Below, piece by piece: positions 1 through 64,000 of a stretch of 64,000 nt of DNA (its first letter is position 1; every line of letters starts with the position of its first letter). A model generated the notes under the pieces. The model was not told where the DNA came from, did no database searches, and saw nothing but the letters and a program-made list of their open reading frames with translations. The position numbers and the translations under genes are program-made. Where the stretch lies: assembly GCA_025060455.1 (NCBI GenBank), contig JANXBY010000021.1:1-64000 (forward strand). Direction: 5' to 3'. This stretch comes from Armatimonadota bacterium (GTDB taxonomy: Bacteria; Sysuimicrobiota; Sysuimicrobiia; Sysuimicrobiales; Sysuimicrobiaceae).

Positions 1-618
1 TCCATTCGGGTGGCGGAGCTGGCCCGGGCGCTCGGCGAACGCCTGGGCCTTCAGGGCGACACCCTGTGGGGTTTGCACGCGGTGGCCCGCGTCCACGATG
101 TGGGCAAGGTAACCATCCCCGACGCGGTCCTCCTCAAGGCCGGCCCCCTCAACCCCGAGGAGTACGAGGAGATGAAAGGCCACGTGGAGGCCGGGGTGCG
201 CATCCTCCAGAACATCAGCCTCTACCGCGACTCCCTGGACATCCTGGCGCAGCACCACGAGCGCCTCGACGGGTCCGGCTACCCCCTCGCCCTCAAGGGC
301 GACGAGATCATCTTCCCCGCCCGGGTGCTGGCGGTGGCGGACGCCTACGACGCCATGACCACCGACCGTCCGTACCGGCGGGCCAAGACGCCCGAGGAGG
401 CAGTGCGGGAGCTCTACCGGGTCGCCGGCAAGGAGTATGATCTCAACGTGGTGCGCGCCTTGGAGGACGAACTGATCGCCCGGGGCGTCCTCAAGGGCCC
501 GGTGATCCCCGCGGCGTTGGAGGCCGCGAGCGCGCAGGCAGAACAGGCAGATGCTGCTGCTCGTACCCCTCGGGTTGTCCCTCTGCCTCGGGTGGGCTCG
601 GGGCGGAAGCCTTCGTAA
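1..618 (+). CDS. HD-GYP domain protein, C-terminal part (5' truncated)
   Basis: The reading frame is open from base 1, so the N-terminus lies outside the window. The visible part is an HD-GYP phosphodiesterase domain, a family that hydrolyses cyclic di-GMP. The HDVGK metal-binding motif is near residue 33 and a HHERLDGSGYP block (the GYP signature) near residue 85. An AVADAYDAMTTDRPYR block follows. The last 35 or so residues are Ala-rich and probably disordered. Whatever sensory domain normally precedes HD-GYP is missing. The 3' end overlaps the next gene by 68 bases, which suggests translational coupling. A second HD-GYP protein lies near 50.5-52.1 kb. Confidence 0.88.
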   Translation, partial: SIRVAELARALGERLGLQGDTLWGLHAVARVHDVGKVTIPDAVLLKAGPLNPEEYEEMKGHVEAGVRILQNISLYRDSLDILAQHHERLDGSGYPLALKGDEIIFPARVLAVADAYDAMTTDRPYRRAKTPEEAVRELYRVAGKEYDLNVVRALEDELIARGVLKGPVIPAALEAASAQAEQADAAARTPRVVPLPRVGSGRKPS

Positions 619-1324
619 CCTCCTCTCCGCGGACCTGAGGGCGTCGTGGATCCCGCTCCTCGCGCTCGGCCTGCAGCTGGCGGTCTTCGAGCCTACAGGG
701 CCGCTGCCGTTCCTGCGCGGCCGCGAGCCGGCCGTCCACGTGGCCTCCTACGGGCTGCTGGGGCTGTTTCTGTCGGCAAACCGCCACCTGCCCGGCATGT
801 GGCTGCTGGGCCTCGGCCTCGCCTGCAACGCCGCCGCCATCGTGGCCAACGGCGGCCGGATGCCTGCGTCGGAGGAGGCCCTGCGGGCCGCGGGCCGGTG
901 GAACCTGTTGGAACAAGCAGGCATGGTGTATAACAACTCCGCGGTCATCGGCCCGGGCACGCGGCTGTGGTTTTTGGGGGACGTATTCGCCATCCCGGAG
1001 GGCCTCCCTCTCGCGAACGTCTTCAGCCTGGGAGACGTGCTGCTGGCCCTGGGCGCGCCCGTGCTGGTCCCCGCACTCATGGGTGCCAGGCCCGTGGACC
1101 GCAGGTTGGCGCGGGCCGCCACCGCCGCGGCTGCCCTCCTGCTCGGCATGCTGGTGCTGAGCCTGCGCGTCCCGCAAGCCCTCCGGCGAACCGGCTTTGT
1201 CCGTCCGGATCAGCCTCCGGCGGTTAGCGCGGTTCAGCTCGCCAGCACCACCACCACGTCGTTCACGTTGGTCCCCGTGGGCCCGGTGCGCACCAGGTCG
1301 CCCAAGGCGTCGAAAAAGGTGTAG
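551..1324 (+). CDS. DUF5317-type membrane protein
   Basis: A 257-residue hydrophobic protein with about five or six predicted membrane segments and short loops. The conserved patch NGGRMP near residue 100, followed by a Gly-rich LWFLGDVFAIP stretch, resembles the DUF5317 family of unknown function. The start is the ATG at 551 inside the end of the HD-GYP gene; the Shine-Dalgarno is weak, so coupling is likely. The last 30 or so residues (Ser/Thr/Pro/Val-rich) are read antisense to the end of the convergent glycerate kinase gene. They are probably not a conserved part of the fold. Confidence 0.7.
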   Translation: MLLLVPLGLSLCLGWARGGSLRNLLSADLRASWIPLLALGLQLAVFEPTGPLPFLRGREPAVHVASYGLLGLFLSANRHLPGMWLLGLGLACNAAAIVANGGRMPASEEALRAAGRWNLLEQAGMVYNNSAVIGPGTRLWFLGDVFAIPEGLPLANVFSLGDVLLALGAPVLVPALMGARPVDRRLARAATAAAALLLGMLVLSLRVPQALRRTGFVRPDQPPAVSAVQLASTTTTSFTLVPVGPVRTRSPKASKKV

Positions 1325-2589
1325 GAGTCGTTCGCCTCCAGGTACCGCTCGGCCTGAAGGCCCAACTCCCGGCCGCGTGCCACGGTGCGGCCGTCCGCGA
1401 AAGCCCCTGCGGCGTCCGTGGGGCCGTCCGTTCCGTCGGTGGCGAAGCTGACCACCAGGACTCCCTCCACTCCGTCCAGCGCGCACGCCGCGGCCAGGGC
1501 CAGCTCCTGGTTCCTCCCGCCCCGGCCCTGTCCGCGTACCGTGACCGTCGTCTCTCCGCCCAGCAACAGGCACGCGGGCGTCGCGACAGGACGGCTGCGG
1601 GCTGCCTCCTCCCGGGCCACCGCGGCGACCACCCGCCCCACTTCCCGCGCCTCTCCTTCCAGGGAGGTCGTCAGCACCAGGACCCGGTAGCCGAGCTGCT
1701 CGGCGACTTCCCTCGCTCCTTCCACCGCCTCCACCACGCTGGCCACGACCCACAGGGTCACCCGTTGGAAGGCCGGATCTCCCGGCTTCGGCGTCTCCGG
1801 CAGCTCGCCGGCTGCCCCACGCTCCAGCCGCTCCCGCACGGCGGCGGGGACACGGTCCACCAACCCGTAGCGCCGGAGTACTGCCAGCGCGTCCGCGTAG
1901 GTAGTGGGGTCCGGGCTGAAAGGCCCGGACGCGATGGCGTCCAGCTGGTTTCCGATCACGTCGCTGACCACTAGCCCCACCACGCGAGCCGGGTAGGCGG
2001 CACGGGCCAGCCAACCGCCCTTCACCGCGGACAGGTGCTTTCGCACCGCGTTGACCTCCCGGATGTTGGCACCGCTGCGGAGCAAAAGGTCGGTGACGGT
2101 CACCTTGTCCTGGAGGGTCAGCCCCTCCGCGGGCACCGGCACGAGCGCTGACCCTCCTCCCGACACCAAGCACACCACCAGGTCACGTTCCCCCGCACCG
2201 TGGAGCAGCTCCAACATCCGGCGGCCCGCCTGTTCGCCCTCTGGCCCCGGCAGGGGGTGGGACGCCTCCACCACCTCCACGCGCCGCAGGGACACCGCGT
2301 GGCCCACCTTGGTAACCACCAGCCCGCCGTCGACCCGCTCGCCCAGGACCTCCTCCGCGGCGCGCGCCATCTGCGCGGACGCTTTCCCGAAGCCCACCAA
2401 CCACACCCGCAGGAACTCCCGCAGGGCCAGCCGCAGGTCGCCAACCACGAGGTCGTCGCCGTCCCGTCGCAGGGCCCTGCGCACGGACGCCTCCGCGTCC
2501 GCGGCGCGCAGCGCCGCGGCCAGGATCTGCCTTGCGTGGCTCCGCAGGTCGCGGCTCCGGTCCACCGGCCCGTCTGCAGGCAGCGCCAC
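1234..2589 (-). CDS. Glycerate kinase, MOFRL family
   Basis: A 451-residue protein matching the type-2 glycerate kinase (GckA/TtuD, MOFRL) family, which phosphorylates D-glycerate, usually to 2-phosphoglycerate. Visible motifs are GFGKAS near residue 55, SHPLPG near 100, SGGGSAL near 125, SDVIGN near 190, and the C-terminal MOFRL-type block with GGETTV and GGRNQEL. The GTG start at 2589 overlaps the stop of the upstream glycosyltransferase by one base, making this the last gene of a four-gene operon. The 3' end runs 91 bases into the opposing DUF5317 gene. Neighbouring glycosyltransferases raise the possibility that the glycerate comes from or goes to a glycosylglycerate. Confidence 0.92.
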   Translation of the reverse strand: MALPADGPVDRSRDLRSHARQILAAALRAADAEASVRRALRRDGDDLVVGDLRLALREFLRVWLVGFGKASAQMARAAEEVLGERVDGGLVVTKVGHAVSLRRVEVVEASHPLPGPEGEQAGRRMLELLHGAGERDLVVCLVSGGGSALVPVPAEGLTLQDKVTVTDLLLRSGANIREVNAVRKHLSAVKGGWLARAAYPARVVGLVVSDVIGNQLDAIASGPFSPDPTTYADALAVLRRYGLVDRVPAAVRERLERGAAGELPETPKPGDPAFQRVTLWVVASVVEAVEGAREVAEQLGYRVLVLTTSLEGEAREVGRVVAAVAREEAARSRPVATPACLLLGGETTVTVRGQGRGGRNQELALAAACALDGVEGVLVVSFATDGTDGPTDAAGAFADGRTVARGRELGLQAERYLEANDSYTFFDALGDLVRTGPTGTNVNDVVVVLAS

Positions 2590-3812
2590 TACAGCCGGTC
2601 CCACGCGGCCACAAGCCGGGGCTTCTCCTGCTCGAACACCTCCGCCTGGCGCTCCACCACCAGCTCCGCCGCGTGACCGTCCATGGCCTGGGTCTCCTCC
2701 ACGAAGGCCGCCACGCGCCCGAAGTACAGCGGCACCAGGCTGGCCAGGACCGCGTCCGGGTCCAGGTCGTCCCGGTGGAACGCCACGGCGAAGTCGTACA
2801 CAGCCCGGGCCCACCACCGGTCGGTGAGCTCTCCTGCGGGCCCTGCCTCCGTCGCCCGCTGCAGCTGCTGGCGTACGTCCGCGGAGACCACGCGGCTCCA
2901 CAGCTCCCCGTGCACGCGCAGCCCTTGCCGGAACCGCTCCACCAACGCAGGTACGGTGACCGGGACGGGCTCCGGCTGGGCGTCCACAGGCTGTCCCACC
3001 TCCGGCACTGGCCGGCTGCCCCGCACCGGCCGCCAGCGGGACGGGTACACCGCCAGCAAGGAGAACAGGGTCCCCACCACCTGCTGGAACATGGGGCCAA
3101 GAGAGGCCGCGGGGTCCTTGGCATCATGCACCTTCGCGCCCAGGTGGGCCTGCACCACGCGGAAGCCCTCGCAGAGGGCCGTAGTGGTCATCCACACGTC
3201 CACGCCGAACCGCGCCACATCGCTCTCCCACACCGGCTTGCCCAGCAGGCGCGCGACCAGTGAGGCAGCCAGCCCGAACTCTCCCCCGATGGGCTGCCGG
3301 ACTCGTGCGCCGTACAGGGCGCGGGTCATGGGGTAGGCCAGGTTGTTGGTGATGGTGCCGTCGTACTTGTGCCGGACGTACAGGGGGGCCACGTAGTCTG
3401 CCTCGCCGGCCAGCACGGGGCCCGCCAGGCGGGCCACCCACCACGGCTCCACGGACCGCAGGTCCGCGTCCACCAGCACACAGCACCGGGCGCCCACCCG
3501 CTGGACCGCCTCCAGCACCGCCCGCACCGCACTGCCCTTCCCGCGGATCCCCTCGTACGGGGTGCAGACGACCCGCACGGGGTCGGGCACGCGGACAGAG
3601 GTGGCAGCATCCGGGGTCCCGTCCGTGGAGCCGCCGTCGGCGTTGAGGATCACCGCGCGCAGGCCGGGGAAGTAGGAGACCACTCCTTCCGCCACCGTCT
3701 GCACCACGTGGGCCACGGTCCCGACATTGTTGAAGCTCGGGACGCCCACCACTAGGTCCGCCCGGGCCACCCGGCGGAGCTCGGCGCGCGTTTCAGGAGG
3801 AAGGGCCTGCAC
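2589..3812 (-). CDS. Family 2-like glycosyltransferase (possible GT81/GpgS relative)
   Basis: A 407-residue GT-A fold glycosyltransferase. The N-terminal VGVPSFNN strand, DGGSTDGT loop and the VDADLRS metal/nucleotide motif are clear, followed by a GGEFG acceptor-side motif near residue 190. A helical C-terminal half carries no recognised motif. The arrangement (DxD-like motif, then GGE, then a conserved His/Asp region) recalls glucosyl-3-phosphoglycerate synthases. The glycerate kinase next door makes a glycerate-type acceptor plausible, but this is inference. The GTG start overlaps the upstream stop by one base. Confidence 0.72.
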   Translation of the reverse strand: MQALPPETRAELRRVARADLVVGVPSFNNVGTVAHVVQTVAEGVVSYFPGLRAVILNADGGSTDGTPDAATSVRVPDPVRVVCTPYEGIRGKGSAVRAVLEAVQRVGARCCVLVDADLRSVEPWWVARLAGPVLAGEADYVAPLYVRHKYDGTITNNLAYPMTRALYGARVRQPIGGEFGLAASLVARLLGKPVWESDVARFGVDVWMTTTALCEGFRVVQAHLGAKVHDAKDPAASLGPMFQQVVGTLFSLLAVYPSRWRPVRGSRPVPEVGQPVDAQPEPVPVTVPALVERFRQGLRVHGELWSRVVSADVRQQLQRATEAGPAGELTDRWWARAVYDFAVAFHRDDLDPDAVLASLVPLYFGRVAAFVEETQAMDGHAAELVVERQAEVFEQEKPRLVAAWDRL

Positions 3813-4594
3813 TACGTCCTCCCCTCCAGGCGGACCTCCGCGCCCTGGTTGGGACGCACCGCCTGGACCTGCGCGGGACGCCCCTCGCGGGCCAGCGCCT
3901 CCGCCACCACGTCCCGCGCCAGCGGCGCCAGGTTGTTCACCTCGCTCACGTGCAGGAGCACGAAACGCTGCGGACGGCCCGCGTTCAGCCGGACCGCGGC
4001 TGCCGCCGCGGTGTCGTTGCTGAGGTGCCCGGTTCGGCCGAGGATGCGGTTTTTCACGAACCACGGGTAGGGGCTCACCCCCAGCAGCCGGAGGTCGTAG
4101 TTGGCCTCCAGCAGCACGACGTCGCAACCGCGGGCGCGTTCCACGAGGTCTTCCCCCACGTCGCCCAGGTCGGTGGCCACCGCCACCCGTGTGCCTGCCG
4201 CCTCCAGCACGAAGGCCACGGGGTCGGTGGCGTCGTGCGGCACCGGTACCGCCTCCACCGTCCAGGAACCCACCCGGACGGACTGCAAGTTGGGGATCCG
4301 CTCGCAGGGCACGGTGCAGCTCCACCCGCAGGCGCGGAGGGTGGCCTCGTTGGCCAGCACGGGGACGCCCAGGGTTCGCGCCAGGGCCGCCGCACCCCGG
4401 GCGTGGTCGTCGTGCTCGTGGGTCAGCAGGATCGCCACGAGAGACCCCGCCGCACAGCCCGTCTCCGCCATCCGCCGCAGCAGCGCCTCCGCGGGCAACC
4501 CCGCGTCCACCAGCAGCGCGGCCCCCTCCACCTCCACCCACACCGCGTTGCCAGCGCTGCCCGACGCCAGCACCACCACCCGACGGTCAGCCAC
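3812..4594 (-). CDS. MBL-fold metallohydrolase (YycJ/WalJ-like)
   Basis: A 260-residue metallo-beta-lactamase fold protein. It opens with VVLASGSAGNAV and LLVDAG strands and carries the metal motif THEHDDHA near residue 60. Further ligands appear in VPHDATDPV and the VATDLGDV region, and a C-terminal LLHVSEVNN segment supplies the last His. This pattern fits the YycJ/WalJ branch, which includes exonuclease-like enzymes. The substrate cannot be read from the sequence. The start is a GTG that overlaps the end of the upstream glycosyltransferase gene by eight bases. Its place inside a glycosyltransferase/glycerate kinase operon is unusual and not explained. Confidence 0.85.
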   Translation of the reverse strand: MADRRVVVLASGSAGNAVWVEVEGAALLVDAGLPAEALLRRMAETGCAAGSLVAILLTHEHDDHARGAAALARTLGVPVLANEATLRACGWSCTVPCERIPNLQSVRVGSWTVEAVPVPHDATDPVAFVLEAAGTRVAVATDLGDVGEDLVERARGCDVVLLEANYDLRLLGVSPYPWFVKNRILGRTGHLSNDTAAAAAVRLNAGRPQRFVLLHVSEVNNLAPLARDVVAEALAREGRPAQVQAVRPNQGAEVRLEGRT

Positions 4595-5822
4595 GACCCC
4601 ATTGTAGGCCGCCGCCGACCACCTGGCGGCACAGCCGCTCCACCAGAGGGATCAACCCCCGCCGCGTGACCTGATCCCACGCAAACCGCTCCGCCACCCG
4701 CCGCCGCAGCCCCGACGCGCGGTCATTGGACAGCTCGCGCACGATGCGCTCCGCCACCGACTCCGGTGATTCTTCGAGGTCGAAGAAGGAAGCCAGCGGG
4801 CCCGCTACCTCGACCGCGGTCGGAATCCGGGAACAGAAGACCGGCACCCGCAGCAGCCCTGCCTCCGCCACCGGCAGGCCGAAGCCCTCTAGGACACTGG
4901 GAACGAGGACTGCGTCGCACAGGAGGTACAGTTCGCCCACCGTCCGCGGTGAGCAGCGCAGCCCTCGTTCTGTGAGGAACACCACGTGGTCCCGGACCCC
5001 CAGCCGGTCCCGGAGCTGCTGCAGCTCCTCCAGGTAGCGAGCGTTAGCGGACGTGTGCGCCCCCAACGGCCCCGTGACCACCACCAAGGGGTCCAGGCCT
5101 CGGCCCCGCAGGCACGCGGCCACTCGGACTGCCAGCTCCAGGTTCTTCCGCCGGGTGACGCGGACCGGCACCAGCAGGACGGGGTACCGGTCCTGCCACC
5201 GCACCTCCCGCACCACCCTCCGGGCCTGCGGCCCCACCAGCCCCAACCCCTCGAAGGAGACGCCAGGCGGGATGACCTCCACGCCGGCCCCGTCTAGCCC
5301 CAGGTGCCCGGCCAGGGACCTGCGCACCGCCTCGCTGGTGGCCACGTACGTCACCTCCGGACGCGCCCGGAGGAACTCCCGCAGCGGTGCCGGCACCCGG
5401 GCGAGTTCGGAGGGGTTGTCCCACACCACGTCGTGGGTCCAGGCCACCCAGCGGCACCGCGCGCCGTCGTCCAGCAGCCGGTGCAGGGCCGCGAGCAGGG
5501 GTAGGTTCTTGGCCGTGGTGAAGACGTTGTGGGCCAGGCACACGCACCCCTCCAGCCGCGCGGCCAGCTCCGAGGCGATGCGCTCCGCGAGCCGCCACAC
5601 GGGCGCCAGGTCGCCCCTCATGGCCGCCTCGTGCGCCCGCTGGACCTCCGGGTGACGGCCGTACAGGAGCGGTAGCACCTCCGCGTGCCGGCCGCGGCCC
5701 GCGACGACCCGCACTGGGTAGCCGGCGTCCTTCAGCCTGCGGGCCTGTTCCGCGAGCACCGCCTCGACCCCGCCCACCACGGGCGGAGCAGAATAGTGCA
5801 GCAGCACGACCTCCACAGCCAT
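4587..5822 (-). CDS. GT4-type glycosyltransferase
   Basis: A 411-residue GT-B fold glycosyltransferase, first gene of the four-gene minus-strand operon. The N-terminal domain begins LLHYSAPPVVGGVE, the usual Gly-rich acceptor-side motif of GT4 enzymes. The C-terminal domain holds VRVTRRKNLELAV near residue 215 and the sugar-nucleotide motif PSVLEGFGLPVAEA near residue 320, with the E-x7-E pair of retaining enzymes. The middle SFEGL/IPPGV linker is typical. Donor and acceptor are unknown. ATG start; no strong ribosome site is obvious upstream. Confidence 0.88.
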   Translation of the reverse strand: MAVEVVLLHYSAPPVVGGVEAVLAEQARRLKDAGYPVRVVAGRGRHAEVLPLLYGRHPEVQRAHEAAMRGDLAPVWRLAERIASELAARLEGCVCLAHNVFTTAKNLPLLAALHRLLDDGARCRWVAWTHDVVWDNPSELARVPAPLREFLRARPEVTYVATSEAVRRSLAGHLGLDGAGVEVIPPGVSFEGLGLVGPQARRVVREVRWQDRYPVLLVPVRVTRRKNLELAVRVAACLRGRGLDPLVVVTGPLGAHTSANARYLEELQQLRDRLGVRDHVVFLTERGLRCSPRTVGELYLLCDAVLVPSVLEGFGLPVAEAGLLRVPVFCSRIPTAVEVAGPLASFFDLEESPESVAERIVRELSNDRASGLRRRVAERFAWDQVTRRGLIPLVERLCRQVVGGGLQWGRG

Positions 5823-5879
5823 CCGGGGTGTAGGTTCTCCGCGGGAGCGCCGGCCCCCTGGGGAAGGCTGGCGCGCCCG

Positions 5880-5888
5880 TGGTAGAAT
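5880..5888 (+). promoter_or_regulatory. Extended -10 promoter of tRNA-Gly
   Basis: TGGTAGAAT fits an extended -10 element (TG-N-TAGAAT) placed 13 bases before the tRNA. No good -35 is seen. The same TG-N-hexamer layout precedes the tRNA-Arg and SRP RNA genes. Confidence 0.6.
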
Positions 5889-5901
5889 ACAGGGCGAGCG
5901 G

Positions 5902-5976
5902 GCGGGTGTAGCTCAGGGGTAGAGCATCGGCTTCCCAAGCCGAGGGCCGCGGGTTCGAATCCCGTCGCCCGCTCCA
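5902..5976 (+). tRNA. tRNA-Gly (anticodon CCC)
   Basis: A cloverleaf is readable by eye. The acceptor stem is GCGGGTG with CGCCCGC. The D arm begins GCTC. The anticodon stem TCGGC/GCCGA encloses loop TTCCCAA with anticodon CCC, and the T loop is TTCGAAT. The 3' CCA is encoded. Confidence 0.95.
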
Positions 5977-6025
5977 GGGCCCCCAACCGTCTTCCCGCAC
6001 GCCACCCTGGGTCCCACGGCGCACC

Positions 6026-6034
6026 TGTCATACT
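6026..6034 (+). promoter_or_regulatory. Extended -10 promoter of the GlcD-type gene
   Basis: TGTCATACT fits an extended -10 element about 34 bases before the GTG start at 6068. No clear -35 is visible. Confidence 0.4.
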
Positions 6035-6067
6035 GTTCCTGTAGCGTGGCTTGGGGAGGTCAGTCCC

Positions 6068-7423
6068 GTGGATCTGGTGTCTCGCCTTGTGCAGCTGCTG
6101 GGCCCGGAGCGCGTGTCCACGGTGGAGTCAGTACTGGACAGCCACGGCCGAGATGAGGGCTACCCCGAGTCCCGGCGGCCCCTTGTGGTGGTCTTCGCGG
6201 AGAACGTGGAGCATGTGCAGGCGACTCTAGCCGCCGCCAGAGAGCACCGCACGCCCGTGATCCCCTATGGCGCGGGCAGCAGCCTGGAAGGCGCCCTGGT
6301 GCCTCTCGGCCCTGCGGTGAGCCTAGACCTGTCGCGCATGGACCGTGTGCTGGAGGTACGCCCGGAGGACTTCCTGGCCACGGTGGAGCCTGGCGTGACC
6401 CACGGCGCGTTGAACCGCGCGGTGCGCCACCACGGCCTGTTCTTCCCCGTAGACCCCGGGGCGGATGCATCTTTGGGCGGCATGGCGGCCACCAACGCCT
6501 CGGGCACCACCACGGTGCGGTACGGGGGCATGCGCCACAACGTCCTGGCCCTCCAGGTGGTTCTGGCGGACGGGCAGGTGCTCGAGCTGGGCCGCCCGGT
6601 GCGCAAGACCAGCTCCGGGTACGACCTGAAGGACCTGTTCATCGGCTCGGAGGGCACCCTCGGGGTCATCACGCGGCTAACGGTTCGGCTGCACCCTCTT
6701 CCGGCCCACGTCCACGCGGCCCGTGCGTTCTTCCCGTCCGTGGAGGCCGCCTCCGAAGCCGCCTACGAGATCATGGCCACAGGCCTGCCGGTGGCGCGCC
6801 TGGAGCTGGTGGACGACCTCAGCATGCGCGTGGTCAACGCGTTCCTGGACCGTCGCGACCCCGAGCAGCCGGCGCTGTTCCTGGAGTTCCACTCCTCTAC
6901 GGAGGCGGCCCTGAGGGCAGAGACGGAGGCGGTGCTGGACGTCTGCCGGGCCCACGGAGCGGGGCTGGTGCAGGCGGCCCAGACCCCGGAGGAGCGCAGC
7001 GCCCTGTGGGAGGCCCGGCACAAGGTTTACTGGGCCGCCACCCACGCGTACCCGGGCCGCGCGTTCTTGACCACGGACGTGGCCGTCCCCCTCTCTAAGC
7101 TGCCGAAGCTGGTGGCCTTCGCCCACCGGCTCCTGCAGGAGACCGGCCTCGTGGGCGGGATCGTGGGCCACGTGGGAGACGGGAACTTCCACGTGTTCGT
7201 GGCCACCCCGCCAGACCAGTACCCGAGGGCGGAGGAGTACAGCGAGCGGCTAGTCCGCCGCGCTCTGGAGGTGGGTGGCACCGCCACCGGCGAGCACGGG
7301 GTGGGGCTGCGCAAGCGCAAGTTCCTCGCCGAGGAACACGGCCCTGCCCTCCCGTGGATGCGCCGCATCAAGGCACTGCTGGACCCGGACGGCCTCCTGA
7401 ACCCCGGCAAGGGGCCCGCATAG
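6068..7423 (+). CDS. FAD-linked 2-hydroxyacid oxidase/dehydrogenase (GlcD family)
   Basis: A 451-residue flavoprotein of the GlcD/D-lactate dehydrogenase family, oxidising glycolate, D-lactate or a similar 2-hydroxyacid. The FAD-binding type-4 domain shows [12 protein letters not shown] near residue 60 and [18 protein letters not shown] near 138. The [11 protein letters not shown] strand is also present. The C-terminal cap includes a GHVGDGNFH metal/substrate motif and the closing [10 protein letters not shown] and [11 protein letters not shown] segments. GTG start. No GlcE or GlcF partner is adjacent, so electrons may pass directly to quinone, cytochrome or another carrier. Confidence 0.92.
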
Positions 7424-7437
7424 GGCAGGGAAGACAC

Positions 7438-8178
7438 GTGGCCCGAGGCCCCATCATCCTGCTGGAGGGCGTCCACAAGTGGTTCGGCCGCCTGCATGTG
7501 CTCCGGGGCATTGACCTCGAGGTGTGGCCCGGCGAGGTGGTGGTGGTGTGCGGGCCGTCCGGCTCGGGGAAGTCCACCCTCATCCGCTGCATCAACCGAC
7601 TGGAGCGGCACGACCGCGGCCGCATCGTGGTAGACGGCATCGAGCTGACCGACGACCTCCGGCACGTGGACGCCGTCCGCCGGGAAGTGGGGATGGTGTT
7701 CCAGCAGTTCAACCTGTTCCCCCACCTCACGGTCCTGCAGAACATCACCCTGGCACCCGTGTTGGTCCGCAGGTGGCCCAAGGAGCAGGCGGAGCGGGTG
7801 GCCCGGGAGCTGCTGGAGCGGGTGGGCATCCCGGACAAGGCCGACAGTTACCCCTCACAGCTCTCAGGCGGCCAGCAGCAGCGGGTGGCCATCGCCCGGG
7901 CCCTCGCCATGCAGCCCAAGATCATGCTGTTCGACGAGCCGACCTCTGCCCTGGACCCGGAGATGATCCAGGAGGTCCTGGACGTGATGCGCGACCTCGC
8001 GCGGCGCGGCATGACCATGGTGGTGGTCACCCACGAGATGGGCTTCGCCCGGGAGGTGGCGGACCGCATGGTGTTCATGGACGAAGGGACCGTGGTGGAG
8101 GTGGCCCCGCCGGACGCGTTCTTCACAAGTCCCCGCCACGAGCGGACCCGGGCGTTCCTGTCGAAGATTCTCCGCTGA
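7438..8178 (+). CDS. Polar amino acid ABC transporter ATPase (GlnQ-type), orphan
   Basis: A 246-residue ABC ATPase with Walker [11 protein letters not shown]-loop [11 protein letters not shown], signature LSGGQQQR, Walker B IMLFDEPT and H-loop VVTHEMGF. These are the marks of the GlnQ/HisP polar amino-acid subfamily. The start chosen is the GTG at 7438, 14 bases after the GlcD-type stop; a longer upstream frame would run inside that gene. No permease or binding protein is adjacent, so its partners must be encoded elsewhere. Its 3' end overlaps the convergent metal-permease gene by 56 bases. Confidence 0.92.
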
Positions 8179-9700
8179 GCCGCCCCAGGACGTCGGAGGA
8201 GGATCCCGCGGGCGCCTCCGCGCGCTCGGCGTGCACCGCCCGCGCCAGGCTCCGGTCCAGCCACACCTCCTGCCCGTCCGTGCGCACGCGCACACCCCGA
8301 GCGTCCTGCTCCAGCACCTCCAGGCGGACTCCGGGGCGCACCCCGTAGGCTTCCAAGGCCCGCAGCACCTTCGGGTCTTCGTCCTCCACCTCCTTCACCT
8401 CCACCCGCTCGCCGGGCGCGCAGTCCACTAACCTCCGTGCCCGGCCGGTGTCCGCGCTCGCCGGAGGGATGGGGGACCCGTGAGGGTCCCGGCGCGGGTG
8501 GCCCAGAGCCTCATCCAGCCGGTCGGCCAGCTCCGCGGGACTGAGGTGTTCCAGCCGCTCCGCCTCCGCGTGTACTTCCGCCCACGACAGGCCCACGCGG
8601 TCCACCAGGTACCGCTCCCACAGGCGGTGCGAGCGGACCAGCTCCACCGCCTGGGCGTGGCCGGCGTCGGTGAGGTTCACCCGGTCCCCGTCCAGCCGCA
8701 CCAGTCCCTGGGCCTGAAGCCTGCGGAGCAGCCGCGAAGCGTGCCGCCGGGGCAGCCCGAGGCGGCCCGCGATCTCCGCCACCGCCACGCCGCCCGCGCC
8801 CAGCAGGTACGCCTGCTTGAGGAAGTCTTCCAGAACCCGGGCGCGGGCCACGCGCCTGCGCCGGACCCACTCCCACACCAGTCCTTCCCGCGGCCCCACC
8901 AGCACCGCCCCGCAAAACAGAAGGCTCGCCACCAGGACCATGGTGGCGCCGGAGGCGACGTTCAGGTGGTACGACAGGAACAGCCCCACCACCGCGGACA
9001 CCACGCCCACCGCCACGGCCCACGCCAGCATCCAGGACATGCGGTCCGTGAGCAGGAAGGCGGTGGCACCTGGCGTGATCAGCATGGCCACCACCAGCAC
9101 GATCCCCACCGTCTGCAGGGAGGCCACGATGGTCAGCGACAGCAGGAACATGAGGGCGTAGTGGAGCACCCCGGTGGGCACTCCCATGGCCGCCGCCGCC
9201 ACGGGGTCGAAGGTCCACAGGACCAGCTCCTTGTACAGGAGGAGGACGGCCGCTACCACCACCGCACCCGTGAGGGCGGTGAGCAGCAGGTCTGAGTCGG
9301 ACACCCCCAGCACGTTGCCGAACAGAATGTGGAACAGGTCTACCGCCTTGCTCCGGATGCGGCTCACGAGGACGAAGCCCAGGGCGAACGCCCCCGTGAA
9401 CACGATCCCCATGGCGGAGTCCTCCTTGATCCGGGTGTGGCGTTCCACCGCGGAGATCCCCAGGGCTGTGAGGATCCCCGTGGTCACCGCCCCAACGAAG
9501 AAGGGCAGCCCCAGCAGGTAGGCGAACGCGACCCCGGGCAGGACGGCGTGGGAGATGGCGTCCCCCAGCAGGGCCCACCGCTTGACCAACAGGAAGCAGC
9601 TGAGCATCGCGCAGACCCCGCCCACCAGGACCGCGGCCAGCAGGGCCCGCTGCATGAACGTGTACTGGAGCGGCGCCCCCACCAACTCCCACACGGTCAT
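8123..9700 (-). CDS. Metal ABC permease fused to a DtxR-like repressor (YtgCR-like)
   Basis: A 525-residue fusion. Residues 1-285 are an ABC-3 family permease for Mn/Zn/Fe with about nine membrane helices and the conserved [14 protein letters not shown] loop near residue 40. After a basic [11 protein letters not shown] linker, residues 300-450 are a DtxR-family repressor: winged helix ([24 protein letters not shown]), then the metal/dimer domain with [10 protein letters not shown] and [11 protein letters not shown]. An FeoA/SH3-like domain follows. At the IdeR Cys102 position there is Glu, as in MntR-type proteins. The architecture matches chlamydial YtgCR. ATG overlaps the ATPase stop (ATGA). 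The operon also encodes a separate repressor. Confidence 0.9.
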
Positions 9701-10458
9701 GGCCGGATCCCCATCCTCTGGTCGGCCACCTCCAACAGGGTGAGCCGGCCCCCGTAGGTGCGCTGCAGGAGGTCGGGCCGGAACACCTCCGCGGGCGGGC
9801 CGTAGGCCACCACGTGCTGGTTCAACAGCAGCAGGCGGTCGAAGGCGGTCTGCGCGCGGCTGAGGTCGTGGGTGGCCACCACCACGGTCCGGCCCTCGTC
9901 CCGCAACCGGTCCAGCAGGGCGTAGATGGCCTCCTCCGTGGCGGCGTCCACACCCACGAAGGGCTCGTCCAGCAGCATCACCGGGGCTTCCTGCGCCAGG
10001 GCGCGGGCCAAGAACACCCGCTGCTGCTGGCCCCCGGACAGCTGGCCGATCTGCCGCCGCGCCAGGGCCTCCATGCCCACCATCCGCAGGCACTCCCGGG
10101 CTACCCGCCGGTCCTCGGGGCCCGGACGGCGCACCCAGCCTACGTGCGGGAACCGCCCCATGAGCACCACTTCCTCCACCACGACCGGGTAGTCCCAGTC
10201 CACCTCCGTGCGCTGTGGGACGTACGCCACCAGCCGGCGCGCCTGGTGGACAGGGTGTCCGAACAGCTCCACGTAGCCTGTGTCCGGGGTCAAAAGCCCC
10301 ACCAACGCCCGCAGGAGGGTGGATTTACCGGCCCCGTTGGGGCCCACCAGGCCCACCCGCAACCCCGGCGGCACGGTCACGCTCACGTTCCGGATGGCGG
10401 GCTTGCCCCGGTAGGACACGGTGAGGTTTTCCACCCGGATGGCAGCAACCTCGCTCAC
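9697..10458 (-). CDS. Metal (Mn/Zn/Fe) ABC transporter ATPase
   Basis: A 253-residue ATPase of the ZnuC/MntA class. Walker A is GPNGAGKST, the Q-loop region is YVPQRTEVDWDYPV (the WDYP signature of metal importers), the signature is LSGGQQQR, Walker B is VMLLDEPF and the switch His lies in VVATHDL. GTG start overlaps the binding-protein stop by four bases and its own stop overlaps the permease start by four. The three transporter genes are therefore translationally coupled. Confidence 0.94.
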   Translation of the reverse strand: MSEVAAIRVENLTVSYRGKPAIRNVSVTVPPGLRVGLVGPNGAGKSTLLRALVGLLTPDTGYVELFGHPVHQARRLVAYVPQRTEVDWDYPVVVEEVVLMGRFPHVGWVRRPGPEDRRVARECLRMVGMEALARRQIGQLSGGQQQRVFLARALAQEAPVMLLDEPFVGVDAATEEAIYALLDRLRDEGRTVVVATHDLSRAQTAFDRLLLLNQHVVAYGPPAEVFRPDLLQRTYGGRLTLLEVADQRMGIRP

Positions 10459-11348
10459 CGCAACGCCTCCACAATGGCCCGCACGTTGTGCCGCATCATC
10501 TTCACGTAGGTATCGGCGTCGCTGCCCGGCGGCCCCAGGGAGTCGCCGTACAACCTCGGTCCGACCCGAACCCCGGCTTCCCGGGCCACCCGCTCCATGA
10601 GCTTGGGGTTGACCGTGGTCTCGACGAACACCGCGAGGACGCCCTCCGTGCGGATCCGGTCCACCAGCCGGGCGATCTCCTGCGGGGAGGGCTCGTCCTC
10701 GGTGCTGATCCCCCACAGGGTCCCCACCACGCGGAACCCGTACCGCTGGCCGAAGTATCGGAAGGCGTCGTGGGTGGTCACCAGCTTGCGGCGGTGGGGC
10801 GGGATCTTCGCCACCTCCGATTGGATCCACGCGTGCAACGCCTCCAGCTCCTTCAGCGCCCGGGCTGCGTTGGCCTCGTAGGCTGCCCGCCCCGCAGGGT
10901 CGAAGGACACCAGGGCGTCCCGTGCGTTGAGGACGTACTGCTTCGCGAACACGGGATCCATCCACAGGTGAGGGTCCGGGTCTCCTCGGTACCGCCCTTC
11001 GGTCTGCACCGCGGGCCGCAGCCCCCGGCTCAGCTCCACTGGCACCCGCCGGCCACCCGCGTTCTCGATGAGTTCCTCCAGCCACTTTTCCAGGCCCAAG
11101 CCGTTGTAGAAGACCAGCTGGGATTCTGCCACCTTCTGCACGTCCCGGGGCACGGGCTCGTACGTGTGAGGGTCCCCGCCCACGGGGATGAGGCTCACCA
11201 CCTCCACCCGGTCGCCCGCCACCTGGGAAACCAGGTCAGCGAGGATGTTGATGGTGGCCACCGCCTTCGGCCGGGAAGCCCCGGGAACCGGGGCGGCGCA
11301 TCCCGCCAGCAGCAGACCCACGGCCACCAGCCAGCGGGCTCGCGTCAC
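10455..11348 (-). CDS. Metal-binding lipoprotein of ABC importer (cluster A-I)
   Basis: A 297-residue substrate-binding lipoprotein. The N-terminal lipobox LLAGC puts the acylated Cys near residue 17. Cluster A-I metal ligands are visible: the first His in GGDPHTYEP, the second in PDPHLWMDP, then Glu in VFVETTVN and Asp in GDSLG. The length and the TTHDAFRYFGQRYGF motif fit the TroA/PsaA/MntC group. Whether Mn, Zn or Fe is carried cannot be told from these residues alone; the MntR-like repressors favour Mn. GTG start overlaps the regulator stop by four bases. Confidence 0.93.
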   Translation of the reverse strand: MTRARWLVAVGLLLAGCAAPVPGASRPKAVATINILADLVSQVAGDRVEVVSLIPVGGDPHTYEPVPRDVQKVAESQLVFYNGLGLEKWLEELIENAGGRRVPVELSRGLRPAVQTEGRYRGDPDPHLWMDPVFAKQYVLNARDALVSFDPAGRAAYEANAARALKELEALHAWIQSEVAKIPPHRRKLVTTHDAFRYFGQRYGFRVVGTLWGISTEDEPSPQEIARLVDRIRTEGVLAVFVETTVNPKLMERVAREAGVRVGPRLYGDSLGPPGSDADTYVKMMRHNVRAIVEALR

Positions 11349-11998
11349 TCCGACACCTCCCGCACGAACACACCCTCCGCGGCGCGCACGGGCACCCGGT
11401 GGGTCAACTCGCCCGACTGGACCGTCACCGCACCCGACGACCGCCGGAGCACCCGCAGCTGAGCGCCCGGCAGCAACGCCCACGAAGCCAACCGCCGGAG
11501 CCGGCGGGGGTCGCTGTCGCTGACCCGCTCCACCCGGAAGGTGCGGCCGGGCGGTGCCTCCGAAAGCCGCGGGTGCCGCTCCTCACGCAGCTCCCCGGTC
11601 CGGGTGGGAATCGGGTCGCCGTGCGGGTCGGCGGTGGGGTGCCCCAGGGCCCGCGCGATCAGCTCCTCCAGCGCCTCCGAGAGGGCGTGTTCCAGGCGCT
11701 CTGCCTCCTCGTGGGCCTGCTCGATGGGCAGGCCCAGTTTGACGGTGAGGTACAGCTCCAGAAGCCGGTGGTGGCGGATCACCTCCAGGGCCGCCCGCTG
11801 GCCCGCCCGGGTGAGCCGAACCCCGTGGTAGGGGGTGTGGGTGACCAGTCCCTGCGCGCTCATGCGCTTGAGCATCTTGGTCACGGAGGCGGGGGCCACT
11901 CGCATGTGGGCCGCGATGGCGTTGGTGGTCACCGGGTCCTCCGACCGGCCCAGCTTGTAGATGGCCTTCAGGTAGTCCTCCACCGCCGCGGTAGTCAT
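11345..11998 (-). CDS. DtxR/MntR-family metalloregulator
   Basis: A 217-residue repressor, first gene of the metal-uptake operon. A winged helix (residues 1-65, with SVTKMLKRM recognition helix) is followed by the metal-sensing dimer domain with RHHRLLELYL and QAHEEAERLEH. The third segment ends in an SH3-like FeoA domain. Glu replaces the Cys/Met of iron-type DtxR at the primary site, suggesting manganese sensing. The ATG lies two bases from tandem operator-like repeats, so the gene is probably autoregulated. The fused permease C-terminus is a paralogue with the same domain order. Confidence 0.93.
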   Translation of the reverse strand: MTTAAVEDYLKAIYKLGRSEDPVTTNAIAAHMRVAPASVTKMLKRMSAQGLVTHTPYHGVRLTRAGQRAALEVIRHHRLLELYLTVKLGLPIEQAHEEAERLEHALSEALEELIARALGHPTADPHGDPIPTRTGELREERHPRLSEAPPGRTFRVERVSDSDPRRLRRLASWALLPGAQLRVLRRSSGAVTVQSGELTHRVPVRAAEGVFVREVSE

Positions 11999-11999
11999 T

Positions 12000-12030
12000 T
12001 TTACCTGCAGCTAAATTTGCCTGGGCTAAA
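12000..12030 (-). promoter_or_regulatory. Tandem operator-like repeats in front of the metal-uptake operon
   Basis: On the + strand two abutting copies read TTTACCTGCAGCTAAA (12000-12015) and TTTGCCTGGGCTAAA (12016-12030), sharing TTT-R-CCTG-GCTAAA. The first is palindromic at 14 of 16 positions. They lie directly before the ATG of the DtxR-like repressor, so they are likely its operator. Confidence 0.6.
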
Positions 12031-12123
12031 AACTACCGGCCGGCGGCCCCCCTGTCAACCCCCTGCCCCGGGCGCGGGGGGCAGGGGCACAATAGTGCTG
12101 GACACCGACCCAGGGGGTGGGCC

Positions 12124-12537
12124 ATGGCAGACGTGGTCCGGCGTGTGGAGTACCAGTACGTGGTGGTCCCGGACCGGCCGGGAGAGGGGCTTCGGGTCCT
12201 GGCGGCCCTCCAGGGGGCCGGCGTGAACCTCCTGGCGTACTTGGGATTTCCCGTGGAGGGCGGCCGCGCTCAGCTGGACCTGGTGGCGGAGGACCCGGAG
12301 GCGCTGCGCCGCGTGGCGGCGCAGGAAGGCTGGCAGCTCAGCGCGCCCAAGATGGCGTTTTTGATCCAGGGCGAGGACCGGGTGGGAGCTGCCGCGGAGC
12401 ACATCCGCAAGCTCAGCGAGGCCGGGGTGAACATCACCGCGGCCGCGGCGGCTGCCGCCGGCGCGGGCCGCTACGGAATGGTCCTGTGGGTTCGGCCGGA
12501 GGACTACGAGCGGGCAGCTCAGCTCCTGGGCGCCTGA
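12124..12537 (+). CDS. ACT-domain-like small protein
   Basis: A 137-residue protein that appears to be two tandem ACT-like units. The first has VVPDRPGEGLRVLAALQGAGVN near residue 14, and the second has VGAAAEHIRKLSEAGVNITAA near residue 85. Each has the beta-alpha-beta pattern and the D-x-PG or G-V-N turn usual in ACT ligand-binding domains. No catalytic domain is attached, so it is a candidate free-standing amino-acid or ligand sensor. ATG start with GGGGGTGG upstream. It overlaps the convergent hydrolase gene by 19 bases. Confidence 0.75.
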   Translation: MADVVRRVEYQYVVVPDRPGEGLRVLAALQGAGVNLLAYLGFPVEGGRAQLDLVAEDPEALRRVAAQEGWQLSAPKMAFLIQGEDRVGAAAEHIRKLSEAGVNITAAAAAAAGAGRYGMVLWVRPEDYERAAQLLGA

Positions 12538-13187
12538 CCGGACCTCAGGTGCCGGACAAACCAGTCCGCGGCCAGTTCCGCCACGCGCTCGAGGGCCCCG
12601 GGCTCCTCGAAGAGGTGGCCCGCACCGGGGATCACCTCTAGGTGCTTCGGGCAGGCCAGCAGCGCCAGGGCTTCCTGGTTCAGCCGCAGGACCGGGTCAT
12701 CCAAGCCGCCCACGATCAGGAGGGTGGGCGCCTGTACCCGCGGCAGGGCGTCCCGCGCCAGGTCCGGCCGGCCGCCCCTGGACACCACCGCCGCCACACG
12801 GTCGGGAGCGGCGGCCGCCGCCCGCAAGGCCGCCGCGGCACCCGTGCTGGCGCCAAACAACCCCACCCGCAGAGGCCGAACGGCTGCATCGGCCTGCGCC
12901 CACTCCACCGCCCGCAGCACCCGCTCGGTGAGCAGGCCGATGTCGAACCGGAACGCGGCGGTGCGCTGGTCTTCTCGCTCCTCGCGGGCCGTCAGCAGGT
13001 CCAGGAGCAACGTGGCCAGGTTTCGCTCCTGCAACCGCCTCGCCACAAACCGGTTGCGCGGGCTGAAGCGGCTGCTACCGCTGCCGTGCGCGAACACCAC
13101 CAGCCCCACAGCCCCCGGCGGGGTCACCAAGTCTCCGTCCAGGGCTTCCGCCTCCACAGGGATCCGCACCGCCCGCTCGTCCACCAT
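12519..13187 (-). CDS. Alpha/beta hydrolase (dienelactone hydrolase-like)
   Basis: A 222-residue alpha/beta hydrolase. The oxyanion strand is VVFAHGSGSSR near residue 32. The nucleophile elbow is GASTGA near residue 112. The acid residue lies in IVGGLDDPV near 170, and the His in PGAGHLFEE near 192. The fold and length fit the dienelactone hydrolase/phosphoribosyltransferase-associated hydrolase group; the substrate is unknown. ATG start. It is transcribed divergently from the small FmdB-type zinc-ribbon gene. Confidence 0.85.
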   Translation of the reverse strand: MVDERAVRIPVEAEALDGDLVTPPGAVGLVVFAHGSGSSRFSPRNRFVARRLQERNLATLLLDLLTAREEREDQRTAAFRFDIGLLTERVLRAVEWAQADAAVRPLRVGLFGASTGAAAALRAAAAAPDRVAAVVSRGGRPDLARDALPRVQAPTLLIVGGLDDPVLRLNQEALALLACPKHLEVIPGAGHLFEEPGALERVAELAADWFVRHLRSGQAPRS

Positions 13188-13196
13188 CCCCTCCCC

Positions 13197-13205
13197 TGGT
13201 ATGAT
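13197..13205 (+). promoter_or_regulatory. Extended -10 promoter of the FmdB-type gene
   Basis: TGGTATGAT is a good extended -10 (TG-N-TATGAT) 24 bases before the ATG at 13230, followed by GGAGGG as ribosome site. Confidence 0.5.
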
Positions 13206-13229
13206 GGATCACGGAGGGATTCGGGCGCC

Positions 13230-13433
13230 ATGCCGGTGTACGAGTACGTGTGCCAGGAGTGCGGGGACCGGTTCGAGCGCCTGGTGGGCTACGCGGAAGC
13301 GGACGGCGTGGCCTGCGAGCGCTGTGGGTCTTCGGACGTCCGCCGCCTGGTGTCCCTCATCGCCGCGCCACGCCCGGCACGCCCGTCAGAGGGGTGCGGC
13401 TGTGGCGGGACGTGCAGCTGCGGGGCCCACTAG
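13230..13433 (+). CDS. FmdB-family zinc ribbon protein
   Basis: A 67-residue protein starting MPVYEYVCQECG, the hallmark of FmdB/CxxC zinc-ribbon regulators. Two CxxC pairs (CQEC near residue 8, CERC near residue 29) can hold one zinc. A second cluster, CGCGGTCSC, closes the protein and could bind another metal; it is common in this family. Function in bacteria is not established. A GGAGGG ribosome site lies 11 bases upstream of the ATG. Confidence 0.9.
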   Translation: MPVYEYVCQECGDRFERLVGYAEADGVACERCGSSDVRRLVSLIAAPRPARPSEGCGCGGTCSCGAH

Positions 13434-13454
13434 CTCAACACCGGGAGAGTGGCT

Positions 13455-13511
13455 GGGGTCCATTTTTTTCGGTGGGGGACCCCGGGACCCCTCCACACGG
13501 TGCGTGTGGGG
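13455..13511. terminator. Possible bidirectional hairpins between convergent genes
   Basis: Two inverted repeats lie between fmdB-like and korB-like stops. GGGGTCC (13455-13461) pairs with GGACCCC (13477-13483) around a T-rich loop, and CTCCACACG pairs with CGTGTGGGG (13491-13511). Neither is followed by a clean T tract outside the stem. Part of this segment resembles the gap at 30985-31016. Confidence 0.35.
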
Positions 13512-13514
13512 CTG

Positions 13515-14378
13515 CTACCGGTAGGCAGCCAGCACCGGGCTCAGATCCACCCCGGACAGCTCTTCCTCCCACATCGGAAGCCGCCGCTGCGGCCGCTTCT
13601 GCCGCGGGTTGCGGTACACCACACCCAACGGCACCTTGCCCCGCCGGGCGAAGTCCCGCACCAGCTTCCAGGCGGCGTCCCGGTCGGTGGGGTCGTGATC
13701 TGCGGGCACGTACTCGACCCGCTCCCGGAACCAGTCGTAGGTGTTGAAGCGGTTGTAGGTCACGCAGGGTGAGAAGTCGTTGACGAAGGCAAACCCCGGG
13801 TGCTGGATGGCCTCCACGATCATGCGGGCCGTGTGCTTCACGTCCCCGCTGAAGGACTGCGCCACGAAGGTGGCCTCGCTGGTCAGCGCCAGGAGCAACG
13901 CGTCCACCATGGGCGGGTGCTCCTCCGCACTGCCGCGGTCGTCCGGCTGTCCCAGCCCCGCCGTGGGGGAGTCCTGGCCTTTGGTGAGCCCGTAGACGCC
14001 GTTGTTCATCACGAGCAACACCATGTCGGGGTCCCGCCGGCACACGTGGACGAAGTTCTCCACCCCGATGGCGAAGGTGTCCCCGTCCCCCGCCAGGCAG
14101 ATCACCGTGAGCTCGGGGTTGGCCATCTTGGCCCCGAGGCCGTAGGCCAGAGCGCCCCCGTGGGTGCCGTGGAAGGCGTTGCCGTTCAGGTAGTTGCGGA
14201 TCTGGCCGGAGCAGCCGATCCCACCCACCAGCAACAGCTCGTGCGGCATGATCTCCAGCTCCGTGAGCGCCTGCTTGAGGGCGGCCAGTACCCCGAAGTC
14301 CCCGCAGCCCGGACACCACTGAATGCGGTGCTTGGGGACCGCGTTTTCCTCCCAGAGCTTAATCCCCTTCGTGTTCAT
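13515..14378 (-). CDS. korB: 2-oxoacid:ferredoxin oxidoreductase, beta subunit
   Basis: A 287-residue thiamine-diphosphate subunit of a 2-oxoacid (probably 2-oxoglutarate):ferredoxin oxidoreductase. Family motifs are WCPGCGDFGVL near residue 20, GIGCSGQ near 52, and the ThDP/Mg motif AGDGDTFAIG near 96 ending at NNGVYG, then LTKGQDSPT. The start chosen is ATG 14378, which gives the usual N-terminus. It overlaps the alpha-subunit gene by 20 bases. A ferredoxin-like Cys cluster is absent here, as is normal for the two-subunit KorAB form. Confidence 0.92.
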   Translation of the reverse strand: MNTKGIKLWEENAVPKHRIQWCPGCGDFGVLAALKQALTELEIMPHELLLVGGIGCSGQIRNYLNGNAFHGTHGGALAYGLGAKMANPELTVICLAGDGDTFAIGVENFVHVCRRDPDMVLLVMNNGVYGLTKGQDSPTAGLGQPDDRGSAEEHPPMVDALLLALTSEATFVAQSFSGDVKHTARMIVEAIQHPGFAFVNDFSPCVTYNRFNTYDWFRERVEYVPADHDPTDRDAAWKLVRDFARRGKVPLGVVYRNPRQKRPQRRLPMWEEELSGVDLSPVLAAYR

Positions 14379-16242
14379 TCCGGCCCACCTCCACGGGCAC
14401 GGGCTGGCTGTCCCCCCCGATCCGCACCACCGCACCTTCCCGCTGTAGCGCCTGCAGGACTGCGTCGGCCACCTCGGTGGGGTACAGGGGCACCCCGTTG
14501 TACTTGTTCACCCGCCGGGTGGCGATGCGTAGCTCCCGCTGGAGCAGGTCCGCGAACTGCCCGCTGAAGTTCTGCTCCACCACCACCACGGGCCCTGCGT
14601 CCGCGAACAGGGCCTCCAGCCTCGGACGGTGCAGGGGGAATACGTGGGTGAAGTGTACCAGGGCCACCGGGACTCCGCGCCGCTGCAGGATCAGCCGTGC
14701 CTCCTCCAGCACCGGCCGGGTGTTGCCCCAGCCCACCATCACGGGGTTCCCGCGGATGGAGCCGAACACCCGCGGCGGCTCCCAGTCCTCGCGCAGGTAG
14801 GTGTCCAACTTGCGCATGCGCTTCTCCACCATGGCCGCGCGCTTGCGCGGGTCGATGGAAACGAACCCGAACTCGTCGTGCTCTGCCCCGCTGGCCTTGA
14901 AGATGGCCCCCGGGGTGCCGGGCACGCTGCGGGGCGAGATGCCGGAGGGGGTCACCTCGAACCGCCGGTAGGGCTTGGCCCGGACGTCCTCCTCCCGTAC
15001 GATCCCGTGGCGCACCACGTGCGGCGGTTGGAACACCTCTTCCAGGACCGTCTTCTTCCCCTCCGACAGGTTCAGGTCGGTGAGGAAGAACACCGGGCAC
15101 TGGTACTTGTCGGACAGCTCGCACGCCTCCACCATCAGCGTGTAGCACTCCTCCACGGTGCCCGGCGCCAGCACGATGCGCGGGAAGTCCCCGTGGCCGG
15201 CGCCCACCACGAGGTTCAGGTCACCCTGCTCGGGACGGGTAGGCATGCCCGTGGACGGCCCCGCCCGCTGCGCGTCCACCACAATGACGGGCGTCTCCGT
15301 GGCCCCGCTGACCCCGAACTCCTCCACCTTGAGCGAGATCCCCGGCCCGGAGCTGCCCACCATGGCCCGTACGCCCGCCAGCGCCGCACCCAGCGCCGCC
15401 CGGATGCTCTCCCGTTCGTTCTGCCCCTGCAGGGCGCGCCCGCCGTAGCGGGGCAGCCACTGCTCCATGAACTCGAGGATGCTGCTGGCAGGGGTGATGG
15501 GGTAGCCCGCGTAGAAGCGAACCCCGCCCGCGATGGCCCCCAGCCCCAGGCACTCGTTGCCGGAGATGTACACCGCCCGGTGCCGCCCGGGCCGCGGCTC
15601 CAGCCGGACGGGTAGGTCGTAGCCGTTGGCCGCAAGCACCCGCTCCACCTCCTGCCGGCCGCGCCGCGCGGCCTGCAGGTTCAGCTCCACCACCTCCTGG
15701 CCCTTCCGCAGGAACCGCTCCTCCAGCAGCTGTCGCAGGTACGCCTCGTCGGAGTCGAACTGCAGCAGGCGGAACAGGGCACCTGTCATCACCACGTTCT
15801 TGACGACCTCGCGCTTCAGCTCCGCCTGCGCGATCTTGCGGGCGGGGATGGGGAACACCTTCACCCCGCGTGCCTCCAGATGCCCCGTGGGAATCTCCCC
15901 CGTGGAGGAGTCGTACACCAGCACCCCTCCGTCCCGCAGTTTGGCGCCGTGCCGGAACACGGTGTCGCGGTTGGGTTGCTCTGGGGCGTCCGGGTTGCTG
16001 TCGTAGTCCAGGGCCACGAGCACGTCCACCTCCGGGTCCCCGTACGACACCGGTGGATCCTCGGTGACCAGCATGGGGTCGAACTGGTGGGCCCCGTAGA
16101 TGGTGGAGGCGTAGCCCTTTTCCATGGCCACGGCAAACAGCCCCGCGCGGGTGAAGATCTTCCCCAGGATGTCGGTGACCGTGGTCACGCCGTCGCGGAG
16201 CTGGACCCCCCCGACCAGGAGCTTCAGGTGGTTGACTCGCAC
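14359..16242 (-). CDS. korA: 2-oxoacid:ferredoxin oxidoreductase, fused gamma-alpha subunit
   Basis: A 627-residue subunit in which the gamma domain (residues 1-190) is fused in front of the alpha domain. The gamma part has the GGVQLRDGV start and a DPPVSYGDPEVDVLVALD strand. The alpha part carries YAGYPITPASSILE near residue 270, VGSSGPGISLK near 320 and PSTGMPTRPEQGDL near 355. These are typical of KorA-type enzymes of the reductive or ferredoxin-linked TCA cycle. GTG start with GGAGGAGCC directly upstream. Isocitrate lyase and an IDH-family gene elsewhere in the window fit TCA-cycle carbon handling. Confidence 0.93.
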   Translation of the reverse strand: MRVNHLKLLVGGVQLRDGVTTVTDILGKIFTRAGLFAVAMEKGYASTIYGAHQFDPMLVTEDPPVSYGDPEVDVLVALDYDSNPDAPEQPNRDTVFRHGAKLRDGGVLVYDSSTGEIPTGHLEARGVKVFPIPARKIAQAELKREVVKNVVMTGALFRLLQFDSDEAYLRQLLEERFLRKGQEVVELNLQAARRGRQEVERVLAANGYDLPVRLEPRPGRHRAVYISGNECLGLGAIAGGVRFYAGYPITPASSILEFMEQWLPRYGGRALQGQNERESIRAALGAALAGVRAMVGSSGPGISLKVEEFGVSGATETPVIVVDAQRAGPSTGMPTRPEQGDLNLVVGAGHGDFPRIVLAPGTVEECYTLMVEACELSDKYQCPVFFLTDLNLSEGKKTVLEEVFQPPHVVRHGIVREEDVRAKPYRRFEVTPSGISPRSVPGTPGAIFKASGAEHDEFGFVSIDPRKRAAMVEKRMRKLDTYLREDWEPPRVFGSIRGNPVMVGWGNTRPVLEEARLILQRRGVPVALVHFTHVFPLHRPRLEALFADAGPVVVVEQNFSGQFADLLQRELRIATRRVNKYNGVPLYPTEVADAVLQALQREGAVVRIGGDSQPVPVEVGRNEHEGD

Positions 16243-16422
16243 GGCTCCTCCCTCCGAACCCGGCCCGGGTCCGCCTTCGGACGGTCCCCGCAGGCCCAAG
16301 CTACCACGCCCCCTGCGCCCCTTCCAATTGATGGACGCTATGCCACGGATAACCTCCGTCTATTCTGGCCGGGGCGCAGGGGCCGGCCCGGCGGGCGCGA
16401 ACCTCCCCCACGAGGAGGGATC

Positions 16423-16811
16423 GTGTCCTGCTGGGTGGTGGCCACCTTGGGGGCTGTGGCGCTGGCCGCCCCGGGACCACCGACGGCCCTCGTGGTGCGC
16501 CACCTCATCGAGTCGTTCATCGGCCCGGGCACCGTCACCGCGGTCTTCGTGGAGGCGTCCGGCCGGGAGGTTGACGTTCACGTCCGCATGGACGGGGTTC
16601 GGGCGCTGCCCCAGGAGCGCCGTAATTGGGATTGGTTCTTCCGGGACGTGTCGGAGATCGCCACCAGCCGGGTGTTTGAGCCCCCACGGGCGCACGAGGG
16701 ACCCTCCGGCTGGTCCGCATCCGGCTCTGGTACCGACTGGGCGGGCGGCTGGTGGCCCGGGCCCTCCGGGACCGAGGCCAGGCGGCGCCCCGCGTGGTGC
16801 TCACCCCGTAG
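16423..16811 (+). pseudogene. Small exported protein with an apparent one-base frameshift
   Basis: A GTG at 16423 follows GAGGAGGG at good spacing and opens a signal-peptide-like stretch (WVVATLGAVALAAP). A compact domain follows (VVRHLIESFIG, VFVEASGREVDVHVRMDG, WDWFFRDVSEIATSRVFEPP). Coding quality then switches to the frame one base earlier, with TLRLVRIRLWYRLGGRLV and ARALRDRGQ, ending in a TAG at 16809. One extra C in the C5 run at 16681-16685 would join both parts into about 129 residues. It may be a real frameshift or an assembly error. The family is not recognised. Confidence 0.6.
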
Positions 16812-16853
16812 CCCCAGGCCCGCCCGCCCCGCCGCGCACTGCCCCGGGATGCA

Positions 16854-16862
16854 TGCTATCCT
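16854..16862 (+). promoter_or_regulatory. Extended -10 promoter of the pterin dehydratase gene
   Basis: TGCTATCCT has the TG-N-TATNNT layout 15 bases before the ATG at 16878, implying a very short leader. Confidence 0.4.
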
Positions 16863-16877
16863 GGAGCTGTCACGACC

Positions 16878-17228
16878 ATGGGGCTTGCAGACACCCGGTG
16901 CGTCCCCTGCCGCGGGGGTGAGCCGCCGCTCTCTCCGGCGGAGGTGGCGGAGCTACAGGGGGAGGTGCCCGCGTGGACGGTGGTGGAGCGGGACGGGATC
17001 CCGCGCCTGGAGCGCACCTTCTCCTTCCGCAACTTCGCGGAGGCGCTGCAGTTCACCAACCGCGTGGGCGAGCTGGCGGAGCAGGAAGGCCACCACCCGG
17101 CGCTGCTCACGGAGTGGGGCCGGGTCACGGTGAGCTGGTGGACCCACAAGATCCGCGGCCTGCACCGCAACGACTTCGTGATGGCCGCCAAGACCGACCG
17201 GCTGTACGAGGCGTTCCCGAGGGGGTAG
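16878..17228 (+). CDS. phhB: Pterin-4a-carbinolamine dehydratase
   Basis: A 116-residue PCD/DCoH-family protein, which dehydrates 4a-hydroxytetrahydropterin. The signature [10 protein letters not shown] followed by [16 protein letters not shown] near residues 70-100 contains the HH-x-P catalytic histidines and the later His. An N-terminal [12 protein letters not shown] extension precedes the domain, as in many bacterial members. No aromatic amino-acid hydroxylase is nearby, so its role may be pterin protection or moonlighting. The AhpD-like gene follows two bases later. Confidence 0.93.
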
Positions 17229-17230
17229 AG

Positions 17231-17803
17231 GTGGGCGGGGGGCAGAGGCTCGCGTGGATCCGGGTCGCCGAAGAAGCGGAAGTGCCCGAGCAGATCCGTG
17301 AGCTGGCGCGGCCCGCCGTGGACCGCCTGGGGATTTTGCCCCACGTGTTCCGCGTCTTCTCCCTCCGGCCCGAGCACTGCGTCCGGTGGTGGCAGTACTA
17401 CGACTACCTCATGCGCGGGCCGTCGAACCTCACGAAAGTGCAGCGGGAGATGATCGCGGTGGTGGTGTCGTCCCTGAACCGCTGCCACTACTGCTCCACC
17501 AGCCACGGGGCCGCCCTGCGGCTGCTCACGGAGGACCCGGTCCTGGCAGATACCCTGGCCACGGACTACCGGCACGCGCCCCTGGAGCACAAGGACCGGG
17601 CCATGCTGGACTTTGCGGCCAAACTCACCACCGAACCCCACCGCATGACGGAGGAGGACGTGCAGGCTCTGCGGGCGGCAGGTTGGACCGACGAGGACGT
17701 GTTCGACATCGCCCAGGTGGCCGCCATGTTCAACTTCACCAACCGCCTCGCCAACGCCCTCGGCTGGCACCCGAACCCGGAGTACCACCGCATCGGACGC
17801 TAG
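17231..17803 (+). CDS. AhpD/carboxymuconolactone decarboxylase-like peroxidase-related protein
   Basis: A 190-residue helical protein of the carboxymuconolactone decarboxylase superfamily. The active-site CHYCSTSHG motif near residue 78 gives the C-x-x-C plus His triad of AhpD-like peroxidase-related enzymes. The C-terminal FDIAQVAAMFNFTNRLANALG helix is also typical. The GTG at 17231 lies just after the phhB stop; the run of G at 17221-17225 may serve as ribosome site. Likely co-transcribed with phhB. Substrate unknown. Confidence 0.85.
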   Translation: MGGGQRLAWIRVAEEAEVPEQIRELARPAVDRLGILPHVFRVFSLRPEHCVRWWQYYDYLMRGPSNLTKVQREMIAVVVSSLNRCHYCSTSHGAALRLLTEDPVLADTLATDYRHAPLEHKDRAMLDFAAKLTTEPHRMTEEDVQALRAAGWTDEDVFDIAQVAAMFNFTNRLANALGWHPNPEYHRIGR

Positions 17804-17871
17804 GCCACCGCGATCCCCGCCGCTGAGCTACGCCCTTCCGATACAGCCTCCGAGATTCGTGAGCGCCGCGC

Positions 17872-19017
17872 CTACGAGCCACGGCCCAACAGCTCCAGCA
17901 CCCGCTCCGCCACCCTTCGGGCGGTGTCGAGGTTGTGGGCGCGGACCACCGGCGGGGCGCCGTGGGACGGTTCTTCCCGCATGCGGTGCGGTAGCTCCTC
18001 CGGCGCCCACGCCCGCCACCGGCGCCGCCACGCCTCGGGGACGGTGTCCGGAACGTCCTGGTGGGAGACCACCCCGTACACCAGGGTCCAGGCCCGCGGG
18101 ACGGTGACCCACACGTCGTAGCCACCTCCCCCCGTGGCCAACCATCGGCCGTCGCACAGCTCGTGGCTCAGCTCGTGGACCCGCCGGGCGAAGTACTCCG
18201 CGGTGTACACGGTGCAGCTCAGGTCGGTGAGGGGGTCCCGCCGGTGGGTGTCGCACCCGTGCTGGGTCACCAGCACGTCCGGCCGGAACGCCCGCGCCAC
18301 CGCGGGCACCACGCACTCGAAGCACTCCACCCACGAGGCGTCGTCCGTAAGGGGCAGCAGCGGTACATTCACGCTGTACCCGTACCCGCGGCCCTGCCCC
18401 AGCTCCTCGGGATCACCGGTGCCGGGAAACAGATACCGCCCCGTCTCGTGCAGGGAGATGGTCAGCACCTCGTCGGTGTCGTAAAACAGAGCCTGCGTCC
18501 CGTCCCCGTGGTGCGCATCCGCGTCCACGTACAGCACCCGCCACCCGCGGCGCCGGAAGAACTCGCACGCCACCGCCACGTCGTTGTACACGCAGAAGCC
18601 GCTGGCCTGGGCCCGGTGGGCGTGGTGCAGCCCGCCGGAGATGTGGAAGGCGTGCAGGAACGCTCCCGAGGCGATGCCCTCCGCAGCCACCAGGGCGCCG
18701 CCCACGATGGTGGCCGCGGCCTCGTGCATCCCCGTGAACGGCGGGTTGTCGCCGGGCCCGAACCCGTACAGGCGGCTCAGCAGCGGGTGGTCGGGGCGGT
18801 GGCTGAGGGCGCGGACCGCGGCCACGTACTCCGGGCTGTGGACCCAGGTCAGCTCCTCCTCCGACGCCACCCGGGGTGGGACGACCCCGAACCGGTCCAG
18901 CAGCCCGAGCTCCCGCATGAGGTCGGTGGCCAGCTCCAGTCGCGTGGAGTTGAGGGGGTGCCCGCCCCCGAAGTCGTAGCGGCGGCAGTCGGGGCTGTAG
19001 ACGAGCGGACAGGCCAT
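17872..19017 (-). CDS. AcuC-like histone deacetylase family protein
   Basis: A 381-residue arginase/deacetylase fold protein. The zinc and catalytic motifs are in order: AFHISGGLHHAHRAQASGFCVYND near 130-150, VDADAHHGDGTQ near 170, QHGCDTHRRDPLT near 250 and the GGGGYD loop near 290. These fit AcuC, which deacetylates acetyl-CoA synthetase in Bacillus; related enzymes act on acetoin or polyamine substrates. No acs gene is present in this window. ATG start at 19017. It is transcribed divergently from the cold-shock gene. Confidence 0.9.
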   Translation of the reverse strand: MACPLVYSPDCRRYDFGGGHPLNSTRLELATDLMRELGLLDRFGVVPPRVASEEELTWVHSPEYVAAVRALSHRPDHPLLSRLYGFGPGDNPPFTGMHEAAATIVGGALVAAEGIASGAFLHAFHISGGLHHAHRAQASGFCVYNDVAVACEFFRRRGWRVLYVDADAHHGDGTQALFYDTDEVLTISLHETGRYLFPGTGDPEELGQGRGYGYSVNVPLLPLTDDASWVECFECVVPAVARAFRPDVLVTQHGCDTHRRDPLTDLSCTVYTAEYFARRVHELSHELCDGRWLATGGGGYDVWVTVPRAWTLVYGVVSHQDVPDTVPEAWRRRWRAWAPEELPHRMREEPSHGAPPVVRAHNLDTARRVAERVLELLGRGS

Positions 19018-19062
19018 CCGGTGTGGTCTTCTCCCCTCCCGGCGTCCTTCCTTGCGGGCCCG

Positions 19063-19091
19063 TTGACAAAGCCGGGGGCCTGGCCGATGAT
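19063..19091 (+). promoter_or_regulatory. Promoter of the cold-shock gene
   Basis: TTGACA (19063-19068), a 17-base spacer and GATGAT (19086-19091) form a sigma-70 type promoter about 45 bases before the ATG. Confidence 0.55.
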
Positions 19092-19135
19092 GGGCCTGTC
19101 CCGCGGGGCGGGACAGAACGGAACGGAGGAGCAGG

Positions 19136-19342
19136 ATGCCGAGGGGTACGGTCAAGTGGTTCAGCCCGGAGAAGGGGTACGGGTTCATCACCCCTGACGA
19201 CGGCAGCAAGGACGTGTTCGTCCACTACAGCGCCATCGTGGGTGAGGGCTACCGGAACCTTCAGGAAGGCCAGAAGGTGGAGTTCGAGGTCACGCAGGGT
19301 CAGAAGGGCCCCCAGGCCTCCAACGTCCGCGTCATCGGCTAA
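19136..19342 (+). CDS. cspA: Cold-shock domain protein
   Basis: A 68-residue single cold-shock domain. The RNA-binding motifs KGYGFI (RNP1) near residue 13 and DVFVHYSAI (RNP2) near residue 27 are complete. It would act as an RNA chaperone. The ATG is preceded by GGAGGAG at good spacing and by a sigma-70 promoter. A GC-rich inverted repeat downstream (GCGGGG/CCCCGC around 19412-19431) may end the transcript; it also covers the stop of the opposing methyltransferase gene. Confidence 0.96.
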
Positions 19343-19417
19343 CCGACCGACCAGCTTCGCCGCCCGCGCCGCTTCGCTTTCGGGGACTGTTGCGCCACCG
19401 GGCGCGGCCCTGCGGGG

Positions 19418-20239
19418 TTAGTCTGCCCCGCGCCGGGCGATGACCTGCAGCCAGTTGCGGGGAACGGAGGCCAACGCCAGCTCCTGGAACGCCTGGCGGA
19501 CGCCCACCTGGAGGGCTTCACAGGCCTCCTGCAGGGGGATCCCGGGGAGGGCTCCCTCGATGAACAGGGAAAACTCGCTGATGTCCTCCAGGCTCTGGCA
19601 GGACAGCTCCTGCCGCTGGAGTTGAAGCCGCACGTCCGTAAACCCGTTGGCCCTCAGCAGCGCTTCGTACTCCTCCGGAGACAGCCAGCGCATGGCCGTG
19701 GCCTTGACGCCCCTCGCCACCTCCAGGCCCCGCTCCTTCAGGTACCGCACGGCCCGCAGCATCCACAGCTTGTAAAACCGCAGGGTCTCCGGTGGGTAGG
19801 CGCCCTCGAAGAAGGTAGTGTTGAACCCGAACACGCCGCCCGGACGGAGCACCGTCAGCGCCTCCCGCACCACCGCCAGCTTGTCCTGCACCAGGTGGAT
19901 GGCGTTGCAGAACAGCACCACGTCCGCGCAGGGCACCAGTTGGCTGAGGCGCTCTGCGGTTCCCTCCAGGAAGCGCACCACCGCGGAGCGGATGCGGCGG
20001 CGTGCCACCTCCAGGGCAGAGGGCGACGGGTCGATGGCATACACCAGCCCCCCCGCGTGCGGGTCCACGTGCTCCAGGATGAGCTCCGTCACGGCCCCCG
20101 GCCCGCAACCCAGGTCCACCACGGTGTCCTGCGGCCGGATGCCCGCGTGCTCCACCAGCCACCGGTTCACCTCCCGAAAGAACCCGTGGCTGCTGAACTT
20201 CTCGAACCCAAACGTGCGCTCACCACTCACCGGTGCCAT
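19418..20239 (-). CDS. Class I SAM-dependent methyltransferase
   Basis: A 273-residue Rossmann-fold methyltransferase. Motif I is VVDLGCGPGAVTE near residue 42, the acidic ribose-binding residue is in YAIDPSPSALE near 66, and the post-I region holds ADVVLFCNAIHLV. A helical lid with FFEGAYPPETLRFY follows. The substrate cannot be inferred. ATG at 20239. It diverges from the lytS-like gene about 120 bases away. Confidence 0.85.
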   Translation of the reverse strand: MAPVSGERTFGFEKFSSHGFFREVNRWLVEHAGIRPQDTVVDLGCGPGAVTELILEHVDPHAGGLVYAIDPSPSALEVARRRIRSAVVRFLEGTAERLSQLVPCADVVLFCNAIHLVQDKLAVVREALTVLRPGGVFGFNTTFFEGAYPPETLRFYKLWMLRAVRYLKERGLEVARGVKATAMRWLSPEEYEALLRANGFTDVRLQLQRQELSCQSLEDISEFSLFIEGALPGIPLQEACEALQVGVRQAFQELALASVPRNWLQVIARRGAD

Positions 20240-20359
20240 CGCCGTCAGTTTCGCGGCGGGGCGGGCGGGTTCCTGTGCACCCGCGCCGCGGTGGATAAAA
20301 AACGTTCCAGGCCGGAGGGCGGCCCGCCGCGCTATGCTGGTGACGCAGGAGGAGGACCC

Positions 20360-21496
20360 ATGCCACGGCTGGTGGACGGCTTTTCCCGCGCGCTGCTGGT
20401 GCCCACGGTGCAGAAGCTGGTGGAGGTCAGCCGCCAGGCCCGGGACGTCTTCCGCCGCGGCCTCACCCGGGAGGCCGCCACGGAGCTGGCCCGGATGCTC
20501 CAGGAGGCCGTGGGCGCGGACGCGGTGGCCCTGGTGGGCCGCGCCCAGGTGCTGGCGTTCGTCGGTGCCGGGGAAGACCACCATATCCCGGGCCAGCCGG
20601 TGACCACGGAGTTCACCAAGCGGGTCCTCTGCACAGGCCAGGTTCAGGTCGCCCACAGCCGGGAGGAGATCGGCTGTCCGCAGCCACACTGCCCCCTGAC
20701 GGCGGCCCTGGTGGTCCCCCTCCGGGTGCGGGGGATGGTGCCGGCCGCCATCAAGTTCTACCGCACGGACGGACGCCCGTTCGCCCCAGAGGTAGTGGAA
20801 GGGGCGGTCCTGGTGGGGGACCTGCTGGGAGCGCAGCTGGAGCTGGCGCTCCTGGACGCGGAGGTGGAGCGGCTCACCCGGGAGGAGCTAAGGGCGCTGC
20901 GGGCGGAGATCTCGCCCCACTTCGTGTTCAACACCCTGCATTCCGTGGCCGCGGTGGTGGGGCGGGACCCCGAGCGCGCGCGCCGGCTGCTCACCGACTT
21001 CGCGGAGTTCCTCCGGCACGCCCTGCGCGCCCACGGGGAGTTCTGCACCCTGGAGGAAGAACTCTGGTACGTGGAGCAGTACCTGACCATCGAGCGGGCC
21101 CGGCTGGGCCCCCGGCTGCGGGCTCAGGTGGACGTGCCCAAAGAGCTGCTCGGCCAGCTGCTGCCGGTGCTGACCCTTCAGCCCCTGGTGGAGAACGCGG
21201 TGGTGCACGGGGTGGAGCCGAAGACGGGTTCCGGCACCGTCCGGGTCCGTGCCGCCCTGAGTGGTGACAGCCTGCTTTTGGTGGTGGAGGACGACGGGGT
21301 GGGGATCCCCGAGGGCCGGCTCCACCTGATCACCGAGCGGGGCGTGGGGTCGGGGCTGGGGATCGGGCTGTTCAACGTGCAGCGCAGGCTACACGCCATC
21401 TACGGGGACGCGGCGGGGCTGCGGGTGGAAAGCGAGGAAGGGCGCGGCACCCGGGTCACCGTGTGGTTGCCGCGGCGCGTGGAGGAGGAGCGGTGA
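20360..21496 (+). CDS. LytS-type sensor histidine kinase without membrane segments
   Basis: A 378-residue kinase. Residues 35-160 form a GAF-like domain with a GCPQPHCPL stretch similar to the GAF part of LytS/BtsS/YpdA sensors. The His-kinase domain (pfam06580-like) has ISPHFVFNTLHS near residue 185 with the phospho-His. The ATPase part has LVENAVVHG and DDGVGIP boxes and a closing SGLGIGLFNVQRRL. The multi-helix membrane region usual in LytS is missing, so it should sense a cytosolic ligand. ATG with AGGAGGAGGA upstream. Its stop overlaps the response regulator start (GTGA). Confidence 0.9.
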   Translation: MPRLVDGFSRALLVPTVQKLVEVSRQARDVFRRGLTREAATELARMLQEAVGADAVALVGRAQVLAFVGAGEDHHIPGQPVTTEFTKRVLCTGQVQVAHSREEIGCPQPHCPLTAALVVPLRVRGMVPAAIKFYRTDGRPFAPEVVEGAVLVGDLLGAQLELALLDAEVERLTREELRALRAEISPHFVFNTLHSVAAVVGRDPERARRLLTDFAEFLRHALRAHGEFCTLEEELWYVEQYLTIERARLGPRLRAQVDVPKELLGQLLPVLTLQPLVENAVVHGVEPKTGSGTVRVRAALSGDSLLLVVEDDGVGIPEGRLHLITERGVGSGLGIGLFNVQRRLHAIYGDAAGLRVESEEGRGTRVTVWLPRRVEEER

Positions 21497-22200
21497 CCCG
21501 CAAGCTCCGGCTGTTGGTTGCGGACGACGACCCGGAGGCCCGGCGGTACCTGGAAGAACTCCTTCGGGAAGCCGGGCAGGACGAGGTGGAGTGCGTGGAC
21601 TCCGCGGACGCGGCCCTGGAGCGGCTGCGGCAGGGACCTGTGGACGCCCTGTTTTTGGACATCCGTATGCCGGGGCTTTCGGGCTTGGACCTGCTCCGCA
21701 GCCTGTCCGCGCTACCGCGGAAGCCCCGCGTGGTGCTGGTCTCGGGGTTTGAGGACCATGCCCTGGAAGCCTTCGAGGCTGCTGCCTTCGACTACCTCCT
21801 CAAGCCCGTGGACCGCGCCCGGCTGCGGAAAACCCTGGAGCGGCTGCTGCAGGAAGACCCGCCTGCTGCTTCCCGGGTGGCGGTGCCCACGGGCGACCAC
21901 GCGGTGCTCCTGGACCCCTCGGACATCCTGTACGTGCAGGCCCAGGGGGACACCTGCCGGGTGGTGACCCGCACCGGCACCGTGGAGGCCAGCTGCAACG
22001 TGGGTCAGCTGCAACGCCGCCTCCCTCCAGGTCAGTTCGTGCGGGTCCACCGGAGCTACGTGGTGAACCTGGACTGCGTCCGGGAGGTGCACCCCTACTT
22101 TTCCGGCACGCTGCTGCTGAAGCTCGACGACGACCAGGGTACCGAGATCCCGGTCAGCCGGTCCGCGGCCCGTACCCTCCGGCTGCTCCTGCACCTGTAA
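21493..22200 (+). CDS. LytTR-family response regulator
   Basis: A 235-residue regulator. The receiver domain has the acidic pair DDD near residue 10, phospho-acceptor Asp in LFLDIRMPG near 55 and the Lys in YLLKPVD near 103. The C-terminal half is a LytTR DNA-binding domain with ILYVQAQGDTCRVVTRTG and FVRVHRSYVVNLDCVREV. GTG start overlaps the kinase stop by four bases. It is expected to bind a pair of 9-base direct repeats; a candidate lies 41 bases downstream, in front of the Cys-rich peptide and isocitrate lyase genes. Confidence 0.93.
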   Translation: MTRKLRLLVADDDPEARRYLEELLREAGQDEVECVDSADAALERLRQGPVDALFLDIRMPGLSGLDLLRSLSALPRKPRVVLVSGFEDHALEAFEAAAFDYLLKPVDRARLRKTLERLLQEDPPAASRVAVPTGDHAVLLDPSDILYVQAQGDTCRVVTRTGTVEASCNVGQLQRRLPPGQFVRVHRSYVVNLDCVREVHPYFSGTLLLKLDDDQGTEIPVSRSAARTLRLLLHL

Positions 22201-22240
22201 GACCGATCAGCTTTATTTATCTGAGTCCCCTTCGGAGGCA

Positions 22241-22270
22241 GCCGTTCATCACCGTTTTTGAACCATTCGT
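22241..22270 (+). promoter_or_regulatory. Candidate LytTR binding site upstream of the small Cys-rich gene and aceA
   Basis: GCCGTTCAT (22241-22249) and ACCATTCGT (22262-22270) are separated by 12 bases. Each matches the LytTR half-site pattern [TA][AC][CA]GTTN[AG][TG] at all but one position. The surrounding gap 22201-22349 also has an AT-rich stretch (22211-22222) that could serve a promoter. Confidence 0.55.
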
Positions 22271-22349
22271 CCCCCGCCTGGTGGAGTTGGTCGCCGCTCC
22301 GTGGAGGGGGTGTGGGCGCGGGGCGCACAGTGGAGGCGAGGTGAGCGTG

Positions 22350-22529
22350 ATGGCCACGTGTTGGTGCGGACGGGCGGTGCGCTGGTTTGAGGCGTGGACC
22401 TGCCAGAGTTGCGGCGCTCCTTGTTGTCCGAGCTGTGCGTACACCCCCGAGGGCACGGCGTACTGCGCCGCGTGCGCGGCCCTGGGGGAGCTGGAGGCCC
22501 AGCTGGTAGCCTTGCCCGAAGCCTCGTAG
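22350..22529 (+). CDS. Small Cys-rich (double zinc-ribbon-like) protein
   Basis: A 59-residue protein with four CxxC-like groups: CWCG near residue 4, CQSC near 18, CCPSC near 24 and CAAC near 39. The spacing suggests one or two zinc-binding ribbons. The family is not recognised. ATG 22350 follows GAGGTGA at five bases; an in-frame GTG lies at 22341. It sits between the LytT-type regulator and isocitrate lyase genes, 49 bases before the latter, and is probably co-transcribed with it. Confidence 0.7.
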   Translation: MATCWCGRAVRWFEAWTCQSCGAPCCPSCAYTPEGTAYCAACAALGELEAQLVALPEAS

Positions 22530-22578
22530 CCGTCCCGGACGTCCCTAGGCAAAACCCGTTCAACACAGGAGGGCGCCG

Positions 22579-23883
22579 ATGGAGCACGCCTTGGAGCGCG
22601 AGGCGCGCGAGCTGCAGGCGCGCTGGCAGCAGGACCCCCGGTGGCACGGGGTCAGGCGGCTGTACACCTCCCAAGACGTGGTGCGCCTGCGCGGGTCGGT
22701 CCGCGTGGAGTACACCTTGGCCCGCCGCGGGGCGGAGCGGCTGTGGCAGGCGCTGCACCGGGAGCCGTTCGTGGCGGCCCTGGGCGCCCTGTCGGGGATG
22801 CAGGCAGTCCAGATGGTGAAGGCTGGGCTGCAGGCCATCTACCTCAGTGGCTGGCAGGTGGCCGCGGACAGCAACCTGGCGGAGGCCACCTACCCGGACC
22901 TGGGGCTGTATCCGTGGACCAGCGGACCGGCCCTGGTCCGGCGCATCAACAACGCCCTCCGTCGGGCCGACCAGATCGAGTGGGCGGAGGCGGGGTTCGC
23001 CCGGCGGGACTGGCTGGTGCCCATCGTGGCGGACGCGGAAGCCGGGTTCGGCGGGCCGCTCAGCGCCTTCGAGGTGACCCGGGCGTTCATCGAGGCGGGG
23101 GCCGCCGCGGTGCACTTCGAGGACCAGCTGGCCTCGGAGAAGAAGTGCGGGCACCTGGGCGGGAAGGTCCTGGTCCCCACCGCACAGTTCGTGCGGGTGC
23201 TACAGGCGGCCCGCCTGGCCGCGGACGTGTGTGACGTGCCCACGGTCCTGATCGCCCGCACTGACGCCCGCGACGCGCGGCTTTTGACCGGCGACGCGGA
23301 CCCCTACGACGCACCGTTCCTGACGGGCGAGCGGACTCCCGAGGGCTACCACGTGGTCCGGCCCGGCCTGGAGGCGGCCATCCACCGGGCTCTGGCCTAC
23401 GCCCCGTACGCGGACCTGCTGTGGTTCGAGACGTCCCGGCCTGACCAGGAGGAGGCAGCCCGGTTCGCGCAGGCGGTGCACGCCCGCTTCCCAGGCAAGC
23501 TCCTGGCCTACAACTGCTCGCCCAGCTTCCACTGGCGCCGGCACCTGGACCCGCAGTCCATCGCTTCCTTCCAGCAGGAGCTGGCCACCATGGGCTACCG
23601 GTTCCAGTTCGTGACCCTGGCGGGCTTCCACGCCCTGTGCGCGTCCACCTTCCAGCTCGCCCACGACTACGCGCGCCGCGGGATGCCGGCCTACGTGGAG
23701 CTGCAGGAGAGGGAGTTCCAGCTGGAACGGGACGGGTACACCGCTACCCGCCACCAGAGGGAAGTGGGCACGGGCTACTTCGACACCCTCCTGCAGGCCC
23801 TGGGGGTGAGCTCCACGGTGGCCTTGGAAGGGTCCACAGAGGCCGAACAGTTCGTCCCGGCCGCCGCGCGGTCCACCGCCTGA
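22579..23883 (+). CDS. aceA: Isocitrate lyase
   Basis: A 434-residue isocitrate lyase, which cleaves isocitrate into succinate and glyoxylate in the glyoxylate shunt. The catalytic loop [10 protein letters not shown] near residue 195 holds the active Cys. Other marks are [10 protein letters not shown] near 155, [11 protein letters not shown] near 182, [11 protein letters not shown] near 225 and the NCSPSFHW motif near 315. Malate synthase is not in the window. An AGGAGG ribosome site precedes the ATG. Its position behind a LytS/LytT pair suggests control by a carboxylate signal. Confidence 0.96.
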
Positions 23884-23912
23884 CCTCCAACGGGACGGTG
23901 GGGGTCCCGCCG

Positions 23913-26117
23913 TTACAGCACCGGCGGGCGGAGGAGCCGGTCCCGGGCTTGCAGGGCGGTTCTCGCCACCTCGGGGTGTGGCAAGTCCGCCAGCTGGTTG
24001 CAGATCTCCGCCGCCTGCAGCAGGATGCGCTGCAGGTCGCCTTCTGCCACGTCCACCTCCCGGCACAGGCTGGCGAACTCCGCTCCCAGGCACCACGCCT
24101 GGGCTGCCCACGCACGGCGGTCCGCGCTGGAAGGTAGCACCCTACGCAGGGCGCGGTCCCACTGGGGCCGGAACTCCTCCACCAGCTCCTCCGGCTCCAG
24201 TCCCTCCCGCGCCTCCACCTCTGCTAACTCCGCCACCAGCCTGGCCAGGCTGTCCAGCCCTGACTGGTCACCCAGTCGGGGGGCGCGCTCCGTGCTCAGG
24301 GCGGCCGCGTAAGCAGACAGCCGGTGCGGCTCGGAGGGCGTCAGCTGGCGACGGACCAGCTCGGCGAGTACCAAGCACCGTGGGTGCCGCAGCCGCGCCG
24401 CCCACCTGCCCTCCTCGGTGGGGCGGTAGTCCTGGTCCAGGTAACCCAGCCTCCGCAGCACCCGGGCCCGGGCCACAAACGCCTCCCGCAGCTCCCCTTC
24501 CAGCTGCAGCAGTTCGCGCCGCAGGCGGGACCGCCGCTGCTCCATTCTCCGGAGGGCGTCCAGGGTCGCCACACAGCGGCTGTCCACGGGGCAGGTGCGG
24601 CAGGGCCAGCGTTCCAGCTCCTCCCGGAACCGGTCCGGGCAATCCAGCATCCGCTCGTAACGGACGCGCGTGTACAGACGGTCCCGGCAGGGCCGCTCGG
24701 TCAGGGGGTCCGAAGGCACCGTTTCCAGCTGGCGGCGCAGCTCCTGCACCCTCCTGCGGCGCTGGTAGGCGGCCAGGGAGCGGTCCAGGTCCGCCACGGC
24801 CGCTTCCAGGGTCCGCGTCTTTAGCAGGTTCAGCACCAGGGGGTAGGTGGGCGCGAAAGCAGACCGGATGGGTTCGGGTTCCGAGCCCGCCAGGGCCTCC
24901 GCCTGCGCCAGCTCGTCCGGGTCAAGGGCCGGAAGCACCACGAACCCCACCGTGTCCTTCCCGCGGCGCCCCGCCCGGCCGGCCATCTGGTGGAACTCCG
25001 TGGCGGTCAGGTACACCATGCCCTCCGGGCTGTTGCGAACCAAGGTGGTCAGCACCACGGTGCGCGCGGGCACGTCCAGGCCCGCAGCCAGGGTGGTGGT
25101 GGCACACACCGCTCGCACCAGTCCCTGCTCCAACAGGTCCTCCACCACCATCCGCCAGGCGGTGGTGTGGCCTGCGTGGTGGGGGGCAACTCCAGACCGC
25201 ACCAGCGGGACGCGGAAGGGGTGGTCCCGTAGATACGGGAACTCCGCCTCCCACCGCCGCCACACCTCGCGGCGAGCAGCCTCCCCTGGCGCTGGGCGCC
25301 TGGCCAGCAGCTGAACCGCCTCGTCGCACAGCCGACGCGCCGGGAAGAAAAAGATGGCTGGCAGCAGCCTTGCCTCCTCCAGCGCCGCCATCACCCCCGC
25401 GGCCCACTCGCGGCTGCGGCGCCCCTCGGCAGCCGCCCGGTCCAGCGGCACCAGCCGTCCGGAGGAGTCCGCGGCCAGGAACTCCAGGGGCACGGGGCGC
25501 ACCCGCTCGGTCACCACCGCAGGCCGCCGGCCTCGCACCTCTCCCATCCAGTCCGCGAGCTCCGCGGCGTTGGGAAGGGTGGCAGAGAGGAGCAGCAGCC
25601 TCGTAGCCGGCGGGGCGTACAGGATCACTTCCTCCCACGCGGTGCCACGTTCCGGGTCGCTGAGGTAGTGGGCCTCGTCCAGGACCACCAGGTCCGGCGC
25701 CTGCTCACGGTCGTACAGGGCGTTGCGGAGCACCTCGGTGGTAGCCACCACCACGGGTGCTTCCGGGCGCACCCGCCGCTCCCCGGTCAACAGGCCCACA
25801 CGGGCCTCCCCGTAGAGCCTACGGAACCGCCGGTGCTTTTGGTTGGACAGGGCCTTGAGCGGCGTCGTGTACCAGCAGGTGCGGCCCTGCTCCAGCCCCT
25901 CTCGGATGGCCTGCTCCGCGATCCACGTCTTGCCGCTCCCGGTGGGCGCCTCCACCAGGACGTCGCCTTCCCGCACCGCCTGCAACGCCTCCAGCTGGAA
26001 CGGGGAAGCCTGGAAGGGGGCTGCCGGCGGCACCCGCAAGCTCCGCAGGAGCGGTCGCAGGGCAGGGTGCACGCGCGACGCCTGTCGGGGGGAAGGGCGC
26101 GCCACCTCACCCATCAT
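23913..26117 (-). CDS. Ski2-like DEAD/DEAH-box helicase
   Basis: A 734-residue superfamily-2 helicase resembling Ski2/Mtr4/HelY. Motif I is APTGSGKT near residue 58, motif II DEAH near 148, motif III SAT near 178 and motif VI QMAGRAGRRG near 382. The C-terminal third is helical and DSHCT-like. A Cys set (DCPDRF then CRTCPVDSRC, near residues 505-525) could bind zinc or an iron-sulfur cluster. It probably unwinds RNA or structured nucleic acid. ATG at 26117. Convergent with aceA; a CGGGAC/GTCCCG hairpin lies between. Confidence 0.9.
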   Translation of the reverse strand: MMGEVARPSPRQASRVHPALRPLLRSLRVPPAAPFQASPFQLEALQAVREGDVLVEAPTGSGKTWIAEQAIREGLEQGRTCWYTTPLKALSNQKHRRFRRLYGEARVGLLTGERRVRPEAPVVVATTEVLRNALYDREQAPDLVVLDEAHYLSDPERGTAWEEVILYAPPATRLLLLSATLPNAAELADWMGEVRGRRPAVVTERVRPVPLEFLAADSSGRLVPLDRAAAEGRRSREWAAGVMAALEEARLLPAIFFFPARRLCDEAVQLLARRPAPGEAARREVWRRWEAEFPYLRDHPFRVPLVRSGVAPHHAGHTTAWRMVVEDLLEQGLVRAVCATTTLAAGLDVPARTVVLTTLVRNSPEGMVYLTATEFHQMAGRAGRRGKDTVGFVVLPALDPDELAQAEALAGSEPEPIRSAFAPTYPLVLNLLKTRTLEAAVADLDRSLAAYQRRRRVQELRRQLETVPSDPLTERPCRDRLYTRVRYERMLDCPDRFREELERWPCRTCPVDSRCVATLDALRRMEQRRSRLRRELLQLEGELREAFVARARVLRRLGYLDQDYRPTEEGRWAARLRHPRCLVLAELVRRQLTPSEPHRLSAYAAALSTERAPRLGDQSGLDSLARLVAELAEVEAREGLEPEELVEEFRPQWDRALRRVLPSSADRRAWAAQAWCLGAEFASLCREVDVAEGDLQRILLQAAEICNQLADLPHPEVARTALQARDRLLRPPVL

Positions 26118-26165
26118 AGCCGGCCGCGAGGGGTGGCCCGGTTAGGATGAATACGGAGGACGTCG

Positions 26166-27164
26166 GTGCCGGCGAACCTGACCCCTGAGTACCTGAGCGC
26201 GGAGCAGCGCTACCGTCAGGCGACCTCCCCGCAGGAGCGGCTGGAGGCCCTGGAGGAGATGCTGCGCACAGTTCCCAAGCACAAGGGCACCGAGAAGCTG
26301 CAGGCGGACATCAAACGCAAGATCGCCCGCCTGCGCCAGGAGATGCAGACACGCCGGGGCGGCGCACGGGCCCAGCCGTTTTTCCACGTCCCCCGGGAGG
26401 GCGCGGGCCAGGTGGTCCTCGTGGGCCCGCCCAACTCCGGGAAGTCCAGCCTGCTCCGGGCGCTTACCAACGCCACCCCCGAGGTGGCCCCGTACCCCAT
26501 GACCACCCGGGTGCCTCAACCCGGAATGATGCAGTTCGAGGACGTGCAGGTGCAGCTGGTGGACACCCCGCCCGTGTGCAAGGAGTTCGACGAGGGGTGG
26601 CTGTACGGCCTCATCCGGTCCGCGGACGCGGCGGTGCTGGTCCTGGACGCGAGCGACGACGGGATCCTGTACCTCGAAGACACCCTGCGGCTGCTCCCCG
26701 AAAACCGGGTGTTCCTGGTGGCCCATGGTGCCCCCGTCCCCGACGACCCCGCCCTCCCGCGCGGCGCCTACAAGCGCACCGTGGTGGTGGCCAACAAGTG
26801 CGACCTGCCGGGAGCCCAGGACAACCTGCCGGTGCTGGTGGAGCTGGTGGGAGCCCGGCTACCTGCACCGCCCGTGCCCGTGTCCGCGGTGCGCGGAGAC
26901 GGCCTGGACGCCCTCCGGGGACGCATCTTCGCCGCCCTGCACAAGATCCGGGTCTACAGCAAGCCGCCCGGCCGCAAGCCGGACCTGGACACGCCGTTCG
27001 TGCTGCCCAAGGGCTCCACGGTCCGGGACGCCGCGGAGGTTATCCACAAGGAGCTTGCCGAAAATCTGAAGTACGCCCGCCTGTGGGGACGCGGGTACCA
27101 CGGCCAGATGGTGGGGCGGGAGCACATGCTGGAAGACGGGGACGTGCTGGAGCTACACGGATAG
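26166..27164 (+). CDS. TGS-domain GTPase (DRG/Obg-related)
   Basis: A 332-residue GTPase resembling the DRG branch better known from archaea and eukaryotes. A helical N-terminus (residues 1-70, Lys/Arg-rich) precedes the G domain: G1 GPPNSGKSS near 84, G3 DTPPV near 121 and G4 NKCD near 207. The last 70 residues are a TGS domain (PFVLPKGSTVRDAAEVIHKELAEN is its opening). It probably acts on ribosomes or RNA. GTG start. Confidence 0.88.
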   Translation: MPANLTPEYLSAEQRYRQATSPQERLEALEEMLRTVPKHKGTEKLQADIKRKIARLRQEMQTRRGGARAQPFFHVPREGAGQVVLVGPPNSGKSSLLRALTNATPEVAPYPMTTRVPQPGMMQFEDVQVQLVDTPPVCKEFDEGWLYGLIRSADAAVLVLDASDDGILYLEDTLRLLPENRVFLVAHGAPVPDDPALPRGAYKRTVVVANKCDLPGAQDNLPVLVELVGARLPAPPVPVSAVRGDGLDALRGRIFAALHKIRVYSKPPGRKPDLDTPFVLPKGSTVRDAAEVIHKELAENLKYARLWGRGYHGQMVGREHMLEDGDVLELHG

Positions 27165-27207
27165 CCCGCACGGCTCCGGCACGGCAGTTGCTCTGGGGTG
27201 GCGGCGG

Positions 27208-29847
27208 ATGTTCTGGTCCCGGACGCAGCAACCGCAAGACCACCAGGTCCAGGGCCTTTCCGAGCGCCTGTCGGCCGTGCTGCGGGCGGTTTCGGACGCG
27301 GTCCTGGAGGTGGACGGTCAGGGGGTGGTCGCCGCCGCCAACCGCCGGGCGGCGGAACTGGTAGGGCTGGCCCCAGGATCCCTGGTGGGGCTGCCCATGC
27401 GGGCCCTCACGGACGGCTCGGTGCAGGCCCTTCACGTCCTGGAGGAAGCCCGGCGCCGGAGGCGTTGGGAGGGAGAGCTGAACCTTCGCCGGGCGGACGG
27501 CAGCATCGTCCAGGTGGCGGCCCGGGCGGAGGCCGCGGGCCCGTGGGTGGTGTGGTCCCTCACCCCGCCCCGGCCGGTGGACAGCCGAGAGCTGGCCTCC
27601 CACTTACGGCAGGCGCTCCACGACCTGCCCCTGGCCACCCAGGCCTTCGATCCGGACGGCTACGTGATCGCCACGAACCCCGCCTGGGTAAACCTGTTCG
27701 GGCCAACGGCGGTGAGCCCAGGGGAACGTCCCAACGTGCTGCGGGGCGGGTCGGTGTTCGGGTCTTCCCACCGCAGCGCGGTGGAGCAGGCGCTGCGGGG
27801 CCAGCTGGTGCGGCTTCAGGCGTTCGCCTGGCCACCCCCGGACGTCCGACGGAGCCCCCCGCCTGATCCGAAGCTGTTGGAGTTGCTCCTCACGCCCGTC
27901 CGCCACCCTCAGGGGCACGTGCAGTTCGTGCTGGCCATCGCTTTGGACACCACCGAACAGAGGCGGCTGGAAGAGGAGCTGCGGGAGTCGGAAGCCCGGT
28001 ACCGGACCCTCATCGAGGAGTCTCCGGATGGGGTCTTCTTAATGGAGGACGGGCTGTTCCGGTTTGTAAACCGCCGGTTCCTGCAGATGTTCCGGACCAC
28101 CTCCGCGGAGTGCGTGGACCGCCTGGGGCCCCTGGCCTTCTGCAGCCCCGAGGACCGCCCCAAGCTGGCCAACTACCTGCGGGAACGCCTGTCCACAACC
28201 GTCTCCACCGGCAGTGTGAGCTTCGTGGGCGTGCGGCCCGACGGTAGCCGCCTGGAGTGCGAGCTGCAGGCCAACCGGGTGGTCCTCCGGGGGAAGTCGA
28301 TGTTGCTGGGGACCGTCCGGGACCTCACGGAGCAGAAGCGTGTGGCGGAGATGCTGCACTTCCAGGCCAGCCTGCTGGAGCAGGTGCAGGACGCCATCGT
28401 GGCCACCGACTGGGACGGCCGGGTGGTGTACTGGAACCGCGCGGCGGAGGCCCTGTACGGGTGGCTCGCCAGCGACGCGGTGGGACGGGACTTCGACACC
28501 CTGGTGCAGCCGGAGGCCCGGGACACCCTGGCGCGCCTGCGGCACCACCTCCTGCGGGAGGAAAGCTGGCGGGGAGAGCTGCAGCACCGCACCGCGGACG
28601 GACGGACCACCTGGCTGTCCGCCACCCTGTCGATCCAGCGGGACACCCAGGGCAGGCCTGTCGGGGTGCTGGGCGTTTACCGTGACATCACAGCCCACAA
28701 GCGGCTGGAAGAGGAGCTCCTGCAGGCGCAGAAGATGGAGAGCATCGGTACCCTGGCGGGCGGGATCGCCCACGACTTCAACAACATCCTGGGTACCATC
28801 ATGGGGTACCTCGGGCTCCTCAAGGAGGAGCTGCCCAGCAGCCCGGAACTGCAGCGGTACCTGGACGTCCTGGAGCGGTCCGCCCAGCGTGCCTCAGAAC
28901 TCACGCGCCAGCTGCTGGGGTTCGCCCGCAAGGGGAAGTTCGAGGTCCGCCCCCTGGACCTGGCCCGCCTGTGCTCCGAGGTGGTGGAGCTGTTCCGCAC
29001 CACCCTGGACCCGCGCATCCAGCTCCACACCCACTTCCCGCCCGACCTGCCATCGGTGGAAGGAGACGCCAGCCAACTGCACCAGGCGATCCTCAACCTG
29101 TGCATGAACGCCCGGGACGCCATGCCCGAGGGTGGGTTGCTGGAGCTGGTCCTTCAGCCGGTCATCGCACCGGACCCCTCCTCAGGGGAGCCTCCTGTGC
29201 TGCGCCCGTACGTGTGCCTGAGCGTGCGGGACACCGGGGTGGGAATGGACGAGCACGTCAAGGCCCGCATGTTTGAGCCCTTCTTCACCACCAAGGGGCC
29301 AGGAAAGGGCACGGGCCTGGGGCTGGCCATGGTGTACGGGATCGTCCGCAACCATGGGGGGTTTCTGGAGGTGGACAGCGAAGTGGGGAAGGGGACCGTG
29401 GTGCGGATGTACCTGCCAGTGGCCAGCGGGGCACCAGAGGCGGAGGAAGCGGGGGAGGGCGAGGTGGAACCGGGGGCCGGCGAGACCATCCTGGTGGTAG
29501 ACGACGAGGAGCCCCTGTGCAACCTGTTGCGGGACGTCCTGACCCGCCGGGGCTACCGGGTGTTGGTGGCCACGGACGGACAGGAAGCCCTGCGGCTGTA
29601 CCGGGAACACGCGGGCGGGATTCACCTCGTCATCCTGGACATGACCATGCCCGGGCTGTCCGGCACGGAAACGTTCGACGCCCTCCGCCAGCTGGACCCC
29701 CACGCGCGGATCCTCCTGACCAGCGGTTACACGGAGGAGCGGGCCGCCCGCGAGGCGGTGGCCCGCGGTGCCAAGGGCTTCCTCCAGAAGCCGTTCCTTA
29801 TCAGCGAGCTGGCCGCGCGGGTGCGGGAGGCGCTACAGGACCCCTGA
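27208..29847 (+). CDS. Cytosolic multi-PAS hybrid histidine kinase
   Basis: An 879-residue hybrid kinase with no membrane segment. Four PAS-like domains fill residues 15-505. HisKA follows with the phospho-His in GIAHDFNNILG near 521. The ATPase has NLCMNARDAMPEGG near 632, DTGVGMDE near 675 and GTGLGLAMVYGIV near 705. A C-terminal receiver has VDDEE near 762 and its Asp in ILDMTMPG near 812. This is the NtrB-like class with a receiver. No DNA-binding partner lies next to it. The IDH-like gene starts three bases after its stop. Confidence 0.93.
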   Translation: MFWSRTQQPQDHQVQGLSERLSAVLRAVSDAVLEVDGQGVVAAANRRAAELVGLAPGSLVGLPMRALTDGSVQALHVLEEARRRRRWEGELNLRRADGSIVQVAARAEAAGPWVVWSLTPPRPVDSRELASHLRQALHDLPLATQAFDPDGYVIATNPAWVNLFGPTAVSPGERPNVLRGGSVFGSSHRSAVEQALRGQLVRLQAFAWPPPDVRRSPPPDPKLLELLLTPVRHPQGHVQFVLAIALDTTEQRRLEEELRESEARYRTLIEESPDGVFLMEDGLFRFVNRRFLQMFRTTSAECVDRLGPLAFCSPEDRPKLANYLRERLSTTVSTGSVSFVGVRPDGSRLECELQANRVVLRGKSMLLGTVRDLTEQKRVAEMLHFQASLLEQVQDAIVATDWDGRVVYWNRAAEALYGWLASDAVGRDFDTLVQPEARDTLARLRHHLLREESWRGELQHRTADGRTTWLSATLSIQRDTQGRPVGVLGVYRDITAHKRLEEELLQAQKMESIGTLAGGIAHDFNNILGTIMGYLGLLKEELPSSPELQRYLDVLERSAQRASELTRQLLGFARKGKFEVRPLDLARLCSEVVELFRTTLDPRIQLHTHFPPDLPSVEGDASQLHQAILNLCMNARDAMPEGGLLELVLQPVIAPDPSSGEPPVLRPYVCLSVRDTGVGMDEHVKARMFEPFFTTKGPGKGTGLGLAMVYGIVRNHGGFLEVDSEVGKGTVVRMYLPVASGAPEAEEAGEGEVEPGAGETILVVDDEEPLCNLLRDVLTRRGYRVLVATDGQEALRLYREHAGGIHLVILDMTMPGLSGTETFDALRQLDPHARILLTSGYTEERAAREAVARGAKGFLQKPFLISELAARVREALQDP

Positions 29848-29850
29848 ACC

Positions 29851-30960
29851 GTGGCCCCACACGCACGCACCGCACACACCCTGGTCGTCCTGGAGGGTGA
29901 CCTCACGGGCCAGGAGCTCCTGGAGCAGGCGCTGCGCCTGCTGGACCCCGGGGTGTGCGGGCTTGCCCTGCACCTGGTGTGGTTTGATCTGAGCCTCGAA
30001 AACCGCCGGGCCACCCGCAACCGGGTGGTGCACGAGGCCGCAGAGGCCCTGCGGCAACACCGGGTGGGCATCAAGGCCGCCACCACCACGCCGGAAGAGC
30101 CCGGAGACGTGGGAAGCCCCAACGCCGTCCTGCGGGAGCTGATCGGCGCGCAGGTGATCCTCCGCACCGGCCGCCGCATCCCGGGGGTCCGCCCTCTCGC
30201 GGGCGTGGTGGCCCCCATCGCGGTGGTGCGGATGGCCGTGGAGGATGCCTACGGGGCGCGGGAGTGGCGGGAAGGGGAGGGCCTGGAGGAGGTGGCATTC
30301 CGGACCACGCGGGTGAGCCGGCGCATCTGCCGGGTGGTGGCGGAGTTCAGCTTCCGCCACGCCCGCCGCCTGGGTGCCAAGGTGTTCGGAGGGCCCAAGT
30401 ACACCGTGAGCCCCGTCTACGAAGGGCTTTTGAAGGAGGAGCTGGATCGGGCGGCCCAACGCCACCCCGACGTGCCCTACGAGCCGCAGCTCATCGACGC
30501 GGTGTACGCGCTCCTGCTGCAGACCACGGGGGAAGCCCTCGTGATCCCGGCCCTGAACCGGGACGGGGACACCCTGTCCGACCTCGTGCTGCAGATGTTC
30601 GGCAGCATCGCGGGCGCGGAGTCCGTGGTCCTGGCGCTGGACGACGAGCTGAACGTGCGGGTGGCGCTGGCCGAGGCCCCGCACGGCACCGCTCCGCGTC
30701 TGTACCGCAAGAACCTCGCCAACCCCATGGCCATGATCCTGGCCACCGCCGCGGCCCTGTCCTACCTGGGCGACCCAGACGCCGCTCGGGCCTCCCGCGC
30801 CATCTACGAGGCCACCTTCGAGGCGGTACAGGATGGCGTGCGCACCGTGGACCTGGGCGGCGCCGCCACCACCACCGAGTTCACCGACGAGGTGATCCGG
30901 CGGGTGCGCGGGAAGCTGGAGGCGTGGCGCACCTTCGGGCTGCTGGAGCCTCCGGTCTAG
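29851..30960 (+). CDS. Divergent isocitrate/isopropylmalate dehydrogenase family protein
   Basis: A 369-residue protein of the IDH/IMDH beta-decarboxylating dehydrogenase superfamily. Recognisable parts are FRTTRVSRRICRVVAEFSF near residue 150, KVFGGPKYTVSPVYEGLL near 180, and the metal/dimer motif RDGDTLSDLVLQMFGSIAG near 235. Residues differ from classical enzymes: GPKYTVSP replaces the usual K-x-N region and IDAVYALLL stands where a V-D-A/N metal Asp strand is expected. True substrate is unclear. GTG start; weak ribosome site, probably coupled to the kinase gene. A hairpin follows the stop. Confidence 0.75.
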   Translation: MAPHARTAHTLVVLEGDLTGQELLEQALRLLDPGVCGLALHLVWFDLSLENRRATRNRVVHEAAEALRQHRVGIKAATTTPEEPGDVGSPNAVLRELIGAQVILRTGRRIPGVRPLAGVVAPIAVVRMAVEDAYGAREWREGEGLEEVAFRTTRVSRRICRVVAEFSFRHARRLGAKVFGGPKYTVSPVYEGLLKEELDRAAQRHPDVPYEPQLIDAVYALLLQTTGEALVIPALNRDGDTLSDLVLQMFGSIAGAESVVLALDDELNVRVALAEAPHGTAPRLYRKNLANPMAMILATAAALSYLGDPDAARASRAIYEATFEAVQDGVRTVDLGGAATTTEFTDEVIRRVRGKLEAWRTFGLLEPPV

Positions 30961-30961
30961 A

Positions 30962-30988
30962 CCCAAAAACCTGGCGCGATTCTTGGGG
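30962..30988 (-). terminator. Hairpin after the IDH-like gene, related to the one at 36061
   Basis: CCCAAAAA and TTCTTGGG flank the loop CCTGGCGCGA. In minus-strand RNA the stem is eight pairs with one G-U; in plus-strand RNA it has an A-C mismatch. It may terminate the AI-2E family gene. The loop matches the hairpin downstream of the second pilT gene. Confidence 0.4.
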
Positions 30989-31017
30989 CCCCGGTCCTCC
31001 TCCGCGCGGTGCGTGTT

Positions 31018-32124
31018 TCACGGACTGTCCACCGGCTCCTCTTCGGCCGCCTCGCCCGAGGAGAGATGCTGGTCCAGGCGGGTGTAGGGCAGGATCACCC
31101 GCACCACCTCCGTGGCCACCACCTGCAGGGCCGCCGCCACCGGGATGGACAGCAACACCCCCACGGGCCCCATCAACGACCCGCCGGCCAGCAGGGCGAA
31201 GATGGCCAGGATGGGCGACAGGCCCACCGCGCGGCTCATGATCCGCGGCACCAGGATATTCTGTTCGATCTGCTGGGCCAGCACGAACAGCACCACCACC
31301 CCAACGAGCTTCCACGTGGGCTGGAACAGCGCCACCAGCACCGCAGGGAGGGCCCCCAAAAACGGTCCCACCACGGGGATGAGCTCCGCCACCCCTGCGG
31401 CCAGCCCCAACACGAACGGGTAGGGGATCCCCAGCACGATCAGGCCGGCGGTGCTCATGACGAAGATGGACAATCCCATGAGGAACGTGCCCCGCACCCA
31501 GCCGCTGAACTTGCCGGACACCCCGTCCAGCACCTGCACCACCAGCGGCCGCTGCGGCGGCGGGAACAGCCGCACAAACCCACGCTTCAGCCGCGGCCCC
31601 TCGATCAGCATGTACACCACCAGCACGAGCACCGTGGTGGCGGTGAACAGCCCGCTCACGAACCGGCCGAACACGCCCGCGGCGGGCCCGAAGTACCGAG
31701 ACAGGTTCTGGACCTCCTCCGGGAGCCGCGCCACCCACCGGCCGGCGTCGGGCACCCAAGCGTAGCGGCCGCGCAGCTGGCGCAGCCACGCCTCCGCCTC
31801 CGCCACGTACTCCGGAAGCCGGTCGAAGAACGCGCCGGCTTGCTGCACCAGAGGTGTCACCAGCACGCTCACCGTCAGCCCCACCGCGGCCACCACCCCC
31901 ATCACCGCCAGGGCGATGGCCCACCCGCGCCCGAGGGTGCGGCGGCCCACCCGCAACCGCTCCAGGAACGCCACCGTGGGCGCCAGCCCCGAGGCCAGGA
32001 TCGCAGAGATGAGCATGAGGACGAGGATGTCCGTGATGCGGACCAGCAGCCACAGCACGCCATAGGTGGCCGCCACCACGAGGCTTGCCACCAGGGCGTT
32101 GGCCGCCACCTCTGACCGGCTCAC
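31018..32124 (-). CDS. AI-2E family transporter (PerM/YhhT-like permease)
   Basis: A 368-residue membrane protein with about eight helices, typical of the AI-2E exporter/PerM family. The conserved region near residue 240-330 contains ELIPVVGPFLGALPA, a QQIEQNILVPRIM segment and GLSPILAIFALLAGG. Substrate unknown; family members export autoinducer-2 or act as Na+/H+ antiporters. The start chosen is GTG 32124 because a perfect GGAGGTGA lies five bases upstream; in-frame starts further up lack this. Confidence 0.9.
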   Translation of the reverse strand: MSRSEVAANALVASLVVAATYGVLWLLVRITDILVLMLISAILASGLAPTVAFLERLRVGRRTLGRGWAIALAVMGVVAAVGLTVSVLVTPLVQQAGAFFDRLPEYVAEAEAWLRQLRGRYAWVPDAGRWVARLPEEVQNLSRYFGPAAGVFGRFVSGLFTATTVLVLVVYMLIEGPRLKRGFVRLFPPPQRPLVVQVLDGVSGKFSGWVRGTFLMGLSIFVMSTAGLIVLGIPYPFVLGLAAGVAELIPVVGPFLGALPAVLVALFQPTWKLVGVVVLFVLAQQIEQNILVPRIMSRAVGLSPILAIFALLAGGSLMGPVGVLLSIPVAAALQVVATEVVRVILPYTRLDQHLSSGEAAEEEPVDSP

Positions 32125-32149
32125 CCAGCTCACCTCCGGTTCGCGGCAT

Positions 32150-32178
32150 TTGACAGCGCCACAGGACCCCCGTAACAT
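32150..32178 (+). promoter_or_regulatory. Sigma-70 promoter of tRNA-Asn
   Basis: TTGACA (32150-32155), 17-base spacer, TAACAT (32173-32178). A start about seven bases on would lie some 14 bases before the mature tRNA. Confidence 0.6.
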
Positions 32179-32198
32179 CATGGGCGCTACGGGTGCGC

Positions 32199-32273
32199 TC
32201 CGGCGTAGCTCAATGGTAGAGCACCTGACTGTTAATCAGGGGGTTGTAGGTTCGAGTCCTACCGCCGGAGCCA
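32199..32273 (+). tRNA. tRNA-Asn (anticodon GTT)
   Basis: Acceptor TCCGGCG pairs with CGCCGGA. Anticodon stem CCTGA/TCAGG holds loop CTGTTAA with anticodon GTT. T loop TTCGAGT. CCA is encoded. Confidence 0.95.
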
Positions 32274-32411
32274 ACATGACCGCGTAGAGCTGGCTCCGGA
32301 ACCCAACCGCTGCCCTTTCCGCGTCCTCTCCGCGGCCCACCCGCGCGCTCGCTTCCTCCCGGCGTGGCAACAAAATTGCTACTCGTCCGGCAGCGACGGG
32401 AGGCTGAAGCC

Positions 32412-33842
32412 GTGCGACCCACCGAGCACCGTCCCCTTGGGGAGATCCTCCTCCGGGCACGGGTGATCACGCCACCGCAGCTGGAGCAGGCGGTGGCCTT
32501 CCAGCGGCAGCACGGAGGCCGCCTGGGCGAGGCGCTGGTGCGCCTGGGGTTTGCCACCGAGGACGACGTGGCCTGGGCCCTCAGCGCGCAGCTGGGCCTG
32601 CCGTACGTGCACCTGCGGCCGGACATGCTGGATCCCGAGGTGCTGCGGCTGCTACCCGCGGACGAGCAGCGTCGCCTCGGAGTCGTACCCCTCTTGGCGG
32701 GCGAGGGGGAGGTGGCGGTGGCGGACCCCACGGATCGCCGGGTGCTGGCCGAGGTGGAGCGGCTGTCCGGGCTGAGGCCGTCTCCCGTGGTCGCCCTCGC
32801 CTCCAACATCCGGGAAGTGCTGGAAGCGGTGGGCCAAGCCTCCCCGCCGCCTGCCGACGGCGACCTACCCCTGCGCCTTGTCCTGAGCAACGCCGCCCTG
32901 AAGGGTGCCACCCACGTGTACGTGGAGCCCCTCGCGGGGAGGGCTGTGCGCGTCCGTTACCGCACCGTGGTGGGTGTCTTCCCGGCCGAGGGGCCCTCAG
33001 TGCCCTGGGAGTCCCTGGCCGCCCTGGCAGGCCGCGCGGGCGCCGACGGCGTGGTGCGGCTTGAGGTGGTGCTGGCGGACAGGGCGGTGGAAGCCGCCCT
33101 GCACCCGGTGCGGACGCGCTGGGGAGTGGCGCTGGCGGGCCCCCTGAGTCCCATCGTCGAAGAGCCGCTTGCTGACGACGCGGGCTTGCCTGAGGAACTG
33201 TGGCAGTCGGCGCTTGGGGCGGTGGCTCATGGCGGCCTGCTGGTGGTGGCGTGTTCGGACGCCAGGCTGCGCGTCCGCCTCATGCGGTCGGTGGCCGCGC
33301 GGCTAGCTTCCCGGTGGGGAGGCGTGGTGGTGCTGGCAGGGGCCGCAGGCCACAGGCCACTACCCGGCGTGGTCGAAAGCCCCGCCCAAGACGCGGCCCG
33401 CTGGCAGCGGGCGCGTCCGGACACGCTGGTGGCGGAGGTCGCCACACCCGAGGCCCTGGCCTGCGTGGCCGCCGCCGCCTGGCCCGGTCAGAAGCTGGTG
33501 GTGGGCGTGGCCGGACACCGAGCCCGCCACGCCCGCGCCGTGCTCCCCGGCGGCACGCTCCCCTTGCGCGGCGTACTGGCGGCCCTGCCGGTACCCGCCC
33601 TTTGCCGGTGTGCATCCGGCCACCACGCACGCCCGCCGTGGCCGGCCGGTGAAGGCCCCACCCGGTGGGCGTCCCCGAAGGGCTGCGAGGCCTGCAGGTA
33701 CACGGGGTTCGGCGGCGAGGCGACGGTCTTCGAGTGGGAACCCGCGGAGGGGGCCGGAGTTCCCATGGAGCTCAGTGCCCGCGCGCTGGCGGAGTCCTTC
33801 CGGGTTAGCCCAGAACACCTCACACCGCTTCTGGAGGGATGA
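32412..33842 (+). CDS. Degenerate PilB/GspE-like protein (pseudo-ATPase)
   Basis: A 476-residue protein with the layout of a type IV pilus assembly ATPase. An N-terminal MshEN domain (RPLGEILLRARVITPPQLEQ, residues 8-130) is normal. The ATPase region is degraded: where Walker A should be, the frame reads VAHGGLLVVACSDARLRVRL, with no GKT. The Zn site survives as CRCASGHH and GCEACRYTGF near residues 400-445. It is unlikely to hydrolyse ATP. GTG 32412 was chosen because GGGAGG precedes it and the MshEN domain starts there; a GTG at 32364 is in frame. Stop overlaps the pilT start (ATGA). Confidence 0.8.
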   Translation: MRPTEHRPLGEILLRARVITPPQLEQAVAFQRQHGGRLGEALVRLGFATEDDVAWALSAQLGLPYVHLRPDMLDPEVLRLLPADEQRRLGVVPLLAGEGEVAVADPTDRRVLAEVERLSGLRPSPVVALASNIREVLEAVGQASPPPADGDLPLRLVLSNAALKGATHVYVEPLAGRAVRVRYRTVVGVFPAEGPSVPWESLAALAGRAGADGVVRLEVVLADRAVEAALHPVRTRWGVALAGPLSPIVEEPLADDAGLPEELWQSALGAVAHGGLLVVACSDARLRVRLMRSVAARLASRWGGVVVLAGAAGHRPLPGVVESPAQDAARWQRARPDTLVAEVATPEALACVAAAAWPGQKLVVGVAGHRARHARAVLPGGTLPLRGVLAALPVPALCRCASGHHARPPWPAGEGPTRWASPKGCEACRYTGFGGEATVFEWEPAEGAGVPMELSARALAESFRVSPEHLTPLLEG

Positions 33843-34933
33843 GCTTGGACATCACGGAACTGTTGGTCCTCGCCAAACACAAGGGCGCCTCAGACCTGCA
33901 CCTAACGGTGGGTATCCCACCCAAGCTCAGGGTGAACGGCGAGCTGGTGGACGTGGAGGGCTGGCCGGCGCTGTCGCGGGAGGATGTCCACGGCATGCTG
34001 TACGACATCCTCACCGACGCCCAAAAGGCCCGGTTCGAGGAGCACCTGGACCTGGACTTCTCCGTGGAGCTACACAACCTGGGGCGGTTCCGGGTCAATG
34101 TGTTCTTGCAGCGGCTGGGCGAGAGCGCGGTGTTCCGCCTGATCCCCTCCCACATCAAGAGCATCCAGGAGCTCGGGCTCCCGCCGGTGCTGGAGGAGCT
34201 GGCCCTGCGGGACCGGGGGCTCATTGTGGTCACCGGCCCTACAGGAGCCGGCAAGTCCACCACCCTGGCGGCCATGGTGGACCTCATCAACCAGCGCCGT
34301 ACCGCCCACATCATTACCCTGGAAGACCCCATCGAGTTCGTGCACACGCACAAGCGCAGCATCGTCAACCAGCGAGAGATCGGCCCTCACGCCCGGTCCT
34401 TCGCCGGAGCCCTGCGGGCCGCCCTGCGGGAGGACCCGGACGTGATCCTGGTGGGCGAGATGCGGGACCTGGAGACCATGAGCCTCGCCCTCACCGCGGC
34501 GGAGACAGGCCACCTGGTTCTGAGCACGCTGCACACCAGCAGCGCTGCCCAGACCGTCAACCGGATCATCGACGTGTTCCCCAGCCACCAGCAGGAGCAG
34601 GTCCGGGTCCAGCTGGCGGAGTCGCTGGTGGGGGTGGTGGCCCAGCTGCTGCTGCCCACCGCGGACGGCAGCGGCCGGGTCCCTGCGGTGGAGGTCATGG
34701 TGGCCACCCCTGCCATCCGCAACCTCATCCGCGAGAACAAGGTCCACCAGATCCCCTCCGCCATCCAGACGGGCCTGAAGGATGGCATGCAGAGCCTGGA
34801 CCAGAGCCTGCGGCACCTGCTGAAGACCGGGCGGATCACCGCGGAGGTGGCCTACCGGTGGGCCGTGGACAAGCACGCCTTCAGCCGGGAGCTGCCCACC
34901 GGGGCCCTGGCCTCCGCGTGGGGGACCCCGTGA
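33839..34933 (+). CDS. pilT: PilT-type retraction ATPase
   Basis: A 364-residue PilT ATPase, which drives type IV pilus retraction. The N-terminal ASDLHLTVGIPP motif near residue 17, Walker A GPTGAGKST near 135, the Asp box ITLEDPIE near 160, Walker B DVILVGEMRD near 200 and the His box TGHLVLSTLHT near 223 are all intact. The AIRNLIRE motif near 300 is also present. It overlaps both neighbours by four bases. A second PilT-like protein follows, so this may be the PilT member of a PilT/PilU pair. Confidence 0.95.
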   Translation: MSLDITELLVLAKHKGASDLHLTVGIPPKLRVNGELVDVEGWPALSREDVHGMLYDILTDAQKARFEEHLDLDFSVELHNLGRFRVNVFLQRLGESAVFRLIPSHIKSIQELGLPPVLEELALRDRGLIVVTGPTGAGKSTTLAAMVDLINQRRTAHIITLEDPIEFVHTHKRSIVNQREIGPHARSFAGALRAALREDPDVILVGEMRDLETMSLALTAAETGHLVLSTLHTSSAAQTVNRIIDVFPSHQQEQVRVQLAESLVGVVAQLLLPTADGSGRVPAVEVMVATPAIRNLIRENKVHQIPSAIQTGLKDGMQSLDQSLRHLLKTGRITAEVAYRWAVDKHAFSRELPTGALASAWGTP

Positions 34934-36021
34934 GCGCAGCACCCCTGGGCGTGGAGCTCACGGCCGCGGAGCTGCTCCGCGGCATGGCGGAGCACGACGC
35001 CAGCGACCTGTACGTGAAGGTGGGCTGCCCGCCCGTCTACCGGGTCCACGGCCGCCTGCAGTCCCTTCCCGGTCCCAAGGTCACCCCCGAGGCGGCCGAG
35101 GCCATGGTCCGTGAGCTGTTGGACCCGGGCCAGCAGGAGCAGCTGCGCCGGGAACACAGCGTGGACCTGGCGTGCAGCCTCCCGGGTGTGGGGCGGTTCC
35201 GGGTCAACGTGTACCGGCAGCGGGGCACGGTGGCGTTCGTCGCACGACGGGTTCGCACCGACATCCCGTCCTTCGAGGACCTGGGCCTTCCCGAGGTCCT
35301 CAAGGACCTAGTCATGCGCCAGAGGGGCTTGGTGCTGGTCACAGGCCCCACGGGGTCGGGGAAGTCCACCACCCTGGCGGCCATGATCGACCACCGCAGC
35401 ACCCACGCGGACGGCCACATCGTAACCATCGAGGACCCCATCGAGTTCCTTCATCCCGACAAGCGCAGCCTCGTGAGCCAGCGGGAGGTGGCCACGGACA
35501 CCCCCTCGTTCCACCACGCTCTGCGGGCGGCCCTCCGGCAGGCTCCGGACGTGCTCCTCATTGGGGAGATGCGGGACCGGGAGTCCGCCGACGCCGCCCT
35601 GTACTTCGCCGAGACCGGCCACCTGGTCCTGAGCACCCTGCACACCATGAACGCCGCCCAGGCCGTGGAGCGTCTGTTGGCCTTCTTCCCGCCCGACCAC
35701 ACCCAGGAAATCCTGCACCGGCTGTCCATCACCCTGGAGGGCATCGTGGCTCAGCGCCTGGTGCCCCGGGCAGACGGCAACGGCCGGGTGGCGGCACTGG
35801 AGATCCTCGTAGCTACGCCCAGGGTGCGGGAGCTGGTGCGCCGCGGGGACGTGGGGGCCCTCAAGCAGGCGATCCAGGCAGGAACCCAGGAGGGGATGCA
35901 AACCTTCGACCAGGCCCTGTACGACCTCGTGCAGCGGGGGCTGGTTACGGTCGAAGAAGCCCTCCGGCACGCGGACTCCCCCAACGACCTCCGGCTGCGC
36001 ATCCGAGGGTTGGCCTCCTAA
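34930..36021 (+). CDS. Second PilT/PilU-type ATPase
   Basis: A 363-residue PilT-family ATPase. ASDLYVKVGCPP opens the N domain, Walker A is GPTGSGKST near residue 138, the Asp box is VTIEDPIEF, Walker B DVLLIGEMRD and the His box TGHLVLSTLHT. It resembles PilU as much as PilT. GTG start at 34930 overlaps the pilT stop by four bases. No pilin, PilC, PilM-Q or prepilin peptidase gene is in the window. Confidence 0.93.
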   Translation: MSAAPLGVELTAAELLRGMAEHDASDLYVKVGCPPVYRVHGRLQSLPGPKVTPEAAEAMVRELLDPGQQEQLRREHSVDLACSLPGVGRFRVNVYRQRGTVAFVARRVRTDIPSFEDLGLPEVLKDLVMRQRGLVLVTGPTGSGKSTTLAAMIDHRSTHADGHIVTIEDPIEFLHPDKRSLVSQREVATDTPSFHHALRAALRQAPDVLLIGEMRDRESADAALYFAETGHLVLSTLHTMNAAQAVERLLAFFPPDHTQEILHRLSITLEGIVAQRLVPRADGNGRVAALEILVATPRVRELVRRGDVGALKQAIQAGTQEGMQTFDQALYDLVQRGLVTVEEALRHADSPNDLRLRIRGLAS

Positions 36022-36060
36022 AGGGCCTACCCGTGAAACGCGGGCGGAGGGGGATCGGGT

Positions 36061-36089
36061 CCCCAAAGTCGCTGGCGCGACTTTTGGGG
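36061..36089 (+). terminator. Hairpin downstream of the second pilT gene
   Basis: CCCCAAAGTCGC and GCGACTTTTGGGG form a 12-pair stem with one bulged T and a short TGG loop. It starts 39 bases after the pilT/U stop. No T tract follows. The sequence CTGGCGCGA-TTTTGGGGC resembles the hairpin at 30962. Confidence 0.5.
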
Positions 36090-36177
36090 CGCTGCAGCCG
36101 GGCACCCGACAGCTCGCCTCAGACGTGACCGGCCCGTGACGTCCACCGTTTAGGGTGGGCCCACGGGAGGTGGAGCC

Positions 36178-36506
36178 GTGCGTACCCTTCTGTTTGCGGC
36201 TCTGCTGGCGGTGTGCCTGGCGACCGTCCATGGGCGGACCCGGCGGGAGAGCCCGGGCCTGGGGTGGACGACGACGCACACCGCTTCTACCACCAGGGAG
36301 TGGAGTACTGGCGCCCCCAGCCATGGGACCAGGCCATCCGAGCGTACCTGCAGGCCGTCAGGCTGGACCCCCGCTTCGTAGAGGCGTGGACCAACCTGGG
36401 CTATACGTACCGCAAGATCCTACGGCGTCTGGACCCGAGGATGGCGGACCGTCTTCTCAGGGCCATCCAGGCCAACGACCCAGACCTGGAGGGCTCGGCC
36501 CACTGA
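36178..36506 (+). pseudogene. Broken exported TPR protein
   Basis: A GTG at 36178 behind GGAGG opens a signal peptide (LLFAALLAVCLATVHG). The mature part appears one frame earlier: GVDDDAHRFYHQGVEYW, then a TPR-like repeat DQAIRAYLQAVRLDPRFVEA and WTNLGYTYRKILRRL, ending with a TGA at 36504. One extra G in the GGG run at 36232-36234 would join them into VHG-ADPAGEPGPG. The natural product would be a small exported TPR protein of about 109 residues. The next gene is also broken, which favours real decay over a sequencing slip. Confidence 0.65.
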
Positions 36507-36513
36507 ACAGCCC

Positions 36514-36915
36514 GTGGCCACGGACCTGGCCCGTTGCCCCTCCGGCCCGCCCTCGCCGCGGTGTTCGTCCCGTACGGGTACGCCAAGTGGGCGGGGGGTA
36601 TGGACCGATTCGTGGCCTTGCTGGCGGCGACGAGGTTTCCGTGGCCACAGGCCTTGGCCCGCGTGGTGGCCACCCCGGAGTTCGTCGGCGCCGTGCTGGT
36701 CCTGCTGGGGGGTAGGAACCCGCCCGGTGGTCGCGTTGCTGGCCGTGGAGATGGCCGTTGCCATCGGGCGGGTGCTCTGGCCTCGCGGCTAGCTAGGCAG
36801 CTTCGCGTTTGAGACGGTTCTGGCGCTGTGCGCCGCCGCGCTCGCCGTAGCGGCGGGGGCCGCTGGTCCGTGGGGCCAGCCGTTGGTGGCGCTGAAACCC
36901 TGCTTCCCAACCTGA
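36514..36915 (+). pseudogene. Decayed DoxX-family membrane protein gene
   Basis: Reading with corrections gives a DoxX-like four-helix protein. PALAAVFVPYGYAKWAGGMD, then RVVATPEFVGAVLVLLG, are in one frame. VGTRPVVALLAVEMAVAIG and RVLWPRG follow in the next frame. The shift falls in a G6 run (36715-36720 region). An in-frame TAG at 36790 then interrupts the gene, after which LGSFAFETVLALCAAALAV continues to a TGA at 36913. A further shift near 36532 may separate a GTG start (36514) from the rest. At least two lesions make this a pseudogene. Confidence 0.65.
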
Positions 36916-36925
36916 CCACGCAGGC

Positions 36926-36954
36926 TTCGCCTTTCGCGGAAACGCTCCTAGAAT
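36926..36954 (+). promoter_or_regulatory. Promoter of the histone-H1-like gene
   Basis: TAGAAT (36949-36954) is a good -10, about 30 bases before the start codon. A weak -35 (TTCGCC, 36926-36931) lies 17 bases upstream. Confidence 0.45.
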
Positions 36955-36984
36955 CGTGCCGGAGACCGTCTGTGGGGGAGGCAT

Positions 36985-37407
36985 GTGGCGATGGAAGAAC
37001 GCCGCCTAGAAGGATTCCACGAGGAGCTTGCGGAAGAAGAGTTCGACGAACAGGGCGACCTGTCGTTGACGACGGACGAGGAGGCGGAGGACATGTACGG
37101 CGAGATGGAAGCGCCCATCACACCGGCGCCCGCCGAGCCTGCGCCCGCGCAGCCGGCGCCTGGCGCACCGAAGCGCCGGCCCGCGGCCCGCAAGCCCGCG
37201 CGGCCAGCCAAGAAGGCCGCGGCGAAGAAGGCCGCCCGGCCTGCCCGGAAGGCAGCGGCCAAGAAGGCGGCCCGCAAGCCCGGGGCCAAGAAGGCAGCAC
37301 TGCGTCGGGCGGCCCGCAAGGCGACCGCCCGCAGGAGCGCGCCCCGGCGCACCGCGGCCAAGCGGGCCGGCACGCGGCGCACCACCCGCAGGGGAACGCG
37401 CCGCTAA
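36985..37407 (+). CDS. Histone-H1-like Lys/Ala-rich protein with acidic N-terminus
   Basis: A protein of about 140 residues in two contrasting parts. Residues 1-45 are strongly acidic (EELAEEEFDEQGDL, DEEAEDMYGEME). A Pro/Ala hinge leads into a tail of repeated PAKKAAAKK and ARKAAAKKAARK units, ending in an Arg/Thr-rich stretch. The tail resembles eukaryotic H1 C-termini and bacterial HctB/AlgP-like nucleoid proteins, so DNA or RNA binding is expected. GTG 36985 or ATG 36991 may be the start; GGGGGAGG lies three or nine bases before them. A strong terminator follows. Confidence 0.78.
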   Translation: MAMEERRLEGFHEELAEEEFDEQGDLSLTTDEEAEDMYGEMEAPITPAPAEPAPAQPAPGAPKRRPAARKPARPAKKAAAKKAARPARKAAAKKAARKPGAKKAALRRAARKATARRSAPRRTAAKRAGTRRTTRRGTRR

Positions 37408-37447
37408 ACCAGGCGCCGGAGCCGGCGCCCAGGCGACCGACTGCAGG

Positions 37448-37476
37448 AGGCCGCCTTGGCGGCCTTCTGTCCTTTT
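37448..37476 (+). terminator. Rho-independent terminator of the histone-H1-like gene
   Basis: AGGCCGCC and GGCGGCCT form a perfect eight-pair stem around TT (effective loop CCTTGG), followed by the T-rich TCTGTCCTTTT. It lies 40 bases after the stop codon. Confidence 0.8.
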
Positions 37477-37482
37477 CGGGGC

Positions 37483-38253
37483 ATGACGTACTTCGATTGC
37501 GTGGGGTTTCGAGTGGAACGGGCCGCGGACCTGGAGGCCCTCGCGGAACAGGCCGCCCGCCACGGGACCGCGCTGGCGAGTGAGCCAGGCTTTGGGCTGC
37601 GGCGGTGGCAGGTCGGCGACGGGGTGGAGTTGTGGGTCGAGCTGGGACCGGCCGGGCAGCCGCTGGGCGTGCTCCCCTTCTTCGAAACCGGGTACACCCA
37701 CCCCGCATCGGTGGTAGCCGTGGGCCACGACCCTGACAACCCGGAGGAGGGGCGGGGGGAGGTGTGGTTGCGGCCCGCGGACCCCGCCGAACCCTACAGC
37801 GGGCGTTTCCCCCTGGTATGCGACCTGGTGGACTTCCTGTGCGTGGCGCCGCGGCTTCCACGGCTTCCCGCCTACCTCCAGCTCGAGGTGGTGTGCTTCG
37901 CGGACGCCGTGGCGGCCTACCGCGACACCCTGGAGTGGGCCGCAAGCCAGCAGGCCACGGGCTTGCGCCTGCCGCCCAGGACGTTCGCCAGCACCTGGCA
38001 CACCGCCTTGGACGAGGGCGACCGGGAAAGGCCTGAGGCCACCGCGTGGATCGCGGGGACCGTGCAGGAGCTACAGCGCCGGGCCAACCCCCTGACCCGC
38101 CGCCCGTTTTACAGCCTGCGGGTAGATGTAGGGACGGTAGGGATCGACCTGGTAGCCCCCGAGGAGGCGGTCGGCAGCTTGGAGCCGGGGTGGCTGGTGC
38201 AGGCAGGTGCCTGGGTCCTGGGTCGGATCCCTGGGCCGGAGCAGCCCGCTTGA
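37483..38253 (+). CDS. Conserved-looking soluble protein of unknown function
   Basis: A 256-residue acidic, soluble protein that I do not recognise. It looks like two alpha/beta halves: residues 1-140 (with GYTHPASVVAVGHDPDNPEEG) and 141-256 (with TFASTWHTALDEGDRERPEATAWIAG). No signal peptide, membrane segment or metal motif is evident. The Trp/Phe-rich strand pattern suggests a ligand-binding or regulatory fold. The ATG at 37483 was preferred to an upstream TTG (37456) because the latter lies in the terminator stem. The ribosome site at the ATG is weak. Confidence 0.65.
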   Translation: MTYFDCVGFRVERAADLEALAEQAARHGTALASEPGFGLRRWQVGDGVELWVELGPAGQPLGVLPFFETGYTHPASVVAVGHDPDNPEEGRGEVWLRPADPAEPYSGRFPLVCDLVDFLCVAPRLPRLPAYLQLEVVCFADAVAAYRDTLEWAASQQATGLRLPPRTFASTWHTALDEGDRERPEATAWIAGTVQELQRRANPLTRRPFYSLRVDVGTVGIDLVAPEEAVGSLEPGWLVQAGAWVLGRIPGPEQPA

Positions 38254-38271
38254 GCTACGGCGAGCCTGGGT

Positions 38272-38877
38272 CTACCCGCCGAACAGGGCCACCTCGTCGG
38301 CCCTGCGGTAGGCGTGGATCTCGTCCTCCCGGAACCACAGGCGCACCTCATACTCAGCCTCCTCGAGGCTGCCCGAGGCGTGTACCAGGTTCCGCACCGG
38401 CCGCCGCTCCAGGTTCGCCAGGGTGGGCGAGTCGGTGCTCCAGTCCCCGCGGATGGTCCCCGGCTCCGCGAAGATGGGAAGGGTTTTGCCCACCAGCTTC
38501 CGGACCGCGCTGACCGCGTGCACGCCTTCCACCACCGCCGCCACCACGGGCCCGGAAGCCATGAACTCCACCAACCACTCGCGTACCTGGCGTCCTACCT
38601 CCAGCGGGTCGTCGGTACCCATCCGGTCCCGGACGTCCAGCCCGTACGCCTCGAATGCCTCCTTCGTCTTGCCTCCGATGGTCCGCAGGAAGCCCTCGTC
38701 CGCGGGGTAGTGGCGCTCGAGGAGCTCCCGGGAGGCCCGCACCATCTTGAGCCCCACCAGCTTGAGTCCCGCGCGTTCAAATCGCGCCAGGATTTCGCCC
38801 ACCAACCCGCGCTGAACCCCGTCGGGCTTGACCAACACCAGCGTCCGCTCGCTCCTGGGGTCGGGCAACTTCTTCAC
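38272..38877 (-). CDS. ndk: Nucleoside diphosphate kinase, long form
   Basis: A 201-residue NDP kinase, transferring phosphate between nucleoside tri- and diphosphates. LVLVKPDGVQRGLVGEI near residue 13 and the active His in RNLVHASGS near 168 are intact. Relative to the standard 140-residue enzyme it has an insertion of about 25 residues (GGKTKEAFEAYGLDVRD, residues 65-95) and an enlarged loop before the active-site His. Long forms of this kind are known in several bacterial and archaeal groups. ATG start. It is convergent with the unknown gene 18 bases away. Confidence 0.93.
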   Translation of the reverse strand: MKKLPDPRSERTLVLVKPDGVQRGLVGEILARFERAGLKLVGLKMVRASRELLERHYPADEGFLRTIGGKTKEAFEAYGLDVRDRMGTDDPLEVGRQVREWLVEFMASGPVVAAVVEGVHAVSAVRKLVGKTLPIFAEPGTIRGDWSTDSPTLANLERRPVRNLVHASGSLEEAEYEVRLWFREDEIHAYRRADEVALFGG

Positions 38878-38960
38878 CTCCGATCAAGGACGGCCCGTTC
38901 GATTGTACGGCCTCGGAGGCGGGTGGACAGGACTCCTCGGGCGGGGCCGCGTAGTGTCCG

Positions 38961-40145
38961 GTGGTGCCGGTTCTGTCAGTGCTGCTGGCTGTGGTCCACG
39001 TCCTCGCGGTGATTCCCGGGGCCGCGGAGGACGCCACCGCGGGTAACCACCAGGAAAAGTGGGTTCAAGTCGGAGGAGGCCTCTTTCTGGCCGTGTCGCT
39101 GCAGGCTCCCGGCGGGCCCCAGGTGGCGGCGCTGCGGGTGTTTTCCCACGGGCATTGGGCTGTGGACGGCCGGCTGGGCCGTGCAGGGGTGCGGAGTTCC
39201 CTGGGTGGTCTTTCCGCCTCTCCCGACGGCCGGGTGCACGCGGTGTGGGTGGACTACGCAGGTCCCGGACACGTGTGGTACGCAGAGCGCGGGCCGTGGG
39301 GCTGGAGTCCCGGACGCCAGCTCTCACCTGGCCCCCGGTACGCAGGCTTCCCGTCGGTGGCAGCAGGCGTTGCGGGCGTCCACGTGCTGTGGTACGCGGT
39401 GCGCCCGTCCGAGCTAACCCGGCACGGCGCGGCGTACGAGGTCGTCCACACGTGGCGGTCGCAAGGGGGCTGGTCGGCACCCCAGGTGGTGTCGTGGGGT
39501 CTTCCCGACGCTCTGAACCCCAGCGCGGCCGCGGTGGCGGAGTCCGTCCACGCCGCGTGGTACCAGTGGGACCAGGATCGCTACCGCGTCCAGCACGCCC
39601 GCTGGCACCGCGGGCGGTGGCACCCTTCCGAACCCATCTCCCCGCCAGACGAGGATGCCTCCGGGGTGAGCCTAGAAGGCGCGGAAGACGGCGGCTTACA
39701 CGCCGTGTGGGTGGCCCGGACGAGGGCAGGCCCGGTCGTCCTGTACCGCCGGCGCAGCGCCAACGGCCGGTGGGGGCCGATCGACCGCCTGGGTCCCGGC
39801 GACCACCCGGTGGTAGCGGAATCCCAGCGGTCCGTCTTCGTGGCGTGGTCCCACGGGGGTCGCATACGCCTCCGCGTTGGCCGCGAGGGGCGGTGGGGCC
39901 CGCTGGTGGATCTTGGGACGGGGGAGCACCCCGCGCTTTCCTCCACCTCCCCGGTGTACGTGGCGTACACGCGCCGTACGCCGACTGGGTGGGAGGTGGT
40001 GGTGTCCATGGTGTCGGCCTCCCGGGACGGCCGATGGGGTGCAGGCTGGTGGCTGCCCCTGGCTGCCGGGGTCGCCTATCTGCTCTGGCGAGTCCGACGG
40101 GCGGCCGTCCGCCGGGCTGCCATCCACGGAGGCGAGCCCGCGTAG
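38961..40145 (+). CDS. Exported or membrane-anchored beta-propeller-like protein
   Basis: A 394-residue protein with an N-terminal signal peptide (LLAVVHVLAVIPGAAE) and a C-terminal membrane helix (WWLPLAAGVAYLLW) followed by a short Arg-rich tail. Between them are about six repeats built around LHAVWVARTRAG, VLYRRRSANGRWGP and similar W/G-rich strands. This pattern resembles sialidase/BNR-type or exo-alpha-sialidase beta-propellers. It is probably held outside the membrane. No catalytic set is evident. GTG start. The 3' end overlaps the convergent nth gene by 70 bases. Confidence 0.7.
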   Translation: MVPVLSVLLAVVHVLAVIPGAAEDATAGNHQEKWVQVGGGLFLAVSLQAPGGPQVAALRVFSHGHWAVDGRLGRAGVRSSLGGLSASPDGRVHAVWVDYAGPGHVWYAERGPWGWSPGRQLSPGPRYAGFPSVAAGVAGVHVLWYAVRPSELTRHGAAYEVVHTWRSQGGWSAPQVVSWGLPDALNPSAAAVAESVHAAWYQWDQDRYRVQHARWHRGRWHPSEPISPPDEDASGVSLEGAEDGGLHAVWVARTRAGPVVLYRRRSANGRWGPIDRLGPGDHPVVAESQRSVFVAWSHGGRIRLRVGREGRWGPLVDLGTGEHPALSSTSPVYVAYTRRTPTGWEVVVSMVSASRDGRWGAGWWLPLAAGVAYLLWRVRRAAVRRAAIHGGEPA

Positions 40146-40849
40146 GCCGCCGACGGGCACCACTGCCGTAGCGGACAGCTCCCACACCGCGGGCTGCGGG
40201 CGGTGCACACCTCCCGTCCGAAGTAGATCAGCCGCAGGGAGAAACGCGACCACTCCTCCGGCGGCAGGAGCCGCATTAGGTCCTGTTCGATCCGGTCGGG
40301 CTCGAGATGTTCCGTCAGGTTCAGCCGGCGGCTCAGGCGCGTCACGTGGGTGTCCACCACGATTCCCGTGCCGTCCGGGCGGCTGCGGTCGTGTGGCCAC
40401 CCGGGCCACCGCTCGATCTCCGCCGCGGCGAACAGCACGTTGGCGGTCTTGCGGCCCACCCCGGGCAGGCTGACCAGCGCTTCCATGTCGGGCGGCACCT
40501 GCCCGCCGTGGTCTTTCACCAGCCGACGACTGCACTCCACGATGGCCCGCGCCTTCTGCCGGTAAAAGCCAGTGGGCCGGATGAGCTCCTCCACTTCCCC
40601 AAGGTCAGCCCGGGCGAGGGTCTCAGGGGTGGGGAACCGCCTGAACAGCTCCGGGGTGACCCGGTTGACGGTCTCATCGGTGCACTGCGCCGACAGGATG
40701 GTAGCGACCAACAGTTCGAAGGGACACCGGTGGTGCAGGGGGATCTGAGGATCTGGGTAGCGGGACTTCAGCGCCTCCAGGATGGCCTGCGTGCGCCGTC
40801 GGCGCCGGATCTCAGACTCCTCCGGGGCAGCAGCCGCCTTGGCGGGCAT
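40076..40849 (-). CDS. nth: Endonuclease III
   Basis: A 257-residue DNA glycosylase/AP lyase that removes oxidised pyrimidines. LLVATILSAQCTDETVNRV near residue 45, the helix-hairpin-helix SLPGVGRKTANVL near 125 with the catalytic Lys, and the catalytic Asp in VVDTHVTRL near 160 are present. The [4Fe-4S] ligands have the standard C-x6-C-x2-C-x5-C spacing near residues 215-231. A short insert (RWPGWPHDRSRPDG) sits between the HhH and the Asp. The ATG at 40849 was chosen. An Arg-rich tail extends past the cluster and may be an effect of the overlap with the opposing gene. Confidence 0.95.
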   Translation of the reverse strand: MPAKAAAAPEESEIRRRRRTQAILEALKSRYPDPQIPLHHRCPFELLVATILSAQCTDETVNRVTPELFRRFPTPETLARADLGEVEELIRPTGFYRQKARAIVECSRRLVKDHGGQVPPDMEALVSLPGVGRKTANVLFAAAEIERWPGWPHDRSRPDGTGIVVDTHVTRLSRRLNLTEHLEPDRIEQDLMRLLPPEEWSRFSLRLIYFGREVCTARSPRCGSCPLRQWCPSAAYAGSPPWMAARRTAARRTRQSR

Positions 40850-40994
40850 GGACGTGGGGAGAGTTCGACCGCCGCCGCCGTCTCCCTCCCGCTGCAGGAG
40901 GACAGCGGGCCGGACCGCGTATAAAAACCCACGGGAACACGCGGTCGGACGCAGACGTTCGCGGCCCACCGCTGTTCGACCCGGAGGTGAGGCG

Positions 40995-41810
40995 GTGCGA
41001 TTCGGACTGGCGCAGATCCGCTACCGTTGGGGCGAGAGCCGGTCGTGGGAAGAGGGGACCACGGACAACCTGGAAAAGGCGGTGGAGTTCATCCGCCGGG
41101 CCGGGCGGGAGGGGGCGGCGGTGGTCGCCTTCTCGGAGTACTTCCTGGGCAACGTGAAGCCCATGCCCATTCCGTGTCCCATCACGGATCGGCTGAGCCA
41201 GGCCGCCCGGGAGGCAAATGTGTACGTGATCTGCGGCGCCACCCGGGAGCTGGTGCCGAAGCCCAAGGGGGCCCGGAAGGCGCCGAAGCCGCGCATCTGT
41301 TCGTTCGTGATTGCGCCGAACGGCAAGATCATCAGCAAGCACTACAAGCAGGTGTTCTATCCCACCGAGCGGGGCCTGTACGACCCCGGACCCAACCGCC
41401 CCACCACCATCCACGGGGTGAAGGTGGGGATCCTGGGTGGCTACGAGCTCCTGGTGCCGGAGATCGCCCGCAAGCTGGCTAACGCGGGAGCGGAGATCCT
41501 CGTGGTGCAGATGGTGGCGTCCTCCGACATGCCGTATATGCTGGAGACCATGCAGTCCGCGGTCCGGGCCCGCACCATGGAGCTGCTGATGCCGGTGCTG
41601 GCTGTGGGCCAGTACGGGGAGTTCTACGGCGGGATCATGATGCAGGGCGGGAGCGTCGCGTATGTCCCAGAGCTGGGCAAGTTCCAGGGCAAGTGGGCTC
41701 CCAACGGGGCGCGGTTGGTGACCCGCATGGGCGAGTACGAGAACCTGCTGCCCGTGGACATCGCGCCGGAGACCGCCCGAGAGGTCCGCAAGAAGTTCTC
41801 CTGGTGGTAA
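40995..41810 (+). CDS. Nitrilase-superfamily protein lacking the catalytic Cys
   Basis: A 271-residue carbon-nitrogen hydrolase fold protein. The Glu of the triad is in VVAFSEYFLG near residue 46, and the Lys in ISKHYKQVFYPTE near 110. The expected nucleophile strand, normally G-x-x-I-C-Y-D, reads VGILGGYELLVPE near 143, with Gly where the Cys belongs. The rest of the fold (GAEILVVQMVAS, VRARTMELLMPVLAVG) is normal. It is probably not a hydrolase; a binding or regulatory role is possible. GTG 40995 follows GGAGGTGA. The aminopeptidase gene begins four bases after its stop. Confidence 0.8.
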   Translation: MRFGLAQIRYRWGESRSWEEGTTDNLEKAVEFIRRAGREGAAVVAFSEYFLGNVKPMPIPCPITDRLSQAAREANVYVICGATRELVPKPKGARKAPKPRICSFVIAPNGKIISKHYKQVFYPTERGLYDPGPNRPTTIHGVKVGILGGYELLVPEIARKLANAGAEILVVQMVASSDMPYMLETMQSAVRARTMELLMPVLAVGQYGEFYGGIMMQGGSVAYVPELGKFQGKWAPNGARLVTRMGEYENLLPVDIAPETAREVRKKFSWW

Positions 41811-41814
41811 GACC

Positions 41815-42909
41815 GTGGGTCTGCACCCAGGCCGTCTTGGAGCCCTGCGCCGGGGCATGGCGCGCCTGGGATGCGACCTGGTGGCCCTGGGTCCGGGGGA
41901 CGACCTCCGTTACCTATGCGGGTGGTCCCCCGTGGCGGACGAGCGGCTGTTCCTGCTGCTGGTGGCCACCGACCGCCACGCGCTGGTGGTCCCCCGCCTG
42001 AACGCGGACGCCGCCGCCACGGTGCCTGGCCCCAGGTTTGTGTACGACGACGCAGAAGGCCCCGCGTCCGCCCTCAGGCAGGCTCTGGCGTCCTTGGGCA
42101 CGGTACCGGGGTGCGTGGCGGTCTCAGACGACCTGCGGGCCGACCACCTGTTAGCCCTCCAGCAGCAACTGCCTGGCAGCTCCTTCGACGTGGCCTCCCG
42201 GCTGCTGGCACCCCTGCGGGCCTGTAAGGACCCCTCAGAGCTGGAGTGGCTCCGCCGGGCCGCGCGGGTCGCGGACGCGGGCGTGGTCGCTGCCCTCGAG
42301 GCCTGTCGGCCCGGGGTCTCGGAGATCCAGGTGGCGGAGGCCGCCCGCGCCGCCATGGTGGCCTCCGGCGCCGAAACGGTGGCCTTCGTGTTGGTGGCGT
42401 CGGGCCCCAACACCGCGCTGCCGCACCACCACTCCGGCCCCCGGCTCCTGCAGGCCGGTGAGCCGGTGCTAGTCGACGTGGGCGCACGGGTGGGCGGCTA
42501 CTGCTCGGACGTCACCCGGATGGCCTCCCTGGGCCAGCCGTCCAGCCGGTTCGTACAGGTGGTGGAGGTGGTGGAGCGGGCCCTGCAGGAAGCCCTCCGG
42601 GCCGCGCGGCCCGGCTCCACTGCCGCGGACGTGGACAGGGCGGCCCGCCGGGTGATCGAGGACGCGGGGTTCGGGCCGTACTTTTCGCACAGGACCGGCC
42701 ACGGCCTGGGCCTTTCGGTGCACGAGCCGCCCTCGGTGCATGCGCAGAACGCGCAGCAGCTAGAAGCGGGCATGGTGTTCACGGTGGAGCCCGGAGTGTA
42801 CCTGCCGGGAGAGTTCGGCGTGCGGCTGGAGGAAGCCGTGATCCTGGGCCCCGCTGGCCCGCAGATCCTGAGCGGGCTTCCACGGCAGGTGACGGTGCTG
42901 ACGCCATAG
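41815..42909 (+). CDS. M24 metallopeptidase (aminopeptidase P / Xaa-Pro dipeptidase-like)
   Basis: A 364-residue pita-bread peptidase. The N-terminal creatinase-like domain covers residues 1-125. Metal ligands in the catalytic domain are Asp in LVDVGARVG near 220, Asp in CSDVTRM near 231, His in HRTGHGLGLS near 292, Glu in FTVEPGVYLP near 323 and Glu in VRLEEAV near 337. The first His (LPHHHSG) near 204 is also conserved. It should cleave Xaa-Pro peptide bonds in the cytosol. GTG start, tightly coupled to the Cys-less nitrilase-like gene. Confidence 0.92.
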   Translation: MGLHPGRLGALRRGMARLGCDLVALGPGDDLRYLCGWSPVADERLFLLLVATDRHALVVPRLNADAAATVPGPRFVYDDAEGPASALRQALASLGTVPGCVAVSDDLRADHLLALQQQLPGSSFDVASRLLAPLRACKDPSELEWLRRAARVADAGVVAALEACRPGVSEIQVAEAARAAMVASGAETVAFVLVASGPNTALPHHHSGPRLLQAGEPVLVDVGARVGGYCSDVTRMASLGQPSSRFVQVVEVVERALQEALRAARPGSTAADVDRAARRVIEDAGFGPYFSHRTGHGLGLSVHEPPSVHAQNAQQLEAGMVFTVEPGVYLPGEFGVRLEEAVILGPAGPQILSGLPRQVTVLTP

Positions 42910-42956
42910 CCCGGTCCGGTTCTCCCGCACCGGCTACGCAGGGGCCCCGCGTGGGT

Positions 42957-43436
42957 CTACCCGGGCCGGTACACCATCACCAGCTCCACCCGGTCCTGTC
43001 GGTCCTTGCGGACGGCAAAGGAGATCCCAAGGGCCGGGTAGGCTAGGATCAGCGTGGTCCGGTCTTCTTGGGCGTGCAGCGCCGGCCCAAACGCGGCCAC
43101 CACGTCGCCCACACTGCTGCCCACCCCCAGGCCCTCCGCGGTGCGGAACTGGGGGCTTTCCACGAACACCGCCTCCACCCGGCCCTCGCGATCCAGGCGG
43201 ACCGCCAGCCCTCGGTCTGGCCACCACAGCCTGGCCCCCGCCTGCGGGCGCGCCGCACCCGCAGGTGGCCCCAGCTGCTGGAACAGCTGCCGGGACGCCA
43301 TCCCCAGAACCACGGGCCCCACCGCCCTGCCCGGGATGATCAGGTGCTGGCCACGCACCGCGCCCGGCGTGGAAGCCGCAGCCAACCACACCGCCACCGC
43401 CGTGGACACCGCCGCAAGCGCTCTGCTAGAATCCAT
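42957..43436 (-). CDS. Small secreted protein of unknown function
   Basis: A 159-residue protein with a signal peptide ([17 protein letters not shown], cleavage near GAVRGQ). The mature part has two copies of a short pattern: [23 protein letters not shown] and [19 protein letters not shown], each a G-V/S-x-x-D/Q-hydrophobic-x-x-FGP unit. This recalls BamE/SmpA-like or MliC-type small envelope domains, but no family is assigned. ATG 43436 was chosen; a longer frame would run into the tRNA-Arg gene, which is transcribed in the opposite direction from a shared 10-base gap. Confidence 0.7.
43424..43432 (+). promoter_or_regulatory. Extended -10 promoter of tRNA-Arg
   Basis: TGCTAGAAT is an extended -10 (TG-N-TAGAAT) 14 bases before the tRNA. 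It overlaps the start codon region of the opposing secreted-protein gene. Confidence 0.6.
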
Positions 43437-43445
43437 CACGGTCCC

Positions 43446-43522
43446 GCGCCCGTAGCTCAACTGGATAGAGCATCTGACTACGGATCAGAAGGTTGGGGGT
43501 TCGAGTCCCTCCGGGCGCGCCA
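43446..43522 (+). tRNA. tRNA-Arg (anticodon ACG)
   Basis: Acceptor GCGCCCG pairs with CGGGCGC. Anticodon stem TCTGA/TCAGA holds loop CTACGGA with anticodon ACG, read as ICG after editing. T loop TTCGAGT. CCA is encoded. Confidence 0.95.
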
Positions 43523-43572
43523 CAACCCTCACCTAGTCGTACGCCCGCAGCCAGCCGCGGGTTCTCCCGGCC

Positions 43573-44034
43573 TCACCGGGACACAAGCTCCAGGCTTCCG
43601 GAGGTGTAGCTTGTCGCGCCCTGTCCCGCGCACACCTGACGCACCAGGTCCACCTCGGCGGACCCGGCGGGCAGGAACTCCACCTGCCGGTAGGCGTGGG
43701 TGAGAGCCCGGACCTGCACAAACCACGGCACGTGGCGGTCCTGCACGGGGGCCTGCCGGCTGAGGACTGCCGCCACCTCCGGCGGGTGCACGCACACCCG
43801 CACCCGCCTGCCGAACGTCCTGGCCGCCCACAGGCCTGCCAGGACCGCCCGCATGGCAGCGGTGTCGGCGTGCGGCTCCGGGAACCAGCCGGCCCACTTC
43901 CGCATCACAACTCCCGCCAAGCCCACTACCGCAACCCCGTAGCAGCAGCCTCGGGGCTGCGGGAAAGCTGCCGCCACCAGCCGTACCCACCCGGGCTTCC
44001 GCCTGGGCCCCCCACTTGCGGGTTCGCTACCCAC
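43573..44034 (-). CDS. RNase-H-like protein lacking acidic catalytic residues
   Basis: A protein of about 153 residues with the strand-helix order of RNase HI. Residues 20-55 form the first strands (WVRLVAAAFPQ, YGVAVVGLAGVVMRKWAG). Then comes the helix HADTAAMRAVLAGLWAART and the strand RRVRVCVHPPEVAAVLSRQ. The Asp of strand 1, the Glu of helix A and the Asp-Ser after strand 4 are all replaced, so nuclease activity is unlikely. GTG 44034 (or 44037) overlaps the end of a small membrane ORF. Assignment by pattern only. Confidence 0.5.
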   Translation of the reverse strand: MGSEPASGGPRRKPGWVRLVAAAFPQPRGCCYGVAVVGLAGVVMRKWAGWFPEPHADTAAMRAVLAGLWAARTFGRRVRVCVHPPEVAAVLSRQAPVQDRHVPWFVQVRALTHAYRQVEFLPAGSAEVDLVRQVCAGQGATSYTSGSLELVSR

Positions 44035-44185
44035 CACGACCCACCACCGCCGCACACAGGTACAGCACAGCCACCAGGAAAAGCTTCAAGCGCCAGAACC
44101 TCCGGTCGTCCCAGAACCCCCGCCAGGGCCTCCGCTCCCTGCGGGCGGCCCCTGGACCAGCCGTACGCACCGCGGGCGCTACCAC
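44027..44185 (-). CDS. Possible small single-pass membrane protein
   Basis: A 52-codon frame from GTG 44185, preceded by GGAGGTG seven bases upstream. The first half is Arg/Pro-rich and polar (WRGFWDDRRFWR near residues 25-36). It ends in a hydrophobic helix, LKLFLVAVLYLCAAVV, and a short GRGG tail. Its stop codon overlaps the start of the RNase-H-like gene. Size makes the call uncertain, but the ribosome site, topology and coupling support it. Confidence 0.45.
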   Translation of the reverse strand: MVAPAVRTAGPGAARRERRPWRGFWDDRRFWRLKLFLVAVLYLCAAVVGRGG

Positions 44186-44238
44186 GACGGCACCTCCACC
44201 GCTCTACGGTGCCATGGTAGCGAACATGTATTCGCATG

Positions 44239-45171
44239 TCAATCCCAGCGGGCCAGCCACCTAGCCAGCAGGGAGGGATCCAGGTTTCCGCCGCTCACTA
44301 CCGCGACGGCGCCTTGCTGCGGCTCCCGCACGCAGTAAGCAACCGCGGCCGCCCCGGACGGCTCGGCCACCACCTTCCCTTCCCTGAACAGGCGCACGAC
44401 TGCCTGTTGGATCTCCACGTCGCTCACCGTCACGAATCGGTCCACGTAACGGGACGCGCACTCCCACGTCAGGCGGCCGGGCTCCACCGCCCGCAGCCCG
44501 TCCGCCACGGTGTCCACGCGGTCCAGCCGGACCCGCGTTCCTCTTCGCCACGACTCGTAAAAGCACGCTGCCCCCTCTGGTTCCACCGCCACCACCTGGA
44601 CGTCTGGCCGCAGGCTCTTCACCACCACCGCCACCCCCGACACCAACCCACCACCTCCGCACGGGACCGCCACGGCCCGGACCTTGGGGAACTGGTTCAG
44701 GAGCTCCAGCCCCACCGTCCCCTGTCCTGCCACCACGTCCGGGTCGTCAAAGGGAGGCACGTAGTGCAACCCGTGGGTGACGGCGAGCTCCGTCGCCCGC
44801 GCGATCCGCTCCGCGGTGGTCCGGCCACAGCGCACCACTTCGGCTCCCCAACTCCGGATGCTGTGCTCCTTGACTGCCACCACGTCCTCTGGGACCACCA
44901 CCACCGCCGGAAGCCCCAGGCGGCGTGCGGCGTAGGCAACCGCCTGGCCGTGGTTGCCTGAGGAGGCGGTCACCACCCCGCGCCGGCACCGGTCCAGGTT
45001 CCGCAGGATGTGGTTGAACGCGCCCCGCGGCTTGAACGAGCCGGTCACCTGCAGCGACTCCAGCTTCAGGCAGACCCCCAGGGCCCAGGCCGACACCAGG
45101 GGGGTGCGCAGCACCCGGCCCTCCAGCCGCCGGGCGGCCTCCAGCACGTCCTGCAACGTGGGTAGGTTCAA
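44239..45171 (-). CDS. Threonine dehydratase-like PLP enzyme (catabolic type)
   Basis: A 310-residue fold-type II PLP enzyme. The PLP Lys is in GSFKPRGAFN near residue 47, the substrate loop is SSGNHGQAVA near 72, and the phosphate loop is CGGGGLVSG near 175. It lacks the C-terminal ACT regulatory domain of biosynthetic IlvA, so it is a catabolic threonine/serine dehydratase or serine racemase. The start is TTG 45171, four bases inside the DUF72 gene end and preceded by GGAGG. Confidence 0.88.
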   Translation of the reverse strand: MNLPTLQDVLEAARRLEGRVLRTPLVSAWALGVCLKLESLQVTGSFKPRGAFNHILRNLDRCRRGVVTASSGNHGQAVAYAARRLGLPAVVVVPEDVVAVKEHSIRSWGAEVVRCGRTTAERIARATELAVTHGLHYVPPFDDPDVVAGQGTVGLELLNQFPKVRAVAVPCGGGGLVSGVAVVVKSLRPDVQVVAVEPEGAACFYESWRRGTRVRLDRVDTVADGLRAVEPGRLTWECASRYVDRFVTVSDVEIQQAVVRLFREGKVVAEPSGAAAVAYCVREPQQGAVAVVSGGNLDPSLLARWLARWD

Positions 45172-46115
45172 CGTCCCCCTCCCCCGAGCAGGTCCAGCAG
45201 CATCTGCGCGTTCACCGCCGCCTGGCCCCGCTCGCAGTTGTTCATCATGAGGAACAGCCGGTCCACCTGCCCCGCCAAGCGCCTGGCCCTCTCCGCCCAC
45301 GGCCGGAGCTCGTCCTCCGTGTACAGGTAGTCAAACCGCTCCTTTACGTCCGCGCCCCGCGCCGACCAAGCCTCCGCGTTCCGGCCGTGAAACCGCACCA
45401 CCGACCACTCCGCGGTCACCGCCACCTCCGGTGGGACGGTCCAGTCCAGCTGCGGCTCATCCGGCACCACGTACGCGATCTCCCGCTCCCGCAGCGCGCC
45501 CCACACCCGATTCCGGACCGCGGGCTCCACCCACGACCGGTGGCGGAACTCCACCGCCAGGCGGTACCCTCGCGTCATGCGGACCAGGTAGTCCAGGCGC
45601 CGGAAGAACCGATCGGAGTACGTGACCCACCGCGGGAACTGGAACAGCAGGTAGCCCAGCCTGCCGGCCTCTCGCAGGGGGCGGCAGAAGTCCAGGAACA
45701 GCTCCCAGCACAAGGTCTCGGCCTCCTCCGGCAGATCGCGGTCCACCACCCGGCGCCGGGCCCGGGCTGCCGCGGGCAGCAGGGCCCGTACCACCTCAGG
45801 AAGCCGCGCGGTTTCGGCGCCCTGACCCGTGAACAGCCCGAACGCCTTGACGTTCATGACGAACGTGGAAGGGGTCCAGGCCACGTACTTGCGGGCGGTG
45901 TCCGGGGGGAGGAGCGCGTAGTAGGTGGCGTCCACCTCCACGGTGGGGAACACCGTGGCGTAGTACCGCAGCCGGGCTTCCGGACGGCTGCGGTAGCCCT
46001 TGGGATAAAACGACTCGAAGCCCCTGGTCCACGAGCAGGTGCCCACGTACACCTCCGCGCGGCCGAGCCGCAGGGGCCGGGCGGGCGACTCCTCAAACAA
46101 GCGAGCCTGGGACAC
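45168..46115 (-). CDS. DUF72 (YecE-like) TIM-barrel protein
   Basis: A 315-residue protein with the DUF72 signature VYVGTCSWTRGFESFYPKG near residue 22, then FPTVEVDATYYALLPPD near 55, FVMNVKAF near 85, and a C-terminal VRFHGRN and NNCERGQAAVNA. The YecE family has unknown function and an isomerase-like barrel. GTG 46115 was chosen because GGAGGAGGG lies just upstream; an in-frame extension further upstream overlaps the SRP promoter and has no coding character. Confidence 0.88.
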   Translation of the reverse strand: MSQARLFEESPARPLRLGRAEVYVGTCSWTRGFESFYPKGYRSRPEARLRYYATVFPTVEVDATYYALLPPDTARKYVAWTPSTFVMNVKAFGLFTGQGAETARLPEVVRALLPAAARARRRVVDRDLPEEAETLCWELFLDFCRPLREAGRLGYLLFQFPRWVTYSDRFFRRLDYLVRMTRGYRLAVEFRHRSWVEPAVRNRVWGALREREIAYVVPDEPQLDWTVPPEVAVTAEWSVVRFHGRNAEAWSARGADVKERFDYLYTEDELRPWAERARRLAGQVDRLFLMMNNCERGQAAVNAQMLLDLLGGGGR

Positions 46116-46165
46116 GCAACCCTCCTCCCGTTCCTTGCAAAACAGCCGCTCCCGGCCCCGGCCGG

Positions 46166-46174
46166 TGCTATACT
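46166..46174 (+). promoter_or_regulatory. Extended -10 promoter of the SRP RNA gene
   Basis: TGCTATACT fits TG-N-TATACT and predicts a transcript start at about 46181-46184, where the RNA sequence begins. Confidence 0.65.
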
Positions 46175-46183
46175 CTGGGCGCG

Positions 46184-46450
46184 GCCGTGCTAGGCGGGGA
46201 GCTGGCGGTTCCCTGTACCCCCAACCCGCCAAAGGGGGGCCGAACTCCCGTCCGAGGCGGCGTGCCTGCGGGGCTGGTCCGCGGGCGCCGGTGAGGACGG
46301 CTGGGTCCTGCGCGACGGGAAGCTGCGAACCCCGCCAGGTCCGGAAGGAAGCAACGGTAAGCAGCCCCTCCCGGGCGCCGCAGGGGCACCTGGCCGGAGC
46401 CGGAACGCGGGTGCCGCCGCGGTCGTGTGCGTCGACGGCGGGTGCACGGC
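46184..46450 (+). ncRNA. ffs: Signal recognition particle RNA, large bacterial form
   Basis: The 5' end GCCGTGCTAGGCGGGGAGCT matches the bacterial SRP RNA opening. The Ffh-binding domain is seen as CCAGGTCCGGAAGGAAGCA near 46333-46352, and the 3' end GGTGCACGGC pairs with the start. The length of about 267 bases includes the Alu domain, as in Bacillus 6S-type scRNA, unlike the 4.5S form of Proteobacteria. A minus-strand protease gene ends within ten bases of its 3' end. Confidence 0.93.
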
Positions 46451-46458
46451 CGCACGGG

Positions 46459-47349
46459 TTACCGCTGCGCGTACGCCACCACCAGCGCCACGAGGTTGTT
46501 CGCCGCGTGCATGGCCACCGAGGGGACCAAGCTGCCCGTGCGCTCCGCAGCCCACGCGAACGCCCAGCCCAGCACCGCGATGGGCAGGAAGTTCACCACC
46601 TGCAGGTGGACCGCGGCGAAGGCCACGGCCACCAGCCCCGCGGCCTGCCAGGGCTGCAGCCTGCGCCGGGCTGCCCGGTAAACGAGCCCACGGAAGAACA
46701 CCTCCTCCGCCAGCGGCACCACCCCGCACACCAGGGCTGCAAACAGCAACACCGCGGGCCAGTCACGAAGGGGCGGCATCGCCTGCATCAGCGGGTTGGA
46801 CCACTGCTCCAGCTCGGCCAGCATCCGGGCCCGCTCGTGCCCCACTACCAGCCCTAGCAGGTACACCGCCGCCGGCTGGACCCCGTAGTGCACGGCGGCC
46901 ACCACGGGCGCAGCCAGCACGACCCCCAGCGCCCCCTGCCTCGCCACACCTGTCCCCGACAGGCCCACCGCGGCCCAGGTCTGCCCGGATCGCCTCAACA
47001 CCTGCCAGCACCCCCCGAGCAGCGCCGCGCTCTGGCCCAGCACCGCCGTGGCCACGAAGGCCAGACCGGCCCAGGGACCGACCAACAGGCTTGCGGCCAG
47101 CGGGACCACCAACAGGCCGAACGCGGCCACCGCCAGGACTTCCGCGAGACCCCACTCCCGCGCGGCCGGCCGGAACAGCAGCACGTACGCGGGGAAAGCC
47201 ACCGGGCCCCCGGCCGCCACCAGCAACCCCCACCACCAGGCCCTGCGGGACCACCAGCGGGCGTCCTGGTATACCCACACCGCCGCCAGCACCTGCAGGC
47301 TCAGCAGGCCCAGCCGGACCGCTCCTCCGAAGAACTCCTCTAACCCCAC
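46459..47349 (-). CDS. CPBP-family intramembrane metalloprotease
   Basis: A 296-residue membrane protein with about eight helices. The CPBP/Abi motifs are PLAEEVFFRGLVY near residue 215 (catalytic Glu pair and Arg), VAFAAVHLQVVN near 247 and MHAANNLVAL near 280 (His ligands). Such proteases cleave membrane peptides or act in CAAX-type processing and immunity. No bacteriocin gene is evident nearby. GTG start, divergent from dnaX. The stop is just short of the SRP RNA 3' end. Confidence 0.88.
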   Translation of the reverse strand: MGLEEFFGGAVRLGLLSLQVLAAVWVYQDARWWSRRAWWWGLLVAAGGPVAFPAYVLLFRPAAREWGLAEVLAVAAFGLLVVPLAASLLVGPWAGLAFVATAVLGQSAALLGGCWQVLRRSGQTWAAVGLSGTGVARQGALGVVLAAPVVAAVHYGVQPAAVYLLGLVVGHERARMLAELEQWSNPLMQAMPPLRDWPAVLLFAALVCGVVPLAEEVFFRGLVYRAARRRLQPWQAAGLVAVAFAAVHLQVVNFLPIAVLGWAFAWAAERTGSLVPSVAMHAANNLVALVVAYAQR

Positions 47350-47357
47350 TTCTCAGG

Positions 47358-47363
47358 TAGAAT
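47358..47363 (+). promoter_or_regulatory. -10 element for dnaX
   Basis: TAGAAT lies 30 bases before the ATG at 47393. No convincing -35 or TG extension is present. Confidence 0.35.
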
Positions 47364-47392
47364 ACCAGTGTCAGCAGGCCCGCTCCGGACCC

Positions 47393-49015
47393 ATGGCGCA
47401 CCTCTCCTTGTACCGCAAGTGGCGGCCCCAGGTCTTCGACGACGTGGTGGGCCAGGAGCCGGTCACCCGCACCCTGAGGGGCGCCCTAGCCACCGGCCGC
47501 GTCAGCCACGCGTACCTGTTCAGCGGGCACCGGGGCACGGGCAAGACCACCACGGCCCGGATCCTGGCCAAGGCCCTCAACTGCGAGCGGGGGGTGGGCC
47601 CGGACCCGTGCAACGTGTGCGCCGCGTGCCGGGCCATCAGCGACGGCACGTCCCTGGACGTCATCGAGCTGGACGCGGCCAGCAACCGGGGCATCGACGA
47701 GATCCGGGAGATCCGGGAGCGGGTGCGCCTGGCTCCGGCTTCCGGCCGCTACAAGGTCTACATCCTGGACGAGGCCCACATGCTCACCACGGAGGCGGAA
47801 AACGCCCTCCTCAAGACGCTGGAGGAACCGCCCCCGCACGTGGTGTTCGTGCTGGTCACCACGGAGCCCCACCGGCTGCCGGCCACCATCCTGTCCCGCT
47901 GCCAGCGGTTTGAGTTTCGCCGCATCCCCACGGCCCTGATCGTCCAGCGGCTGGAAAGGATTGCCCGGGAGGAAGGCCTTCACGTGAGCCCCGGGGCGTT
48001 GCAGCTCATTGCGCGGTCCGCGGACGGTGCCCTGCGGGACGCGGAAAGCGTGCTGGACCAGCTGGCCAGCAGCGTACAGGGCCCCATCGGGGAGCAGGAC
48101 GTGGTGCGGCTGCTGGGCCTCCTGGAGGACGAGGTGGTGGACACGGTCACCGAGGCCGTACGCAGGTCGGACGCGCCCGCCGTCCTTCGCGTGGCCGCGC
48201 AGCTGGCGGAAAGCGGCCGGGATCCTCGAGCAGCTTTGAGACGGCTCCTGCTGCACTTCCGGGATCTGCTGCTGCTGCGCACCTCGCCGCAACTGGAAGA
48301 CCTGGTGGACGCGCCCGCAGACCGCATCCGCCACCTCCGACGGCAAGCCCAGGCCTTCCAGATGGACGAGCTGCTGCGGGCCATCTCCGTGCTGGCGTCG
48401 GCGGAGGCTGAAGCACGGTGGACCACCCACCCGCGGCTGACTGTGGAGCTGGCGCTGCTGCGCCTGGCCCGCCCTGACGCAGACCCCACCTTGGAGGGGC
48501 TTTGGGGCCGGGTCCTGAAGCTGGAGCGCGTGCTGCAGGAGGGGCAGGTGTCCGCGCCCGCTGCGGAGCTGCCCTCACTGCGCACCCAGCCCACGGACGG
48601 GCCCGCCGTGCAGGAGGCTTTGCCCGTGGAGCCTCCCCCAGACTGGGAGTGGGTGGCAAGCCGGTGGCCCCGGGTGCTGGAGGAGGTTAAGGGGAAGCGC
48701 GCGTACACGTACGCGCTGCTGGCCGAAGCCAAGCCCGCGGGATTGGAGGGAGATCAGCTGGTGCTGGAGTTCCCAGCAGGGGGAGAGTTTGCGGCCACCA
48801 CCCTCCAGGACCCCCGACACCGGAGCCTGCTGGAGGACGTCCTGCACCACGTCCTGGGACGCAGGCTGCGGTTACGGTTTTCGGTGGCACACGCGACCCA
48901 GTCGGCACCGGACCGGCCTCGGGACCCCCTGGTGGAGCAGGCCACGCAGCTGTTGGGGCCTGCGGTGGCCTTCCGGCCCTCGGTTCCGCCGGAAACCGAA
49001 CCTTGGGAGGGGTGA
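47393..49015 (+). CDS. dnaX: DNA polymerase III subunits gamma/tau
   Basis: A 540-residue clamp-loader ATPase. MAHLSLYRKWRPQVFDDVVGQ is the typical opening. Walker A is GHRGTGKTTTAR near residue 45, the zinc module C-x7-C-x2-C-x2-C near 64-79, Walker B LDEAH near 126, and sensor SRCQRF near 170. The tail from about residue 370 is a compact tau-like C-terminal region. No slippery A/T run for a programmed frameshift is obvious. ATG 47393 was chosen over upstream in-frame codons. Followed by ybaB and recR, the common gene order. Confidence 0.96.
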   Translation: MAHLSLYRKWRPQVFDDVVGQEPVTRTLRGALATGRVSHAYLFSGHRGTGKTTTARILAKALNCERGVGPDPCNVCAACRAISDGTSLDVIELDAASNRGIDEIREIRERVRLAPASGRYKVYILDEAHMLTTEAENALLKTLEEPPPHVVFVLVTTEPHRLPATILSRCQRFEFRRIPTALIVQRLERIAREEGLHVSPGALQLIARSADGALRDAESVLDQLASSVQGPIGEQDVVRLLGLLEDEVVDTVTEAVRRSDAPAVLRVAAQLAESGRDPRAALRRLLLHFRDLLLLRTSPQLEDLVDAPADRIRHLRRQAQAFQMDELLRAISVLASAEAEARWTTHPRLTVELALLRLARPDADPTLEGLWGRVLKLERVLQEGQVSAPAAELPSLRTQPTDGPAVQEALPVEPPPDWEWVASRWPRVLEEVKGKRAYTYALLAEAKPAGLEGDQLVLEFPAGGEFAATTLQDPRHRSLLEDVLHHVLGRRLRLRFSVAHATQSAPDRPRDPLVEQATQLLGPAVAFRPSVPPETEPWEG

Positions 49016-49018
49016 AGC

Positions 49019-49333
49019 GTGCGGGACATGAGCAAGCTGCTGCGGCAGGTCCAGCGGGTACAGGAGGAGTTCGCCCGCGCGCAGGAGGCGCTGGCGCAGG
49101 AACGGGTGGAGGCCACCGCGGGAGGGGGGACGGTGCGGGTGGTGGCAGACGGGCACGGACGGGTGCTAGAAGTGCACATCGCACCCGAGGTGGTGGACCC
49201 CACGGACGTGGAGACCCTGGAAGACCTGGTGCTGGCCGCGGTGCACCAGGCGCAGGAGCAGGCCCGCCTGAGGGCGGAGGAGCGGCTGCGCGGGCTGGCG
49301 GGCGGGTTCGGCCTGCCCGGTGTCTTGCCCTGA
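49019..49333 (+). CDS. ybaB: YbaB/EbfC nucleoid-associated protein
   Basis: A 104-residue DNA-binding protein. The N-terminal helix ([24 protein letters not shown]) and the strand pair [24 protein letters not shown] with [16 protein letters not shown] are the EbfC pattern. The family binds DNA as a homodimer and usually sits between dnaX and recR, as here. The GTG at 49019 is three bases after the dnaX stop. Its stop precedes the recR ATG by one base. Confidence 0.95.
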
Positions 49334-49334
49334 C

Positions 49335-49928
49335 ATGCTTCCCGAGGCCCTGGCCCGGTTGGTCGAGCAGCTGTCCCGGCTGCCGACCGTAGGCCCGAAG
49401 ACGGCGCAGCGGCTGGCGCTACACGTACTACGCATGCCCGAGGAGGAGGTGCGCCAGCTGGCACAGGCCCTGGTGGAGGCCAAGGCCAAGGTGCGCCCCT
49501 GCTCCGTGTGCTTCCACCTGACCGACACCGACCCCTGCCCTATCTGCACGAATCCCGGGCGGGACCCCTCCGTGCTGTGTGTGGTGGAGGACTCCCGGGA
49601 CGTGCTGGCCATCGAGCGGGCCCGGGAGTTCCGGGGCCGGTACCACGTGCTCGGCGGTGCCATCTCGCCGCTCGATGGCGTCGGGCCGGAGGACCTGCGG
49701 ATTCGGGAGCTGCTGGAGCGCCTCCGGGGCGGACAAATCCGCGAGGTCATCGTGGCCACCAACCCCCGGGTGGAGGGCGACGCCACCGCCCTGTACCTGG
49801 CCCGCCTCATCCGCCCTTTGGGTATCCGGGTGACCCGCCTGGCGCACGGCCTGCCGGTGGGAGGGGACCTGGAGTACGCGGACGAGGTGACGCTGGCGCG
49901 GGCCCTGGAGGGCCGGCGCGACCTGTAG
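49335..49928 (+). CDS. recR: Recombination mediator RecR
   Basis: A 197-residue RecR. HhH region [19 protein letters not shown] near residue 14, zinc finger [16 protein letters not shown] near 55 (C4), then the TOPRIM domain with [12 protein letters not shown] near 79 and a C-terminal [18 protein letters not shown]-type motif (here [14 protein letters not shown]). It works with RecO and RecF at gapped DNA. ATG 49335 gives the standard N-terminus; a GTG at 49320 is in frame and could add five residues. Confidence 0.96.
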
Positions 49929-49961
49929 CGGCCCAGGCGTATACTGGGCTGGGAGTCTGCC

Positions 49962-50432
49962 ATGGAGTACGTGAGCCCCACGCTGGGCCGCCTGTCGTTC
50001 GACGAGATGTTCCGCCACCTGGTGGCGTTCGTGGAGGAGCAGCCCGAGCGCCCGTACCACCTCATCGTGGGTACGGACTCGGTGGTCTCCGACCACACCT
50101 GCTTCGTCACCGCCGTGGTCATCCACCGGGTCGGGCAGGGCGGCCGGTACTTCTACCGCAAGCAGTACGGCCGCAAGATGGACAGCCTGCGCCAGAGGAT
50201 CCTGTACGAGGTCTCACTGAGCCTGGAAGTGGCCTCGCGGCTGTCTGCGGGGCTCGCGCGCAACGGGCACTCGCGGCTGCCCATCGAGATCCACGTGGAC
50301 GTGGGCGACCGGGGAGACACCAAGTCCATCATCCGCGAGGTGGTGGGTATGGTGACAGGGTCCGGCTACGCGGCCAAGACCAAACCGGACGCCTACGGCG
50401 CCACCAAGGTGGCCGACAAGCACTCCAAGTGA
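49962..50432 (+). CDS. YkuK/DUF458-family RNase-H-like protein
   Basis: A 156-residue protein of the DUF458 (YkuK) family. LIVGTDSVVSDHTCFVTAVVIH near residue 34 is the RNase-H-like first strand with a conserved Asp, and EIHVDVGDRGDTKSII near 108 holds the second Asp. The end, TKPDAYGATKVADKHSK, is also typical. Members are common in Firmicutes and thermophiles; function unknown. ATG start; a TATACT -10-like hexamer lies about 25 bases upstream. Confidence 0.88.
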   Translation: MEYVSPTLGRLSFDEMFRHLVAFVEEQPERPYHLIVGTDSVVSDHTCFVTAVVIHRVGQGGRYFYRKQYGRKMDSLRQRILYEVSLSLEVASRLSAGLARNGHSRLPIEIHVDVGDRGDTKSIIREVVGMVTGSGYAAKTKPDAYGATKVADKHSK

Positions 50433-50460
50433 CCGGCGAGACTGCTCACGGACACGCGCC

Positions 50461-52104
50461 CTACTCCTCCGCGGACCTGCGCCCGTCCAGCAGCCGGAGG
50501 AACGCCTCCACCACCGCGGGGTCGAACTGCCGACCCGCCTGCTCCTGTAGGTAGGCGCGCACCCGCTCCGGAGGCCACGCAGGCCGGTAGGGCCTGGGGC
50601 TTGAGAGCGCGTCCCACACGTCCACCACCGCGAAGATCCGCGCCCCAAGGGGGATCTCCTCTCCCCGCAGACCTCTGGGGTAACCGGTGCCGTCCCACCG
50701 CTCGTGGTGGCAGTACGGGATGTCCAGGGCCGGGCGCAGGTACTCGATGGGCCACAGCAGCTCGTAGGCGTACTGGGGGTGGCGGCGCATCACCGCCATC
50801 TCCTCGGGGGTGAGGGGCCCTGGCTTGTGCAGGATCTCGTCCGGAATGGCCATCTTCCCGATGTCGTGCAACAGGGCCCCCCGGCGCAGGTGGACGAGCT
50901 CTTCTTCCGACATCCCCATGGCTCGGCCTAGCTCCACCGTCAGGGCGGTCACGCGCAGGGTGTGGCCTCTCGTCTCTCGGTCCCTGAGATCCAGGGCTTT
51001 GGACCACCCCTCCAGGGTCCGGTCGTAGGCCGCCGCCAGCTGAGCATCCCGCTCTCTGAGGGCATCCACCATCTCGTCGAAGGCGGCCGCCAACGCGCCA
51101 AACTCGGTCCCGTCGTGCGCGAGCCCCGTCCGGGCGTGCAGGTCACCTCCCCGGACCCGCTCCGCCGCCTGCACCAGCGCCCGGACAGGCCGCAGCACGA
51201 GGTAGCGGCTCGTACCCCACACCACCGCCACCGCGCACAGGCTGGCCAGTGCCAGCACCACCGCGCCGGTCCGGGCTGCGGCGCGCAGGTCCGCCAAGGC
51301 CGCCTCCTCGGACACCGCCCACACCGCGTTCAGGGCACCGGCCGCCAGCGGCACGTGCGCTGCCGCGTACCCTGCTTGCCGCCGGAAGGTGGCTTCGGAC
51401 GTCCATCCGAGCTCCCGCGCGGCACCAAGGCTGTCAGGAGCTGCGCCCAACGCCGCCCATACCGGCCACGGGCTTGCCGGCCGCGCGGCCCCCTCCGGCC
51501 AGGCGGCCACCACAAGGCCCCGGGAGTCGAGCACCGCCCATGTCTCCCCAGGACCCGCCGGTCTACCCCGCACCAGCGCCCGCAGCCGGTCTCCGTCCAC
51601 GGCGCCCAGCAGCGTCCCCACCACCGCACGGTAGCCTGGGTCCAGCACCGGGACCGACACCACCAGCTGCGGCCTCCGTCCCGCTCCCACGTACCCGACC
51701 ACAGAAAACCTGCCCGTGCCGACCAACCCGCCGACTTCCGGCCGCCGGGCCCAGGGCATCGCAGACAGGGGGTGGGAGGCGCACACGGGCCGCCCCCTCC
51801 GGTCCACCCGCACCAGTCCTGCGAACAGACGGGTGTCCGCCACCGTGCGGGCGAGGCGCTCCCGGCAGCGATCCAGGTCGCCGTCCCGTACGGAGGCCAA
51901 CAGGCTGAGCCGCACCAGCTCCCGTCGCACCTCCTCCAGCAGCCTGCCGGTGTCCGCGCCCAGCAACTGCGCGGACCGCCTCGCCCGATCCTCCACCAAG
52001 ATCGCCTGCCGCTCCTGCTCGCGTCGGTACGTGTAGCCAAGGCTGACAGCCACGGGCACCACCGCCGCGAGGGTCACCAGGGCCAGCCGGGTCGAAAGGG
52101 TCAC
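50461..52104 (-). CDS. Membrane HD-GYP receptor with extracellular sensor and HAMP
   Basis: A 547-residue receptor. An N-terminal helix (LALVTLAAVVPVAVSLGY), an extracellular sensor of about 240 residues (Cache-like), a second helix (VVLALASLCAVAVVWG) and a HAMP linker (LVLRPVRALVQAAERVRGGD) precede the HD-GYP domain. The latter has HDIGKMAIPDEIL near residue 420, HHERWDGTGYPRGL near 475 and FAVVDVWDAL near 500. It should hydrolyse cyclic di-GMP in response to an outside signal. GTG 52104 follows GGGGAGGTGCC. The gap 52105-52295 upstream holds no gene I can support. Confidence 0.92.
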   Translation of the reverse strand: MTLSTRLALVTLAAVVPVAVSLGYTYRREQERQAILVEDRARRSAQLLGADTGRLLEEVRRELVRLSLLASVRDGDLDRCRERLARTVADTRLFAGLVRVDRRGRPVCASHPLSAMPWARRPEVGGLVGTGRFSVVGYVGAGRRPQLVVSVPVLDPGYRAVVGTLLGAVDGDRLRALVRGRPAGPGETWAVLDSRGLVVAAWPEGAARPASPWPVWAALGAAPDSLGAARELGWTSEATFRRQAGYAAAHVPLAAGALNAVWAVSEEAALADLRAAARTGAVVLALASLCAVAVVWGTSRYLVLRPVRALVQAAERVRGGDLHARTGLAHDGTEFGALAAAFDEMVDALRERDAQLAAAYDRTLEGWSKALDLRDRETRGHTLRVTALTVELGRAMGMSEEELVHLRRGALLHDIGKMAIPDEILHKPGPLTPEEMAVMRRHPQYAYELLWPIEYLRPALDIPYCHHERWDGTGYPRGLRGEEIPLGARIFAVVDVWDALSSPRPYRPAWPPERVRAYLQEQAGRQFDPAVVEAFLRLLDGRRSAEE

Positions 52105-52295
52105 GGCACCTCCCCCGCAGGGCGGTGTGGAGCAACCCCGCGGCCACACACCCTTCCGGCTATCTAGCCACCCGGCCGCCACCGCCCGCGACTCGGGTCT
52201 TGCCGTACATCCCGCTTCAACACGCGGCCGCCGTCCGTCCCCAGGACGCCGGACGCTGGATCTCCGGGACCCGGTGGGCGCGGCGTGGTCCGATC

Positions 52296-53447
52296 CTAAA
52301 GGCCGGCCGACAGGCTCAGCCGCCTGACAACCTGCTCGTCCACCTCGACGCCCAGGCCCGGGGCGGTTGGAACCTGAGCTCGGCCTCCTTCCACTCGGAC
52401 AGTCTCCACAGCGTACGGGCTTTCGATGAACTGGCGCCCGTTCAGGTCCGCCGGATGGCGCACGCCAAACGCACTGAACAAGTGGAGGGAGGCCGCCAAC
52501 CCGATGTCTGAGTCCGTCAGTCCAGACCCCATCACCTCGATCCCGGAATCCTCGGCCAGGGCGCAGAGCTTCCACGAAAGCCACAGCCCTGCACTGCGCT
52601 GTACCTTGGCAATCGCCACGTCCAGCGACCCCAGCCGCACCGCGGTCAGCAAGTCCTGTGGGTGCCGAAGGGTCTCGTCCAGGGCTATGGGGATCGGCGA
52701 CCGCTCCCTCAGCCACGCCAGTCCGAGCAAGTCATTGGCTCGCAGCGGCTGTTCAAAAACCGCCACCTCCAGGTCGGCGAGCCGTCGGGCGACCCGGAGC
52801 GCCTCCTGCGGTCGGTAGGCCTGGTTGGCGTCGACCCACAGGAAGGCCCGGTTGACCCGATCCCTCACGGCCCGGACGATTTCCACGTCCTCTTCTTCGC
52901 TGTGTAGCCCGATCTTGACCTTGAACGCGCGGTACCCGGCTGCGAGCCCCTCCTCCACGCTGGCCCGCGCTTCCTCCACGCTGCCCGAGGAAACGACCCA
53001 CGCGAGCTCCACATCGTCCAGCCTCCGAGCGCCGCGCCAGATGCCGACGGGCACGCCTAGTCGGCGGCCTATGAGGTCGTGGACGGCGACGTCCAGAGCT
53101 GCCTTCGCCAGCGGAGCCCCGATCGAGAAGCCTCGCTGGATGACGCGGTCGAACAGCTGGTGCAGCCCGTCCAGGTCCCATACCGGGTGGCCGACTACCG
53201 CGGGCACCAAATGTCCGCGGAGCGTACCCACGATGGATTCCGTTGTCTCATACGTCCACGAGGGCAACGGGGTCGCTTCGCCCCAGCCCCACACCCCGTC
53301 GGTATCGGTGACCTTGACCAACACCCTCACTGCGGGATGCCCGACGCGGGTCACCTCTCCTCCCGACACAGCGAACGCACGCCGCACGGGCAGGCCTACC
53401 ACGTACACGTCCACCCTCTCGATCCGAGCCTGCAGGCCAGCTGCCAC
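52296..53447 (-). CDS. Enolase-superfamily enzyme, MLE subgroup-like
   Basis: A 383-residue TIM-barrel enzyme. Residues that mark the muconate-lactonising subgroup are KVKIG (K-x-K) near 164, metal Asp in WVDANQAY near 196, Glu in FEQPL near 222 and Asp/Glu in ALDETL near 245, plus the second Lys in IAKVQRSAG near 267. It could be a cycloisomerase, racemase/epimerase or acid-sugar dehydratase; genome context favours a sugar-acid role. GTG start is two bases inside the LacI-type regulator stop. Confidence 0.85.
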   Translation of the reverse strand: MAAGLQARIERVDVYVVGLPVRRAFAVSGGEVTRVGHPAVRVLVKVTDTDGVWGWGEATPLPSWTYETTESIVGTLRGHLVPAVVGHPVWDLDGLHQLFDRVIQRGFSIGAPLAKAALDVAVHDLIGRRLGVPVGIWRGARRLDDVELAWVVSSGSVEEARASVEEGLAAGYRAFKVKIGLHSEEEDVEIVRAVRDRVNRAFLWVDANQAYRPQEALRVARRLADLEVAVFEQPLRANDLLGLAWLRERSPIPIALDETLRHPQDLLTAVRLGSLDVAIAKVQRSAGLWLSWKLCALAEDSGIEVMGSGLTDSDIGLAASLHLFSAFGVRHPADLNGRQFIESPYAVETVRVEGGRAQVPTAPGLGVEVDEQVVRRLSLSAGL

Positions 53448-53448
53448 G

Positions 53449-54468
53449 TCAGTCCTCCCTCGCAGGCGCCGTGCTCTCCCTCGGAATGACCTGGGCGGGT
53501 AGGTACACCACCCGGAGGTCATCGCTTGGACGTTCGAGGGCCAACTCCATGGCCCGAACCCCCATCTCCTCCATCGGGATGCGGACCGTCGTGAGTGCCG
53601 GCGTGACGTCGCGGGCGATGGACATGTCGTCGAAGCCGGCCAGGGAGACGTTTTCCGGGACCCGGATCCCCGCGCGACGGAGGGCGGCCAAGGCGCCCAC
53701 CGCCATCTGGTCGTTGAGGGCGAAGATCGCGGTTACCGGCATGCCCCTCCCCACGAGCACCTCCGCAGCTGCCTCCCCGCTGTCCCGCCCAAAGTCGCCC
53801 GGCAACACCCACTGTGGATCGAAGCGGACTCCGCGCTCCGAGAGCCCCTGGCGGAACCCTTCCAGGCGATCCCGGGTTGTGGTCAGGTGCGCTGGCCCAG
53901 AGATCACGGCAACCTTCCGGTGCCCCAGCTCCACCAGGTAGTGCGCCATGGCCCGCGCCCCTCCGAAGTTGTCAGGCAGCACCGCGTCCCCGGGAAGGTG
54001 GTGCCGGCTGATGACCACGACCCGCCCGCCTGTCGCCAAGTAGGCTTCCACCGCGGCCGCCATCTGCTGCCCGTACCGGAGATGCTCCCAACCGCTCCCC
54101 GCCAGCAGAATGGCCTCGACCCGCTGAGCATGGAGAAGTCGTACGTATTCCACCTCCCGGTCGGGATCCCGGTAGGTGTTACAGATGATCGTCAGCCGTC
54201 CAGCCCGGCTTGCCACCCGCTGGGCCCCTCGAACGATCTCCGCGAAGTACGGGTCGCTCACGTCGTGGGTCACTACACCGACCACGTGGGTCCGAGCCCG
54301 AACCAGGGCCTGCGCGTGCGCGTTCGGGACGTAGTTCAGGCCACGCGCCGCAGCCAAGACCCTCTGCCGCAGTTCCGGTCGGACCCGATAGCCGCTCCCG
54401 CTGAGAACCCGGCTGGCGGTGGCGAGGGACACCCCCGCGGCCTTTGCGACCTCCGCAAGCGTGACCAT
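53449..54468 (-). CDS. LacI-family transcriptional regulator
   Basis: A 339-residue regulator. The N-terminal LacI helix-turn-helix (VTLAEVAKAAGVSLATASRVL, hinge near NAHAQALVRARTH) is complete. The ribose-binding-protein fold has VVGVVTHDVSDPYFAEIV near 63, HHLPGDAVLPDN near 158 and FALNDQMAVGAL near 250. It sits at the head of the minus-strand regulator/enolase-like pair and diverges from the dehydrogenase gene. GAAA-N-TTTC palindromes in the gap (54470 and 54582) are its likely operators. Confidence 0.95.
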   Translation of the reverse strand: MVTLAEVAKAAGVSLATASRVLSGSGYRVRPELRQRVLAAARGLNYVPNAHAQALVRARTHVVGVVTHDVSDPYFAEIVRGAQRVASRAGRLTIICNTYRDPDREVEYVRLLHAQRVEAILLAGSGWEHLRYGQQMAAAVEAYLATGGRVVVISRHHLPGDAVLPDNFGGARAMAHYLVELGHRKVAVISGPAHLTTTRDRLEGFRQGLSERGVRFDPQWVLPGDFGRDSGEAAAEVLVGRGMPVTAIFALNDQMAVGALAALRRAGIRVPENVSLAGFDDMSIARDVTPALTTVRIPMEEMGVRAMELALERPSDDLRVVYLPAQVIPRESTAPARED

Positions 54469-54469
54469 G

Positions 54470-54481
54470 GAAACCCCTTTC
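54470..54481. promoter_or_regulatory. LacI-type operator candidate 1
   Basis: GAAACCCCTTTC, an inverted repeat with half-sites GAAA/TTTC and a 4-base centre, two bases before the LacI regulator start codon. Confidence 0.5.
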
Positions 54482-54581
54482 AGCCCTAGGGTACGGGAGG
54501 CTGTCAACGCTATGCCCCGGTCGTGGACGAGCCCGGCGGCTTGCCCGCGACAGAGCGGGAGGAAAACCGGTGACAGTTGGA

Positions 54582-54592
54582 GAAACCCTTTC
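54582..54592. promoter_or_regulatory. LacI-type operator candidate 2
   Basis: GAAACCCTTTC, the same half-sites with a 3-base centre, just before the ATG of the Gfo/Idh/MocA gene at 54595. With site 1 it brackets the divergent gap. Confidence 0.45.
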
Positions 54593-54594
54593 CT

Positions 54595-55743
54595 ATGAGC
54601 CGAACCGTGCGCATCATTATGAACGGTGTGACCGGCCGGATGGGTCGCAACCAGCACCTGGTCCGATCCATCCTGGCGATCCGGCAGCAGGGCGGCGTCA
54701 CACTGCCCGATGGTACGGCGGTAACGCCGGAGCCTGTTTTGGTGGGTCGAAGTTCGGAGAAGCTCCAGGTCCTCGCCCGGTCGCACGGCATCCAGCGCTG
54801 GACGACGTCCCTGGACGAGGCCCTGTCGGATCCCCAGGCGCCCATCTACTTCGACGCCCAGATCACGGCGGCGCGGGCAGCGGCCCTCGAGCGCGCCATC
54901 GCCGCCGGGAAACACGTCTACTGCGAGAAGCCCGTGGCGTCCGACCTTGCCACCGCCCTCCATCTGGCACGGCTCGCCCGTGAACGCGGGGTCGCGAACG
55001 GAGTCGTTCAAGACAAGCTCTTCCTGCCCGGGATTCGCAAGTTGCAGCGCCTGATGGACTCCGGCTTCTTCGGGCGAGTTCTGTCCGTCCAGCTCCAGTT
55101 CGGGTACTGGGTGTTCGAGGGCGACTGGCAGCCGGCCCAGCGCCCGTCGTGGAACTACCGACGGGAGCAGGGTGGGGGTATCGTCCTGGATATGTTCTGC
55201 CACTGGCAGTACGTCCTGGAGAACCTCTTCGGACGGATCCGTTCCCTGGTGTGTCTGGCTGCCACCCACATTCCGCAGCGGTATGACGAGGGGGGGCACC
55301 CGTACGAATGTACGGCGGAAGACGCCGCCTACGCCATCCTCCAGTTGGACCAAGGGGTCGTCGCCCACATCATTTCCTCGTGGACCGTACGGGTCCGGCG
55401 TGACGACCTCCTCCAGATTCAGGTCGATGGTACGCATGGCACCGCGGTGGCTGGCCTCCGCGAGTGCTACATCCAGCACCGCAGCTTCACCCCCCGCGCG
55501 GTGTGGAACCCGGATGTCCCGAAAGACCATGACTACTACGCGGATTGGTTCCCCGTGCCGGACAACGAGACGTTCGAAAACGCCTTTAAGGTCCAGTGGG
55601 AGATGTTCCTACGGCACGCCCTCGGGGGCGCTCCGTATCGTTGGGACTTCCTGGAGGGCGCCCGTGGCCTCCAGGTGGTTGAGGCCGCCTACGCCTCCTG
55701 GCGGGATCGGCGCTGGGTGGACCTGCCCGAACTCACGCTTTAG
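54595..55743 (+). CDS. Gfo/Idh/MocA-family dehydrogenase
   Basis: A 382-residue NAD(P)-dependent oxidoreductase. The Rossmann nucleotide loop is IIMNGVTGRMGRN near residue 8. The family motif is YCEKPVASD near 108 with the Lys that contacts substrate. The C-terminal alpha/beta domain has GGGIVLDMFCHWQYVLE near 193, with His and Asp for catalysis. It probably oxidises a sugar, inositol or sugar acid. ATG 54595 was chosen; a TTG at 54577 is in frame but lies over the operator. The DUF993 gene starts two bases after its stop. Confidence 0.92.
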   Translation: MSRTVRIIMNGVTGRMGRNQHLVRSILAIRQQGGVTLPDGTAVTPEPVLVGRSSEKLQVLARSHGIQRWTTSLDEALSDPQAPIYFDAQITAARAAALERAIAAGKHVYCEKPVASDLATALHLARLARERGVANGVVQDKLFLPGIRKLQRLMDSGFFGRVLSVQLQFGYWVFEGDWQPAQRPSWNYRREQGGGIVLDMFCHWQYVLENLFGRIRSLVCLAATHIPQRYDEGGHPYECTAEDAAYAILQLDQGVVAHIISSWTVRVRRDDLLQIQVDGTHGTAVAGLRECYIQHRSFTPRAVWNPDVPKDHDYYADWFPVPDNETFENAFKVQWEMFLRHALGGAPYRWDFLEGARGLQVVEAAYASWRDRRWVDLPELTL

Positions 55744-55745
55744 CC

Positions 55746-56906
55746 ATGGCTCCGGAGCTGCTTCTGCCCCAGCCCGACCGTACGCTGTCGCGGTACCGCG
55801 TCAGTCCGCCCCGGACGTTCGACCCGCCAGCGCGACCCATCCGCTCCCGAGTTGCCTACGCCGCCGCCCACGTGGTGGCGGACCCGTTGCGGGAGCCGGA
55901 CAACGGCACCTGCCACCTGGACTGGGACGCCACCCTCGCGTACCGTGCCTACCTGTGGTCCTGGGGACTCGGCGTAGCCGAGGCCATGGACACGGCACAG
56001 CGGGGCATGGGTCTGGACGCTGCCACGGCCATGGAGCTCTGCCGGCGGACGGCAGAGCTCGCCCGGGCCTCCCGGGCTCCCCTCGTGTGTGGGATCAACG
56101 CCGACGACCTTACGCCGGGTCAGGCGAGCCTCCGAGAGGTCGAGGCCAGCTACCGCCGCCAGTTGGAGTACGTGGAGTCTCTGGGCGCTCAGGCCGTGAT
56201 CATGAGCAGTCGCGCCCTACGCGCTGCTGCCGCGCAGCCACAGGACTACCGGAGGGTCTACGACTCCCTGCTGCGTGCCGCCAGCCGGCCCGTACTGATC
56301 CACTGGCTTGGAGAGGCCTTCGATCCGTCCCTCAAGGGATACTGGGGCTATCCCCACGTCCATGACGCGCTGGGGTTTTTCGTGGATCTCATCAGCGACC
56401 ACGCGGACCGGATCGACGGGGTCAAGGTGTCCCTGCTGGACCCCCAGGTCGAGACCCAACTTCGCCTCCGCCTGCCCTCCTCGGTCAAGGTGTTCACAGG
56501 GGACGATTTCCATTTCGTGGAACTCATCCGGGGCGACGGGCATCACTTCAGCCACGCCCTCCTCGGGATCTTCGACGCCATCGCTCCTGCTGCCTCGGCT
56601 GCACTACAGGCCCTCGACCGTGGGGACCACGACGCCTACGAGGAGATCCTCTCTCCCTGTATTCCCCTGAGCCGTCACATCTTTCGGCCCCCCACCTACC
56701 GCTACAAGACAGGCCTCGTGTTCCTCGCATACCTGAACGGCCACCAAAACCACTTCCGCATGGTCGGGGGGATGGAGAGCGCACGCTCCGTACTCCACCT
56801 GGTTGAGGTCTTCAAGCTGGCCGACCAGGCCGGCCTGCTCCGCGACCCAGACCTAGCCGTCTCTCGGATGCGTACCTTCCTTCAGCTGGCCGGGGTCGGC
56901 TTCTGA
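55746..56906 (+). CDS. DUF993-family (dihydrodipicolinate synthase-like) protein
   Basis: A 386-residue protein matching DUF993, often listed as dihydrodipicolinate synthase family. The barrel includes VCGINADDLTPGQASLREV near 115, RPVLIHWLGEAFDPSLKGYWG near 182, and a Lys in IDGVKVSLLD near 228 at the place of the Schiff-base Lys of DapA-type aldolases. The partner dehydrogenase and isomerase genes suggest it cleaves a keto-sugar intermediate, but its reaction is not known. ATG start. It overlaps the convergent isomerase gene by 54 bases. Confidence 0.82.
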   Translation: MAPELLLPQPDRTLSRYRVSPPRTFDPPARPIRSRVAYAAAHVVADPLREPDNGTCHLDWDATLAYRAYLWSWGLGVAEAMDTAQRGMGLDAATAMELCRRTAELARASRAPLVCGINADDLTPGQASLREVEASYRRQLEYVESLGAQAVIMSSRALRAAAAQPQDYRRVYDSLLRAASRPVLIHWLGEAFDPSLKGYWGYPHVHDALGFFVDLISDHADRIDGVKVSLLDPQVETQLRLRLPSSVKVFTGDDFHFVELIRGDGHHFSHALLGIFDAIAPAASAALQALDRGDHDAYEEILSPCIPLSRHIFRPPTYRYKTGLVFLAYLNGHQNHFRMVGGMESARSVLHLVEVFKLADQAGLLRDPDLAVSRMRTFLQLAGVGF

Positions 56907-57746
56907 CCGAACTGGCACCGCCCCGGGGCTGGCCGTCAGCTCGTCCAGCAGCCCTCGGAGGTGCCGGGCCGCCTGCCGGGCCGCCTGCTCCGGGGAGGGC
57001 TGCTGCCGGCACTCCACGGTCGCCCACCCTCTGTAGCCCACGGCCGCCAGTACCGCCAACACGTCGCGCAAAGGTAGGTGACCCCAGCCTGGAGCCAGCC
57101 GGTTGCTGTCACACACGTGGACGTGCGCCAGCAACCCTGCGGACCACGCTGCCGCGAACGCCCCAGGGATCGAAACATCGCCGAGGTGTACGTGGTAGAC
57201 ATCCAGCATGAGCCGTAGGCCCGGCTGCCCGACCTGCCGGACCCACTGGATCCCCTCCGCCGTGGTGTTCACCGAGTCCAGCTCGTGGTGGTTCACGGGC
57301 TCTAGCACCAGGTATGTCCCCCGTGTCTGCGCGTACTGGGCGAGCTCGGCCAGCGCGTCCCGCGCGCGACGCCCGGCGTCGGGGTCACCCCCCATCGGGC
57401 CTCGGAGTCGGCCCACGTTGACCGGGACGCCGAGAGCGGCCGCGAGGTCCACGATGCCCCGGGTGCGAGCCAACGCCAACTCTCTCACGTGCGGGTCGCG
57501 GGCAGACAGCGACAAGCCGTCCCTCCCGTACACCTCCCCCGTGCACACGGCAGCGGCAGCCAACCCCGCGTCCGCGAGACAGGAGGTGAGCTTCACTGGA
57601 TCGAGCGCCTCGGGCTCGACCACGTACAGCTCCACGCCGTCAAACCCCGCCGCCCGCACCCCGTCCAGGACCCCAGGCCACGGCCCGCACCAAGCCAGGA
57701 TGGGTGTTCCACCGTCAGGGGCTGCTACCGTGTAGGCCAGTCGCAT
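56853..57746 (-). CDS. TIM-barrel sugar isomerase/epimerase (AP endonuclease 2 fold)
   Basis: A 297-residue Xyl/AP-endonuclease-2-like barrel. Expected metal ligands are Glu in LVLEPVNHHELDS near 150, Asp/His in LMLDVYHVHLGDV near 184, His in AHVHVCDSNR near 212 and Glu in ATVECRQQ near 247. Members include hydroxypyruvate isomerase, tagatose epimerase and IolE/IolI-type enzymes. ATG 57746 was chosen; an in-frame GTG at 57752 directly follows the TctA-type stop. It is the last gene of the cupin-transporter operon. Confidence 0.87.
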   Translation of the reverse strand: MRLAYTVAAPDGGTPILAWCGPWPGVLDGVRAAGFDGVELYVVEPEALDPVKLTSCLADAGLAAAAVCTGEVYGRDGLSLSARDPHVRELALARTRGIVDLAAALGVPVNVGRLRGPMGGDPDAGRRARDALAELAQYAQTRGTYLVLEPVNHHELDSVNTTAEGIQWVRQVGQPGLRLMLDVYHVHLGDVSIPGAFAAAWSAGLLAHVHVCDSNRLAPGWGHLPLRDVLAVLAAVGYRGWATVECRQQPSPEQAARQAARHLRGLLDELTASPGAVPVRSEADPGQLKEGTHPRDG

Positions 57747-57752
57747 GACCAC

Positions 57753-59267
57753 TCAAGCAAGGGCGGGCCGCCGCTGACGGTCCCAGAGCCGTCTGACCCA
57801 CGCCCCCACGGCCGTCCGGCTCAACACCGTGACCAACACCAGACCGACGAGGACGGCGGAGATGGGCCGCGTCAAGAACGGCGTGACCTCCCCACCGGCC
57901 AGGGACAGCCCCCGGCGGAGATTGTCGTCCGCCATGGGACCCAGGATGAACCCAAGAACCAAAGGGGCGACGGGGTACCCCATCTCCCGGAGCGCGAAGC
58001 CCAGCACGCCGAACGCCAGCATCACCCATACGTCGAACAGACGGGCAGAAATCGCGAAACTCCCCACCACGCACAGGACGAAGACCACGGGCATCAATGC
58101 CTCCCTGGGGATGAGGAGGATTCGGACCATGGGGCGGACCAGCGTCAGGCTCAGAACGAACACGGCCAACGTGGCCAGTAGGAACAGGGCCACCACCTGC
58201 CAGATTGTCTCCGGGTGCTGCAGGACCAGCAGCGGTCCTGGCTTCAGTCCGTGGATGGTTAGGGCCGCCAGCAGTACCGCCGCGGGAGCGCTCCCCGGGA
58301 CTCCCAGCGTCAGTACAGGGATGCAGGCCCCCCCGATGCACGCATTGTCTCCGGTCTCGGCTGCGATGAGACCCTCCACCGACCCCTTTCCGAACCACTC
58401 AGGGTGGCGGCTCGTCCTCCGGGCGACGTCGTACGAAACCCACGAGGCGATGTCTTCCCCGACGCCCGGCACGATGCCCACAAAGGTCCCGATGAGCCCC
58501 GACCGCAGTATGTGCCACCGGTGTCGCAGCACCTCCCGGACCCGCGGGAGCACCCGTTCCAGCCGTGTGTGGATCACGATCCGCTCGCTCCGTCGGAGCA
58601 CCGTGAGCATCTCCGACACACCGTAGGCTCCCACCAACACCGGGATCAAGGCGAATCCGGCCTGCAGCTCCACCCGCCCCAGCGTGAACCGAGGGTATGC
58701 GTGGATTCCATCCTGGCCTACCGTGGCCAGGAGCAATCCGAGAGTGCCTGCGAGCCATCCCTTAATCGGATCCTCGCCCCCGGTAAGACTCCCTGCGATC
58801 ACCACTCCGAACACCGCCAGCCAGAAGAACTCCCACGTTCCGAAGTTCAGGGCCACCTGTCCCAGTAGTGGGGCGAACAGCGCCAGCATCGCCACCCCGA
58901 ACAGGGTACCCAGGGTGGATGCGGTCACCGCGAGCCCGATGGCCTCCGCAGCCCGCCCCTGCATCGCCAAGGGGAAGCCGTCCAGACAGACCGCCGCCTG
59001 GGCGGGCGTCCCGGGGATGTTGAGGAGCACGGCGGATCGGCTGCCCCCCGTAATGGCACCCACATAGGCGCCCAGCAGGACCGCCACCGCCTGGCTAGCG
59101 GGTAGCGAGAAGGTCAGGCCGGTCAGTAAAGACATGGCCATGGTGGCGGTCAATCCCGGCAGCATCCCGAAAATGATTCCCACCTGGGCCCCGATCAGCA
59201 CCAGGACGAGAATCCGCGGATCTGTCACAAGTGCTGCCAGCTCCGACAGGAACGCCAGCGGGTTCAC
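57753..59267 (-). CDS. tctA: Tripartite tricarboxylate transporter, large membrane subunit
   Basis: A 504-residue membrane protein with about twelve helices. TctA motifs are GIIFGMLPGLTATMAMSLL near residue 30, GGSRSAVLLNIPGTPAQAA near 73 and the second repeat with GVGEDIASWVSYDVARR near 250 and GIPVLTLGVPGSAPAAVLL-type loop near 305. It forms the ion-driven channel of the TctABC importer. GTG start overlaps the tctB-type stop by four bases. Confidence 0.93.
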   Translation of the reverse strand: MNPLAFLSELAALVTDPRILVLVLIGAQVGIIFGMLPGLTATMAMSLLTGLTFSLPASQAVAVLLGAYVGAITGGSRSAVLLNIPGTPAQAAVCLDGFPLAMQGRAAEAIGLAVTASTLGTLFGVAMLALFAPLLGQVALNFGTWEFFWLAVFGVVIAGSLTGGEDPIKGWLAGTLGLLLATVGQDGIHAYPRFTLGRVELQAGFALIPVLVGAYGVSEMLTVLRRSERIVIHTRLERVLPRVREVLRHRWHILRSGLIGTFVGIVPGVGEDIASWVSYDVARRTSRHPEWFGKGSVEGLIAAETGDNACIGGACIPVLTLGVPGSAPAAVLLAALTIHGLKPGPLLVLQHPETIWQVVALFLLATLAVFVLSLTLVRPMVRILLIPREALMPVVFVLCVVGSFAISARLFDVWVMLAFGVLGFALREMGYPVAPLVLGFILGPMADDNLRRGLSLAGGEVTPFLTRPISAVLVGLVLVTVLSRTAVGAWVRRLWDRQRRPALA

Positions 59268-59746
59268 GGCAGGGGGATGAAGAACAGCTGTCCGAACACC
59301 ACCACGACTGCCACTGCGCTCAAGACGGCCAAGACCCCTGCCCGCAGGGGATCCGCCCCGCGGAAGGCCACAGTCATCCCGAATACAAAGGCGAACACCA
59401 GGAGACTAAACGGCACGCGTCCCATCAGACCGACGAACGCCACGCACAATGCCAGCGCTCCCCCCACCCGGCCCACACCCCAGGCGTGCACTTTGTCCAG
59501 ATCCCAACCCAACCCGACCTGCCTGGCCCGCCGGAGGGATCTCACCAGGAGGATCGCGGCCTGGAAGAGCAGAGCCATAGCCAGCAGGGCGGGTGTCAGG
59601 CCGGGGTTGTCGTACCAAGTCCAGAGGGCGCTGGCGCTGGGAATTCTCAGGGCGCCGCGAAGGAACCCGACACCCAACCCGATGAGGCCCACCGCCGTGA
59701 GGGCATCTGCCAGCGGAGCCGTGGTGCCGGCGCCTCTCGTTGCCAC
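59264..59746 (-). CDS. tctB: Tripartite tricarboxylate transporter, small membrane subunit
   Basis: A 160-residue protein with four hydrophobic helices, as in TctB. No sharp motif exists for this subunit; the assignment rests on size, topology (ADALTAVGLIGLGVGFL opening, GRVPFSLLVFAFVFGMT third helix) and its place between tctC and tctA. GTG 59746 follows GGGGAGGACGT. Confidence 0.87.
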   Translation of the reverse strand: MATRGAGTTAPLADALTAVGLIGLGVGFLRGALRIPSASALWTWYDNPGLTPALLAMALLFQAAILLVRSLRRARQVGLGWDLDKVHAWGVGRVGGALALCVAFVGLMGRVPFSLLVFAFVFGMTVAFRGADPLRAGVLAVLSAVAVVVVFGQLFFIPLP

Positions 59747-59762
59747 ACGTCCTCCCCGAGCC

Positions 59763-60764
59763 TCACGGCCTGGGAATCCCCAGCTCCGTGGGCGACTTTT
59801 TCGCAAGCCCGGCCTCGTACAGGGTCCAAGCCACCCGTCGCGCCTTCTGCTCTGTGGCCTCCGTCGCCTGCCGGCCCGCCAGGCTCACCGCCACGACTCC
59901 GTTCTGGCGGGCAAACAGCCGCACCGCGGGTGCCTCCGACGCGGGCCGGAAGGCTCCCTCGATGGCCGTGACGATGTCGGCAGGCGTGTCCTTCGGCACC
60001 ATCAGGCCGAAGTAGGACCCCGTGTCGGGGAAGTTCGGGATCACCTGGGTAATGGATGGGATGGTTCCGTATCCCTCGATGGTCAGCGGGCTCCGGGACA
60101 TCACCGCCAGCGCCCGGAGGCGGCCCGCCTTTAGCATCTCCGCCACCTCCATGGACAGCTGCATCACGGCCTCTACTTCTCCCTGCACCGCGGCGATCAC
60201 AGCCGGTGCCCCGCCTGCGTACGGCACGTGCCGGTAAGTAACCCCTACCGCCAGCCGGAAGGTTTCCGCGCCTAAGTGGCCCGAACTCCCGGCGCCTGCG
60301 GAAGAGACCCGGATGGCCCCGGGCCGGGCGCGCATGGCCTCTGCCAGATCCCGAAGGGTCCGGTAGGGCGAGTTGGCAGGTACGGCGATCACGTTCGGCG
60401 CGTAGAGGACGTAAAAGTAAAGCCAATCGCGGTGCGTGATGTCCAGTTGCCCGAGGACCGGGTAGCTGATCACTGCCGTACTCGAGTTCGCGGCCCACGT
60501 GTAGCCGTCCCGCGGCCGATCCCACACCTCTTTCATTCCGATGGATCCTCCGGCGCCCGGCGTGTTGACGATCACGATTCGCTGGCCCAAAAACCGTTCC
60601 ATCTGGCTGCCGAGGATCCGTGCGGTCATATCCGTGGACCCCCCCGCGGGCCACGGCACCACGACGGTGACCGGCCGGGCGGGACGCCAGCCGGCACTCC
60701 CGTACGCGACCCCGGCACCCAGGGTGGCCACAAACAACGCGATCAAAGCTGCCCGCTTGGTCAT
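59763..60764 (-). CDS. tctC: Tripartite tricarboxylate transporter, binding protein
   Basis: A 333-residue periplasmic-type solute-binding protein of the TctC/Bug family. Signal peptide LIALFVATLGAGVAYGSAG. Ligand-loop motifs are VPWPAGGSTDMTARIL near 38 and VVNTPGAGGSIGM near 65, which bind carboxylates. No lipobox is evident. ATG start overlaps the cupin gene stop by four bases. The substrate is probably a carboxylate-bearing sugar derivative, given the neighbours. Confidence 0.92.
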   Translation of the reverse strand: MTKRAALIALFVATLGAGVAYGSAGWRPARPVTVVVPWPAGGSTDMTARILGSQMERFLGQRIVIVNTPGAGGSIGMKEVWDRPRDGYTWAANSSTAVISYPVLGQLDITHRDWLYFYVLYAPNVIAVPANSPYRTLRDLAEAMRARPGAIRVSSAGAGSSGHLGAETFRLAVGVTYRHVPYAGGAPAVIAAVQGEVEAVMQLSMEVAEMLKAGRLRALAVMSRSPLTIEGYGTIPSITQVIPNFPDTGSYFGLMVPKDTPADIVTAIEGAFRPASEAPAVRLFARQNGVVAVSLAGRQATEATEQKARRVAWTLYEAGLAKKSPTELGIPRP

Positions 60765-61153
60765 CCGCGACCCCCTCCTTCCCGGCGCTCCTCCTCCCAA
60801 TGCGCGACCAACGTGGCCGGCGAGTACACGAACATCAAGATGACGTCTTCCTGCCCCGGGTTGGTGAGCTCGTGTGGGACGTTCGGCGGCAGGTAGACGG
60901 CAGTCCCCTCGGTCACCTCGAAGCTCCGATCGCCCACGCTCATCCTCGCGATGCCCTTCAAGATCACGTAGACTTCCTCGTTCTCGTGGGCGTGACGCGG
61001 GATCCCGCCCCCCGGATAGATTTGGCTGTGGCCCATCACGAAGTTCCGGGCCGGCAGCCCCGCGAGGCCTGCGAACACCCGTGTCCTGCGTCCCGCAGGG
61101 AACTCCCACCCCTCAACTTCGTGGATCCGGATCCGCGTCGGCTCAGCCTCCAA
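60761..61153 (-). CDS. Cupin-domain protein
   Basis: A 130-residue single cupin. The first motif is GGGIPRHAHENEEVYVILKG near residue 47, with His, His, Glu ligands, and the second is LPPNVPHELTNPG near 92, with the third His. Such proteins are isomerases, dioxygenases or ligand-binding modules. TTG 61153 was chosen because AGGAGGTG lies six bases upstream; the longer frame from 61207 would cover the operator. First gene of the cupin-tctCBA-isomerase operon. Confidence 0.85.
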   Translation of the reverse strand: MEAEPTRIRIHEVEGWEFPAGRRTRVFAGLAGLPARNFVMGHSQIYPGGGIPRHAHENEEVYVILKGIARMSVGDRSFEVTEGTAVYLPPNVPHELTNPGQEDVILMFVYSPATLVAHWEEERREGGGRG

Positions 61154-61182
61154 CCCGCACCTCCTACCCCTCGGCCTTGTCA

Positions 61183-61194
61183 GAAAACGCTTTC
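61183..61194. promoter_or_regulatory. LacI-type operator candidate 3
   Basis: GAAAACGCTTTC, with outer A and T giving a 14-base near-perfect palindrome with a central CG, as in classical LacI/CcpA-type operators. It lies 30 bases before the cupin start codon. Confidence 0.6.
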
Positions 61195-61231
61195 TACACC
61201 CGTCCACGGACTCCTTCCCCTGGTAAGGCCG

Positions 61232-62689
61232 TTAGGTCGCTGGCCGCCACCGCAGGTCGGGATGGCGGGCGGCCCGGACCTCGTCCAGGCGACCCACCGG
61301 GGTGGTGTGGGGCGCGGTTCGCACCGTCTCCGGGTCCGTCTCGCACTCCCGGTTGATGGCTACCATGGCCTGCACGAACTCCTCCAGGGTCTGCAGGCTC
61401 TCGGTTTCCGTGGGCTCCACCATGATGGCCTCCTCCACGATGAGGGGGAAGTACACCGTGGGGGCGTGGAAGCCGTAGTCCAGCAGGCGCTTGGCGATGT
61501 CCCGCGTGGTCACCCCGCTCCTGCGCTTCTGCCGGACCCCTGAAGCCACGAACTCGTGCTTGCAGACTCGGTCGTAGGGGATGTCGTAGTACGGCGCCAG
61601 CCGAACCCGTAAGTAGTTGGCGTGCAGCACCGCGTGTTCCGCCACCGCCCGCAGCCCCTCCGCGCCGAGCGTACGGATGTACGCGTACGCGCGCACCAGG
61701 TTGGCGAAGTTACCGTAAAACGCCCGCACCCGGCCGACGGAGTGGGGCCGGTCGAAGTCCAGGCGGTACCGGTCGCCCTCCCGGACCACCACGGGCACGG
61801 GAAGGAACGGCTCCAAGTGCGACTTCACCGCCACCACCCCGGCGCCCGGGCCGCCGCCCCCGTGCGGGGTGGAGAACGTCTTGTGCAGGTTCATGTGCAT
61901 CACGTCGAAACCCTGGTCCCCGGGGCGGGTGATCCCCACCATGGCGTTGAAGTTGGCGCCGTCCAGGTACATCTGCGCGCCCACCGCGTGCACGCGCTCG
62001 GCGATGCGATCCACCTGCTCTTCGAACAGGCCCAGGGTGTTGGGGTTGGTGAGCATGAGCGCCGCGGTCCGTTCGTCCAGCTCCCCCTCTAGGGCCCCCA
62101 GGTCCAGGTTGCCCCGGGCGTCGGACCGCACGGTGACCACCTCGTAGCCCACCATGGCGGCGGTGGCCGGGTTGGTGCCGTGCGCGGAGTCCGGCACGAT
62201 CACCCGGGTCCGCCGCTCGCCCCGGGACTCGAAGTACGCGCGGACCATCAACAGGCCCACCAGCTCCCCGTGGGCGCCTGCGGCGGGCTGGAAGGTGACC
62301 GCGTCCATCCCTGACAGCTCCCGCAGCTCCTCGCCCAGTTCCCACAGGAGCTGCAGCGCGCCCTGGACCAGCTCCTCCGGGGTGTAAGGATGTAGGCGGC
62401 TGAACCCCGGGAACCGGGCTACCTCCTCGTGCAGCTTCGGGTTGTACTTCATGGTGCACGAGCCGAGCGGGTAGAACCCCTCGTCGATGGAGAAGTTCCG
62501 GTGGCTGAGGCGCGTGTAGTGGCGGATCACGTCCAGCTCGCTCACCTCCGGCAGGGCTGGAGGCTGCGTCCGCAGGAGGTGAGCTGGCAGCATCTCCTCC
62601 AGGGGGCGCGGCGGCACATCGGGCTCCGGGAGCCCGAACCCGCGGCGCCCCGGAACGCTGCGCTCGAAGATCAACGGGAAGTCCTTCAC
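61232..62689 (-). CDS. gcvPB: Glycine dehydrogenase (decarboxylating), subunit 2
   Basis: A 485-residue PLP subunit of the two-part glycine decarboxylase. The PLP Lys lies in [20 protein letters not shown] near residue 270. [12 protein letters not shown] near 74, [16 protein letters not shown] near 170 and [12 protein letters not shown] near 240 are typical. It catalyses glycine decarboxylation with the H protein. GTG start overlaps the gcvPA stop by four bases. No GcvT or GcvH is in view. Confidence 0.95.
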
Positions 62690-64000
62690 ACCCGGCCTCC
62701 CACTACCCGCCGGCGCGCCACGCGCGCCAGGGCTTCTACGAACCCGTCCAGCTCGTCTCGCGTTCGAGTCTCCGTGGCGCACACCAGAAGGTGACTGGCC
62801 ATGCCGCGGTAGAAGCGGCCGAGGGGAATGCCCGCGAGGAAGCCTTCCCGGGCCAGCGCCCGCACTACCGCGGCGGCTGGCCGCGGGGTCCGGACCACGA
62901 ACTCGTGGAACGTGGGCGTCCGGAACGGGAGGTGGAAGCCGTCCAGCTGGGCCAGGCGCGCTTTGAGGTAGTGGGCCTTTCGCACACACAGCTCCGCTAC
63001 CTGGCGCACGCCCTGGGGCCCCAGCAGGCTCAGGTACACCGCCGCCGCCAGCGCGTTGAGGGCTTCGTTGGTGCAGATGTTGCTGGTGGCCTTCTCCCGC
63101 CGGATGTGCTGCTCCCGGGTCTGCAGGGTCAGCACGAACCCCCGCCGACCGTGCCGGTCCACCGTGGCGCCCACCAGCCTGCCCGGCATGCGCCGCACGA
63201 ACTGCTGGCGCGTGGCGATGATGCCCAAGTACGGACCCCCGAAGTTCAGCGGGTTGCCCAGGGCCTGGCCCTCCGCGGCCACGATGTCCGCGCCCAGGAC
63301 CCCCGGGGGCTCCAGCAGGCCGTAGGCGAGGGGGTCGGCGCACGCCACCACCAGGAGGGCACCCACCCGGTGGCAGACCTCGGCCCACCCGCGCACGTCC
63401 TCCAGGCAGCCGAAGAAGTTGGGGTGCTGCACCACCACTGCCGCCGTCCGCCCGTCCACCGCCCGGCCGTCCGGCGGTGTCGCTCCGTCCTCGTGCCGCA
63501 GCTCCGTCACCCGGATGCCCAGCGGCTCCGTGTACGTGCGCAGGACCTGGCGGTACTCCGGGTGCACCGCCTGGCTGGTGACCACCCGGTCGCGGCCCGT
63601 GAGGTCCCTGGCCATGACCACGGCCTCCCCCAGAGCAGAAGCGCCGTCGTACATGGAGGCGTTCGCCACCTCCATCCCGAGCAGGGCGCAGACCATGGTC
63701 TGGTACTCGTAGGTGGCCTGCAGCTCCCCCTGCATGATCTCCGCCTGGTAGGGGGTGTAGGCGGTCAGGAACTCGCCGCGCCCTACCAGCTGCCACACCG
63801 CGGGGGGAATGAAGTGATCATACGCCCCCGCGCCCGCGAAGCAGACGAGGCGATCCGCATGGCCGTTGCGATCCGCCAGCGCCCTGAGGTAACGGAGGAC
63901 CTCCATGTCGCTGAGGGCTGGGCGCAGCCGCAGGGGCCGGCGCAGCCGCACCCGCTCAGGCACGTCCGCGAACAGCTCTTCCACGGAGCGCACACCGATG
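62686..64000 (-). CDS. gcvPA: Glycine dehydrogenase (decarboxylating), subunit 1 (5' truncated)
   Basis: The reading frame is still open at the window edge, with [15 protein letters not shown] running in from outside. In GcvPA this segment is normally preceded by some 15-20 residues, so the true start is beyond base 64000. The rest is a standard subunit: [18 protein letters not shown] near the start, [20 protein letters not shown], and [16 protein letters not shown] near the middle. It pairs with gcvPB. Confidence 0.94.

Follow-up and report, generated by a model that had tools for sequence, protein, structure and literature searches.

We found a soluble sensor kinase and response regulator of the LytS/LytT type encoded beside aceA, the isocitrate lyase gene, in an uncultured Armatimonadota bacterium, with an array of LytTR-type half-sites lying between the regulator gene and the aceA operon in the 64,000-nucleotide stretch of DNA analysed here (the window). 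As a whole explanation, we propose that LytS and LytT switch on the aceA operon via this half-site array, a reading to which we assign a probability of roughly 0.7. Entry into the glyoxylate shunt is thus probably under the control of this sensor-regulator pair. Gene order, domains, the half-site array, its spacing and its conservation are all read from sequence, and it is from layout and spacing alone that we infer activation rather than repression by LytT. The initial annotation had proposed that LytT turns on the glyoxylate shunt; the repeat, the gene order and the soluble pair on which it drew were upheld, while its argument from pyruvate sensing was not.

The kinase gene lytS (20360..21496, + strand) encodes a soluble protein of 378 aa with a GAF-His_kinase(PF06580)-HATPase_c architecture by Pfam and hydropathy, and lytT (21493..22200, + strand), whose start overlaps the lytS stop, encodes a 235-aa response regulator with receiver and LytTR domains. 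LytS scored 76.3 bits for His_kinase PF06580 and 62.1 bits for HATPase_c in Pfam, with a GAF match as well. Pfam gave no 5TMR-LYT match in LytS, and the top 19-residue hydropathy of 1.57 indicates no membrane helix, which bears out the earlier description of a sensor that lacks the usual membrane helices and keeps only a GAF-like domain. The protein is LytS-like, falling outside the strict LytS class with its 5TM-5TMR_LYT input; LytS-type kinases (HPK8) are defined in the accessible part of PMC5552118. Its H-box His187 and N-box residues were invariant in 23 aligned kinases. The AlphaFold model of LytS (mean pLDDT 83) matched folds of kinases and bacteriophytochromes, with GanS (6swj/6swk) as the nearest solved kinase domain, and suggested no ligand. 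In LytT, Pfam matches to Response_reg (91 bits) and LytTR (82.9 bits) were both above cut-off, Asp56 and Lys104 were invariant in 10 aligned rows, and the FhRhHRS motif described for LytTR regulators in the consulted part of PMC4227749 is kept as FVRVHRS in the alignment.

The operon downstream begins with a gene for a Cys-rich peptide of 59 aa (22350..22529, + strand), followed by aceA (22579..23883, + strand), whose product of 434 aa matched Pfam ICL and exceeded the cut-offs of NCBIfam NF011645 (711 bits against 562) and TIGR01346 (543 against 276). The AceA translation contains SEKKCGH, which includes the isocitrate lyase signature KKCGH. For comparison, a family set of seven genomes from three genera was found by search (G000-G006, where G000 is the genome of the window). 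The peptide gene is present in six of these and in G026, a genome outside the family, which makes 7/43 genomes of the phylum (probably Sysuimicrobiota, CSP1-3), all 43 belonging to one order. Its nine Cys are invariant in seven rows, and it had no Pfam or NCBIfam match; a PDB fold search returned weak treble-clef/RING/FYVE-like matches only (best E about 1). Its structure model suggests a treble-clef-like zinc fold plus a helix, and the peptide is probably zinc-binding. Malate synthase was found in six of the seven family genomes, though not in the 72%-complete G002, so that, by gene content, a full glyoxylate shunt can be drawn. As a possible second target of the regulator, malate synthase was considered and rejected, since by eye no array-like pair was shared among the top-scoring pairs in its loci.

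A LytTR-type direct repeat with a 12-base spacer had been noted ahead of the peptide gene and aceA, and it stands as read: GCCGTTCAT-N12-ACCATTCGT is an exact 30-mer at 22241-22270 on the + strand, starting 40 bases 3' of the lytT stop and 79 bases 5' of the peptide ATG, with aceA next. At up to three mismatches, this 30-mer is the sole match in the window (chance expectation 0.03). We scored pairs of half-sites at a 21-bp pitch with a weight matrix built from 42 published half-sites in tables of PMC6193735, a collection dominated by other phyla with low-GC genomes and applied here to a GC-rich host. By this matrix, the repeat ranks eighth of 127,942 window positions, with seven other places higher, and the local p of the best pair is 0.0075 when the comparison covers the 121 possible starts from lytT to the peptide gene. 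On its own, then, the repeat is unremarkable by matrix score, and matrix matches in a single genome were set aside as uninformative, equal-scoring pairs being common elsewhere. A search for a whole-genome regulon was likewise abandoned: the strict pattern CCRYT-N15-ACCRTTCR, which was modelled on the repeat and its relatives and hence provides no independent test, had one match in the 2.26-Mb genome (the repeat itself) against one for the reversed control, and a looser pattern was near chance, with 1-13 matches per genome across 13 genomes and many genomes at or below the control count. Within the 12-bp spacer, a further LytTR-like 9-mer, ACCGTTTTT, occupies 22251-22259, about one helical turn from either half-site, and ACCGTTTTTGAACC reads the same in G000, G001 and G003, whereas G002 carries a single change. 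The weight of the case is carried by conservation across genomes and not by the single sequence.

The order lytS-lytT-aceA is kept in all seven family genomes, with the peptide gene in between in G000-G004 and G006 and missing in G005; the G002 contig stops just inside aceA. By matrix, the top-scoring pair at a 21-bp pitch ahead of the operon lies on a common array in 7/7, with genomes of the same genus not independent of each other and G002 the weakest; local p values were 0.0075 in G000, 0.011 in G001, 0.11 in G002, 0.014 in G003, 0.0026 in G004, 0.021 in G005 and 0.0049 in G006. When the G002 stretch was lengthened by a few bases into lytT, another pair at the lytT end topped the array (6.7). 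The check that the initial annotation had called for, conservation of gene order and site in relatives, thus did not refute it: in none of the seven was the array lost where the order is kept. Within the genus, 20/30 repeat columns were identical against 60/125 elsewhere between the genes, so the repeat is only moderately better conserved than its surroundings. Among 30 start-to-start distances (10-39), 21 gave the top mean best score (8.70), followed by 5.46 at 10, and with one genome per genus the observed mean at pitch 21 was reached by 0/5000 mononucleotide shuffles. In G004 and G006, a gene for a BpsA-type branched-chain polyamine synthase (L036 7457-8587 and the corresponding position of L038, both in one genus; assigned by Pfam in G004 and by similar DNA in G006) separates lytT from the peptide gene, and the array lies after it, directly before the peptide gene. 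The array keeps this place in spite of the intervening gene, which argues that it belongs to the operon and not to the lytT end.

These comparisons bear on the reading in which what is conserved is part of the promoter or leader, or a binding site for some other regulator, with a coincidental likeness to LytTR sites and with aceA perhaps read through from lytST. No + strand terminator was found after lytT, so read-through is possible, and aceA also occurs without lytST in the same order. An order-wide aceA search (41 genomes) detected strong isocitrate lyases outside the family in G012, G018 and G026, and no LytS/LytT match was found beside aceA in these three stretches, the G012 contig being only 3.4 kb; G012 and G018 have aceB-aceA (G018 by ORF reading), and G026 has peptide-aceA (peptide at L174 1222-1395) with a divergent LysR-family gene in the stead of lytST. 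The presence of peptide-aceA without lytST in G026 indicates that this pair predates LytT control or exists independently of it. However, a pitch of 21 stands out of 30 distances in three genera, in G004 and G006 the array travels with the operon, and the same half-site pair recurs near LytT relatives elsewhere, and we regard a coincidental likeness as improbable. It is the comparison across the family that makes the LytTR repeat convincing as a predicted site.

The operator had been described as one 30-bp pair; the upper two half-sites are real, but a third position is likely part of the array, and the operator probably comprises as many as three half-sites at a 21-bp pitch. H1 (GCCGTTCAT, 22241..22249, + strand) has counterparts in G001, G002, G003 and G005 and is absent in G004 and G006. 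H2 (ACCATTCGT, 22262..22270, + strand) has good counterparts in G001, G003, G004 and G006 and weak ones in G005 and in G002, where it is degraded. H3 (GGAGTTGGT, 22283..22291, + strand) is proposed only by homology of position: its place reads ACCGTTCGN in G002, G004, G005 and G006, and it is degenerate in G000, G001 and G003, with a poor matrix score of -8.2. The stronger pair by matrix is H1-H2 in G000, G001, G003 and G005, and H2-H3 in G002, G004 and G006. LytTR regulators bind 9-11-bp repeats with an 11-13-bp spacer according to the consulted sections of PMC4847170, and the array sequence fits this rule as a predicted operator.

Downstream of H3, a putative -35 element (TGGAGG, 22302..22307, + strand) lies 10 bp after the half-site, in the same place in 7/7 genomes, and a putative -10 element (CACAGT, of the form NANANT, 22326..22331, + strand) lies 42-43 bp from the H3 start in 7/7, so that all seven share H2-N12-H3-N10-[TGGAGN, TGGAAC or TCGAGG]-N17/18-[NANANT]. 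Both elements are positional guesses; a sigma-70 consensus promoter scan gave no match. This layout bears on whether LytT bound to the array could instead repress the operon, or merely keep it poised, with the signal lifting repression. Spacing is the sole footing of the activator reading, and the array position would be compatible with repression. Against this, the array stops 10 bp short of the putative -35 and does not cover it, which is the placement for LytTR-activated promoters in PMC6193735, whose tabulated promoters have 9-bp repeats, mostly with a 12-bp spacer and usually 10 bp to the -35. We consider repression very improbable.

The genome encodes two LytTR proteins, and the array could be the target of the second (G000:C2), or common to both regulators. 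This protein is 40% identical to LytT and is encoded in a symporter cluster. Nevertheless, the adjacent lytT accompanies the array in 7/7 genomes, and the paralogue loci (L041-L044) have no shared counterpart of the array, their top pairs differing save for one common to L043 and L044; a role for the second regulator at the array therefore seems quite improbable. At the paralogue locus itself (L041, G000:C2:62000-80000, 1506-10182), two sodium:solute symporters flank the second LytS/LytT pair, and genes for a DUF294/CBS protein and a DnaQ-like exonuclease lie between the second kinase and regulator. A quick tree grouped LytT toward Actinomycetota and the paralogue, with an SH-aLRT of 92, which is under the 95 mark, and a long-branch warning. 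Autoregulation of lytS was rejected, as no matching site was found on either strand of the lytS upstream regions of the seven genomes, where the best pairs reached only -8.2 to 2.3.

Under activation by LytT, we envisage that soluble LytS would sense a cytosolic cue via its GAF domain and phosphorylate LytT, and that LytT~P would bind head-to-tail on 9-bp half-sites that repeat every 21 bp, or two helical turns, immediately ahead of the promoter. Binding along the ladder may be cooperative, with polymerase recruited at the promoter; YpdB, for which the available text of PMC4847170 describes cooperative and sequential binding to a high- and then a low-affinity site, would offer a reasonable parallel to a ladder in which one of the steps is weak. 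Transcription of aceA would then most likely be activated, opening the glyoxylate shunt.

Relatives of LytT were sought more widely with a GTDB genome scan using the LytT alignment, which yielded 80 loci (889,674 bases). Across these loci, nine NCCRYTCRN pairs had a spacer of 12 (one being L094, which is G003), against 0-4 for each of 12 other spacers. A wider pairing of lytST with aceA across GTDB loci was discarded, as aceA was found in 1/80 loci, again L094. A sodium:solute symporter match was found in 11 of 84 loci searched, every one from Actinomycetota, and 5/15 Actinomycetota loci (L125, L133, L141, L164 and L165) carry a repeat of this type. In L133 and L141, ACCGTTCRT-N12-ACCGTTCG precedes a DUF485-like gene (by Pfam in L133) and a symporter, which in L141 scores 848 bits (cut-off 670) for the NCBIfam model of MctC, a monocarboxylic acid transporter, and in L125 a similar repeat lies ahead of DUF4212 and symporter genes. 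With a looser pattern, 14 Actinomycetota genomes had 11 sites against five for the control, and seven of the 11 were beside a LytT or symporter match; pattern sites in L197 and L199 were set aside, having no evident connection to LytT or to a symporter. In L141 and L133 (Actinomadura), a CRP-like palindrome, GTGA...TCACA, lies downstream of the repeat and before the DUF485-like gene, ahead of the transport genes.

What LytS senses had been argued by analogy with the pyruvate sensors BtsS and YpdA. BtsS binds pyruvate via Arg72, Arg99, Cys110 and Ser113 in transmembrane helices in the account available from PMC10653868. This analogy fails: the BtsS pocket lies in membrane helices, LytS is without a membrane domain, and by Pfam and hydropathy no transmembrane pyruvate pocket is present. 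Acetate was neither inducer nor competitor in the BtsS system in the consulted part of PMC5431176; taken together with the transmembrane position of the BtsS pocket, this makes BtsS homology uninformative on the LytS ligand. For the E. coli GAF domain, PMC5552118 proposes, in the part available, an unidentified intracellular stimulus. Given that GAF-only relatives adjoin MctC/ActP-type symporters, some with a near-identical repeat, a cytosolic C2/C3 carboxylate signal is a fair guess; genomic company speaks for monocarboxylate or acetyl-CoA as the cue, and we tentatively suggest, at somewhat under even odds, a monocarboxylate- or C2-related signal for LytS. The cue could instead be the redox or metal state, read via the GAF Cys pair, with LytT still controlling aceA and no carboxylate involved. 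In an alignment of 23 kinases that spans several phyla, at least 90% retain Cys106 and Cys111 of the GAF domain, and the operon also includes the nine-Cys, probably zinc-binding peptide, which together make a thiol or metal cue conceivable. However, the genomic company is one of carbon uptake and C2 metabolism, with monocarboxylate/acetate-type symporters in Actinomycetota and aceA here, and we hold a redox or metal cue to be possible but doubtful.

The roles most often associated with LytTR systems are in virulence, competence, bacteriocins and pyruvate uptake. A soluble system that targets a metabolic enzyme would help to separate sensing by the GAF domain from sensing by the membrane domain, a question raised for E. 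coli in the accessible part of PMC5552118. As a speculation that we consider unlikely as a whole, the cytosolic, membrane-free LytS/LytTR branch might be a central-carbon switch in this phylum, governing the glyoxylate shunt through a three-step operator with half-sites every 21 bp, the strongest pair of which would slide two helical turns between genera, and, in another family (G009), having an orphan LytT relative that faces a transaldolase-RuBisCO-phosphoribulokinase operon; its GAF domain might read a C2/C3 metabolite or, through the conserved Cys pair, the thiol state inside the cell, and not outside pyruvate. The orphan LytT relative in question (L040, G009:C42, 3061-7005) is divergent from an operon for transaldolase/FSA, RuBisCO large chain and phosphoribulokinase, and a candidate repeat, ATCGCTTGC-N12-ACCGTTCAC, lies in between (local p 0.033, both strands; one genome).

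The closest known arrangement is that of Bacillus subtilis, in which lytST adjoins pftAB, with two 13-nt LytT boxes, 8 nt apart, in the intergenic region, both required, as described in the consulted part of PMC5626966. As there, lytST lies here beside a carbon-metabolism operon, predicted to be regulated, with boxes at a 21-bp pitch in between. In contrast to B. subtilis, where the target is a pyruvate transporter and the inducer is pyruvate, the candidate target here is isocitrate lyase, the kinase is without a membrane domain, and the operator may have up to three half-sites. LytS and LytT share GAF, kinase and regulator domains and, as predicted here, a direct-repeat operator with E. coli BtsS/BtsR and YpdA/YpdB, as far as these are covered in the available parts of PMC5552118, PMC10653868 and PMC4847170, but the membrane helices with which BtsS senses pyruvate are missing in LytS and the E. 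coli targets are transporters. LytT scored 129.4 bits against the BtsR model, not passing its cut-off of 246. Actinomycetota pairs of apparently GAF-only type (L133, L141, L165 and L125) are 37-43% identical to LytS over the aligned kinase part, GAF included, and have ACCGTTCGT-type repeats with a 12-bp spacer near the locus; unlike here, the repeat stands beside DUF485-MctC or DUF4212-symporter genes, with no aceA in those loci. We noticed no description of such Actinomycetota pairs beside MctC/ActP-type symporters in the open-licence literature, where likewise no title or abstract opening links LytTR to isocitrate lyase or glyoxylate. With the promoters tabulated in PMC6193735 the array shares the 12-bp spacer and the 10 bp from half-site to putative -35; in those systems, in the part consulted, the LytTR regulator is accompanied by a membrane inhibitor, unlike the kinase/regulator pair beside a central-metabolism gene described here. 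The plan of lytST, LytT boxes and a carbon gene was thus already known from B. subtilis pftAB, within what PMC5626966 makes available; new are isocitrate lyase as the proposed target, a membrane-free sensor tied to that target, and a possible three-step operator.
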